Source of the DNA: Chloroflexota bacterium
GTDB lineage: Bacteria; Chloroflexota; Anaerolineae; Promineifilales; Promineifilaceae
NCBI GenBank assembly: GCA_024638855.1
Contig: JAHEJP010000003.1
Location: 1 to 42,562, forward strand
Direction of reading: 5' to 3'
DNA length: 42,562 nucleotides
The position numbers were made by a program, and so were the translations under genes. Shown here in pieces: positions 1 through 42,562 of the stretch. Under the pieces are notes generated by a model. That model was not told the DNA's origin. It saw nothing but the letters and a program-made list of their open reading frames with translations, and searched no databases. Position 1 is the first letter of the stretch, and each line of letters starts with the position of its first letter.

Positions 1-72
1 TTCCACGCGCACTGACTGGGCGCACCATTTTGAGGTATAGAGCATGATATCTTTTTCTGACGATTGATCCAT
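1..72 (-). CDS. Glutaredoxin-like protein, N-terminal 24 codons only (cut by left edge)
   Basis: An open frame starts at ATG 72 and runs off the left edge. The 24 visible residues read as the first beta strand and active-site turn of a glutaredoxin/mycoredoxin: a hydrophobic strand (IMLYTS) leads into W-C-A-Q-S at about residues 16-20. In this family the first Cys of a C-x-x-C or C-x-x-S motif attacks disulfides or glutathione mixed disulfides. Here the fourth motif position is Ser, which would make it a monothiol type. No strong Shine-Dalgarno sequence is visible. It lies 80 bp downstream of the CxxC protein on the same strand, so the two may be cotranscribed. The call rests on a short stretch, so another thioredoxin-fold protein is possible. 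Confidence 0.55.
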   Translation of the reverse strand, partial: MDQSSEKDIMLYTSKWCAQSVRVE

Positions 73-152
73 GATAACAGTTTGCCCATTCACGAGTCGA
101 TTGTGGCAGACAAAATCATTTGAAGCGAAATTGTTGATTAGACAGCTAGAAT

Positions 153-494
153 TTAGCCGTCCTCTTCTTCAGAGTCGGTGGGCTGGCTTACCTCTTTCGC
201 TTCATATTCTTCAAGGGAGATGTACCGGCCGCCTTGAATGTCGGCATGCGTCATATTTAGGCCACGATCAAAATGGGCAACCGTTGGTATTCTCTGAAAA
301 CACCGGCTATCCACGATGGTTTTATGCCATTCATAGCCATCATCGGTCGGACTCAGGTCGTATTGTTTATTAATTCGTAAGCGGACCTTTGCCTCGCATC
401 GGTCGCACTGAACGTAAACAAAAAAGCCTTCGGGGTCCGCCTTTCGGTTTTGATTTGAATCTTCACTACCAAATAGTCTCTTTAAGAAGCTCAT
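153..494 (-). CDS. Conserved small CxxC protein, function unknown
   Basis: This 113-residue protein has a basic, hydrophobic N-terminus (MSFLKRLFG), then a C-D-R-C pair at about residues 31-34 and a further R-C near residue 65. The middle is rich in beta strands, and a G-G-R-Y-I-S-x-E-E-Y segment precedes a very acidic tail ending in EEEDG. I recognise the layout from small conserved proteins of Chloroflexota that have no assigned function. The Cys pair could bind a metal together with other ligands, but a complete four-Cys ribbon is not visible. There is no signal peptide or membrane segment. It is transcribed divergently from the M23 fusion gene and lies upstream of the glutaredoxin-like gene, which would fit a redox or metal role, but that is only suggestive. 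Confidence 0.75.
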   Translation of the reverse strand: MSFLKRLFGSEDSNQNRKADPEGFFVYVQCDRCEAKVRLRINKQYDLSPTDDGYEWHKTIVDSRCFQRIPTVAHFDRGLNMTHADIQGGRYISLEEYEAKEVSQPTDSEEEDG

Positions 495-701
495 CGTTTA
501 ATTCTACTGTGAGGTAGTCTTTGAGCAAAATATCCGATCCCTTTTAGTATTTATTTCATCCTTGCGGATCTGAACTAATTCAAATGGTGAAGCGCCGAGG
601 CCACAAGCAAGCGGCGTTCTACTAATAGCCTTTTTCCAATGATGAAACCCGTTTTAATCAATCGCCAGGATCGTTTGCTTCTCACCCATATTTGGGCTAG
701 A

Positions 702-725
702 CTACATGACATAATCTACATGTAG
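702..725. promoter_or_regulatory. Possible operator: perfect 10-bp palindrome plus half-site
   Basis: The divergent intergenic region 495-750 contains no gene. Just upstream of the M23 fusion it holds the palindrome CTACATGTAG (716-725) and a direct copy of its left half, CTACATG, at 702-708. The same 10-bp palindrome occurs at 16028-16037 upstream of the acyl-CoA dehydrogenase. Position suggests an operator, but a pair of identical 10-bp palindromes is not surprising in 42 kb. I could not find a convincing -35/-10 pair here. Confidence 0.2.
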
Positions 726-750
726 TGCCGGTAACTGAATAGGAAACAGG

Positions 751-3078
751 ATGGGGGATTTCAGATTTGAGGTCTGGCCCACAGAATATCCAGTCATAAC
801 GCAACATTTTGGGGCTAATCCATTAAATTATGCGCAATTCGGGCTTCCGGGGCATGATGGCATCGATATCAAAGCTCCTATTGGGAGCAAAGTCTTTTGC
901 GTAGCCCCTGGGGAAGTATTCCGGATCAATAATAATCCGAGCGGGCATAATTATGGCATCCACGTTCGCGTCGCTCACCAGGATGGTTACAAGACTGTCT
1001 ACGCGCATTTGCAAAAAGTGTTCGTACGAACGGGTCAAATCGTCGAAGCAGGCACAGTACTAGGCCTGGCTGATAACACCGGCAACAGCTTCGGTTCGCA
1101 TCTCCACATCACTCTGAAGAAGAAGGACGCCAAATACGATAATTGGCCGTACGAGATAATCGATCCCACCCGGTATTTATTGCCTCTGTTAGGGTGGAAG
1201 AAACCGGCCGGCCCGTTTGTCAAAGGCTGGGTATTGGCCGATTCGATCTTCAGCCATGACGATTTGGCTCAGGTTAATGCCGGCGGCGCAACTTTATATA
1301 TCAATCGCGATATTAAGAAACTCATTCCGGCCGGTACTATCATCGTCGTTCGTATGCAGAAGAAGCCATTTGTCCAGGTGAGCGTTTCCCTTGCTGCCAT
1401 TGGCCTGGACGATCAAGCTAAACCGAAACCGGCGGCCGAACCCCCACCAATTGTATCCACTGTCGATGGTTGGGCTTGGAAACGCTTTCTGACCGTTGCA
1501 GGCAAGCAGGCTGTGGTCGGTTCCCACGGTATCAATCTGAGGACTAGACCAGAACGAAATGCCACCAATATTGGCGTGATCAAAGCCAGCAGCACAGTGA
1601 CCATTATCGGCGCGCCAAAAGAATTGTACATACCGGTTCGCGTCCGGCGCAATGACTTCATAGAACCGGTCAACCTACCCGACCCACCTCCCGATCCGGC
1701 CATCATGCCACCGAAAGAAGGTTATTTGGGCTGGGTCCTGACTCAATTTTTAAGCCCCAATGGCAGGCGACAAGCCTTGACTTCCCGCCTTGGCGTTAAT
1801 TTGCGAAGCAAACCTGATAGAACAGGCCAAACAATTGGCCTTGTAAAAGCCTACGCAACCATCAGCATTGCCGGACCAGCCCGCGGAGAATATACGCCGG
1901 TGCTCACACGCAAGGCGGATGTATTGAATGCAATAGATCCAATACCAAACGTGGCCATGCCGGATCCCTGGCCCAAAGAAGCGACGCCGACGGCTCTGCC
2001 CAAGCCTGATCATGATACAACGCCGGGCTGGGCGTTCACCAATGGTCTAGTTGTTAGCGGATATCAAGCCAAGGTGGCTCGTTATGGTAGTAATTTGAGG
2101 GCGTCGCCACAGCGCGACGCGACGAAGATCGGATTCGTTCCCGCGGGCACACCTATCTCCGTGACAGGGCCCGCCAAGGGGGAATATACGCCGGTGCGCG
2201 TACGAGATGATCTTCTAAAACCGCCTATCGCCGACGATGAGGTTTCAGACCCCGATTCTCAGACCATCGGCCGGGTTCGCATCGGTCTTCACGCCTCGGC
2301 CGATCCGCCCATAAGTGAGGCCGAACACGAGGAATTCGCCGCCCTCCGGCCGAGCATCATCAAGGTACTTTCGTTTCATAGCGCGGAGGATATTCGTCGT
2401 TTGGCAAAGGCGCATCCGGAAGCACAATTTATCGTCAGGGCATTTCTTTCCTTCAGTGGTCGCAACATCAGCCCTGGTAAATTCCTTGAATATACGCTTG
2501 GTGATGTCCGTCGCAGCCTGGATCAGCTGCAAGGCCGGCGGGTGTTAGTGGAATTGCACAACGAACCTAACTTGGCTGAAGAAGGCCTGGGAAGTAGTTG
2601 GTCCGACGGCGCAACCTTCAGCGTATGGTGGCGCGAACTGTTGAAGCGTTATCGTCAGGCGCTTCCCAACGCCCGCTTTATTTTTCCAGGATTAACGCCG
2701 GGCACTACCGTGACAGGAGTGAAACTGGATCACATTCAATTCCTGGAAGCCAGTCGAGCAGCTGTCGAAGCGGCCGATGGTCTGGGTATACATGTTTACT
2801 GGTCAGATGTCCATAGTATGGCGAAGGCTTTGGACCAGGTCGACGATTACATCAGCCGTTTTCGTTCGCGAAATATGTGGATCACTGAAGCCAGTCGAAA
2901 GGGAAGGGGTTTGCCGGCCAACCTAATGGCCCAGGAATATCTACGATTCTGGCGTGAGCTACAAAACCGCCCCGTCATCCAAGGCGTCACTTATTTTGTA
3001 GCCTCGGCCAGCAATCCAAAATTCGCCAGCGAAGTATGGGTTGGCAAGGATATTGGGCGCCTGGTCGGCAGGCGATAG
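751..3078 (+). CDS. M23 metallopeptidase / SH3-like repeats / glycosidase-like fusion
   Basis: This 775-residue protein has three parts. Residues 1-145 form an M23 (LytM) peptidase domain with all expected ligands: H35 and D39 in G-H-D-G-I-D, H86, and H117/H119 in S-H-L-H. This family cleaves peptide cross-links in peptidoglycan. Three SH3-like repeats follow at roughly 255-295, 342-380 and 438-480, each built around N-L-R-(T/S/A)-x-P, separated by proline-rich linkers. Residues about 505-775 resemble a clan GH-A TIM barrel: E605 in H-N-E-P-N is the likely acid/base and E713 in I-T-E-A-S the likely nucleophile. The start follows AGGA, and an in-frame TGA at 736-738 rules out an upstream extension, so the lack of a signal peptide appears genuine. 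Substrates are unknown. Confidence 0.85.
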   Translation: MGDFRFEVWPTEYPVITQHFGANPLNYAQFGLPGHDGIDIKAPIGSKVFCVAPGEVFRINNNPSGHNYGIHVRVAHQDGYKTVYAHLQKVFVRTGQIVEAGTVLGLADNTGNSFGSHLHITLKKKDAKYDNWPYEIIDPTRYLLPLLGWKKPAGPFVKGWVLADSIFSHDDLAQVNAGGATLYINRDIKKLIPAGTIIVVRMQKKPFVQVSVSLAAIGLDDQAKPKPAAEPPPIVSTVDGWAWKRFLTVAGKQAVVGSHGINLRTRPERNATNIGVIKASSTVTIIGAPKELYIPVRVRRNDFIEPVNLPDPPPDPAIMPPKEGYLGWVLTQFLSPNGRRQALTSRLGVNLRSKPDRTGQTIGLVKAYATISIAGPARGEYTPVLTRKADVLNAIDPIPNVAMPDPWPKEATPTALPKPDHDTTPGWAFTNGLVVSGYQAKVARYGSNLRASPQRDATKIGFVPAGTPISVTGPAKGEYTPVRVRDDLLKPPIADDEVSDPDSQTIGRVRIGLHASADPPISEAEHEEFAALRPSIIKVLSFHSAEDIRRLAKAHPEAQFIVRAFLSFSGRNISPGKFLEYTLGDVRRSLDQLQGRRVLVELHNEPNLAEEGLGSSWSDGATFSVWWRELLKRYRQALPNARFIFPGLTPGTTVTGVKLDHIQFLEASRAAVEAADGLGIHVYWSDVHSMAKALDQVDDYISRFRSRNMWITEASRKGRGLPANLMAQEYLRFWRELQNRPVIQGVTYFVASASNPKFASEVWVGKDIGRLVGRR

Positions 3079-3106
3079 AGGCTTGGGCGTTTAGGCACCT
3101 GGGCGC

Positions 3107-6100
3107 TCAGGCTCTGCCTACTAGCTCTCTAAATCTAGGATCGTTTCGAATGGCTTCCAGATCCGGATCACGGCGCGCCCAATCCAATTGAACCTGGTGT
3201 TTTTCCAGGGCAATCCTCAGGAGATCGATGGCTCGATCCGCGTTGCCGGCGATAGCTTCTACGCAGGCTTGATTGTATTCGCTTTCACCGGCTATGAGTT
3301 CTCGAGCCACCCTGATCTCTTTCTCGTAGTCTCGTTGGCGTCCAAGCCGCCTATATAGTCCTGCCAGTGACCCACGCGATAGAGCATCGTCAGGGTTTAA
3401 CTCGATTGCTCTTCTGTAGACTGATAAGGCTTTCTCACTCTGGTCCGTTGCATTATAGACATCGGCCAAATTAGCGAAGGCCGTTGAATTTTGAGGATCT
3501 AGCTGAACCGCTTTTTCAAAGGCAGCCAGTGCTTCTTGCCAGGAATCGTTATCTCGATGGGCATTCCCTAAACCGATGTAGGTCGCTGGATCGCTCGGAT
3601 CAAGTCGCAAGGCTTCTTTATAATTTTCAATGGCATCATCTCCCCGGCCGAGATCGGTTTGAACATCGCCCAGGCCGCGGTGAGCAGCCGGATCTTGACT
3701 CTCCAGGCGAACAGCTCGTTCAAAAGCACTTAGAGCTTCAAAAGGACGCTTTAGGCCTCGATAGATATTGCCCAGACCGATATATGATGGCGTGTGCTTG
3801 GCGTCTATCTTTAGGGCACGCTGGTAAGCGCTAATCGCTTCGTCAATACGCCCTTGGCGGGTAAATACATCGCCGAGCCCAGAACGAGGGGCTGGATCCT
3901 TCGGATCAAGATTGATCGCTTCTTTGTAAGCTCCAAGGGCGCCATCGATATTTCCCAGGCGAAGGTTAACTGTGCCCATTCCTGTGTAAATGGCTGCATG
4001 GTCTGGCACCAGTCGTAATGCTTGTTCATACGCTAACTGGGCCTCCTGATCGCGGCCGAGTTTGATATATGCATCGCCAATTCCGGCTAGGGCTTCGCCG
4101 TTTTGTGGGTCCAGTTCTAATGCTTGTTGTAGGAATTCCAATCCTTGATCGATTTGACCCTTTTGCAGGTAGGCTGTTCCCAAGCCACTGTAGGTGATCG
4201 AATCTTGCGGCGCTAATTTCTGCGCCCGTTCGAAAGAGTCTAGCGCTTCAACACTGCGACCAGTCTTTAAATACAGCCTTCCCAATTGTTGGTGAGCGGC
4301 TGGATCATTTGGATTTACGTTGATCGCATGGCGATAGGCTGTGATAGCGTCGCTCGACCTTCCCATCTCTTTATAGACCCTAGCCGCTCCATGATACGGT
4401 TCGGTATAATCTTCCTGGCGCTCAAGGGCATATTGGTAGGCTCGTAGCGCTTCATCACTGCGACCTTTGGCTTGTTGTATATTGCCAACCCGATAATAGG
4501 CGCCGGCGTTATTCGGATCAAGTCTTAGGGCTTGCCGGTAAGCATCCAACGCTTCATCAACTTGACCTTGGGCATAATATGTGTCGCCGATACCGGTATA
4601 GGCATCGGCTTGTTCGGGTTGTAATTCCAGAGCCTGGATGTAGGCTGCATTCGCTTCTTCGTACAAACCGGCTTCGCTGCGGGCTCTTCCCAGACAAATG
4701 TGTAGATCGGCCGAATCTAGACCTAAGGCTTGAGCTTGTTGTAGCGCTTCCATCGCCTGATCATATTGGCTCAATGTTAGCAAAGCCTTGCCCAGCCTGA
4801 AGTAAGCTAAACGATTTTCAGGATCGAGCTCTAAAGTGCGGCGGAATCCTGCGGCAGCCTCTTCATTTCGGCCTAGTTCAGCCAAAGCCCGGGCATGACC
4901 ATAATGAGCGGCAGCTTGCGTTGGCTCCAGTTCAATGGCTCGTTCATATGCTTCAATAGCTGCCTCGGGTTGGTTGCGATGGGTCAGAACCCGGCCGAGG
5001 TTATGGTATACAGAGGCGTTCTGGTCATCGAACTCTAGAGCTCGCCGGTAAGATGAGTCCGCCTCTGAAAAATGTCCCAACGCCAATTGCGCGTTTCCCA
5101 AACCTTCATGAGCGACTGGATCTTCAGGCGCCAGGGTTATGGCTTTCCTAAATGCTTTTAACGCTCTTTCGTGACTACCCTGTTCGGCGCAAGCCCGACC
5201 CGCGCCTTTTAATGCGGCCACATTGTCCGGTTCTAGATTTAAGGCCTGCCAGAAAGCGGCTAATGACCGACGTAGATTTCCTAGAGCAGCCTCAACTAGC
5301 CCGGTGCCTACGTAGGAACGGGGGCGGGGGGGATACGCTTCTAAAGCTCGCCTATACATCTCGCGGGCATCATGCTGGTTATTTTGAGCGAGATAGATAT
5401 CTCCTAATCCGTTTAGGGCATCTACATTGTTAGGATCGTCGGCCAAGACTTGTTGAAAGACATTGATGGCGCCGTCTGTCCTGCCTAAGGCCGCATAAAG
5501 GTCGCCTAAGTCATTAAGGGATACAGATGCCGGATCCGCGTCCAAGGCCTTCTCGTAGTTGAGCTGCGCTTCCTCGGGTTGGCCTAGAGCCTGGTAAACC
5601 TTACCCATGCCCCGGTAGGCGGCAGCCATCTCCGGTTCGATAGCCAGGGCTTGGTGATAAGCCTCAAGCGCTTCCTGATAACGGCCGGCAACGGCAAAAG
5701 AATCTCCTAGGCCACGATAGGCGTTTGGATCACTATTATTGCGGCTAGTTGCTGCCTCGAAAGCCGAATGGGCTTCCTCCTGACGGCCTGTAGCCAAGTA
5801 TATATCGCCCAGTCCCCGGCGGGGAGCTGCAAGATTGGGCGCTGTCTCCACGGCCGATCGGTAGGCTTCTTCAGACTCGTCATATCTTCCTAAGGCAGCG
5901 TATACATCACCCAGACCTTGATAGGCTAAGCCATCATCGGGATCGTCTTTGACGGCCTGTTGGTAGTGGAGAAGTGCCGAATCGTACCGTCTCAGTTTCT
6001 TGTATTGATCGGCCAGTTGTTGGCGGGATACCTTAATTGAAGGATTAAGCTCAAAAGCCCTTTCATAAGCACGAACCGCATCCTCGGATCGCCCAAACTT

Positions 6101-9100
6101 AATGTAAACGGCCCCCAGGCCGGCCAATGCCACAGGCCAATTTGGCCTAAGGGTTAAAGCTTGCTGGTAAGCCTCTTCCGCTTTTTCTATTTCTCCGGCT
6201 GCCTCATAAGCCTCTGCCAAACCATAGTAGACGTTGGCGTCCTTATTCTGTAGTTCAAGCGATTGCTGATAGGCCACAATTGCTTCAGGATATAAGCCGA
6301 GTTGTCTTTGAATATCTGCCAAACCTGCATAAGCGCCAGCATCACCAGCATTCAAATCGATGGCTAACCTGTAAGCGGCTAATGCTTCCTGGGGGCGATT
6401 CAACCTACGATAAACGTCGGCTAAACCCCGGTGCGGTTCAGATTGTCCGGAATCCAACTCCAGAGAACGTCGGAAACTGAGCATTGCTTTTTCGTGTCTG
6501 TCTGTTGAAGCGTACAAAAGGCCCAGACTCGTTAGGGGAAGTGCCCAATCCGGGCTGAGTTCGGCCGCCTTGCGATAGGCTTTTTCTGCATCTTTATGGC
6601 GGTTGAGTTGCTGGTAAACATCACCTAGCCCATGGTGAACGGCCGCTTCCTGGCTGTCCAATTCATGAGCGCGTTTATATGAAGCCAGTGCTTTGTCGTA
6701 TTCTCCTAGCGACAGAAATGCCCGGCCTAAGCCCAAGTGAGCGTTCAAATGATATGGGTCGATTTTTATGGCTTGCTGATAAGCTTTCAGTGCTTCTTCG
6801 GCTTGGTCCAGCGTCAAGTAGGTGTTTCCTAATCCAGTATAGGCAACCGGATCCTTTGCATTAAGGGCCAATGCTTGTTGATGGGCATCAATTGCTTCGC
6901 CGGTCCGGCCCAATTCCCCGTAAATGTCTCCTAACTTATTAAATGCGCCCGCGTACTTCGAATTTAGTTCGAGGACGCGCTGATAGGCGCTGATGGCCTC
7001 AACTTTCTTTCCTTGGGCTTTATTTAAATCGCCAAGGGCTTCATAGGCATCAGCCGCAGCAGGATCTAATCGAATGGCTGTATCTAAAGCCGAAGCGGCC
7101 TCTTCAAATCGATTGTGCTGGGTGTACAAACGACCAAGGCTGATATATGGGTCTGGATCATCAGGACTATACCTGATGGCTTCACGATACGTCCGCATTG
7201 CCTGCCGTAACTGCCTGAGCTGGACAAGCGTATTGCCGAGACCGATGTAAGCGGCCGCATATTCAGGATCAATATTGATAGCTCGCTCATAAGCCTCGCT
7301 GGCCGCATTGGGCATGTTGAGCTCGAGGTAAACATCGCCCAAGCCTTTTTGCGCCTGGGCTGCTTCTGGAGCCAACTCAAGCGCCCTTTGGTACGTAGCG
7401 ATAGCCTTTTTATATTGACTTTCTTGGACGTAAGCATCACCAAGACCGATCTGGATATCCGCATTGACCGGATCAAGCTCGATGGCCCGCCAATAAGCGG
7501 GCAAAGCCTTGTTTACCAGACCTTGAGCCCGGAAAACATTGCCAAGTCCGTAATAAGCAGGAGCGTAATCCGGATCGATTTCGGATGCTTTTTGGTACGC
7601 TTCTTGAGCTTTAGCAATATCTTTCAATGCGAATAATGCATCGCCCAAACCAACTAGGGATCCTGGGCTTTCCTTATCACGATTAACAGCTCCCTCAAAT
7701 GCTGACAAGGCATCATCGTAATGCCCCAGGGCCAGGTAGATTTCACCCAGACTCTGGTATGAAAACTCGTAGCTGGAATCTATGCTTATCGCATTTTGGT
7801 GCGCCGCTAATGCATCAGCATATCGGCCGCTAGCCCGGTATGCCTGGGCTAAGTTCTCGTAGGTAGCTGCCCTGGTGTCTCCCAAGAGTATCGCTTGTTG
7901 AAAAGCGTCGATGGCCTTATCGTATTGCCTAGCATCGGCATAAAGCTCGCCCTTACCGGCCCAAGGTATGCCGGCCTGGGGATCTAACTCTATCGCTGTA
8001 TCGATAGCCGTTGATGCTGATTCAGGTCTGTGAAGGGTTCTGTAAGCGCTACCGATACCGCAATAGGCTCCAACACATTGCGGATCGATCTCGATCGCTC
8101 GCTGGTAGCTAGACACAGCATTATCAGTTAAACCGGCCGACAGGTAGGCGTCGCCCAGAGCGTTTTGCACATTTGCCCGATCAACCCCCATTTGTTCGGC
8201 TTCCTGTAAAACTTTGAGCGCCTCGTTGGTTCGACCTGAGGCCAAGTACATTTGGCCAAGACCGATGCGCGCATTAACGAACCTGGCATCCTGCTTGATG
8301 GCCCGTTCATACGCGGAAATCGCCTCCTGAGAGTTGCCCATGGCCTGGTGAATTTCCCCTATACCACCATGGCTCATGGCCGATTCTGGGTCCACCCTTA
8401 AGGCCTGGTCGAAAGCTTCTTGCGCTTCCGCATGTTTGTTCTGCGCTTTATAGATATTGCCCAAGGCGCTATATGATGCTGCATGTTGCGGGTTGATTTC
8501 GAGCGCTTGTTGCAGGGCTTGAACAGCTTCATCATATTGTTGGCCTGCTCCCAGGTTGACGCCCTGTAAATACCAGGCGAAGTGTCGTTTGGGAAACCAT
8601 TCCAGGATTCGTTGAAGGAGTCTTTCGACCGTGACATTATAAATTGGACTATAGCGATCATCTGGCCACAGTAAACGATGGGCGAGTAATTCGTAAGCCT
8701 CGGCTAACTGGACTTTTAGCAAAGTGCCCTCGGCCGGCAAGCCAGCCTCCACCTGTTCAAACCACCCTTGAGCAACGTCGAATTGACCCTGTCGGAGAAG
8801 TTGGTTTCCTCTTAGCAGGCTTAATATCGCTTTTCGTTCTGCAGCATTTTCTCCGTCGAGCCAACCCCGTTCTTCAAGGCGAGTCAACACCCGAACCAGT
8901 GCTTGTCCATCCTCAGTAGCCCTAAGAACTTTATATAGCCGCTCGCTACTTTCGCTCAAGCCTTGCCACTCGCCGATGATTTCAACTAAGCCTTTTTGGA
9001 GATCAGGATTGTAGGCCATGCCCTCGACGTACCTGGGAATGACCCAATGCCAGGCCTGCGTCTCATCAACCCAGAAGTAGTAATGGGCTTGATCCAAGAT

Positions 9101-10615
9101 AGCCTTGGTCCAATAATCGTCCTGGCACCGTTTTTCTAGCAGTGGTAATTCGGCTTCATGGCTCGCCAGGCGCTCCTTCAAAGCCTCGATGGCTCGCATG
9201 TTGAGATCTCTGACCCGCTTACTGGTTCGTCGGACCTCAGCCTGCAAATACTCCTTAAAGAAAACGGCCGGATCATCGTGCAGGCGAGCCCTATCGGCGT
9301 GAACCGAGGCATAGTCGCGTTCCAAACGCCTCAGCAATTCTTCGAGGTCGAATTTTCCGCCATCCTGGGGCTGCAGCATCGCTCGCAGTAGGTCGACATC
9401 GCCCCTGGCCAAAGCCAAGGCATAAAGCGCTTGCTTGTCTGACTCGGCTACAACATGCTGTAGATAGCGATCAGTCATTTTCTGGACGATTTGACCGCTT
9501 CCATATAGATCATGGCTGTCGCCGACAATTTCTTCCAGGGATGCGCCGGCCTTCCATATATCGGCCGCCTCTTTAACAGCCAGGGGAATCCCGCGAGTAA
9601 CCCGGCTAATGGCTTCGACTTCCTGCCCGGAAAGTTCCCGCTCTGGCGCGCAAAATTCGAAATAGGTGCGAATGTCCTCGATGGACAAAGGAAGCATGTC
9701 GTAGGCTAATAAGCGCCGAGGGCTATCGTCGGCGTACCCTTTAAAATATTCGGCACCAAATTGACGGCTTTCCACTAGGTCATTCCGACCGCTGATGATC
9801 CATATCACCCGCGGACCAGCTGCTCTGGTTATCGTTCGGATCCAGATGTCATCGCGGTCGACGATTTCGTAGGAATCGAGAACTATCAAGAGTCGTTGGT
9901 TCTTTGCCACCCGGTCGAAACCTCGAGCCAAAGAAAGGGCGATTTGATCGTAGGGATTCAGGAAAAAATCAAAATGATCGGGTTTTAAGTGGGCTCTCAA
10001 CTGGGTTTCAATCGCCCGCTGAAGCTTGACAGCCTGCTCGGCGCCAACTTTGATGCCGGCCTCCAAAAATGCTTCTACCATCTCTTCGCCTGTATCGCCG
10101 ATCATAGGCAGACGCGTTCGCACTATCTTGGCCAGAGCATCGACGCTTAAACTGCGCAAGATGGCCATCTCATCCCAGTCGTTTTCAGCAGTGATTGCCG
10201 CCGCTACTTTTCGACCTGCTTCCTCCCGCTTCTTTACTGCCTTACGATAGGCAGCAAATTGGCGGCCCCATTTTTTACGAATGGACGCGGCGTGCATCAC
10301 CTTAAAAACAGTGTCAGGATTGATCTGGTCCCGGCCAACCTGAAGCCCGGGAAATTTTTTACGTTCATCTTCCCAGTCGAGCCAAAGAACCTCAAACTTT
10401 CCTGCAAATGGCGGATCTTGCTGGGCAATATCCCTGATTCGTTTGGCCAGGGTTGTCTTGCCTGATCCACCATCGCCGTACAATAAGACGACATACGGCA
10501 AAAGCTCCTTCACAGGTGAATCGAGCACCTCATTCAGAGCGGCGCGAATTTGTTTTTGTTCTTCTACTCGGCCGACGAAGAGTTTGTTATCAACGGTAAT
10601 CGGTTGGTCCGGCAT
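3107..10615 (-). CDS. Giant STAND-type P-loop ATPase with about 51 TPR repeats
   Basis: The protein has 2,502 residues. Residues 1-360 form a STAND/NB-ARC-like ATPase: an F-V-G-R entry motif (13-16), Walker A G-D-G-G-S-G-K-T-T (47-55, K53), Walker B L-L-I-V-L-D (D247), a sensor-like I-I-S-G-R strand and a G-I-P-L-A motif near residue 342. A helical region without a clear family follows to about 670. From about 675 to 2,430 there is an almost unbroken array of 34-residue TPRs, and the end (A-R-R-D-P-D-L-E-A-I-R-N-D-P-R-F) is a typical TPR-array cap. No signal peptide or membrane segment is visible, so it should be cytoplasmic. STAND ATPases typically use their repeats to sense a ligand and then oligomerise. 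Its ligand and effector output are unknown; no known effector domain is seen. It faces two FtsZ-type genes across a shared promoter region. Confidence 0.88.
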   Translation of the reverse strand: MPDQPITVDNKLFVGRVEEQKQIRAALNEVLDSPVKELLPYVVLLYGDGGSGKTTLAKRIRDIAQQDPPFAGKFEVLWLDWEDERKKFPGLQVGRDQINPDTVFKVMHAASIRKKWGRQFAAYRKAVKKREEAGRKVAAAITAENDWDEMAILRSLSVDALAKIVRTRLPMIGDTGEEMVEAFLEAGIKVGAEQAVKLQRAIETQLRAHLKPDHFDFFLNPYDQIALSLARGFDRVAKNQRLLIVLDSYEIVDRDDIWIRTITRAAGPRVIWIISGRNDLVESRQFGAEYFKGYADDSPRRLLAYDMLPLSIEDIRTYFEFCAPERELSGQEVEAISRVTRGIPLAVKEAADIWKAGASLEEIVGDSHDLYGSGQIVQKMTDRYLQHVVAESDKQALYALALARGDVDLLRAMLQPQDGGKFDLEELLRRLERDYASVHADRARLHDDPAVFFKEYLQAEVRRTSKRVRDLNMRAIEALKERLASHEAELPLLEKRCQDDYWTKAILDQAHYYFWVDETQAWHWVIPRYVEGMAYNPDLQKGLVEIIGEWQGLSESSERLYKVLRATEDGQALVRVLTRLEERGWLDGENAAERKAILSLLRGNQLLRQGQFDVAQGWFEQVEAGLPAEGTLLKVQLAEAYELLAHRLLWPDDRYSPIYNVTVERLLQRILEWFPKRHFAWYLQGVNLGAGQQYDEAVQALQQALEINPQHAASYSALGNIYKAQNKHAEAQEAFDQALRVDPESAMSHGGIGEIHQAMGNSQEAISAYERAIKQDARFVNARIGLGQMYLASGRTNEALKVLQEAEQMGVDRANVQNALGDAYLSAGLTDNAVSSYQRAIEIDPQCVGAYCGIGSAYRTLHRPESASTAIDTAIELDPQAGIPWAGKGELYADARQYDKAIDAFQQAILLGDTRAATYENLAQAYRASGRYADALAAHQNAISIDSSYEFSYQSLGEIYLALGHYDDALSAFEGAVNRDKESPGSLVGLGDALFALKDIAKAQEAYQKASEIDPDYAPAYYGLGNVFRAQGLVNKALPAYWRAIELDPVNADIQIGLGDAYVQESQYKKAIATYQRALELAPEAAQAQKGLGDVYLELNMPNAASEAYERAINIDPEYAAAYIGLGNTLVQLRQLRQAMRTYREAIRYSPDDPDPYISLGRLYTQHNRFEEAASALDTAIRLDPAAADAYEALGDLNKAQGKKVEAISAYQRVLELNSKYAGAFNKLGDIYGELGRTGEAIDAHQQALALNAKDPVAYTGLGNTYLTLDQAEEALKAYQQAIKIDPYHLNAHLGLGRAFLSLGEYDKALASYKRAHELDSQEAAVHHGLGDVYQQLNRHKDAEKAYRKAAELSPDWALPLTSLGLLYASTDRHEKAMLSFRRSLELDSGQSEPHRGLADVYRRLNRPQEALAAYRLAIDLNAGDAGAYAGLADIQRQLGLYPEAIVAYQQSLELQNKDANVYYGLAEAYEAAGEIEKAEEAYQQALTLRPNWPVALAGLGAVYIKFGRSEDAVRAYERAFELNPSIKVSRQQLADQYKKLRRYDSALLHYQQAVKDDPDDGLAYQGLGDVYAALGRYDESEEAYRSAVETAPNLAAPRRGLGDIYLATGRQEEAHSAFEAATSRNNSDPNAYRGLGDSFAVAGRYQEALEAYHQALAIEPEMAAAYRGMGKVYQALGQPEEAQLNYEKALDADPASVSLNDLGDLYAALGRTDGAINVFQQVLADDPNNVDALNGLGDIYLAQNNQHDAREMYRRALEAYPPRPRSYVGTGLVEAALGNLRRSLAAFWQALNLEPDNVAALKGAGRACAEQGSHERALKAFRKAITLAPEDPVAHEGLGNAQLALGHFSEADSSYRRALEFDDQNASVYHNLGRVLTHRNQPEAAIEAYERAIELEPTQAAAHYGHARALAELGRNEEAAAGFRRTLELDPENRLAYFRLGKALLTLSQYDQAMEALQQAQALGLDSADLHICLGRARSEAGLYEEANAAYIQALELQPEQADAYTGIGDTYYAQGQVDEALDAYRQALRLDPNNAGAYYRVGNIQQAKGRSDEALRAYQYALERQEDYTEPYHGAARVYKEMGRSSDAITAYRHAINVNPNDPAAHQQLGRLYLKTGRSVEALDSFERAQKLAPQDSITYSGLGTAYLQKGQIDQGLEFLQQALELDPQNGEALAGIGDAYIKLGRDQEAQLAYEQALRLVPDHAAIYTGMGTVNLRLGNIDGALGAYKEAINLDPKDPAPRSGLGDVFTRQGRIDEAISAYQRALKIDAKHTPSYIGLGNIYRGLKRPFEALSAFERAVRLESQDPAAHRGLGDVQTDLGRGDDAIENYKEALRLDPSDPATYIGLGNAHRDNDSWQEALAAFEKAVQLDPQNSTAFANLADVYNATDQSEKALSVYRRAIELNPDDALSRGSLAGLYRRLGRQRDYEKEIRVARELIAGESEYNQACVEAIAGNADRAIDLLRIALEKHQVQLDWARRDPDLEAIRNDPRFRELVGRA
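3300..8590 (-). repeat. Coding tandem array of about 102-bp TPR units
   Basis: This part of the giant ATPase gene encodes successive 34-residue TPR motifs with the usual pattern (A-Y-x-G-L-G-x-x-Y, then A-x-x-A-Y-x-x-A-L-x-x-x-P). The boundaries are approximate. The DNA copies have diverged to similar but clearly distinct sequences, so it is a protein repeat rather than a recent DNA tandem expansion. I estimate about 51 units from length divided by 34 residues. Confidence 0.8.
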
Positions 10616-10760
10616 CGCAAACTCCGACTCGCTTCAAGATGACTAAATAAGCTATGGGCGGACCCCGTGGCTACAATGCAAAAGCTAGGGAGCAAATCTC
10701 CCCGCTATCGGCGCGACCTTGAGTATCCAATTTTTGGCACTACAACTTAAATATGACCTA

Positions 10761-10789
10761 AATTTACAAGGAAAACCCCTACATGTCAA
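10761..10789 (-). promoter_or_regulatory. Predicted promoter of the giant STAND-TPR gene
   Basis: Reading the minus strand, a consensus -35 box TTGACA (10789-10784) is followed after exactly 17 bp by TAAATT (10766-10761) as the -10 box. Transcription would start near 10754 and give a leader of about 140 nt before the start codon at 10615. Confidence 0.5.
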
Positions 10790-10790
10790 G

Positions 10791-10810
10791 GTGACTTCAG
10801 TTAGGGTCAC
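10791..10810. promoter_or_regulatory. Dyad between two divergent promoters, possible shared operator
   Basis: GTGAC (10791-10795) and its inverse GTCAC (10806-10810) are 10 bp apart. They lie between the -35 box of the STAND-TPR promoter (ending at 10789) and that of the ftsZ promoter (starting at 10832). The location fits a regulator that acts on both transcripts, but the arms are short. Confidence 0.3.
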
Positions 10811-10831
10811 ACATATATGCCTTCGGAACTA

Positions 10832-10860
10832 TTGACAGGAGCATGCCATTGGTGTAATGT
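10832..10860 (+). promoter_or_regulatory. Predicted promoter of ftsZ
   Basis: A consensus TTGACA (10832-10837) is followed after 17 bp by TAATGT (10855-10860), with a TG just before the -10 box. The leader to the chosen ftsZ start would be about 150 nt. No terminator-like structure is evident in that leader. Confidence 0.45.
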
Positions 10861-11016
10861 AGCGTCGATATCTTATTGTAGTATCCATAATTGAATACCG
10901 TTAGCGACGATCGGCGGCCTTTCCTTTTAAGCGAGTGCCATTTGCTGTTTTGACCCAGGCAAGACCGCATGATCCAGGCTTATTGTTTATCCATTAGTTC
11001 TTGTTGGAGTATTGTC

Positions 11017-12138
11017 ATGCAGAGGACGCCTGAACTAGACAGCCATGCTGTCATCCGAGTCATTGGGGTTGGGGGAGGTGGCAGCAATGCCGTCGATCGT
11101 ATGATTGGCGCGGGCCTGAGAGGTGTAGATTTCATTTCAATGAACACCGATGGGCAAGCGCTGATTCGTTCCAGTGCGCCGCATCGTCTTCGAATAGGAG
11201 AAAGTACAACTCGGGGCTTAGGCTCCGGCGGTGATCCATCCATAGGTGAAAAGGCCGCCACTGAGTCCATTGACCAGGTTTATGAAGTGGTCAAAGGCGC
11301 TGATATGGTATTCGTGACGGCTGGAATGGGGGGCGGAACAGGCACTGGCGGTGCCCCAGTGGTGGCCCGTGAAGCCCGAGAACAAGGAGCTTTGACAATC
11401 GGCGTGGTGACAAAACCCTTTTTCTTTGAGGGCACCAGGCGTACTGCCTTAGCTCTTGAAGGCATCGAAAAACTTAGGGAAGAGGTTGATACGCTTATCG
11501 TCATTCCCAATGATCGCATCTTAGAATTAACTGATAGGCGCATGACCCTGACGGAGTCGTTCACCTTGGCCGATGATTTTTTGCGCCAGGGTATCCAGGG
11601 CATCAGCGAATTGATCACCGTGCCGGGTCTTATCAACCTGGATTTTGCCGATGTTAAGACCATTATGGCTGAAGGTGGCGCTGCGCTCATGGCAGTCGGC
11701 GAAGGTACCGGCGAGGATCGAGCTCGACTTGCCGCCGAACAGGCCATCAGCTCCAATTTGCTGGATATCACCATCGATGGCGCCAAAGGCGTCCTGTTTA
11801 ATGTTACGGGAGGGCCTGATCTATCGCTATTTGAAGTTTATGATTCAGCATCAATCGTTCGGGAGACAACACACCCGGATGCAAATGTCATCTTTGGGGC
11901 GGTAATAGACGAAAATATGCATAATAAGATTCGGATTACTGTCGTTGCTACAGGCTTCGAACGATCGGAGCTAAGACAACATATGGTGGAGCGTCGAGAG
12001 GTTCAAGAAACGCCGGCCAAACGAAGTGAGCCATCTCCTCCGTCGCCAACAAAAAAGCAACCAGGGCAAAGTGCCTGGGCGCGGCCTAATTTTGCCCAGA
12101 ATGATCTGGCGATTCCGGCTTTCCTTCGCCGTCGTTGA
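11017..12138 (+). CDS. ftsZ: Cell division GTPase FtsZ
   Basis: A complete FtsZ of 373 residues. The tubulin signature G-G-G-T-G-T-G is at 105-111. The T7 loop N207-L-D209-F-A-D212 supplies the catalytic aspartates. The guanine-pocket residues are present: N24 in G-G-S-N-A-V, the N-T-D motif, I-P-N-D, and the Asp following F-T-L-A-D. After a Pro/Ser-rich linker the protein ends D-L-A-I-P-A-F-L-R-R-R, the conserved tail that binds FtsA, ZipA or SepF-type partners. I chose ATG 11017 over the in-frame ATG 10969 because GGAG lies 7 nt upstream and the protein then begins where FtsZ normally does. FtsZ polymerises into the division ring in the cytoplasm. It is not in a dcw cluster here, so it may be an extra copy. 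Confidence 0.92.
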   Translation: MQRTPELDSHAVIRVIGVGGGGSNAVDRMIGAGLRGVDFISMNTDGQALIRSSAPHRLRIGESTTRGLGSGGDPSIGEKAATESIDQVYEVVKGADMVFVTAGMGGGTGTGGAPVVAREAREQGALTIGVVTKPFFFEGTRRTALALEGIEKLREEVDTLIVIPNDRILELTDRRMTLTESFTLADDFLRQGIQGISELITVPGLINLDFADVKTIMAEGGAALMAVGEGTGEDRARLAAEQAISSNLLDITIDGAKGVLFNVTGGPDLSLFEVYDSASIVRETTHPDANVIFGAVIDENMHNKIRITVVATGFERSELRQHMVERREVQETPAKRSEPSPPSPTKKQPGQSAWARPNFAQNDLAIPAFLRRR

Positions 12139-12197
12139 GTGTCTTTCATGTAAATGAACCAAATTCGCTCTCATCTTCTTACACATCCCCTCTGCGT

Positions 12198-12236
12198 GCT
12201 CCCTCTGCCTCATGGCAGAGGGAGCTATCCCTTTTT
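12198..12236 (+). terminator. Intrinsic terminator between the two FtsZ-type genes
   Basis: A perfect 12-bp stem (GCTCCCTCTGCC, 12198-12209, with its complement at 12214-12225) closes a TCAT loop. It is followed by TATCCCTTTTT. It should end or attenuate transcription leaving ftsZ, so the second gene may have lower or separate expression. Confidence 0.75.
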
Positions 12237-12288
12237 GACCTGGTCATTGGGCTGAGGACTGGATCAAACTTAAGGCGGGTGTTGGTAT

Positions 12289-13344
12289 ATGCAACGCAGA
12301 AAACGATCGCAACAACTGGCCCGCATTCACGTAGTTGGCATCGGAAGCGGGGGAAAGAGCGCTGTCAATGGTATGATAGCCAGCGGCGTATACGGCCCCG
12401 ATTACTTGACCATCGACACCGACGTTACCACTTTTAGAGAATCCAAAGCACGCCAGCATATTCACCTGGGTGAAGTCGAAGCCGTTAGCGAGGGAACCAG
12501 CGGCGAAGCCGCTCGCGGCCGGCGGGCAGCAGCAGGTTCTGTCGAGGCTATCAGCAATGCTTTACGAGGCAGTGATTTGGTCTTTATCCTAGCCGGCCTA
12601 GGGGGTGGTACAGGTACTGGGGCTTCCCCGATAGTTGCCCAAACAGCCAAGGGATTAGGCGCTCTGGTGGTGGGCATCGTTACATATCCCTATCCGTTTG
12701 AGGGAGAAATGAGGGCCACTACGGCTCGGCTTGGAGTAGCCCAGCTCCGGAATTGGACTGATACTTTAATTGTGATTCCTAACGAGCGCTTGCTCGAATC
12801 TTCAGGAGGATCAATCCCATTTCATGAGACTTATCGTTTGGCTCAACAGATTTGGCGTCAAAGCGTTCAAGGAGTCAGTGATCTCATCAATCAATCCGGG
12901 CTCATTAACGTTGATTTTGCCGATGTTCGCTCAATTGTCTCTGAAGGGGGTGGGGCGATCATCGCTACCGGTAGGGCCAGTGGTGAGAATCGCGCTAAAC
13001 GAGCGGCTGAACAGGCCACCCACTCCGAGTTACTAGGTATTACGATTGACGGAGCTCATGGGGTGTTACTTAATGTCTGCGGTGGCGCGGATATGGGATT
13101 GCTTGAGGTAGAGCAAGCGGCCGAGATCATCACCCAACGGACGCATAGCGATGCTAATGTGATCTTTGGCGCGGCTGTCAACCAGGCTTTAGTGGATGAG
13201 ATAAGGGTGACAGTACTGGCCACAGGGTTCACCTTCGCAGGCGCTTCCCGGAACGCTGGTCCCGATTTACGGAAGTTCGTCCGCCCCAAATCTGTCGCCC
13301 CTACATGGCAACTAGAGCCAATTCCCCTTAATCGCGGAAGATAA
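12289..13344 (+). CDS. Divergent FtsZ-like tubulin-superfamily protein
   Basis: The 351-residue protein aligns with its neighbour FtsZ along the whole GTPase core and clearly arose by duplication. The G-G-G-T-G-T-G signature (105-111) and the T7 loop N207-V-D209-F-A-D212 are intact. Several base-binding positions have changed: G-G-S-N-A-V has become G-G-K-S-A-V (Asn24 to Ser), N-T-D has become D-T-D, and the Asp equivalent to E. coli D187 is Gln (Y-R-L-A-Q-Q). The tail is short, basic and lacks the conserved I-P-A-F-L-R peptide, so it probably cannot bind the usual FtsZ membrane anchors. The upstream AAGGCGGG is only a weak ribosome binding site. It could copolymerise with or regulate FtsZ, or build a separate filament; this is inference. 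Confidence 0.85.
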
Positions 13345-13452
13345 CCTGGCGACGTACTCGATTAGGCCCGTAAACTTTCTCCAATCTCAGCTTTATAGAT
13401 TCTACTGTCGGTCGCCTAAGATTGTGATGCCCCAAGATTGACTCAAGGACTA

Positions 13453-14610
13453 TTAAAGTTGTGCGATGGCCCTTGATAGTTGTTGGCGCCATTCGAGGGA
13501 GTCAAGCCTGGCCCATAAACCCGGAAACTCGACCAATAGCCTTTTTAATTCTATCTCTCGTGCTTGGCGATAGAGCCCAACACCAACCGCGAGTCCCTCT
13601 TCTTCATTGTTGTCCAGCATATCCATATGAACCCGGACATCATTCAGATCCCCCAGGTGAGTGAGAAGCTCTTTGACGGTATCGATGTTTTCATTTACAG
13701 AAATTCCTAAGACCGGCTGGAAGAATTCCAATGTATACCGTAATTCTTTGATTTGAATTCTGAGCATATGCAGGCGTTGTAGATCAACATCGTCAAGATA
13801 GACATCATAAGCACGGACGTTTGCCAATTTTTCATAAAGAAAAACCGGCGCCAGGTGGCTCACCTTGGATGGCATCAGTGTCCCTGACAGAGCCAAAACG
13901 CCTTCACCCTCACTATGGCTGAACCTTTCGAACTCTGCTAACAGCAATGAGTATTTGCTCTTGGCCAGATAGTGGCGAACTTTTTCGTCGGCATATTGTT
14001 TTCTAATCTGCCAGTAGTCCCGCATTTTGCGAAGGGCGTCTAGATCGGTAGCCTTTAACTGGTCGGAAGCCTCACTCTCTTCCAAGTAGCCTTCTAGCTT
14101 GTATAGAAAAACAGCTAAATCCCGCGACCGGCCTAGGCGGTGCATAAATTTCCGGAAACGACGCCGGTAACGGTCTAATAATCCTGCCTCGTAATAGGGT
14201 TTGAACAGACGAAAAGCTGTACGCAATTGGCGTATCGTTTTTCGTGTTTCGTGGACGGCCGTAACGCTGGTTGTGGTTTCTAGGTCGACTTCAAATTCCT
14301 TGATCTTCAGAACTAAACCGGCCATGATCCGGCGACCAGCTTCGGCGATCGGATCGTCGGCCGAAAAAAGTCGGAAGGTCATAATATTCGCCGGGAATAG
14401 CGCCATCCGCTGGCGTTTATAGGCTCGTTGCATTTGGCGAACATGAGTGATGGACACCTGCAGTTCTGCGGCGATTTGCTCCTGAGTCAGACCATCATCG
14501 GCCAATAGTAGAATATTCGCCCGCTTCAAATATGCTGTACCGGACGAGCTCCTGTCCACGAAGGATGACAACGAATCGCGTTCCTCCGGGGTTAGAATTG
14601 GTTCTGGCAT
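13453..14610 (-). CDS. HTH-CHAD domain protein
   Basis: The 385-residue protein begins with a helix-turn-helix at about residues 28-65 (G-L-T-Q-E-Q-I-A-A-E-L-Q-V-S followed by a recognition helix), of the type seen in IS630-like transposases and some regulators. The rest is a CHAD domain, an alpha-helical bundle with conserved His, Arg and Lys residues: H-E-T-R-K-x-I-R-Q-L-R-T (about 120-131), G-x-x-R-D, and R-I-Q-I-K-E-L-R-Y near residue 285. CHAD domains bind inorganic polyphosphate. The fusion to a DNA-binding element suggests a polyphosphate- or nucleoid-linked role, which is inferred. A -10 box lies right at the start codon, so the transcript may be leaderless. Confidence 0.8.
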   Translation of the reverse strand: MPEPILTPEERDSLSSFVDRSSSGTAYLKRANILLLADDGLTQEQIAAELQVSITHVRQMQRAYKRQRMALFPANIMTFRLFSADDPIAEAGRRIMAGLVLKIKEFEVDLETTTSVTAVHETRKTIRQLRTAFRLFKPYYEAGLLDRYRRRFRKFMHRLGRSRDLAVFLYKLEGYLEESEASDQLKATDLDALRKMRDYWQIRKQYADEKVRHYLAKSKYSLLLAEFERFSHSEGEGVLALSGTLMPSKVSHLAPVFLYEKLANVRAYDVYLDDVDLQRLHMLRIQIKELRYTLEFFQPVLGISVNENIDTVKELLTHLGDLNDVRVHMDMLDNNEEEGLAVGVGLYRQAREIELKRLLVEFPGLWARLDSLEWRQQLSRAIAQL

Positions 14611-14616
14611 AGGTCG

Positions 14617-14622
14617 ATTATA
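14617..14622 (-). promoter_or_regulatory. Consensus -10 box placing transcription start at the CHAD start codon
   Basis: On the minus strand TATAAT (14622-14617) is followed by only six bases before the ATG at 14610. Transcription would begin at or next to the start codon, and no Shine-Dalgarno sequence is present. A weak -35 candidate (TTGTAC, 14643-14638) is 15 bp upstream. Confidence 0.45.
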
Positions 14623-14831
14623 ACAATTGGCCAGCGCTGTACAATTCGAAAGGCGACCAACTCAATCAGCCAGCCGCCTTTCCTTCTCGCATTTATCGTT
14701 CGGCTTTATAAAATATTTACTGTCAGGCGCAGGAAACCTCGACCGAACAAAGTCCATCGCTCTCTGTTTTTCAATTCAGCTGTACGATTTCGTTCAGGTC
14801 AACTTGATATGCCAGATGCGCTGGTTCAAAT

Positions 14832-15986
14832 TTATTTCCGGAACAACTCTCGGACGACAATATTACGCTGTATTTGGCTGGTGCCCTCGTAAATCTGGAA
14901 AATTTTGGCGTCTCGCATCAGTTTTTCGACGGGATACTCAGACATATATCCATAACCGCCGAATACTTGAACGGCGTCGGTGGTGACTTTCATGCAGGCA
15001 TCAGCGGCATAGGCCTTGGCAAAGGCAGCGGCCGTCGTATTCCGTTCACCGGCATCGACTGACCAGGCCGCTTTCCAGACCAACATCCTTGAAGCCTCGA
15101 CTTGCATGGCCATATCGGCGACCATGTGTCCCATGACCTGATGCTGCCAGAGAGGTTTACCCCACGTGGTTCGCTCTTTCGCATACTGTATGGACTCGTC
15201 TAAAGCTCTTTGGGCTACGCCCACAGCCCCGGCCGCAGTTGGCGGCCGGCTGCGATCGAAGACCTTCATAGCGATCATGAAGCCTATACCTTCCTGGCCC
15301 AGCAAATGGCTTGCCGGCACTTTAACATCCTCAAAAACCACTTCGGCCGTATCTGAGGCATGCTGGCCCATCTTGTCAAAGGGCTTGCCAACGCTCACAC
15401 CCTCCCAATCCCTGTCAACGATAAAACAACTCATACCGTTATAGCGTTGAGAGGGATCGGTGTAAGCGAAAACCGTGTAGTAATTGGCAACCGTGGCGCC
15501 GGTGATGAACATTTTGCTGCCGTTTAAGATGTAGTGGTCGCCATTTTTGGTTGCCGTGGTTTTTATTCCGGCTACATCAGATCCTGCCTCAGGTTCGGTA
15601 GCACAATATCCAGCTAACTCACCGTCAGCCATCCGCCCCCCATATTCCTTTTTTTGTTCATCGCTGCCGGCGATCAAAATGGGGGAGAAGGCCAGGCCAT
15701 TGACACCTATGGCGGTACTCATTCCCGAACAACCCCAGGCGAGCTCTTCTGCGACCAGTGTTTCTTCAAACAAGCTAAGTCCTAATCCTCCGTAATCCTC
15801 CGGTACGCTCATGGCCGTCAAGCCCATTTCTTGGGCTTTTTTGATGACAGGCCAGGGAAATTCATGAGATTTATCGTAATGTTCGGCCACCGGCGCAATC
15901 TCGTTCCGGGCAAAATCACGAGCCAATTGCTGAATCATCACTTGTTCTTCCGTCAGCCCAAAGCTGACGCTGCCGTTTTTGCTCAT
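14832..15986 (-). CDS. Acyl-CoA dehydrogenase
   Basis: This 384-residue FAD enzyme oxidises acyl-CoA to trans-2-enoyl-CoA and passes electrons to ETF, the first step of beta-oxidation and of related amino-acid routes. Seen here are A-T-E-P-E-A-G-S-D in the FAD/substrate region near residues 131-139, and the C-terminal I-Y-E-G-T-S-Q-I-Q motif with E367 as the catalytic base, the position used by short/medium-chain enzymes. The length is normal for the family. AAAGGAG precedes the ATG by 8 nt. It sits 116 bp downstream of an acyl-CoA ligase on the same strand, consistent with a fatty-acid activation and oxidation pair. Chain-length preference cannot be read from the sequence. Confidence 0.93.
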   Translation of the reverse strand: MSKNGSVSFGLTEEQVMIQQLARDFARNEIAPVAEHYDKSHEFPWPVIKKAQEMGLTAMSVPEDYGGLGLSLFEETLVAEELAWGCSGMSTAIGVNGLAFSPILIAGSDEQKKEYGGRMADGELAGYCATEPEAGSDVAGIKTTATKNGDHYILNGSKMFITGATVANYYTVFAYTDPSQRYNGMSCFIVDRDWEGVSVGKPFDKMGQHASDTAEVVFEDVKVPASHLLGQEGIGFMIAMKVFDRSRPPTAAGAVGVAQRALDESIQYAKERTTWGKPLWQHQVMGHMVADMAMQVEASRMLVWKAAWSVDAGERNTTAAAFAKAYAADACMKVTTDAVQVFGGYGYMSEYPVEKLMRDAKIFQIYEGTSQIQRNIVVRELFRK

Positions 15987-16027
15987 TGTTCTGCTCCTTT
16001 GTCTCGACAGAATTCAAACTCAGTCCT

Positions 16028-16037
16028 CTACATGTAG
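16028..16037. promoter_or_regulatory. Palindrome CTACATGTAG upstream of the acyl-CoA dehydrogenase
   Basis: This perfect 10-bp palindrome is 42 bp upstream of the dehydrogenase start. A related half (GTACATGCAG) follows near 16050. The same palindrome lies at 716-725. It could be an operator for a fatty-acid-responsive regulator, but sequence alone does not prove it. Confidence 0.2.
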
Positions 16038-16102
16038 GCCTTTCACCAGTACATGCAGGTCAAGAAAAACGTCTTACTTTGAACAACAAATTTACATAAT
16101 GT

Positions 16103-17656
16103 TTATTCTAAGGATCGCAACTCAGTCTTCAGAATCTTTCCGGTGGCATTCATGGGCAATGTATCGCGGAACTCAATGATTCGTGGGTATTTGTAGTCGG
16201 CAATGGTATCTTTAGTCCAGGCGATGAGTTCTTTTTCGGTGATGGAGGTTTCGCCAACTGGGACGACGAAGGCTTTGATCTCCTCGCCATATTGCTCGTC
16301 GGGTATGCCTATGACGGCAGCCAGACTGACTTGGGGATGGCTCATCAATGCCTCCTCCACCTCCCTTGGATAGACGTTAAAACCACCACGTATCACCATG
16401 TCCTTTACGCGATCGACGATGTAGATATAGCCGTCTTCGTCCATCTGGCCAATATCGCCGGTGTGAAACCAACCACCACGAAAAGCGTCAGCCGAAGCCC
16501 CCGGCCGGTTGAAATAGCCTTTCATGACATTATGACCACGAATCAAAATTTCACCCAACTCGCCCTGGGTTAATTCCTTGTCAAGCTCGTCTACAATCCG
16601 AATATCAATACCCCACACTGGCAAGCCCACCGAACCGGGTTTTCTTTCCCGATCCAGGCGGTTAAAACTGGCTACAGGGCTTGTTTCCGACAAACCGTAC
16701 CCTTCCTGGATCTTCACCGAGAATTTCTCTTCGAAAGCCTGCATAACATCCAGGGGCATTGCTGCCCCTCCAGAAACACTCAATCGTAAATTCTCAGAAA
16801 TTTTCTTGAGATCAAACTTCTCCGCATCAGGATGGTTCAATATGGCCCAGTACATGGTCGGCACACCTGCGAAAAATGTGACATTGTCACGTTGCATGAT
16901 CCCCAGCGCTGCGCCGGCATCAAAGCGGGGAAGGAGAGAGAGAGTAGCACCCGTATAAAATCCAGCATTCATTTGCACCGTTTGGCCGAAGGAGTGGAAT
17001 AGGGGAAGCGTGATCAAATGAATGTCGTGGTCAGCCTTACCGAAAAGATTGTCTGCCAGGCGGGCGTTCATGACCATGTTAGAGTGTGAAAGTTCGGCTC
17101 CTTTTGGCTGGCCTGTCGTGCCGCTGGTATAAAGAATGACGGCCGTATCATCTGCCATCGTCTGAACGGTACCAAATTTGGGAGACTGCTTCGCCATCAG
17201 CATCCCCAATGTCTTGACGCCCTCGATGGATGGCGCCGCTGCCGGGTCGACCGTGATCAAAAAGAAATGCTCGCATTCCGCGGTCTCTTGGAAACCCGCG
17301 TAACCCATTTTGCCCATCGGCAATTGGTCAGTCCCCTCGAAGCAGAAATAGGCCTTGGATTGCGAATCTTTGAGATGATAAGCTATTTCCCGGCTTTTGA
17401 GCAGTACGTTCAGAGGGACGACAACAGCGCCTGCTTTTAAGATGCCATAGTAGACGATGGGGAAAAAAGGAAGATTTGGACAGCTAAGAGCGACTTTGTC
17501 ACCCTTTTGTATGCCCAAGTTAGATAGACCATTGGCTACTTGGTTTGCCGCCGCGTTCACAGCCGCATAGGGCAATTTGGTGTCATTTAATACAATGGCC
17601 ATCCTGTCCGGGTGATCGCGGGTTGTATCTTCCAATAGCGTCGCCAGGTTTAACAT
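16103..17656 (-). CDS. Long-chain acyl-CoA ligase (AMP-forming)
   Basis: The 517-residue enzyme belongs to the ANL adenylate-forming family. It makes acyl-AMP from a carboxylic acid and ATP, then acyl-CoA. Motifs in order: the P-loop Y-T-S-G-T-T-G-Q-P-K-G at 176-186; G-Y-G-L-S-E-T-S-P with E324; W-F-H-T-G-D-I-G; D-R-V-K-D-M-V-I-R-G-G-F-N-V-Y-P, which precedes the domain rotation hinge; and the C-terminal A-T-G-K-I-L-K carrying the catalytic Lys. GAGGAG precedes the ATG at a good distance. The downstream acyl-CoA dehydrogenase suggests that fatty or branched acids are the substrate. Exact specificity is unknown. Confidence 0.92.
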   Translation of the reverse strand: MLNLATLLEDTTRDHPDRMAIVLNDTKLPYAAVNAAANQVANGLSNLGIQKGDKVALSCPNLPFFPIVYYGILKAGAVVVPLNVLLKSREIAYHLKDSQSKAYFCFEGTDQLPMGKMGYAGFQETAECEHFFLITVDPAAAPSIEGVKTLGMLMAKQSPKFGTVQTMADDTAVILYTSGTTGQPKGAELSHSNMVMNARLADNLFGKADHDIHLITLPLFHSFGQTVQMNAGFYTGATLSLLPRFDAGAALGIMQRDNVTFFAGVPTMYWAILNHPDAEKFDLKKISENLRLSVSGGAAMPLDVMQAFEEKFSVKIQEGYGLSETSPVASFNRLDRERKPGSVGLPVWGIDIRIVDELDKELTQGELGEILIRGHNVMKGYFNRPGASADAFRGGWFHTGDIGQMDEDGYIYIVDRVKDMVIRGGFNVYPREVEEALMSHPQVSLAAVIGIPDEQYGEEIKAFVVPVGETSITEKELIAWTKDTIADYKYPRIIEFRDTLPMNATGKILKTELRSLE

Positions 17657-17796
17657 CTTCGCTCTCCTCTATCTCTATTCACAGATCGAATTTAAAAGAT
17701 ACAAGTGCGGTCCAGATGGCCTTTATGAAACATGTTTGGCTGAACCACCGATTTATTCAATTTGACAGGGCGATAAATTCAAGGGTCTACCCTGTT

Positions 17797-18435
17797 TTAA
17801 TGCTCTGATTCCGAAGGCGTTTCCGCGTCATTTTCAGCCTCCCCTTTACTCACTTCACCACCCTCTTCTTCAGCGGGCTCTTCTGACGTCAAAGCCTCTT
17901 CTTCCTTCATATCTTCCGCTGGTGCAGCGGTATCGGCTTCTAATTGTTCGGCCTTGGTCAAATCGACGGTAATGATACCTGATTTGCCACCAGTCTCGAT
18001 CACGGCTTGTTTTACGACCATTCGTTTTTCGGCAACCGGTCCCTCGACGTATACTTTGGCCAGAGCAAAACCCACAATGTGGGCTTCTGCGTCGATCATG
18101 ACATCGCCTACTGTGCCCACCTTTGTACCCCCGGCCGTATCAATATCTCGTCCTTGAAGCTCATCGCGTCGTAGCCACAATTCCACCTCGGGTGTGTCGA
18201 CATTGTCGGTGACCACATCCGGTCCACTAACCAAGACGGCATCAACACCAAGAACCGTGATGTGATCACGGCGAATCGCTCTTATTTTACGGTTGATGAG
18301 CCCTTCCCTTCCCAGAAATATGCCGGTTAAAATATCCAGATCGAGATCTAGGAAAAGATCCTTCACTGAGCCCAGTTGCCGGCCGTCGATCACACTATAT
18401 ATCGGTTTTCCAATCAATTCCTTGCCAATGCGCAT
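17797..18435 (-). CDS. PRC-barrel domain protein with acidic tail
   Basis: The start was set at ATG 18435, which follows a strong AGGAGGAG; a longer frame beginning at 18528 lacks a binding site and adds 31 unlikely residues. The 212-residue product starts M-R-I-G-K-E-L-I-G-K-P-I-Y-S, the first strand of a PRC barrel, and a second barrel follows at about residues 85-165 (R-D-I-D-T-A-G-G-T-K-V-G-T-V). The last 45 residues are almost all Glu, Asp, Ala and Ser. PRC barrels occur in the photosynthetic reaction-centre H subunit, in RimM and in many stress or membrane-associated proteins, generally as protein-binding modules. No catalytic residues are evident and the function here is unknown. Confidence 0.82.
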   Translation of the reverse strand: MRIGKELIGKPIYSVIDGRQLGSVKDLFLDLDLDILTGIFLGREGLINRKIRAIRRDHITVLGVDAVLVSGPDVVTDNVDTPEVELWLRRDELQGRDIDTAGGTKVGTVGDVMIDAEAHIVGFALAKVYVEGPVAEKRMVVKQAVIETGGKSGIITVDLTKAEQLEADTAAPAEDMKEEEALTSEEPAEEEGGEVSKGEAENDAETPSESEH

Positions 18436-18561
18436 TTTTTCTCCTCCTAAAGTGGAATCTAAGAAAATGTGTAGGTGCAACAACAACCCCAGGCCACACT
18501 GTTCATATGCCAACCCGATCGGGTACATCAGGCGAATAAAATCTTACAGACTCGCTACTCT

Positions 18562-18607
18562 TGATTATAATCAGAGATTAGGGAGTGGTAAAGCAGCTTG
18601 TTATAAT
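18562..18607 (+). promoter_or_regulatory. Divergent promoter region with TATAAT palindrome and extended -10
   Basis: A perfect palindrome TGATTATAATCA (18562-18573) contains a TATAAT on both strands. Further on, TGTTATAAT (18599-18607) is an extended -10 for the plus-strand aminotransferase gene, giving a leader of about 70 nt. TTATAATCA occurs twice, 36 bp apart. No consensus -35 is visible. The region separates the PRC-barrel gene from the class V aminotransferase gene. Confidence 0.4.
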
Positions 18608-18683
18608 CACTTTCCCTGATTACCTATCGGGATAGCGATGTTTCCAGACGTCAAAGATACAATTAACCTAAAGGAGCAGCTTC

Positions 18684-19961
18684 GTGTCCAATTCTTTTGA
18701 TCCTTACGTAGTACGCAAACAATTCCCTTCCCTGAACCAGATAGTGACCGGCCGTCCGGCTATTTTCTTTGATGGACCTGGTGGAACGCAGACTCCTCAG
18801 AGTGTGATCGATACTATGAGCCACTATCTGGCCAATGATAACAGTAATTTAGGCGGCGCTTTTAAAACCAGTCGCCAGACGGTCCAGGTCGCCGCACAAG
18901 CTCGACAAGCAATAGCCGATTTTTTTAACGCCAATCGCCCTGAAGAGATCGCCTTCGGTCAAAACATGACCAGCTTAACCTTTGCCGTAAGCAGGGCAAT
19001 AAGCCGGACCTGGCACCCAGGCGATGAGATTGTCGTCACCTGGTTAGACCATGATGCCAATATCACGCCTTGGGTACTCGCTGCCCAGGACAAGGGAGTG
19101 ACCGTTCGTTGGCTACAGTTTCAGGTCGAAGATTGTACATTGAATGCAGACCACCTGGCTGAATTATTAAATGAACGGACGCGCCTGGTGGCTGTGACCT
19201 TTGCCTCTAATGCCGTTGGTAGCATTGTTGATGTGGCCAGGGTTGCCGAATTGGCGCACGAAGTTGGCGCGCATGTTTACGTTGATGCCGTCCACTACAC
19301 ACCCCACAATCCTGTCGACGTTCAAGCCCTCGACTGTGATTTTTTGGTGGCCTCGGCTTACAAATTCTTTGGACCACATACGGGCATCCTATATGGCAAG
19401 TACGAATTGTTGGAGAAACTTGAGGCGTACAAAGTCCGTCCGGCTCCAGATTCGCCACCAGGAAAGTGGGAAACCGGCACCCAGAGCTTTGAGAGTCTTG
19501 CTGGTGTAAATGCTGCGATTGACTATTTGGAATCTATTGGCCAGGTGTACGGACAATCAATTACAGGTGAATTGGGTCGTTATGGCGGCCGACCGTTAAG
19601 GCTGAAACAAGCCATGGCAGTGATAAAGGAGTACGAAGAAACTCTCAGCCTTCATTTCCTTGAGCGGGCTACCGAGGTACCAGGTTTTCGGGTATACGGC
19701 ATTACCGACGTTGAAAGATTGGCCGAGAGAGCGCCAACTTTCGCCGTTAGCCTGGAAGGCTATACGCCTCGTGAAGTGGCCCGATCTTTGGGTGAAGAGG
19801 GGATTTTCGTTTGGGACGGTCACTATTACGCCGTTGCCGTGATGGAACAGCTGGATACACTGCACGCCGGTGGTCTCGTACGTGTTGGTTTCGCTCACTA
19901 CAATACTGTGGAGGAGATAAACCTTATGATCGACCATTTGAAGCGATTGACCGAGGCTTGA
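18684..19961 (+). CDS. Class V aminotransferase-fold PLP enzyme, VC1184-like, without catalytic Cys
   Basis: Translation starts at GTG 18684 behind AAAGGAG. The 425-residue protein has the fold-type I PLP core of cysteine desulfurases: D201 in Y-V-D-A-V-H-Y stacks on the cofactor and K227 in A-S-A-Y-K-F-F-G forms the internal aldimine. It resembles the VC1184 subfamily often labelled cysteine desulfurase-like. In SufS the catalytic Cys lies in a G-H-H-C-A-Q-P-L-M context; the matching segment here is G-H-Y-Y-A-V-A-V-M, so the Cys is replaced by Tyr. True sulfur transfer is therefore unlikely, and a lyase or aminotransferase activity on an unknown amino acid is more plausible. No suf/isc genes are nearby. 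The homoserine dehydrogenase gene follows on the same strand under its own promoter. Confidence 0.85.
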   Translation: MSNSFDPYVVRKQFPSLNQIVTGRPAIFFDGPGGTQTPQSVIDTMSHYLANDNSNLGGAFKTSRQTVQVAAQARQAIADFFNANRPEEIAFGQNMTSLTFAVSRAISRTWHPGDEIVVTWLDHDANITPWVLAAQDKGVTVRWLQFQVEDCTLNADHLAELLNERTRLVAVTFASNAVGSIVDVARVAELAHEVGAHVYVDAVHYTPHNPVDVQALDCDFLVASAYKFFGPHTGILYGKYELLEKLEAYKVRPAPDSPPGKWETGTQSFESLAGVNAAIDYLESIGQVYGQSITGELGRYGGRPLRLKQAMAVIKEYEETLSLHFLERATEVPGFRVYGITDVERLAERAPTFAVSLEGYTPREVARSLGEEGIFVWDGHYYAVAVMEQLDTLHAGGLVRVGFAHYNTVEEINLMIDHLKRLTEA

Positions 19962-20013
19962 GTGTGTCATGTCTTTAAAAAATGAGAGAAACCTTTGGCA
20001 TCCTAAACGCTGA

Positions 20014-20041
20014 TTGACAGCATCTGATGTCAAGATATAAT
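20014..20041 (+). promoter_or_regulatory. Consensus sigma-70-type promoter with overlapping dyad
   Basis: TTGACA (20014-20019) and TATAAT (20036-20041) match both consensus hexamers and are 16 bp apart. The -35 box is also the left arm of a dyad, TTGACA-N8-TGTCAA (20014-20033), so a bound repressor would block it. Transcription would start near 20048, giving a leader of about 280 nt before the homoserine dehydrogenase start at 20331. Confidence 0.7.
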
Positions 20042-20127
20042 GATCACCGTTCATTTCTCATTGATTCCGCGGTTTGAGTTATGGGCTCGACCGCACTGCT
20101 ATCCTTTCTAGTAAGGAGGTGGTGTCT

Positions 20128-20181
20128 ATGGATAGTTATTTATCTAAAGGCACCGTAGCGCCACCTCCGCGAAAGCGGTAA
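20128..20181 (+). CDS. Predicted 17-residue leader peptide with Pro-Pro-Pro
   Basis: ATG 20128 has a full AAGGAGGT seven bases upstream, a better site than most long genes in the window have. The product is MDSYLSKGTVAPPPRKR followed by TAA. Pro-Pro-Pro is a known ribosome-slowing sequence relieved by EF-P. The codons for G-T-V-A form the 5' arm of the large hairpin and the stop codon lies just before its 3' arm, so the ribosome's position would decide whether the hairpin forms. There is only one Thr and no Ile run, so it does not read as a classical Thr/Ile attenuation peptide. Translation is unproven. Confidence 0.5.
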   Translation: MDSYLSKGTVAPPPRKR

Positions 20182-20273
20182 CGCTACGGTGCACACGCAG
20201 AGGCCCTGGTCCGTATGGATTGGGGTCTTTGTTTTACCAGGAAGGTTTCGGTTCTGACTAGGTCTGGAATGGC

Positions 20274-20320
20274 CTGTATTCAGGAGCCAATTTGCTGAAT
20301 ACAGTGAATTTCAATTTTTT
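20274..20320 (+). terminator. Terminator-like hairpin immediately before the homoserine dehydrogenase SD
   Basis: CTGTATTCAG (20274-20283) and its perfect complement CTGAATACAG (20295-20304) enclose an 11-nt loop. They are followed by TGAATTTCAATTTTTT (20305-20320), and AGGAGG for the next gene begins at 20321. The T run is not directly adjacent to the stem, so termination may be partial, as expected for a regulated attenuator. Confidence 0.45.
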
Positions 20321-20330
20321 AGGAGGTCTC

Positions 20331-21392
20331 ATGAATCATATGCCGGTCGTCATATTTGGTGCGGGTGGGGTTGGACAGGCATTGTTTCGCCAGTTAGTGA
20401 TGACGAGGGAAGTGGTGGCGAGTCGAAATCGATGCCATTTTGACATCGTGGCCGTTTTGGACAGTAGCAGTTGGGTATGGCAGCCGGCCGGTTTATCTGA
20501 CGAACAATTGGATCAGATTATTAAGCAAAAGGAGACTGGCCAATCATTGGGTAGTGATAGACCGGAAATTCAGAAAATATTCGACATTCTATCTGAAGCA
20601 GGTTTAGTCGGCGGTCTTTTAGTCGATGTGACGGCCGCAGACGGTATGGAGCCTGTCATTGACCAAGCCTTGGAAAGTCAACATGGTGTGGTTTTGGCAA
20701 ACAAGAAGCCGCTAACTGGCCCTTGGGAGCATACTCGCCGCTATTACAATCATCCTTGTTTGCGATATGAATCAACTGTAGGTGGGGGGCAACCTGTCAT
20801 CAGTACCCTGCGTTATCTGCGGGATACTGGCGATCCGGTGATCAACATCGAAGGGCAGTTAAGCGGCACTTTGGGTTATATTTGTAGCCAACTCGATAGG
20901 GAAACGCCATTTTCCGAAGCACTGGCTGCAGCAAGAGCCAGGGGCTTCACAGAACCAGATCCGCGCGAGGATTTGGGGGGGCGTGATGTGATGCGGAAAA
21001 TCATGATATTGGGAAGATTGGCCGGTTGGCCGCTAGAAGAGGCCGATATTGAGGTAGAATCACTCTATCATCCGGCTCTCAGCCATCTATCAGTCAGCGA
21101 GTTTATGAACGCGTCTGTGGCTATGGATCCGTCCTTGGCGGACCGGGTACGGAGCGCAAAAGAAGAAGTGCAAGTGTTGCGCTATGTGGCTCAGGTTGAT
21201 GATAACGGCGGATCGGTAGGCTTGACGGGTATTCCAAAAGGTAGCCCTCTGGCCGATCTCAAATACATCAGCTTTCGAACCGGCCGGTATAAAGATGAAC
21301 CGATGATGATCGGGGGTAAAGGTGCAGGGGTTGAAATGACAGCCGCCGGCGTGCTAGGCGATATGATTGGCCTCAGCAGAGAGATGTTATGA
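20331..21392 (+). CDS. Homoserine dehydrogenase
   Basis: ATG 20331 follows AGGAGG and begins right before the nucleotide-binding strand (V-V-I-F-G-A-G-G-V-G, residues about 5-14); an earlier in-frame start at 20292 would lie inside the leader hairpin. The 353-residue protein has V-T-A-A-D and A-N-K-K-P-L at the NAD(P)/substrate boundary, a catalytic segment (E-S-T-V-G-G-G-Q-P-V-I, then G-Q-L-S-G-T-L-G-Y-I), and the E-P-D-P-R-E-D-L-G-G-R-D-V-x-R-K motif. These match the monofunctional and ThrA-type enzymes that reduce aspartate semialdehyde to homoserine for Thr and Met synthesis. There is no aspartokinase or ACT domain, so feedback control by ACT is absent and control may lie in the leader. 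Its last 6 bp overlap the convergent lipoprotein gene. Confidence 0.9.
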   Translation: MNHMPVVIFGAGGVGQALFRQLVMTREVVASRNRCHFDIVAVLDSSSWVWQPAGLSDEQLDQIIKQKETGQSLGSDRPEIQKIFDILSEAGLVGGLLVDVTAADGMEPVIDQALESQHGVVLANKKPLTGPWEHTRRYYNHPCLRYESTVGGGQPVISTLRYLRDTGDPVINIEGQLSGTLGYICSQLDRETPFSEALAAARARGFTEPDPREDLGGRDVMRKIMILGRLAGWPLEEADIEVESLYHPALSHLSVSEFMNASVAMDPSLADRVRSAKEEVQVLRYVAQVDDNGGSVGLTGIPKGSPLADLKYISFRTGRYKDEPMMIGGKGAGVEMTAAGVLGDMIGLSREML

Positions 21393-22448
21393 TCCTGCCT
21401 CACTTTCTGCCTCTTCCTGTGTAGGCTGGCTATTAAATGGTCCAAAAACCAGGTTTGCGCCCACGACGAATAACTGCTGTCCTTCGACCAAAGGGTCACT
21501 AACCAGATTGCCATTCCAATCCCCAATAGCATCAACCTCGACATCATACCATTCGGCCAGATCGGCAAGATTCGTTTCAGCGATCACATCTTCACTTGTC
21601 ACGATGTAAACGGCACCATCGACTGGCGGAATGAGAAGAGACTCTTCTCCGATGGTAGCTCCGGTAGCTAACTTTTGGATATTGCCTTGGATAATGGCGG
21701 TCGTTGAAACGCCAAACTTCTGGGCCAGGCAAAATAGGCCTTCACCGGAGCCCGGTTGATATTCTATGACTTGTTCTCTCGCCGGTTGGGGGCTGCAATC
21801 CACCTCTTCAACTGTTTCGGCCTCTTGAGGGATATAAATGACAAATCCAATGGGTACTGACGCCAATGAACCCAATGCCGCCAATCGTTGGAGATTTGCA
21901 GCAACCAATTCATCAAGGGTCACGTCGCAAAGCTGAGCTATACCAGCCAGCGTATTTCCCGGTAATATTCTATGGGCTGTACAGAATGGGATCTGGAGTT
22001 CATCACCAACGGACAAGGGGAATTCCCCGGCGCTGGTAAACCCATTGGCAAAGACCAGGGAATCCAGCGAGATGCTGAACTGCTCAGAAATTCCGATCAG
22101 CGTATCGCCAGGTTGGACAGTATAGAATGTGGGTTCAGGGAGAGGAGTTGCCGTCGCCGTTGGTTCTGGTGGTGATGTTGGCGAAGGAGGAGCTGCCGTC
22201 ATCGATACTGAAGGTTCGGCTGGTTCAGACACGATTGTCGCTTCTGCAATAGCCGGCGTTTCAGTTACCTGGGGCGCCTGGGTTTCTAACAGAGCCTGGA
22301 TTGGTGTTCCAGCTATTTTGGTCTCGGTCGCCAGTGGTACGGCGGTTTCTTCATTTCCCTGGCAGGCGGTAATCACGGTCAAGATCGAGAGGACGATGAA
22401 TAGTGAAGCGGTGCTAAATTTCATGGATTGAAATAACTTTTGAGCCAT
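21387..22448 (-). CDS. LysM-repeat lipoprotein
   Basis: The 353-residue protein has a lipoprotein signal: a hydrophobic stretch followed by V-I-T-A-C with C29 as the lipidation site. A Thr/Pro/Glu-rich linker runs to about residue 105. LysM domains follow: a clear one beginning Y-T-V-Q-P-G-D-T-L (about 107-155), a second beginning R-I-L-P-G-N-T-L, and more degenerate copies around Y-Q-P-G-S-G-E-G and near the C-terminus (V-E-V-D-A-I-G-D-W-N). LysM binds N-acetylglucosamine polymers such as peptidoglycan. No enzymatic domain is present, so it may anchor or display something at the wall. The start has AAGGGG upstream. Its stop codon overlaps the 3' end of the homoserine dehydrogenase gene tail to tail. 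Confidence 0.85.
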   Translation of the reverse strand: MAQKLFQSMKFSTASLFIVLSILTVITACQGNEETAVPLATETKIAGTPIQALLETQAPQVTETPAIAEATIVSEPAEPSVSMTAAPPSPTSPPEPTATATPLPEPTFYTVQPGDTLIGISEQFSISLDSLVFANGFTSAGEFPLSVGDELQIPFCTAHRILPGNTLAGIAQLCDVTLDELVAANLQRLAALGSLASVPIGFVIYIPQEAETVEEVDCSPQPAREQVIEYQPGSGEGLFCLAQKFGVSTTAIIQGNIQKLATGATIGEESLLIPPVDGAVYIVTSEDVIAETNLADLAEWYDVEVDAIGDWNGNLVSDPLVEGQQLFVVGANLVFGPFNSQPTQEEAESEAGS

Positions 22449-22533
22449 AAATCACCCCTTATATATTCTTTGGGGAACATTGGACCTGGTGCGCCAAATC
22501 GATGACAAGCTAATGAAGATCCTGCCCTATTCG

Positions 22534-24063
22534 TTATGGATCACGACTACCCTCTATTATGGCAAAGGGCGTTTGAATCGCAGTTCGGTTGCGTTGTAAT
22601 GGAAAGTCAACACCATCAGGAAACTCGAACTCTTGTTTGAAGCCGCCGTCGATATGCAGTGCGACTAATAGGTTTTTAGATTCGGAACCGGGCTCGATGG
22701 TTACGCTTACATCTCGATGAAAACCGGCCGGCAGCCAGGTCATCCCCAAGATTTCTACTTCTTCCGAATCATTGTTTTTAACTACCACCCAGGTATCGAC
22801 GTCGACGACAATCATAGGAATGGTGATAGTATTATCTTCAGATAACTGTTGATCGCGCGTCACCAGGAAATTACCGGCATCGGTTCGAATACTAAAAGGA
22901 TTTGGCAACCGCTCCTGGTATCGTACCAAGGGATCGGTACGAGGGAAGCCAAACTCGCCCAAATCTTCTAAATCCTCGTGAAGCATCAAATGTAAAATTG
23001 GGGTTACTGCAGATTCGGTGACGCTGATGGCAACCCGGTGGTTTAAGCCGTCTGTTAATGCCGACCAGCCAATGATATTGCCAAAGTCGCCATCTTCGTC
23101 CTGGTAGACGACTATCCAGCCCGGACCATTGCTGGTAGCCCTTTCGACGTGGATAATCCCGTCCAAGGCTGGTTGGTCGACGACGAAGATATCGGGAGGC
23201 AATCTGAGCTGAAAGATAGTTTGCACGGCCAGACCATCAATGACGATTGGCTTGTCTGTTGCGGGATCGTCAAAATGGCCGGGTTCACCAGCATCTATGT
23301 ACAAAACTGCGTGAAGAGTCGGCGTGGCATCAAACCAGTTGATTTTGATGGCCAAATTTTCTTGTTCACCTTTCATAACTGGGGCGTAGCCTAGCATTGG
23401 GCCGGGTTGCCCATCATCGTCGATATGCACGGCTATCCAGGACTGGGTTGCGGCCGTGACATTGTCGATCAACAATGAGCCATCTTCACTCAAATCCTGG
23501 TCCGAAACAGTTACCGAAGGATAGGTAAAGTCAAAATCTACCGCAATGCTCTCTTGTACCAAACCAGATCCGGCCCGAACCGGATTGTCTGGCCCTGGAT
23601 ATTCGAATGTCCCTATTTCTCCTGAATCAACATGCAAACTGACATGAAGAATGGGCGTTGCCTGAAATGGGTCAATAGTTATGGAAATGTCCTGGCTATC
23701 TCCATCGCTCACATTGGTGAAGCCAAGTAATTCGCCAGCTTCGCCATCGTCGTCGGCAAATACCGCAATCCAACTATCGTCTAAGGCGGTCACCAGGTCG
23801 ATGTTCAAGCGGCCTTCTTCTGCCAGTACCTGATCGGAAATCGACAATGAGGCCATTGGAGCTTCCAGGGTATTCGTGGCCACAGGGGTAGATGTGATGG
23901 CCGTAGTTGCCGAGGATGCCGGGCGAATGGTCGCCGTGGCCTTAGCCGTCTCAGACGGCAGGACAGCGTTTTCATTATCCTGGCTTTGAGAACACGCCGC
24001 CAGAAAAATGACTAAGACGATAACCGAAAGCCAACTAGATCTCACTATCCTACGGCCGTTCAC
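22534..24063 (-). CDS. Lipoprotein with four DUF7282-like repeats
   Basis: The 509-residue protein begins with a lipoprotein signal (F-L-A-A-C, C24) and a Thr/Ala/Ser-rich linker to about residue 68. Four repeats of roughly 100 residues follow (about 70-165, 180-280, 290-385 and 395-495). Each has a D-Q-x-L/x-D start, then S/G-W-I-A-V, an acidic turn (for example D-D-D-G-E-A-G, D-D-D-G-Q-P-G, D-E-D-G-D-F-G), L-G, and a T-x-x-L-H-x-x-L-H/Y-x-D strand ending in F-x-x-P. The pattern resembles DUF7282, known mainly from archaeal and Chloroflexota surface proteins of unknown function. The acidic turns resemble Ca-binding loops, which is a guess. It precedes the LysM lipoprotein by 85 bp on the same strand, so they may share an operon. 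Confidence 0.78.
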   Translation of the reverse strand: MNGRRIVRSSWLSVIVLVIFLAACSQSQDNENAVLPSETAKATATIRPASSATTAITSTPVATNTLEAPMASLSISDQVLAEEGRLNIDLVTALDDSWIAVFADDDGEAGELLGFTNVSDGDSQDISITIDPFQATPILHVSLHVDSGEIGTFEYPGPDNPVRAGSGLVQESIAVDFDFTYPSVTVSDQDLSEDGSLLIDNVTAATQSWIAVHIDDDGQPGPMLGYAPVMKGEQENLAIKINWFDATPTLHAVLYIDAGEPGHFDDPATDKPIVIDGLAVQTIFQLRLPPDIFVVDQPALDGIIHVERATSNGPGWIVVYQDEDGDFGNIIGWSALTDGLNHRVAISVTESAVTPILHLMLHEDLEDLGEFGFPRTDPLVRYQERLPNPFSIRTDAGNFLVTRDQQLSEDNTITIPMIVVDVDTWVVVKNNDSEEVEILGMTWLPAGFHRDVSVTIEPGSESKNLLVALHIDGGFKQEFEFPDGVDFPLQRNRTAIQTPFAIIEGSRDP

Positions 24064-24606
24064 GAACCTGATTGTAAGTCAACCGGTAGGAAAAGTGAAG
24101 AAAATTAAGCAAAATATGAGCCGGATCAATAGCTTGAACCCCTTTCTACAATCACTAAATGGTGCGCAGATCCATCTGACAGCGAAGAGATGGGCTTATA
24201 AAAGACCCTTTTTGATTATGATAGGATCCTTACGGTTTTTGGGGGAGACGTGAATTCCGCCAGCCGGATGGAATCTCATGGTTTACCGGGCTAGGTGCAA
24301 ATTACTGGTAAAACCTATGAATTATTTGCCAGCCAAGGGGAGTCTTAGACGTCAAGGGAAAGAGGGCAATGGAGACTTGGTTCGTCAAGGGCATGCGGTC
24401 GCCAGCAAATGAGACGCGTGTCGGCAAATCCTAGGCAATTCCTGTCATCTGTTTTGGATCTATAGACTGGGTGGGTTTCGGGTTATGAAACTTTTCCTGG
24501 TCCCGATGTACCCTTGGAAAGTGTGGCCAACCGTGGCAGGATCAGGTTGCCTTCATCTCGTATTTGTGTGTGAATCAAAAAGTGACATCAAAGACCGCGC
24601 CTCGGT
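24064..24606. other. Noncoding stretch, no gene seen
   Basis: No plausible protein or tRNA was found. It includes the upstream region of the DUF7282-like lipoprotein. Two structures stand out. One is a stem of 11 pairs with two single-base bulges (CAT-GGTTTACC, 24277-24287, with GGTAAAACC-T-ATG, 24307-24319). The other is a short bulged hairpin (24192-24208) followed by five T, terminator-like on the plus strand although no plus-strand gene precedes it. GCCAGCC occurs on both sides of the first stem. I could not match these to a known riboswitch. Confidence 0.4.
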
Positions 24607-25486
24607 ATGAAGGATCGTGGATGCAAACGATCCTCTATGTTACTGCTATCGTTTTTGTTCATGTTGGGCCTCTACTATTATTGGTTCGCTCTTGCCAATC
24701 GACACGTAATATTTCTCTATGGTCATCTAGGTGCTAGCCCTTTCGATTCGAGAACAGTCGGTCGTTATTGGATGACCGGCTCTGTAGCCGCGGGAGCGGT
24801 TTTACTTTTATATGTATTCGTAAACTGGCTAGCCGGACGGATAAGTGGTTAAAATTACCGGACATATGATCCGCCTGCCTGGTGGCAAATCTGGCTGTTA
24901 GCTGCGCCTTTCCTTGTCACCAGTATCCTGGCTATCACGATGACTCAGAATCAGCCGACCATGCCCTGGGCAATCGCGCTACGGTGCACGGTGATTGCCT
25001 TGGTCGGTTTGGCCCTGGCGCTTCTTCCCGGCTCCCTGGCTGCACATCGGCCGGCAGACCTGACCTGTATGGCGCTCTTTGGCCTAGGATTCTGCCCCAC
25101 GCTGCTACTTTTGCGAATCATCGAACTTCCGAGCTGGGGTTTTGTGTCTCTCCAACAGGCATATCTGATCTTAACCACAACAAGTCTCATGGGATTTGCC
25201 TGGTTGGTCGGATTATCCTATCTCAGAGCAAAATTAAACTACGCGTCTAATATTTAGTCACTTGCTTTTCTCCGGCCTAGCTATTTGTTATCTGTTTTTA
25301 CCCCTAGCTCACTACTTGTTACTGGTTCCGCCAAGCTTCCGCTATATCAGTGCCGCAACGAATTTTTTCGCTTACCAACCTGAGCTACAGGTAGCCATCT
25401 TTATTCTGGCGACAGTGCTCGCCGTTGGTCTTGCCAAATTGCAGTCAGTATTTTCAAATTCTGCAAGCGAACAAATATGGGATTGA
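24607..25486 (+). pseudogene. Broken multi-pass membrane protein gene (stop codon plus frameshift)
   Basis: Three pieces form one apparent membrane protein. Piece one (24607-24852, 81 codons) has two transmembrane segments and stops at TAA 24850-24852. The same frame stays open after the stop (N-Y-R-T-Y-D-P-P-A-W-W-Q-I-W-L-L) and continues through further membrane helices to 25257. The protein then seems to carry on in another frame, open from 25238 to 25486, with two more helices. Periplasmic-style loops and hydrophobicity match across both breaks. No strong SD precedes 24607. I recognise no function. A sequencing error could explain the frameshift, but two independent lesions favour decay. 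Confidence 0.6.
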
Positions 25487-25526
25487 CCTTAAGCAACAAC
25501 GAGTTAAAAAGAATTGGAGAAGATTG

Positions 25527-25712
25527 ATGAATAAACGAGAACTGTATCATTTGCTGTTAGGTTTGTTTCTTCTTGGACTGCTTGCATCTTCAATTCTCTT
25601 GATATCGGAAGTCGCCTTATCTGATCATGTCGCCGATCAGTTGTACCAGTTTGACATCTTCCAGGATCACCATAGTCACGAATTGTATATGCCAACCATC
25701 TTAGATCGATAA
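25527..25712 (+). CDS. Small single-pass membrane protein, hypothetical
   Basis: A 61-residue ORF starts at ATG 25527 with GGAG seven bases upstream. Residues 8-28 form one strongly hydrophobic helix (L-L-L-G-L-F-L-L-G-L-L). The rest is polar and His/Asp-rich (D-H-H-S-H near residue 50). It lies 40 bp after the broken membrane gene on the same strand and may be a partner or remnant of it. No family was recognised. Confidence 0.45.
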   Translation: MNKRELYHLLLGLFLLGLLASSILLISEVALSDHVADQLYQFDIFQDHHSHELYMPTILDR

Positions 25713-25857
25713 ACAGCATCACTCAAACTGGGATATTGCAGATGAGTTAATGCCAAACAATTTGGCTAAATACGCTGTCTAAGAATGGAGTAGTCTAAGC
25801 CAAGAAACAGCAGAGGCGGCTGTCAACAACGATAGTGAAGGCCCGAATTTGGCATCA

Positions 25858-28371
25858 TCAAGGAAATTCTTCTAACAAGAAAGCATCTTCTCGTTTTTCT
25901 GTCAACTGATCAGATTGAGTCACCAGCAATCGTTGCCCGGAACTCTCATCGTACCATCCCAGCCACAATTGGTAACTGCCAGGTTCTACACTTTCCGTCG
26001 ACAATTGGATCGTATCTTCGACTATTTCTCCCTCTTCCCACCAATTTGTTGGATAAGTCCACTTCATGGGAATGCTATCGACTTGGGCAGCTAATTCGCC
26101 TGTTCTGTTGTTTACTAAGTGAAGAAAAACTTTGTAAGATTCACCTATTCGCTTCAGTGCCCCCCACCTTAAATCCACCGATAACATCTCACCGACATCT
26201 TGATTTACATCGAACTCTATCAGGGCCAAGCTTTCCCCCCAGTGGGCGACGGCCATATAATAAATATCGTCTGGGTCAAATACCGATTCTCGCGGCAAGG
26301 TTAAATAGTTCACATTGCCGATCTTGATGGTTTCCCCTCTATTTTGTGATTCACCATCGGGAAACACGAACAACTCTATGGAGTAGTCGCCACCATCAAG
26401 ATATGGCGACATATTCATTGAATATTCCTCGAAAACTATCTCATCCTTATCCCAGTTGCTGGTCGGCCAGCTAGTAGATATGGCTTGACAGACCTCTTGA
26501 ACAGCTATTTGCTCGGTATTAACAACTTGCAAGCAAACGTCATAATCTTCGGTGATGGCCTGGTTGCTCGCCCAGTGAATTGTGGCGATAAAATTCATGC
26601 CTTGACGAAGCTCAACAGGGGTAACCGAATGCTTAATCAAGCCTAATCCCGGAATTCCGGTATCGATCATCGGCACGTCTTCGCCGATCGTGATCGATGT
26701 GCCAAATACGACCAACTCAGCATCTTCAAATACCGGCTCCAGGCCCAACCACTCTTTCCAGCTGTCGAGTTCCTCAACTGTTAGAAAGTTCTTGTGCAGA
26801 ATCAAGTAACGCACGTTGGCATCTGCCAATGACTTGAGCTGACTTCCAACTTGCGCGATTTCATCTGGTGGAGCGTTGGTCTTGGGAGAGCGCGATAAAC
26901 TGGGTACACTGTCAATGAATTCAAATGCTTCCCGGGGTGTTCGCGCGGTTTTTCCACCAACCAAGGGTTTGCCATGTTCCGATTGATAGTACATATAGTT
27001 TTCTATATAGCGCCGGTTATGCATCGGCAAGTTTAGAATGGCAAAATCCTCTTCCTCATTGGCTAACTGACTAAACCACTGTGGAACGGTCAGTGGGAGC
27101 ATGGGATAGGTGACGGCATACTCGAACAAGATGAAACCCACGACCAGAACCCAGAGCAACCAGGACTGAATATGGCTCAAATTTTGACGCTGCATGAGTG
27201 ATTGAACGCCAAGGGCGGCCAGCAACGCTACTGGTATTGAGAGTATCACATTGAATCGTTCCGGGTTGCGAATCATACGGAATAATGAGATATCATCTAG
27301 CAAGCGATATGGCAAAGGTAAATACGGTTGCCCATTGATCACCAGGTCGCTTCCTAGGGCTAAAACAATGTAAAGAAATGTGGCCAAAATCCAGAATCGT
27401 GCTTTCGGAAACTGCCGAATTGCACCATATACAGCCAGAAGAAGCGTTGTGAAGCCGAGGAAGGGTACAAAAACCTTACTAACCCCAAAATTGCTGTAGA
27501 AACGTTCAAACACCAGCTGTCCCCATATTGGATGGTAGCGGCTTGGTATAAAGTAGGCCAGAAAATCGCTATGATACCCTTCTGTAACTGCGAAGAGATC
27601 CTCTGGATATGCACGGCTGAACTGGGCTGATAATAACGGCCACAAGAGTGGCAACATGATTAGCAAGCTGATAAGCCCAGTCAATAAGGTTAGTTTTAAT
27701 AACCGGTAGGTTCTAATTTGAGGTTGAGTTGCCAAGCAATAGAGGAAATAAATAAATAGCAAGAGGCCACCAATCACCAACATTTGCCACCGACTGATAC
27801 CGATAAGAGCAACAAAGACAGCGAAAATCAAGGCGTCAACCAGTCTTTGTTTCTGCATCAACCTCATAAGATACAGGAGGGCTAAGGGTACCCAGCCGAT
27901 TAAAATGAGATTGGGATGGTGATGATTTGAGAGAGTGAAGGGCCAAAAGGCAACGATTATACAGGCTACAAATGAGGCCGGTTGCGACCCTGTCACTTCG
28001 CGAGCCAGCAAATAAGTAGCAAATCCGTTAAAGACTATGATACCTAAGAAGATCAAGGAGTAGGCAGTGGCTTCATTCAAAAAGGCTTGTAAAAGCAGCC
28101 AGATGAGGATATTGAACCAAGCAAAATTGTGCCAGTAGAGTGGCGTTCCAACTGGGTGAAATATCTGATCGGTGAAGAATATCCCCCGACCCGCTTGGAG
28201 GGAATCTCGTACCCATCGGGCCGTCCATAGATGCACATAAGCGTCACCATCACTTCCGGGGATCTGCCTGCCCAGTTGGGCGGCAACCGGCCAGATCATA
28301 ACAACTGTAAGCAAGATAAGAACGACAACTACAAGAGCAGGGAGGAGATAGGCACTAACACGCAAACGCAT
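25858..28371 (-). CDS. Multi-pass GT-C-type membrane glycosyltransferase-like protein
   Basis: The 837-residue protein has about a dozen membrane helices in its first 430 residues. A short acidic motif, G-S-D-G-D (39-43), sits in the first external loop; GT-C enzymes carry their catalytic acidic residue there and use lipid-phosphate sugar donors. An N-H-H-H-P-N segment near residue 150 is in a later loop. From about 440 onward it is soluble, first an alpha/beta part and then two beta-rich segments (about 540-690 and 700-825) that look like repeats of one sandwich domain. It resembles large bacterial YfhO/GT-C-like proteins used in glycosylation of surface polymers. Donor and acceptor are unknown. 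The neighbouring GT-C gene is 71 bp upstream on the same strand. Confidence 0.72.
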   Translation of the reverse strand: MRLRVSAYLLPALVVVVLILLTVVMIWPVAAQLGRQIPGSDGDAYVHLWTARWVRDSLQAGRGIFFTDQIFHPVGTPLYWHNFAWFNILIWLLLQAFLNEATAYSLIFLGIIVFNGFATYLLAREVTGSQPASFVACIIVAFWPFTLSNHHHPNLILIGWVPLALLYLMRLMQKQRLVDALIFAVFVALIGISRWQMLVIGGLLLFIYFLYCLATQPQIRTYRLLKLTLLTGLISLLIMLPLLWPLLSAQFSRAYPEDLFAVTEGYHSDFLAYFIPSRYHPIWGQLVFERFYSNFGVSKVFVPFLGFTTLLLAVYGAIRQFPKARFWILATFLYIVLALGSDLVINGQPYLPLPYRLLDDISLFRMIRNPERFNVILSIPVALLAALGVQSLMQRQNLSHIQSWLLWVLVVGFILFEYAVTYPMLPLTVPQWFSQLANEEEDFAILNLPMHNRRYIENYMYYQSEHGKPLVGGKTARTPREAFEFIDSVPSLSRSPKTNAPPDEIAQVGSQLKSLADANVRYLILHKNFLTVEELDSWKEWLGLEPVFEDAELVVFGTSITIGEDVPMIDTGIPGLGLIKHSVTPVELRQGMNFIATIHWASNQAITEDYDVCLQVVNTEQIAVQEVCQAISTSWPTSNWDKDEIVFEEYSMNMSPYLDGGDYSIELFVFPDGESQNRGETIKIGNVNYLTLPRESVFDPDDIYYMAVAHWGESLALIEFDVNQDVGEMLSVDLRWGALKRIGESYKVFLHLVNNRTGELAAQVDSIPMKWTYPTNWWEEGEIVEDTIQLSTESVEPGSYQLWLGWYDESSGQRLLVTQSDQLTEKREDAFLLEEFP

Positions 28372-28442
28372 TGCTCGAAAGCTTACTCTTAATGATATTG
28401 GCTGTTAAATAGCGCTTGATTCATTTCTGCAGGTAGTGACTT

Positions 28443-29990
28443 TTACTCGACGACTCGTCGATAGATTTTAATGCTTCTGTAGTCGTCTTGAATGATCTTT
28501 TCTATCTGAAAATTACTATCTATATAAGAATCGGTCTTTTCTATCTCCTCTTCCGACAAATAGAAGAAGGAAGGATTATCGTAAACCAAGTAATTTGCCT
28601 CCATCAATGTATCCATAACACTGTCGTAAGTCCTAGTATAAAGGAAGTCATACGGCCGGTCGGCATAATAACCCAAAACAGTACCTTCGTGGACAATGAC
28701 GATGGTTTCGCCAGATGGTGTGGTTTCAGACAAATACTGGCCAGCATCTCGGAGGACGCTGTAATATCGATCGTTGTCGAACATTCGGGTCTGATAAAAC
28801 TGTGTCCACCAGGCCTCTGGATTGCGCCAATTTCCCGAACGAGGTAATTGCAACGGCGAAATACTCCAGGCCGCGACAATTAAAAGGATGATCCCCATTG
28901 TCAATAAAACCGGTCTTCTAACTTTGCGCCTCAACCAGCCGGTGACCTGAGGCCAATCTATCAACAAGTTAATCAAAATAGCCATCATGGGAATGATACC
29001 AATGATATGGCGAGGTTCTCTTAAGGCAACGAGTAATGAATAGGCCAGGTTAAAACCAATGTATAGAATGAGCAGGGCCGTTACCGGCGGTAATTTTCGA
29101 GGCCGAAAAAAGACCATCATGAGAAGCGCTACCATAAAAAAAAGCACTGTCTCCCAGCCTAATAATTGTGATCCAATCGTAATCAACCAGACTTGAAAAG
29201 GTATTCCTAACCGGGCGTCATGGATAATTACCTCAGTGGAACCCGTTGCAGAATTGAGCCAACGACTTAATGTTCCCTGCAAGTGAGGAGGACTAAGGAC
29301 GGCTATCCAGCCTATCCACAAAACCAAAGCAACGATTACCGGTAACCCAACCCAGATAGCATTTGATAACCGTTTTTTCCAACTTGAGCCACGAGTAACC
29401 ACATAAAGTAGAGCAGCAAACCAAAAAATAATTGCATTCTCACGCAACAGCACGGCTACAGCCATGCTGATACCAGCCCAGGCGAGAAAATTATTGGTGC
29501 CTTTTGATTCCCATTTCACCAGGAAATGCAAGCCTAATAAGAGGAAAAATACCATGGGAATTTCGGCTCGCAGGAAGAAGGAATAATATGTAAAAAAGGG
29601 ATTGAGAGCCAATGTAAGAGCTGCTGCCAAACCAGTCAGGCGATCTTGTAATTCAGCACCAATAGCAAAACATAAAAGGATGCAACCAACGGCAAAAATT
29701 GAGGTGAGCAATCTTAAAGTTAAGAGATTTTCTCCCAGCACAAGAGTGCTAAGACCTAAAAAATATTGGTATAATGGCGTATGGTCTGCATAGAGAACCC
29801 CTTCCCCCATTGATCGCTCGGCAATGCCCGTTTGCCTAATGCTACGAGCAACGTTTAAATATATCGCTTCATCATATTCAGGCAGATCGACAGTCAAGGC
29901 CAAAGCCAGCTGAAAGAGAAGGAAAATCGTGATAGTTACTGCGAGCAGCAATAGAACGGAGGTCTGATTGCCTTTCAGTAATCGTTGCAT
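28443..29990 (-). CDS. GT39/ArnT-like membrane glycosyltransferase
   Basis: The 515-residue protein has one N-terminal helix followed by the loop motif D-L-P-E-Y-D-E-A-I-Y (35-44), with the adjacent D40-E41 pair typical of protein O-mannosyltransferase and ArnT families. About ten more membrane helices follow, then a C-terminal soluble part of roughly 130 residues. These enzymes transfer a sugar from an undecaprenyl- or dolichyl-phosphate carrier to lipid or protein on the outer membrane face. It is directly upstream of the other GT-C-like gene on the same strand, so the two probably work in one surface-glycan pathway. The acceptor is unknown. Confidence 0.82.
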   Translation of the reverse strand: MQRLLKGNQTSVLLLLAVTITIFLLFQLALALTVDLPEYDEAIYLNVARSIRQTGIAERSMGEGVLYADHTPLYQYFLGLSTLVLGENLLTLRLLTSIFAVGCILLCFAIGAELQDRLTGLAAALTLALNPFFTYYSFFLRAEIPMVFFLLLGLHFLVKWESKGTNNFLAWAGISMAVAVLLRENAIIFWFAALLYVVTRGSSWKKRLSNAIWVGLPVIVALVLWIGWIAVLSPPHLQGTLSRWLNSATGSTEVIIHDARLGIPFQVWLITIGSQLLGWETVLFFMVALLMMVFFRPRKLPPVTALLILYIGFNLAYSLLVALREPRHIIGIIPMMAILINLLIDWPQVTGWLRRKVRRPVLLTMGIILLIVAAWSISPLQLPRSGNWRNPEAWWTQFYQTRMFDNDRYYSVLRDAGQYLSETTPSGETIVIVHEGTVLGYYADRPYDFLYTRTYDSVMDTLMEANYLVYDNPSFFYLSEEEIEKTDSYIDSNFQIEKIIQDDYRSIKIYRRVVE

Positions 29991-30311
29991 TTTAGCCGCT
30001 ACGCCGATTTGCAGATTCGGTTTCTTAGCCTAGAGATTATCACTTAATTACCCAAATTTTGCCCTAATAAGGGCACAAGTCATCAAAGATGAGAAACATC
30101 GATAGACTTCCCAGCAAATATTGACCACAACATCTGGCTTGCAAAAGGGAAACTATCACTATGAACAATCATAACAGATATTCGCCTTGAGCGAGCTTGG
30201 CAATTACAAGCGGGTGTACGAAAGAGCTGTCAGGAAACGGTAGCGTAAACGGTTGGTTTGCCCCGGACAAACTAGAAGAATTGTCTAGCGAAAACTCCTT
30301 ACCGGGCCACT
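29991..30311. other. Noncoding stretch between the GT39 gene and the M1 peptidase gene
   Basis: No convincing gene. It holds the upstream region of the minus-strand GT39-like gene, with a possible -10 (GATAAT on the minus strand near 30031), and a short inverted repeat GCCCTAATAAGGGC (30061-30074) flanked on one side by AAATTTT. Its right part is the 3' flank of the M1 peptidase gene, where I see no clear terminator. Confidence 0.35.
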
Positions 30312-32897
30312 TCATTCTGGTGATTGGTGTTTGTTTACCTGGGCCTCGATTCGCTGAAGTTGGTCCTCTAATTTGCGAACTTTATCATTCAACTCTTCCA
30401 TCTGTTTCTTTAAAGCAGATCCATCACTTTTATCTTCGCCTCGTAAAGATTGGATCATCTTTTCCGTGTAGACTTGCATCTGTTTTGAAAGGCTACTTTT
30501 ATATGCTTCTAACGACGGGATGGCTTCGGGTGCCGGCATATCTTTGAGGCCGGTCGCCGCGCGCCAGCGAACGTTCTCCCAGGGATCGCGTAGTAAATCG
30601 GTCAAGATCTCAACGACCTGCTCTCGTTTCAACTTATCTAAACCTTGTCCAATGTCGGCTAGAGCAGTTGTTATCGTCGGGCGGACTCGGTTTGAGTGTT
30701 TGCCGTAAACTACTTCTTCAATCAGGTAATCTGTCGCCTCATCGCGCCGGGAGGCGGCTATGCCTTCAAATGCCCCGGATTGGGCCAAGCCATTGAAGCC
30801 AGTTTGCCGGCTACCTTCAAGCAGTACTTGCCATTGAGCATTATTGCGTTGGGCGCCCATCGCGGCGAATGCTTCTCGCTGGGCTGTTGGTTTAAGTTCG
30901 CCTGCCAACCTTTCGCCAATAGCATCTCGAATACGAATGTCCCGATATTTGCCGGCTGCTCGGAATATCGCCGGTAAGACTAAAGGGTCTTGTTCAGTCT
31001 GGATTATTTCCACAAGGCCCTTCAGGGAGACATCGCTATTAGCTTTCGCCAGGGCTTTAACGAATTCCTCCCGTACCCCCCAAAATGGCTCGATGGGATA
31101 GGCAGCTATGATCGCCTCAATATTGGTTCGTTTGCCGGTCTTAACCAATTCACGGGCCGCAAGAATGCGGCCGATAATATCGTCCGCTTCGGTCAGCTGT
31201 CTGCGTAACATCGGATCGCCAGGGTTAAAAGTGAGCTTGTGCAGAACCTTATACCCAGGATCGAAACGTACTTGATCCGGTTCTACCGACATGGAAATGA
31301 CAAAAGTATGTTTGGTGTCCTTAATCTTAACCGGTAGCCGGTGTTCCTTGCCTTCGATGGTCCAACCCAGGTCGGTAGAAAAAACAAAGGCCGGAATTCC
31401 TTTCTCCATATCGACCTGTGTTTGTTCAATTTCGAAGACACCTTGTTTTAGCTTAGCGTCGTATTCAAAGGAAACCTTCAGGTCGGGATAACCTGGTGAC
31501 CGAAACCATTGATCGAAAAACTTACCTAGTGAACGCCCGGAATGTTCCTCCAATACATAGCGAAAATCGTCGGTTTCGACAACTTGGCCGTTATGTCGCT
31601 TCAGATAATCGCGAACGGCCGACCAGAAAAGTTCGTCGCCTAATTCGCGGCGCAGAGTGTGCAGCCTGCAAGCGCCGCCGGGATACAAATGACGATCGTA
31701 CATCTGCCAGGACGATTTGAAACGGCGGGTGACAATTGGTCGCCTGTAGCGCTCGTCAGCTTCCTGGAAGTACAAAGTTGCATTATCAAGATAGATGAAT
31801 TGGGCTTCATCCTCGCTCCTTTCCTCTTCAGACCAACACTGTTCCATGTATGTAGCCCATGACTCCTTCAACCAGGCATGAGCGAAATCACGGATGACGA
31901 CGGCGTCGCCAAAGTAGCTGTGAGCCATCTCGTGCAAATTGATGACGTCGACTATCCAGCCTATCTCCTGGTCCAAATCCTCATCGAGCACGAAATAATC
32001 ACCCCAACTTACCAGAGAGATGTTCTCCATTGCCCCACCCATAATAGGCAGAGCAAACTGGTAATATTTGGGGTAGGGGAAGGGCATATCCAGTTTTTTG
32101 GTCATCCAGTTCATCATGGATCTGGTCTTCCCGAATGAACGGCGTAAATCATCGACGGTGTGTTCAGGCGAACTGAAATAGGCCAGTTCGATCTTTTGAT
32201 TTTCTGATTCGTATAGCCCGTCGTCGGCGCGAACGAAATCGCCAATAGCGAAGCAGACCAGGTAACTTGGACATAGTTGATCCAAGCGCCAGTGGGCGGT
32301 TTTTGTGCTATCGTCATGTGATTCCTCATTCACCAGGTAACCGTTAGCCAGGATGGTAAATCGCTCTTCTGCACGAAGATGGAAATCCAATGTTGTCCTG
32401 ACATTTGGTAAGTCGATGGCAGGTAGCCAGTGACGCGCCCGCTCGGTCTCATGATCGGTGGCCGCGTACCAGGCTTGGTCTGGGTAAGCCTCATTTGGCG
32501 AGGAGAAATATAGACCGTCAACGGGTTCGACCACTTTGTAAGTCACAGCAATTAGTCGTTCTTCGCTACTTTTGAAGGATTCGAACCAGTTGATGGCAAT
32601 CTCTTGACCATCGTAGCTCCAGACCAACGGATGGCCCTGGGGATCGCTGACCTCAAGGTCAACAAAATCGACGGCATTTAAGCGAATTTCCGTCGGGCCG
32701 TCGCTACGAGCCTTCACAGTTGTTGTCACCGTTCCACTGGCTGATTTATTGATTAAGTCAAGGAACAAATCGATATCCATATGGATCGGTTCTAATTCTA
32801 GATCGGGTGGATAAACTTCAGGTGTACTAGGATTTTCGAAGTCAGATGTTCGGTTGATTAGTTGACGGTGAACTTTGAATCGTTCGATAGTTGGCAT
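30312..32897 (-). CDS. M1-family zinc aminopeptidase with C-terminal HEAT-like repeats
   Basis: Start set at ATG 32897 (M-P-T-I-E-R-F), which has AAAGGA upstream; a start 11 codons earlier has none. The 861-residue protein has the M1 fold: an N-terminal beta domain, the substrate-binding motif G-G-A-M-E-N, and the zinc site H-E-M-A-H with catalytic E323 followed by 18 residues and the third ligand in K-E-S-W-A. M1 enzymes remove N-terminal amino acids from peptides. Residues about 580-820 are alpha-helical and repeat-like, resembling HEAT repeats rather than ERAP-type domain IV, and the last 35 residues form a short coiled coil. No signal peptide is seen, so it is probably cytoplasmic. The coiled coil suggests oligomerisation. 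Confidence 0.9.
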   Translation of the reverse strand: MPTIERFKVHRQLINRTSDFENPSTPEVYPPDLELEPIHMDIDLFLDLINKSASGTVTTTVKARSDGPTEIRLNAVDFVDLEVSDPQGHPLVWSYDGQEIAINWFESFKSSEERLIAVTYKVVEPVDGLYFSSPNEAYPDQAWYAATDHETERARHWLPAIDLPNVRTTLDFHLRAEERFTILANGYLVNEESHDDSTKTAHWRLDQLCPSYLVCFAIGDFVRADDGLYESENQKIELAYFSSPEHTVDDLRRSFGKTRSMMNWMTKKLDMPFPYPKYYQFALPIMGGAMENISLVSWGDYFVLDEDLDQEIGWIVDVINLHEMAHSYFGDAVVIRDFAHAWLKESWATYMEQCWSEEERSEDEAQFIYLDNATLYFQEADERYRRPIVTRRFKSSWQMYDRHLYPGGACRLHTLRRELGDELFWSAVRDYLKRHNGQVVETDDFRYVLEEHSGRSLGKFFDQWFRSPGYPDLKVSFEYDAKLKQGVFEIEQTQVDMEKGIPAFVFSTDLGWTIEGKEHRLPVKIKDTKHTFVISMSVEPDQVRFDPGYKVLHKLTFNPGDPMLRRQLTEADDIIGRILAARELVKTGKRTNIEAIIAAYPIEPFWGVREEFVKALAKANSDVSLKGLVEIIQTEQDPLVLPAIFRAAGKYRDIRIRDAIGERLAGELKPTAQREAFAAMGAQRNNAQWQVLLEGSRQTGFNGLAQSGAFEGIAASRRDEATDYLIEEVVYGKHSNRVRPTITTALADIGQGLDKLKREQVVEILTDLLRDPWENVRWRAATGLKDMPAPEAIPSLEAYKSSLSKQMQVYTEKMIQSLRGEDKSDGSALKKQMEELNDKVRKLEDQLQRIEAQVNKHQSPE

Positions 32898-32955
32898 TTC
32901 CTTTTGTCCTTTTATTGACAGGATTGTCATGGTTTATATTTGAAGTGGGCAAGGC

Positions 32956-32984
32956 ATGACACTTCGGGGTGCAACGGCTGTCAA
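32956..32984 (-). promoter_or_regulatory. Predicted promoter of the M1 peptidase gene
   Basis: The 463-bp region 32898-33360 has no gene. On the minus strand TTGACA (32984-32979), a 17-bp spacer and TGTCAT (32961-32956) form a plausible promoter giving a leader of about 50 nt. A second TTGACA (33006-33001) lies exactly 22 bp upstream, two helical turns away, and may be a tandem promoter or binding site. Nearer the subtilase gene, an imperfect hairpin (about 33288-33328, GGGCCTGCCT pairing with AGGCAAGCCC) has no T run. Confidence 0.45.
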
Positions 32985-33360
32985 GATGTTCTTATTAATG
33001 TGTCAACCATTGCAGGCAAGAAACCGCGTCAAAAGATACCGGATTGTCTTTAATTGTACAAGGCACTCGGTAAGTCATTTTTTGGTGCAAGTGTAAGGAC
33101 CTATTCAGTTTTAAACATTGGAAGATTTACCGTTAATGGCTCGCGTTTTCCAGATTCAACGGCCGGAGAGGTTTCCATCTTTCAAGTTGAACAGCTGGGG
33201 TTAATTGTCTGATGGGATCTGAACTGCGATCGAATTCTTCTTGAGATTAGACCAGACTGATAGCTCTACGCCGACCCATGCCCCTGGGCCTGCCTCCTCC
33301 TAATCAGCTGGAGAAGGCAAGCCCTATGATCTGGCTAGAGACCATTACGCAGACAGCTGT

Positions 33361-36300
33361 TCATTCTTCAGTATTGTTCTTGGAAAAAGTGACCAGCGGG
33401 ATGAGGTAGGTGTATTGAACATTAGACGGCAATAATTCGCCATAGGTACAAGTCACGTTGGCACCTTGAAATAAATCGCCTGTCAATTCAGTGCAACTTG
33501 TCCAGGGTCCGGCCGGTCCATCACCAATCGCCGAATAGGTTATGGTGCGGCTTTCACCGATTCTACTTGGGATGAACGATACACCGATATCTGGGCCGCC
33601 CCATGGCAAGGTTCCGACACCATCGACGTAGAGACTCTCGCCGTTAGAACCGTTCCCGTTTTCAGCCCCTGTCGTTCCCTTGGATGTATCGCCGCAAAAG
33701 GGACCATAAGCAAAGGTAATATGGTCCGTTCCCCGTTCCAACCATATCTGAAAGGTGAAGGTAGAAGCTGGATCACCAAAACGGGGCACATTTTCCCACT
33801 CGAGAACATCCCATGAACGTTCGCCATCGGTGACAGCGCCGATGTACCAATTACCGCCGCCACCCAGGTTAAGATCAGCCCACCAGGGAGCCAATATATT
33901 ATTGGGCGCGGCCGGATCAGGCAGGTTTTGGTTGAAGAACGAAGCCGACACGCCGCTGGTGGTTCCCATCTCAAAGGTGCCGTTTACCGACCAGAGACCT
34001 TCAGTATAATGCTCGCCCATATAGGTGATATCAAGACCTGAGACGAGAAAAGCCCCGTCGTCACAATTTGACGGGCATCCAGCCGGAGAAAAGCCTAATT
34101 CAGCCATCGATTGGAAGCCGAATAAAGTTAGCGGTTCGAGTTTGACCGACGGATCATTCGCGCCCGAAAGTTGGCCTGCTATGGTAAAGGCGTGATTCGA
34201 TTCTACGATCGCGCCTTCCAAGCCCCCCTCAACAAGCGTCAGCTGGCTCGGTAGATCTTCGGCCAGGATGAATGCAGAGTCCTGGTATGAGTTGTTGCTG
34301 ATTGTGATATTACAATGGGTCTCGTTACCAATGTCGAGCGTCGTCGGCGTGCACTCCTTGTCCAAAGTTAGCGCGGGTTCTGCACGTACGATGGTGATGG
34401 GAAATCGAAGCGAAATTTCATCGTTTGTCAGGAAAAGTGTTGCCGAACGATACTCGCCAATAGGTACGTGACGGGCATCGACCGTAATGTCAAACGTGCG
34501 ATCAGCTCCGGCCGCAATAGTGATTGATTCGGGAGCATGAACGGTTAGGTCCGCTGGGCTATCGACGACCGTTTGCCAGGTGGTCGATTGGAGTAATTCA
34601 CTATGGATAGTTCGCTTTACCGTAATTTGGCCAGGCATATCGGGCACGTAGAGACTTGGGTAGTTGGTATTCCAGAGCTCGTCCTTTAGAGAGTTGAAGC
34701 TTTCAACGCTGTCAGAGATCGTTAGTCCAGGATTGGTTAACCGGTTTAGATCAACCCGGCCGGAACCAGCGTTGAACGGCCCGGCCGGCGTATGGCCGTC
34801 TTGTTTCACAAGGTTTCCATTGGCCGTCATCATCAAAGCTGATTTTATCTGCCCTGGTGTCCAATCGGGATGGAGCGCCTTCACCAAGGCTGCGCTGCCA
34901 GCGACGATAGGGCTAGACATGGAAGTTCCCTGCATCGTCCGGAATAGCTGCCCGGTCGCCCCGCCGCTGATCGACGCCGGGGTTGGCGTATGGCCGGCGA
35001 AAATTTGAACGCCAGGAGCGGTGATATCTGGTTTGCTGATGCCCAGCTTCTGCCCTGGCCCACCTTTTGAGCTGAAGGAAGCCATCACATCCCCTTGTGT
35101 AACCGTAGCGGAACTGGCGCTGATAGTGGCGGATACGACCTCATGGTTGGCCATTAACTCCAGGAGACTTTGGCCGGCCGCATAATCCAGGTGCACACTG
35201 GGCAGGAAGTGATTGTCGGCTGCTAAATCCTGTTCGCTGGGATTGTAAAGCAGCATACCACCGGCGCCGCCAACGGCAACATGATAGCTCTTGGCCACGC
35301 GGGTCGATCCTCCGCGGCGACAAATGACGATTTCACCGTTGAAGGTGTCGACGGGGAAGGCGCTTGAACATGATTCCTGTCCGGCTGGAGGTAAGACCAC
35401 CCGGACCGGAGAGGGCAAACCGTTGGTCAATGTTGAACCTTCTAAGGTTAAACTCTCCTCGTCACCGGCCAGCGTGACCGTACTCATGAATTGGCGATTC
35501 GAAGTGCTGGCGGCAACCGTTGTTGTCCAGGGCCCTCGATGAGCGACAGTATTCAGAGCCCCACCGGAATTGCCGGCCGATGCAGCCACGAATACACCAT
35601 TCTCGTAAGCCACGCTGAAAGCCTGTTCTACGATATCTTGAAATGGATCTGCTCCGCCACTGATGGAGAAATTTAGGATATCTACTTCGTCGAGGATGGC
35701 CTGCTCGATAGCGGCTAAAGAGTCACTTTGATAACAACCGGCATCATTACATACTTTGTACATAATGACATGCGCACGTGGGGCGATACCGGTGACCGTG
35801 CCATGAGGCACTCCAAATACATTGGCCGATACGGCCCCATTGCCGGTAGCGGTACTGGAGGTATGCGTCCCGTGCCCATTGGCATCCCTGGCTGATGAAT
35901 ATTCGCTAACCTTCAATCCCAGGAGCGACTTGTAGGTATCGGTGAAATCATAGGCGCCGATTAACTTGTTGTTACATTCAAAGGGTGCATCGTTGATATT
36001 CCAGTTGGTGTTTCCAAAGTCACAGGTACTGCGCGGCGTAGCTGCAAATCCATTAGCCCCAGGCATAACGGGCGGAACCGGGTAAGGATCGCCATGAGGA
36101 TCGGGATCGGCATATGAAGGATGCTCTGGCCAAATGCCTGTGTCAATAATGCCGACGGTGACACCGGAACCGGCGAGTTCAGGGCCCCCCAATTCATTCC
36201 AAAAAACTGGCGCGCCGACAAATCCTGGGCTTGAATCGGTATCAGGTTGCATGAGCCGGTCGAGGTAAACGCCGGTTACGCCTTTTAGAGAGGCCAGGGA

Positions 36301-36669
36301 CTCAACTTTTTCGCCATCAACTACCAATGAAGCGCCATTGAATAATTGGAAGTTGTGGATTACATGGCCGCTGGTCGAGGCTTCTAAGAGCGACGAATTC
36401 ACGCCTTCTTCATACGTAACGATGACGCTGACATCCTCAAATTGCGCTGCTGGAATACCTTGGTTTGCATAGAAGGCTCCCGGGTCCACTGGCGTTGAGG
36501 CATCGATTTCCTTGGCATGGATCAACGAAGCATCTGCCAACGAAGTTGTTTTTGGGGTGGCAACCAGATGGCCACTTTCTTGGGCGGTGCCTGCCGAAGC
36601 AGATAGCACCAGGAGAATCATCAGGAGCAAGGTGGCGACAGTCCCTTTTCCCGATAGTTTATTAGGCAT
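33361..36669 (-). CDS. Secreted subtilisin-like serine protease (S8) with PA domain
   Basis: The 1,102-residue protein opens with a signal peptide (hydrophobic core about 10-25, ending A-S-A-G-T-A-Q). An I9-type prodomain follows at about 60-140. The catalytic triad is D176 (I-D-T-G-I-W-P), H266 (N-G-H-G-T-H-T) and S583 (G-T-S-M-S-S-P). A PA domain is inserted between His and Ser at about 410-520. After the protease come a fibronectin-like domain (about 660-760), a D-I-G-N-x-T-H-C-x-I-T-I-x-N repeat typical of surface proteins, and a Cys-containing beta domain with D-D-G-A-F. It should be an extracellular protease activated by prodomain removal. No sortase motif or C-terminal membrane anchor is visible. 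Confidence 0.92.
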   Translation of the reverse strand: MPNKLSGKGTVATLLLMILLVLSASAGTAQESGHLVATPKTTSLADASLIHAKEIDASTPVDPGAFYANQGIPAAQFEDVSVIVTYEEGVNSSLLEASTSGHVIHNFQLFNGASLVVDGEKVESLASLKGVTGVYLDRLMQPDTDSSPGFVGAPVFWNELGGPELAGSGVTVGIIDTGIWPEHPSYADPDPHGDPYPVPPVMPGANGFAATPRSTCDFGNTNWNINDAPFECNNKLIGAYDFTDTYKSLLGLKVSEYSSARDANGHGTHTSSTATGNGAVSANVFGVPHGTVTGIAPRAHVIMYKVCNDAGCYQSDSLAAIEQAILDEVDILNFSISGGADPFQDIVEQAFSVAYENGVFVAASAGNSGGALNTVAHRGPWTTTVAASTSNRQFMSTVTLAGDEESLTLEGSTLTNGLPSPVRVVLPPAGQESCSSAFPVDTFNGEIVICRRGGSTRVAKSYHVAVGGAGGMLLYNPSEQDLAADNHFLPSVHLDYAAGQSLLELMANHEVVSATISASSATVTQGDVMASFSSKGGPGQKLGISKPDITAPGVQIFAGHTPTPASISGGATGQLFRTMQGTSMSSPIVAGSAALVKALHPDWTPGQIKSALMMTANGNLVKQDGHTPAGPFNAGSGRVDLNRLTNPGLTISDSVESFNSLKDELWNTNYPSLYVPDMPGQITVKRTIHSELLQSTTWQTVVDSPADLTVHAPESITIAAGADRTFDITVDARHVPIGEYRSATLFLTNDEISLRFPITIVRAEPALTLDKECTPTTLDIGNETHCNITISNNSYQDSAFILAEDLPSQLTLVEGGLEGAIVESNHAFTIAGQLSGANDPSVKLEPLTLFGFQSMAELGFSPAGCPSNCDDGAFLVSGLDITYMGEHYTEGLWSVNGTFEMGTTSGVSASFFNQNLPDPAAPNNILAPWWADLNLGGGGNWYIGAVTDGERSWDVLEWENVPRFGDPASTFTFQIWLERGTDHITFAYGPFCGDTSKGTTGAENGNGSNGESLYVDGVGTLPWGGPDIGVSFIPSRIGESRTITYSAIGDGPAGPWTSCTELTGDLFQGANVTCTYGELLPSNVQYTYLIPLVTFSKNNTEE

Positions 36670-37085
36670 AATAATTGCTTCCTTCGGACTGTCTTATAAA
36701 TGAATGTTTTGGACCGCTGCCGAGTTTAAAAATAAATGGTTCTGGCCACAATTAGGCGAACGAAACTGGAACTTTGTTGTTTAGTTTGATCGATCGCAAA
36801 GTCGAATTCCATAGCGAAGAATTCCCACGGACTTTGGTAATCCGTACGTGGGTACTGGCTAATAGCAAAGGTGAAAAGCTTGCCTGCAAACCAGGATATT
36901 AACCTCAAAACATGACTAATTTCTCGAGGCTAATTCTCTTAGTTGGGCAGGTTCGTTCCCGGATGAGGTTTTAGTGAAACAGTGTGATGAAGACTCGTTC
37001 TTTGAGGTAGTTAGAGAGAGGCTGACTTCTCAAAGACTTGACGGGGGTGATGTAAATCTTGACGCTTGACCGGGCTTACTTATTA
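36670..37085. other. Noncoding region upstream of the subtilase gene
   Basis: No supported gene. A 60-codon minus-strand frame at 36726-36908 has no ribosome binding site or recognisable family and was not accepted. The region should contain the subtilase promoter, but I saw no consensus pair. It lies next to the pckA terminator. Confidence 0.35.
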
Positions 37086-37126
37086 AAAATAAAAAGCGGG
37101 TATGGGTCGATCTTCCCATACCCGCT
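37086..37126 (-). terminator. Intrinsic terminator of the aminotransferase-pckA operon
   Basis: On the minus strand a perfect 12-bp stem (AGCGGGTATGGG with its complement, 37126-37095, 8-nt loop) runs into TTTTTATTTTT. It begins 40 bp past the pckA stop codon and should end transcription before the subtilase gene. Confidence 0.9.
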
Positions 37127-37165
37127 GATGATCTGCTAACCAAGGGATATCGAAATGAGAATCGC

Positions 37166-38809
37166 TTAGATCACCGGACCCGCATCTCTGATTTCGACCG
37201 GGCAATCTTCGGCAAATTTTTTGAAGTTGTCAATGAAGCGAGAGGCTAACTGGCGATACTTACTATCGTATTCGTCCTTACTGGGCCAAGATTCGGACGG
37301 ATAGAGAACGCTTTCCGGCACATCTGGACAGCTCTTAGGCACTTGGAAACCAAAGACCGAGTCGGTGTAGTAATCAACGTCATTCAGCTCTCCGCTGAGA
37401 GCGGCATTTAATAGCCGGCGGGTATGCTGAATGCTTATGCGTTTGCCAATGCCATAAGATCCGCCGACCCAGCCGGTGTTGAGAATCCAACAAGTGACGC
37501 CAAATCGTTCAACTTTGCGCCGAAGTAAGTCGGCGTAAAACATGGGGCGGTGGACCATGAACGGCGCACCGAAACAGGCGCTGAACGTTATTTCCGGCTC
37601 TTCGCCCAAGCCCACTTCAGTACCACCCACTTTCGACGTGTATCCCGAGATGAAGTGATATACAGCCTGGTCAGGCGTCAACCTAGCTATAGGAGGCATT
37701 ACCCCTTGAGCGTCACAGGTCAACAAAATGATGTTTTTAGGGTGACCGCCCTTTTTTTCTGGAACCGCATTGCCGATGAATTCCAAGGGATAGGAGGCTC
37801 GAGTGTTTTCGGTGATTGCATCGTCGTCGAGGTCGATGAGTCGCGTGACGGGATCGTAGATTACATTTTCGAGAATGGTGCCGAAACTGCGGGTACAAGA
37901 GTAGATTTCTGGCTCGGCCGAAGACGATAGCTGAATGACCTTAGCATAGCAACCGCCTTCGAAGTTGAAGACGCCGTCGTCGCTCCAACCATGTTCGTCA
38001 TCGCCAATCAAGCCCCGACCCGGATCGGCCGAGAGGGTGGTTTTACCGGTGCCCGAAAGGCCAAAAAACAAACCCACATCACCTTCATCACCTTGATTGG
38101 CCGAACAATGCATGGTCATGACGCCTTCCAAGGGTAAGAGGTAGTTCATGACGGTGAAAATCGACTTCTTTATCTCGCCGCCATAGGCTGTGCCGCCGAT
38201 GAGGGCCAGTTGCTGTTCAAGATTCAGCAGGATAAAGGTGCCGGATCTCGTCCCATCGATCGATTCAAAAGCATTGAAAGATGGCGCGCATAAAACCGTG
38301 AATTCGGGTACATGGAGCCGGTACTCTTCGCGGTTTTTAAGCGATAAAAACATATTTCTGGCGAAGTGACTGTGCCAGGCGAATTCTGTGACAATCCGCA
38401 CCGGTAAACGGTAATCCGGATCGGCACCTGCATAACAATCCTGCACAAAGACATCTCGTCCTTGCAAAAAACCTTGCATACGATTGTAGACTTCGTTGAA
38501 CTGACCCGGACTGATCGGCCGGTTATAATCGCCCCACCAAATTCGGTCTTCAGAATCCGGATGGCGGACGACGAACTTGTCTTGAGCAGCTCGGGCAGTG
38601 TGTTTGCCGCTATCGACGATAATAGGCCCCATTTTTGATATGTGGCCTTCCGCGCGAAACACGATTTCTTCGTAAAGAGATTCTGTCGGCAGGTTCCAGT
38701 AGACCTTGCGTAAGTTCGTGAGCCCGTGGTTCTTCAACCCGTACTCACTGCTAAGCGCCGAGGCCTGGTTTTCTGCCGGAGATTTGATGTTCAATAAGTT
38801 GTTGCTCAT
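37166..38809 (-). CDS. pckA: Phosphoenolpyruvate carboxykinase (ATP)
   Basis: This 547-residue cytoplasmic enzyme converts oxaloacetate and ATP to PEP, CO2 and ADP, the entry step of gluconeogenesis. The kinase-type P-loop G-L-S-G-T-G-K-T-T-L is present with K256, followed by D-D-E-H-G-W, which belongs to the metal/ATP site. Upstream, G-G-x-x-Y-G-G-E-I-K-K-S-I-F marks the PEP-carboxykinase-specific region. Length and motifs are those of the ATP-dependent family, not the GTP one. Its ATG overlaps the stop of the upstream aminotransferase by 4 bp (ATGA), so translation is probably coupled. A strong terminator follows. Confidence 0.96.
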   Translation of the reverse strand: MSNNLLNIKSPAENQASALSSEYGLKNHGLTNLRKVYWNLPTESLYEEIVFRAEGHISKMGPIIVDSGKHTARAAQDKFVVRHPDSEDRIWWGDYNRPISPGQFNEVYNRMQGFLQGRDVFVQDCYAGADPDYRLPVRIVTEFAWHSHFARNMFLSLKNREEYRLHVPEFTVLCAPSFNAFESIDGTRSGTFILLNLEQQLALIGGTAYGGEIKKSIFTVMNYLLPLEGVMTMHCSANQGDEGDVGLFFGLSGTGKTTLSADPGRGLIGDDEHGWSDDGVFNFEGGCYAKVIQLSSSAEPEIYSCTRSFGTILENVIYDPVTRLIDLDDDAITENTRASYPLEFIGNAVPEKKGGHPKNIILLTCDAQGVMPPIARLTPDQAVYHFISGYTSKVGGTEVGLGEEPEITFSACFGAPFMVHRPMFYADLLRRKVERFGVTCWILNTGWVGGSYGIGKRISIQHTRRLLNAALSGELNDVDYYTDSVFGFQVPKSCPDVPESVLYPSESWPSKDEYDSKYRQLASRFIDNFKKFAEDCPVEIRDAGPVI

Positions 38810-40023
38810 AGCCAGTCCCTAATTAACTTGCGATCGCCAATGTAGATTTCATTCGGTGCATTGGGGTCGAGAGCCCATTTCAAACGCTCGACGCCTACTT
38901 TGATATCTTTAACTGAGCCCGCATAACTGAGGCGTAAATGACCTTCCATACCAAAGGCTGATCCTGGCACAGTTACGACCAACGCTTTCTCCAACAAAAA
39001 GGTCGCCAGGCTAACTGAGTTTTTCCCATATGCCCGAAAATCTGGTAGACAGTAGAAGGTGCCGTTTGGCTTGGATACCTTGATGTCGGTGAAGGCTTGC
39101 AACTCCTGCATCATGATATCTCGATTGTTTTGGATGGTTAGGCGTAAATTCTCCACCAAACTCTGCATACCTGTCAGGGCTCCTTCGGCCGCTGCCTGGG
39201 ATACCACGGATGGGCAAGAGGTGATCTGGCTTTGTACATTAGCCATCACTTCCACCAGCCGGCGGTTGCCGATAGCCCAACCAATGCGGAAACCCGTCAT
39301 GCCATATAATTTGGAAACCCCATTCACGACGATGATACGCGTGTTTTCCACGTCTTTGTCAGTGTAATTGTAGGCCGAGGGCGACTGCCTTCCATCAAAT
39401 ACCAGTCGATGATAAATATCGTCCAAGATCAGGTAGATATCTTTTCGCTCACAATATTCGACGATGTCGGCCACAAACGCATCGGAATACATCATGCCCG
39501 ATGGATTGTTTGGACTGTTGAGGATGATCGCTTTGGTATAGGAGCTGGTGGCCTCTTCGATTTCTGCCATTCGCGGCTGGAAGGTGCCATCTTCAGGGGT
39601 GACGATCACCGGGATCCCATAGACCATCTTGACCATCTCGGGATAGCTTACCCAGTAAGGGGCCATCAAGATAACCTCGTCTTGGGGGTTGAGGATCGAG
39701 AACAAGATATTGTAAATCGACTGCTTTGCCCCTGTCGAAACAATGACGTTTTCAGGTGCGACCAATCGTCCGTAATTTTCCTCCGTGTAGCGGATGATGG
39801 CTTTCTTGAGTGATGGAAGCCCATCGGTGGGGGCGTATTTGATATCGCCGGCCTTCAATTTAGCGGCCGAACCAAGAACGGCCGTGATCGGCGCCTTATT
39901 CTTTGGTTCTCCGCCACCAAGATGAACGACCGGCTCACCCTTCACTCGCAGAAGACGAGCCGCCTCGTTGAGTTTCAGGGTAGGCGACTCTTCAATTGAG
40001 CTGGCGAGCTTGCTGATGCTCAT
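38806..40023 (-). CDS. Class I/II aminotransferase, aspartate aminotransferase type
   Basis: The 405-residue PLP enzyme has N-S-P-N-N-P-S-G at about residues 168-175, the Y of D-D-I-Y, and K238 in V-S-K-L-Y-G-M-T-G-F-R-I-G-W, which forms the internal aldimine. R-L-S-Y-A near the C-terminus carries the Arg that binds the alpha-carboxylate. These match the class I subgroup containing aspartate aminotransferases. The operon argues for aspartate: the product oxaloacetate is the substrate of PckA, encoded next with a 4-bp overlap. GGAGGT precedes the start. Related aminotransferases act on other amino acids, so the specificity is inferred from context. Confidence 0.9.
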   Translation of the reverse strand: MSISKLASSIEESPTLKLNEAARLLRVKGEPVVHLGGGEPKNKAPITAVLGSAAKLKAGDIKYAPTDGLPSLKKAIIRYTEENYGRLVAPENVIVSTGAKQSIYNILFSILNPQDEVILMAPYWVSYPEMVKMVYGIPVIVTPEDGTFQPRMAEIEEATSSYTKAIILNSPNNPSGMMYSDAFVADIVEYCERKDIYLILDDIYHRLVFDGRQSPSAYNYTDKDVENTRIIVVNGVSKLYGMTGFRIGWAIGNRRLVEVMANVQSQITSCPSVVSQAAAEGALTGMQSLVENLRLTIQNNRDIMMQELQAFTDIKVSKPNGTFYCLPDFRAYGKNSVSLATFLLEKALVVTVPGSAFGMEGHLRLSYAGSVKDIKVGVERLKWALDPNAPNEIYIGDRKLIRDWL

Positions 40024-40116
40024 AAGCTGGAATACCTCCTATAAAAGTTTTCGCGGACCAAAGGCCTGCGTTTAGCGTTTGTGGTAGAACCATCTCACGC
40101 CGAAACAAATTCGACA

Positions 40117-40122
40117 ATTATA
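40117..40122 (-). promoter_or_regulatory. Likely -10 box of the aminotransferase-pckA operon
   Basis: TATAAT on the minus strand (40122-40117) is preceded after 17 bp by a poor -35 (TGGAAC, 40145-40140). The leader would be about 87 nt. A perfect 12-bp palindrome GCCATTAATGGC (40206-40217) lies farther upstream and might bind a regulator. Confidence 0.4.
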
Positions 40123-40235
40123 CTAGCCTGCGACGAACAGTTCCATAGCAGATTGTGAAACGATGAACGAATGCCGGCTTTGCCTAAACCCGGATGGGTT
40201 TCTGTGCCATTAATGGCCGTCTTTAAAAGCCGTCA

Positions 40236-40256
40236 CTGATGGTCAAAACCAGTCAG
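40236..40256 (-). terminator. Possible terminator of the sugar phosphorylase gene
   Basis: An 8-bp stem with one bulged base and a 4-nt loop overlaps the stop codon of the phosphorylase gene. On the minus strand it is followed by TGACGGCTTTT. The T run is short and offset, so this is a weak call. Confidence 0.3.
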
Positions 40257-42022
40257 CCGTTTTGCAACCAAAGAACTTCGAAGGGCTCCAGCTTCAATGG
40301 TAATTGGCCGTTGGAGGCGAAAAAGTTGCGCTTGTTGAGGAGATCGACCCAGTCACTTCCGGTTGCTCCGGGTATTGAGTTCAGGTCAATGGTTATTTGA
40401 TGTTCTTGGAACGTAACATTATGTAAACAAATAACGCGGACCTGCTCGTCAGGGGAGATCCGGCCGAGGGCGAATATCGCCTTGTGGCAAAATAGAACGA
40501 TTTGTTCGCCGTTTGGGTGAAAGGCAGGGCTGGATCTTCTGGCTGTCAGAAGCCGGCGACAACCCGTAAAAACTTGGTGTCGTAAATGGTCCGGTTCGGA
40601 TAAGGCGCTTTCCAATTCAACCAGGTCTAACTTTTCTCGGTTGACAGTTCGGGCTCTGCCCGTCACCGTGACGCCCTCGAGCCAGCCGCGGGATCCGAAG
40701 AGACTATGAAAGTAAATACCGGGTACGCCGCGCAAAGCCAACATGATGGCCTGGGAAGCAAGGAATCTTTTAGCGACAAAGGATGGATTCTCGCCGCTTA
40801 TGCCTGGCCTGGCTAGAGCATCAAGATAGTTGATATTTAGTTCGTAAGGAGTTCTCGAGCCATCGGCTTGCACTCTATATGAAACAAGACCACCCAAGGC
40901 TTCCACGTCATCGACCATGTGGTCGATCTCACCTTCACTCAAAATTCCACGAACGGGCGTTAGGCCAATCCCATCATGAGAAGCGAGGAAATTAAAATAG
41001 GTGGTTTGATTCCCGGGTAAGCTCAATGACTCCGCCCACCTTGACAGGTGTTCCGTATTGCCACTTTGGAAAGTATGTAAGGTAAGGGGAGGCAGAGAAA
41101 AGTTATATATCATTTGGGCTTCGTTTGTGCCGTCGCCAAAGTAAGAGATATTGTCTTGATGGGGAACATTGGTTTCGGTGATAAGGGCAACGTTGGGAGC
41201 TAATAGGTCCAGTACCTTGCGCATTAACTGGATGATACGATGCGTTTGGGGAAGGTGAATGCACGAGGTGCCAATTTCTTTCCAAATGAAGGCAATGGCA
41301 TCTAGGCGTATAAATTGTGCGCCTTTTGCTACATAAAATAATAAGATTTCTAAGACACTTAAGAGCAAATCGGGATTGGCAAAATTGAGATCGATTTGAT
41401 CGGCGCTGAAAGTCGTCCAGACTGACCTCTCAAGCGATCGTCCATTGCCAGCGGCTTGAAGTACGGGTGTTAGCAAGGGAGTAGTGCGGGGCCGGAAGAC
41501 GCTGGACAAGTCCGTAGTCGGTTCCACAACTGTGAAGAAATTCCGGTAAGGATCCTCATTAGCTAAAAAGCCTTTAAACCAGTCGCTCTCGGCCGATATA
41601 TGGTTGATCACAGCATCAAACATCAATTTGAATTGTTTACTGATTAGACTGATATCATCCCAACTACCCAGGTTTGGGTCGACCTGACGGTAATCAATGA
41701 TCGAAAAACCATCATCTGAAGAATAAGGGAAGAAGGGCAGGATGTGAATGGTGCTAATTACATCGGATATTTGAAGCTTCAGGAATTCTGCCAAGGTCGA
41801 TAAGGGAGCCTCACCCCTCGTTTGGACCATGTCACCGTAGGTGATCAAAACGCTGTCTGTTTCGTCGAAGCGGCCGGAAGAGGCTAATGGCGCTATAGCA
41901 GGATTTTCATCTTGAAAGTCGTCAAGCAATCGACACAGCTTCTCAAATGCCAACCGACCTTCTTCTTCACCATATAAGAACCGCAGGTCTTGCAAGAGCC
42001 GGTCTTGACGATTGGTCTTCAT
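40253..42022 (-). CDS. GH13_18 sugar phosphorylase (sucrose / glucosylglycerate phosphorylase-like)
   Basis: The 589-residue protein belongs to GH13 subfamily 18, which uses phosphate to split alpha-glucosides and release glucose 1-phosphate. The TIM-barrel catalytic residues are visible: nucleophile D241 in R-L-D-A-I-A-F, acid/base E283 in I-T-E-T-N, and D350 in S-H-D-G-I-G. The early motif H-I-L-P-F-F-P-Y-S-S-D-D-G-F is characteristic of this subfamily. Members act on sucrose, sucrose 6'-phosphate, glucosylglycerol or glucosylglycerate, and the motifs I can read do not decide between them. A GT4 glycosyltransferase gene ends 16 bp upstream, which makes a glucosylglycerate-type solute attractive. 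No signal peptide, so it is cytoplasmic. Confidence 0.85.
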   Translation of the reverse strand: MKTNRQDRLLQDLRFLYGEEEGRLAFEKLCRLLDDFQDENPAIAPLASSGRFDETDSVLITYGDMVQTRGEAPLSTLAEFLKLQISDVISTIHILPFFPYSSDDGFSIIDYRQVDPNLGSWDDISLISKQFKLMFDAVINHISAESDWFKGFLANEDPYRNFFTVVEPTTDLSSVFRPRTTPLLTPVLQAAGNGRSLERSVWTTFSADQIDLNFANPDLLLSVLEILLFYVAKGAQFIRLDAIAFIWKEIGTSCIHLPQTHRIIQLMRKVLDLLAPNVALITETNVPHQDNISYFGDGTNEAQMIYNFSLPPLTLHTFQSGNTEHLSRWAESLSLPGNQTTYFNFLASHDGIGLTPVRGILSEGEIDHMVDDVEALGGLVSYRVQADGSRTPYELNINYLDALARPGISGENPSFVAKRFLASQAIMLALRGVPGIYFHSLFGSRGWLEGVTVTGRARTVNREKLDLVELESALSEPDHLRHQVFTGCRRLLTARRSSPAFHPNGEQIVLFCHKAIFALGRISPDEQVRVICLHNVTFQEHQITIDLNSIPGATGSDWVDLLNKRNFFASNGQLPLKLEPFEVLWLQNG

Positions 42023-42038
42023 TGATTGTACCGGGCTG

Positions 42039-42562
42039 TTAGGTCTTCAATACATCCAAAAGCGGCTCCAGGTGCCCCCGGAGTGCATTTAGGGAGAAAT
42101 GTTTCTGGCCGATCTTGTAGTTGTGGTCAACTGTCTTTTGACGCAATTCACTGTTTGTCAGCAACTCGACCGCTTCGTCAGCCGTTCGATCGATGATGTC
42201 ATGTTCAATTTGTGCCAGGCCCTGGTTGTCGCGACCATACAGTTTCGAACCGAGCGATACAGTGCGCAGTCCTGTGCTTTTTATGTCAGCCCGGTAGACT
42301 GGGTATTCAAACAGCATGAATGGCAAGCGGGCGCGAATCGCTTCTAATAGCTGGTTGCCCCAACCTTCCCAAAGGCTGGGGTAGGTCACAAAATCTGCGT
42401 AGACGTACGAATCCCAAAGAGAATAATGCTTTTTTCCCATAATGAAGTGCCGCTGGCCATCGATATGATCGCCGACAAAAAGCGCATCAATCTCACTCTG
42501 ATTGATCTTTTCTTTAAGCTGGTTAAGGTAAAGTCCGGTGAGATCGTCAAAGGTGTAGCCTG
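42039..42562 (-). CDS. GT4-family glycosyltransferase, C-terminal part (cut by right edge)
   Basis: The reading frame is open to the right edge of the window; a Met at 42440 is internal, since the frame continues upstream with G-Y-T-F-D-D-L-T-G-L-Y. About 174 residues are visible, the C-terminal Rossmann domain of a GT-B enzyme. S-L-W-E-G-W-G-N-Q-L-L-E-A contains the E-x7-E pair that binds the nucleotide-sugar donor in GT4. It probably makes a glucosyl or mannosyl compound. With the phosphorylase 16 bp downstream it may belong to metabolism of a solute such as glucosylglycerate or mannosylglucosylglycerate; this is inferred. Confidence 0.85.
   Translation of the reverse strand, partial: GYTFDDLTGLYLNQLKEKINQSEIDALFVGDHIDGQRHFIMGKKHYSLWDSYVYADFVTYPSLWEGWGNQLLEAIRARLPFMLFEYPVYRADIKSTGLRTVSLGSKLYGRDNQGLAQIEHDIIDRTADEAVELLTNSELRQKTVDHNYKIGQKHFSLNALRGHLEPLLDVLKT

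Follow-up and report, generated by a model that had tools for sequence, protein, structure and literature searches.

Assembly of the bacterial division protein FtsZ depends on an active site that is split between two subunits, the GTP face of one being made complete by the T7 loop of its neighbor in the filament. A related division of labor operates in alpha/beta-tubulin and in BtubA/BtubB, where one subunit supplies catalysis to its neighbor; an alternating polymer of this kind can be built only if every subunit has two working faces, and GTP binding has been retained by alpha-tubulin. The existence in nature of a 'T7-only' subunit that acts on a partner has so far been considered only in theory, by analogy with tubulin. 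The residues involved have been defined in S. aureus FtsZ, where N44, D46 and Q48 hold Mg/K waters, G72 and the T7 residues D210 and D213 hold the catalytic water, and the substitutions D46A, N208L, D210N and D213N stop assembly (D46 occupying the column numbered D45 below); it has also been proposed that filaments grow through the top face of the arriving monomer, loaded with GTP (PMC8936486). Second FtsZs that alter the dynamics of a partner are found in chloroplasts, in which plant and red-algal FtsZ1/2 and FtsZB/A co-assemble and one partner, FtsZB, is without a defined C-terminal peptide (PMC12343686). Extra FtsZ-like proteins, FtsZl1 and FtsZl2, occur in FtsZ-bearing genomes, and FtsZl1 has conserved neighbors outside the dcw cluster, including vWA, kinase and GTPase genes (Makarova and Koonin 2010, PMC2875224). 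FtsZ has furthermore been drawn into immunity, since its complex with phage T7 Gp0.4 triggers the defense protein CapRel (PMC13423816), and FtsZ/tubulin domains, like inactive division domains, are rare components of NTP-dependent conflict systems (PMC7159879).

The window analyzed here, to which unprefixed positions refer, is a whole contig (C85; 42,562 nucleotides) of a fragmented 5.3-Mb Chloroflexota genome that is 93% complete and 6% contaminated. Its forward strand carries a canonical FtsZ, Z1 (10969..12138, with a likely start at 11017), whose pocket, T7 loop and C-terminal peptide LAIPAFLRRR are all intact, and directly downstream in tandem an FtsZ paralog of 351 amino acids, Z2 (12289..13344), with a degraded pocket, an intact T7 loop and no C-terminal peptide. 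Transcribed away from this pair on the reverse strand is a giant gene (3107..10615) for a 2502-amino-acid P-loop NTPase, putatively of STAND type (NACHT/NB-ARC/AAA_16-like), with dozens of TPRs, hereafter the NTPase-TPR gene, and convergent with it lies a forward-strand gene (751..3078) for an M23 peptidase with SH3_3 and a glycosyl-hydrolase-like region. The closest relative of the locus, in a Chloroflexi bacterium MAG (UBA11865, DOXE01000093.1), has an identical gene order, and as this is an independent genome of the genus, an assembly or binning artefact can be ruled out. An Rfam search of the window returned no match. The host genome encodes two further canonical FtsZs, one in an apparent dcw cluster (C538; ftsA, ftsQ-like, ddl, murB, murC, murG, ftsW, murD and mraY, recognized by eye from protein starts) and one elsewhere (C261), so that the adjacent Z1 is not the sole possible partner of Z2. 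As a rule, genomes of this Chloroflexota family have a canonical FtsZ in dcw and a second one at another site (e.g. L035:3548-4768 and L036:6684-7868), which is unusual for bacteria.

Overall, Z2 is recognizably an FtsZ. It matches the TIGR00065 FtsZ model over its full length at 312 bits (cut-off 295), as well as the Pfam Tubulin and FtsZ_C models, and it aligns without gaps to B. subtilis FtsZ (2VAM), with four other PDB chains also aligned; T1-T4 inserts, a coiled coil or an extra C-terminal domain of the FtsZl1/FtsZl2 type were sought in Z2 and none was found. The AF2 model shows a complete FtsZ fold at pLDDT 80, although T3 is modeled with low confidence at residues 64-68. A Foldseek search with this model gave matches to FtsZ at E 1e-39 with TM scores of 0.83-0.95, the best 50 PDB matches all being FtsZ, and by sequence, too, the best PDB matches are canonical FtsZs. 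Residue numbers below are columns of what we take to be the E. coli FtsZ sequence, which served as the ruler, while the PDB alignment provided an independent check.

Within this fold the nucleotide-binding elements, all read on the forward strand, are altered one after another. The T1 loop (12337..12360) reads GIGSGGKS where the canonical form is GVGGGGSN, with the replacements G20S and N24S (GGGGNNAV to GSGGKSAV against 2VAM), and the T2 region (12409..12432; TIDTDVTT) carries N43D at a Mg-water ligand and Q47T, with D45 retained. The T3 loop (12478..12516; canonical LTRGLGAGGNPE) is degenerate, with R66V, L68E and G71S (LTRGLGAG to AVSEGTSG); in the canonical set, conservation is 90% or more at Q47, at R66 and at L68. 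In H7 (12832..12846; Y182-R-L-A-Q186) the motif F..AD has become Y..AQ, so that Phe is replaced by Tyr and the guanine-contacting Asp, residue 187 in B. subtilis and S. aureus numbering and 186 in the E. coli column, by Gln. Retained are E138, R142, N165, the GGGTGTG signature of T4 (12592..12624) and the catalytic (synergy) T7 loop (12898..12933), which reads NVDFADV with N207, D209 and D212 intact; 15 of the 24 pocket residues are kept. An IPAFLRRR-type C-terminal peptide, of the kind that serves FtsA and other tethers, was looked for in Z2 and is absent, its place being taken by a new tail (13303..13344). The motif TWQLEP[IV]P in this tail, common to Z2 and its closest ortholog (G002; L037:1050-1100), is a possible new binding motif. 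The gap-free alignment to 2VAM thus bears out the replacements named in the original prediction (Asn24 to Ser, the N-T-D Asn to Asp, and D187 to Gln), and the intact N207-D209-D212 and GGGTGTG and the missing C-terminal peptide were likewise as it described; with the additional losses of T3, Q47, R66, L68 and G20, the pattern is stronger than first noted.

Orthologs of Z2 were sought among 59 relatives, in 52 family genomes and in 396 genomes from the class, and three were found: one in the same genus (G002, 71% identity) and two in the same family (G011 and G029, about 50%). Together with Z2 these form one clade with support of 100/99, the four members known all belonging to a single Chloroflexota family. 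No member was found outside the family among the 396 sampled class genomes (E 1e-130), on which basis a widespread family was rejected, and one further scan of genome contigs returned the UBA11865 ortholog only. A phage origin was also rejected, as the identity of FtsZ matches on viral contigs does not exceed 42%, which places them no nearer to Z2 than ordinary FtsZs are.

All four clade members have lost G20, N24, N43, Q47, R66 and L68 of T3, F182 (to Tyr), D186 and the C-terminal peptide; the Asn and Asp residues singled out in the original prediction are therefore gone from the orthologs too. The G002 protein shows almost the same losses as Z2, so that the pattern goes beyond chance. Losses in G011 and G029 extend further, to most of T3, which is deleted, to D45, and to the GGGTGTG signature, which has become GGETGTR and GGSTGTT, and the number of pocket residues kept falls to 12 of 24. 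With N43 and Q47 absent throughout, and D45 and the catalytic-water-positioning T3 absent as well from these two proteins, ligands of the Mg/K waters have been lost across the clade. T7, on the other hand, reads GL[IV]NVDFADVR in all four proteins, and N207, D209, D212, F210, A211 and G204 are invariant. Counted over the clade, canonical residues are kept in 53/60 instances (88%) on the donor side (T7/S9), in 55/96 (57%) on the pocket side and in 344/524 (66%) in the remaining core. For Z2 alone the pocket is no worse preserved than the remaining invariant core (17/23 vs 79/111, p = 1), so that the case rests on the clade; a contrast between pocket and rest emerges when all four members are taken together and when other accessory FtsZs serve as the comparison, and not otherwise.

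Two simpler accounts of Z2 can be weighed against these patterns. It might be an ordinary self-polymerizing FtsZ with altered but working nucleotide binding, its changes representing tolerated drift in a specialized paralog. The score above the TIGR00065 cut-off and the Z2-alone comparison of pocket and core would agree with this, as would the retention of D45, E138, R142, N165 and GGGTGTG in Z2 and the G002 protein, which makes residual GTP binding by these two proteins quite possible; the loss of identical sites in all four clade members, and of T3, D45 and GGGTGTG from G011 and G029 while T7 was kept, make it distinctly improbable as an explanation. Alternatively, Z2 might be a decaying duplicate on its way to becoming a pseudogene, in keeping with its very patchy occurrence and with an evolutionary rate exceeding that of Z1 (in the two genomes compared, Z2 is 71% and Z1 88% identical). 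Divergence between Z2 and the G002 gene is, however, 0.23/0.17/0.60 over the three codon positions, and this bias to third positions indicates that the protein is under purifying selection (we judged selection in this way, without a dN/dS ratio, because synonymous sites are saturated). Since the frames are also open in all four genomes, a pseudogene was rejected, and with the T7 loop and the new tail conserved and the same locus kept over a large divergence, decay of any kind appears extremely unlikely.

The combination of a working T7 face with an impaired GTP face instead leads us to favor, tentatively and with somewhat less than even confidence, a pseudo-GTPase FtsZ that serves as a GTPase-activating cap or sequestering subunit under the control of the NTPase-TPR protein. 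According to this model, Z2 would have an intact bottom (T7) face while its own nucleotide site would no longer be normally used. Its T7 loop would dock on a canonical FtsZ at the top face, where GTP is bound, complete the active site of that neighbor and trigger GTP hydrolysis, and the top face of Z2, unable to hold or present GTP properly, would fail to propagate the filament. Z2 would in this way limit or disassemble FtsZ polymers, with the divergently encoded NTPase-TPR protein as the likely switch controlling Z2, or controlled by it. The earlier suggestion of a subunit that triggers hydrolysis in a partner while binding nucleotide poorly stands as a prediction from the residue pattern; its extension to a tubulin-like heteropolymer in which the adjacent FtsZ is the partner finds poor support.

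In such a heteropolymer Z2 would alternate with Z1, the T7 loop of Z2 acting on the GTP of Z1 and the other interface being non-hydrolyzing. The same-strand tandem of Z1 and Z2 and the intact T7 loop speak for this arrangement, and the co-assembling chloroplast pairs, one partner of which is without the C-terminal peptide, offer a parallel. The tandem is known in the window and G002 only, however, and partner genes are not kept together as in a BtubA/B-type pair: in G011 and G029, two of the four clade members, the gene adjoining the Z2 ortholog is the giant NTPase-TPR gene and not an FtsZ. Because the constant neighbor of Z2 is thus the NTPase-TPR gene rather than an FtsZ partner, a heteropolymer becomes less likely. 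Moreover, both tubulins bind GTP and propagate the polymer, and in the chloroplast pairs both partners are still GTPases; from Z2, by contrast, pocket residues are missing, and the loss of top-face residues and T3 is worst where no partner adjoins. A degraded top face, with T3 deleted in two orthologs, is better suited to a terminal or capping role, and we regard the heteropolymer as very unlikely.

A further point against the heteropolymer is a 12-bp perfect hairpin (12198..12225, forward strand) that separates Z1 from Z2 and is conserved in G002 with one T.G wobble. It is present in a single copy in the genome, and was for this reason rejected as a dispersed repeat. Its sequence resembles a terminator or attenuator, and it may terminate or attenuate transcription so that less Z2 than Z1 is produced, as would befit a substoichiometric regulator.

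The NTPase-TPR gene is present in 17 of the 52 family genomes, and its distribution follows that of FtsZs beyond the canonical pair. Such an extra FtsZ was found in 12 genomes (G000, G002, G007, G011, G015, G022, G029, G030, G033, G073, G074 and G075), all of which also have the NTPase-TPR gene; no genome has the extra FtsZ alone, five have the NTPase-TPR gene alone and 35 have neither (Fisher 3e-8, shared ancestry not corrected for). The extra FtsZ is the divergent neighbor of the NTPase-TPR gene in 11 of the 12, the two lying on different contigs in G007. Canonical copies were not found in G029 and G075, presumably through assembly gaps, and both were counted as extra-FtsZ genomes; in the 94% complete G029 the Z2-type protein is the only FtsZ found. 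A wall-hydrolase-like gene (M23 and/or SH3 with a glycosyl hydrolase) is convergent with the NTPase-TPR gene in the window and at three loci (G007, G059 and G010, the M23 domain lying outside the part of G010 that was read), and points to a role in division or wall remodeling. This convergent neighbor (window 751-3078; L216, L218 and L261) is seen in several genomes, even in the absence of an accessory FtsZ.

Features of the NTPase-TPR protein itself give rise to the main rival of the capping model. The protein has matches to AAA_16, NACHT and NB-ARC just below their curated cut-offs, weak PDB matches to the Walker A region of NLRP1 and a massive TPR array, and the structure prediction of its NTPase domain reached pLDDT 37. 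As an NLR-like sensor, it could guard Z2, a mimic of FtsZ that would act as a decoy for phage or other inhibitors of FtsZ, and on sensing Z2 bound or altered would launch a defense response; the pocket would then be dispensable and the inhibitor-binding surface, T7 included, retained. A P-loop resembling those of NACHT and NB-ARC, a C-terminal repeat array as in sensors, the patchy distribution of the gene and the fast evolution of the linked FtsZs are all consistent with a guard and its decoy, for which the triggering of CapRel by FtsZ and Gp0.4 and the rare FtsZ domains of conflict systems are precedents. The NTPase is, however, without a recognized effector domain, and perfect preservation of N207, D209 and D212 is not obviously required of a decoy. 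PADLOC identified no defense system around the NTPase-TPR gene in the window, the gene being matched mainly by TPR-type models, and its neighbors are metabolic and wall genes; a defense island around Z2 thus found no support. One subtilase model was matched elsewhere in the window. Although it is the best of the rivals, we therefore consider the guard and decoy explanation unlikely, and continue to prefer a GTPase-activating cap.

Compared with the described systems, the clade resembles canonical bacterial FtsZ (TIGR00065; B. subtilis, S. aureus) in its fold and T7 loop, and in two members in the T4 signature, but differs in the loss of T1, T2, T3 and H7 nucleotide contacts and of the C-terminal peptide, and Z2 is an extra copy located beside the NTPase-TPR gene rather than in dcw. 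Chloroplast FtsZ1 and red-algal FtsZB, unlike Z2, remain GTPases, are of independent origin and are not linked to an NTPase-TPR gene. FtsZl1 and FtsZl2 lie very far from FtsZ, the T6-H7 region of FtsZl1 not being identifiable, and have other neighbors, whereas Z2 is a paralog of ordinary FtsZ. Similarly, the CapRel and conflict systems employ different sensor proteins, and the Z2 locus has neither vWA-MoxR components nor a known effector. A search of open-access papers turned up neither a pseudo-GTPase FtsZ that retains its T7 loop nor a linkage between FtsZ and an NTPase-TPR gene. Z2 and its orthologs look like natural half-site proteins, which would allow the donor function of T7 to be studied separately from nucleotide binding. 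Little appears to be known of division in multi-FtsZ Chloroflexota, and the linkage would add to it either a new layer of division control or an FtsZ-based form of guard and decoy immunity. The occurrence of an odd FtsZ beside a giant NTPase-TPR gene, here and in relatives, hints at a hitherto undescribed means by which the division machinery is controlled or guarded.

Other accessory FtsZs extend this picture. Those linked to the NTPase-TPR gene are fast-evolving, with long branches in the tree; a single origin of all of them gave an AU p of 0.127, and a grouping of Z2 with the G007/G073-G075 group alone was rejected (AU p = 0.02). The linked FtsZs of G073-G075 are extremely divergent and likewise combine a degraded pocket (N43D, GGGTASA, N165G) with retained T7 Asn/Asp residues (NIDFAD); G073 has two such paralogs in tandem (L223:5728-6840 and 7044-8177), divergent from its NTPase-TPR gene, and others of this type lie at L224, L225 and L226. 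Exceptions among the linked FtsZs are that of G015, which is near-canonical, and that of G030, which has lost D212 (to Asn). The opposite condition, a canonical pocket with a dead T7 loop, is seen in the third FtsZs of three genomes of the order f2 (G035, G036 and G038; L047:4898-6046, L048:4159-5580 and L051:3162-4319) and of G043 (L049:4483-5775), in which 24 of 24 pocket residues are kept and D212 is replaced by Ser, Asn or His, with D209N in addition in G043. One half of FtsZ therefore appears to have been disabled in some cases on the pocket side and in others on the T7 side. It is conceivable, if rather doubtful, that Z2 and its neighbor represent an undescribed module, in which a giant NLR-like NTPase-TPR protein would operate a catalytically one-sided FtsZ with a dead acceptor face and a live T7 loop, switching canonical FtsZ polymers off or using it as an immune decoy; related bacteria would have the reverse arrangement, a live pocket with a dead T7, next to different TPR proteins. 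The f2 third FtsZs adjoin large proteins, TPR-containing in the one tested, together with a protein without a Pfam match. Elsewhere in the window, positions 22534-24063 encode a protein that contains four repeats of the uncharacterized domain DUF7282.
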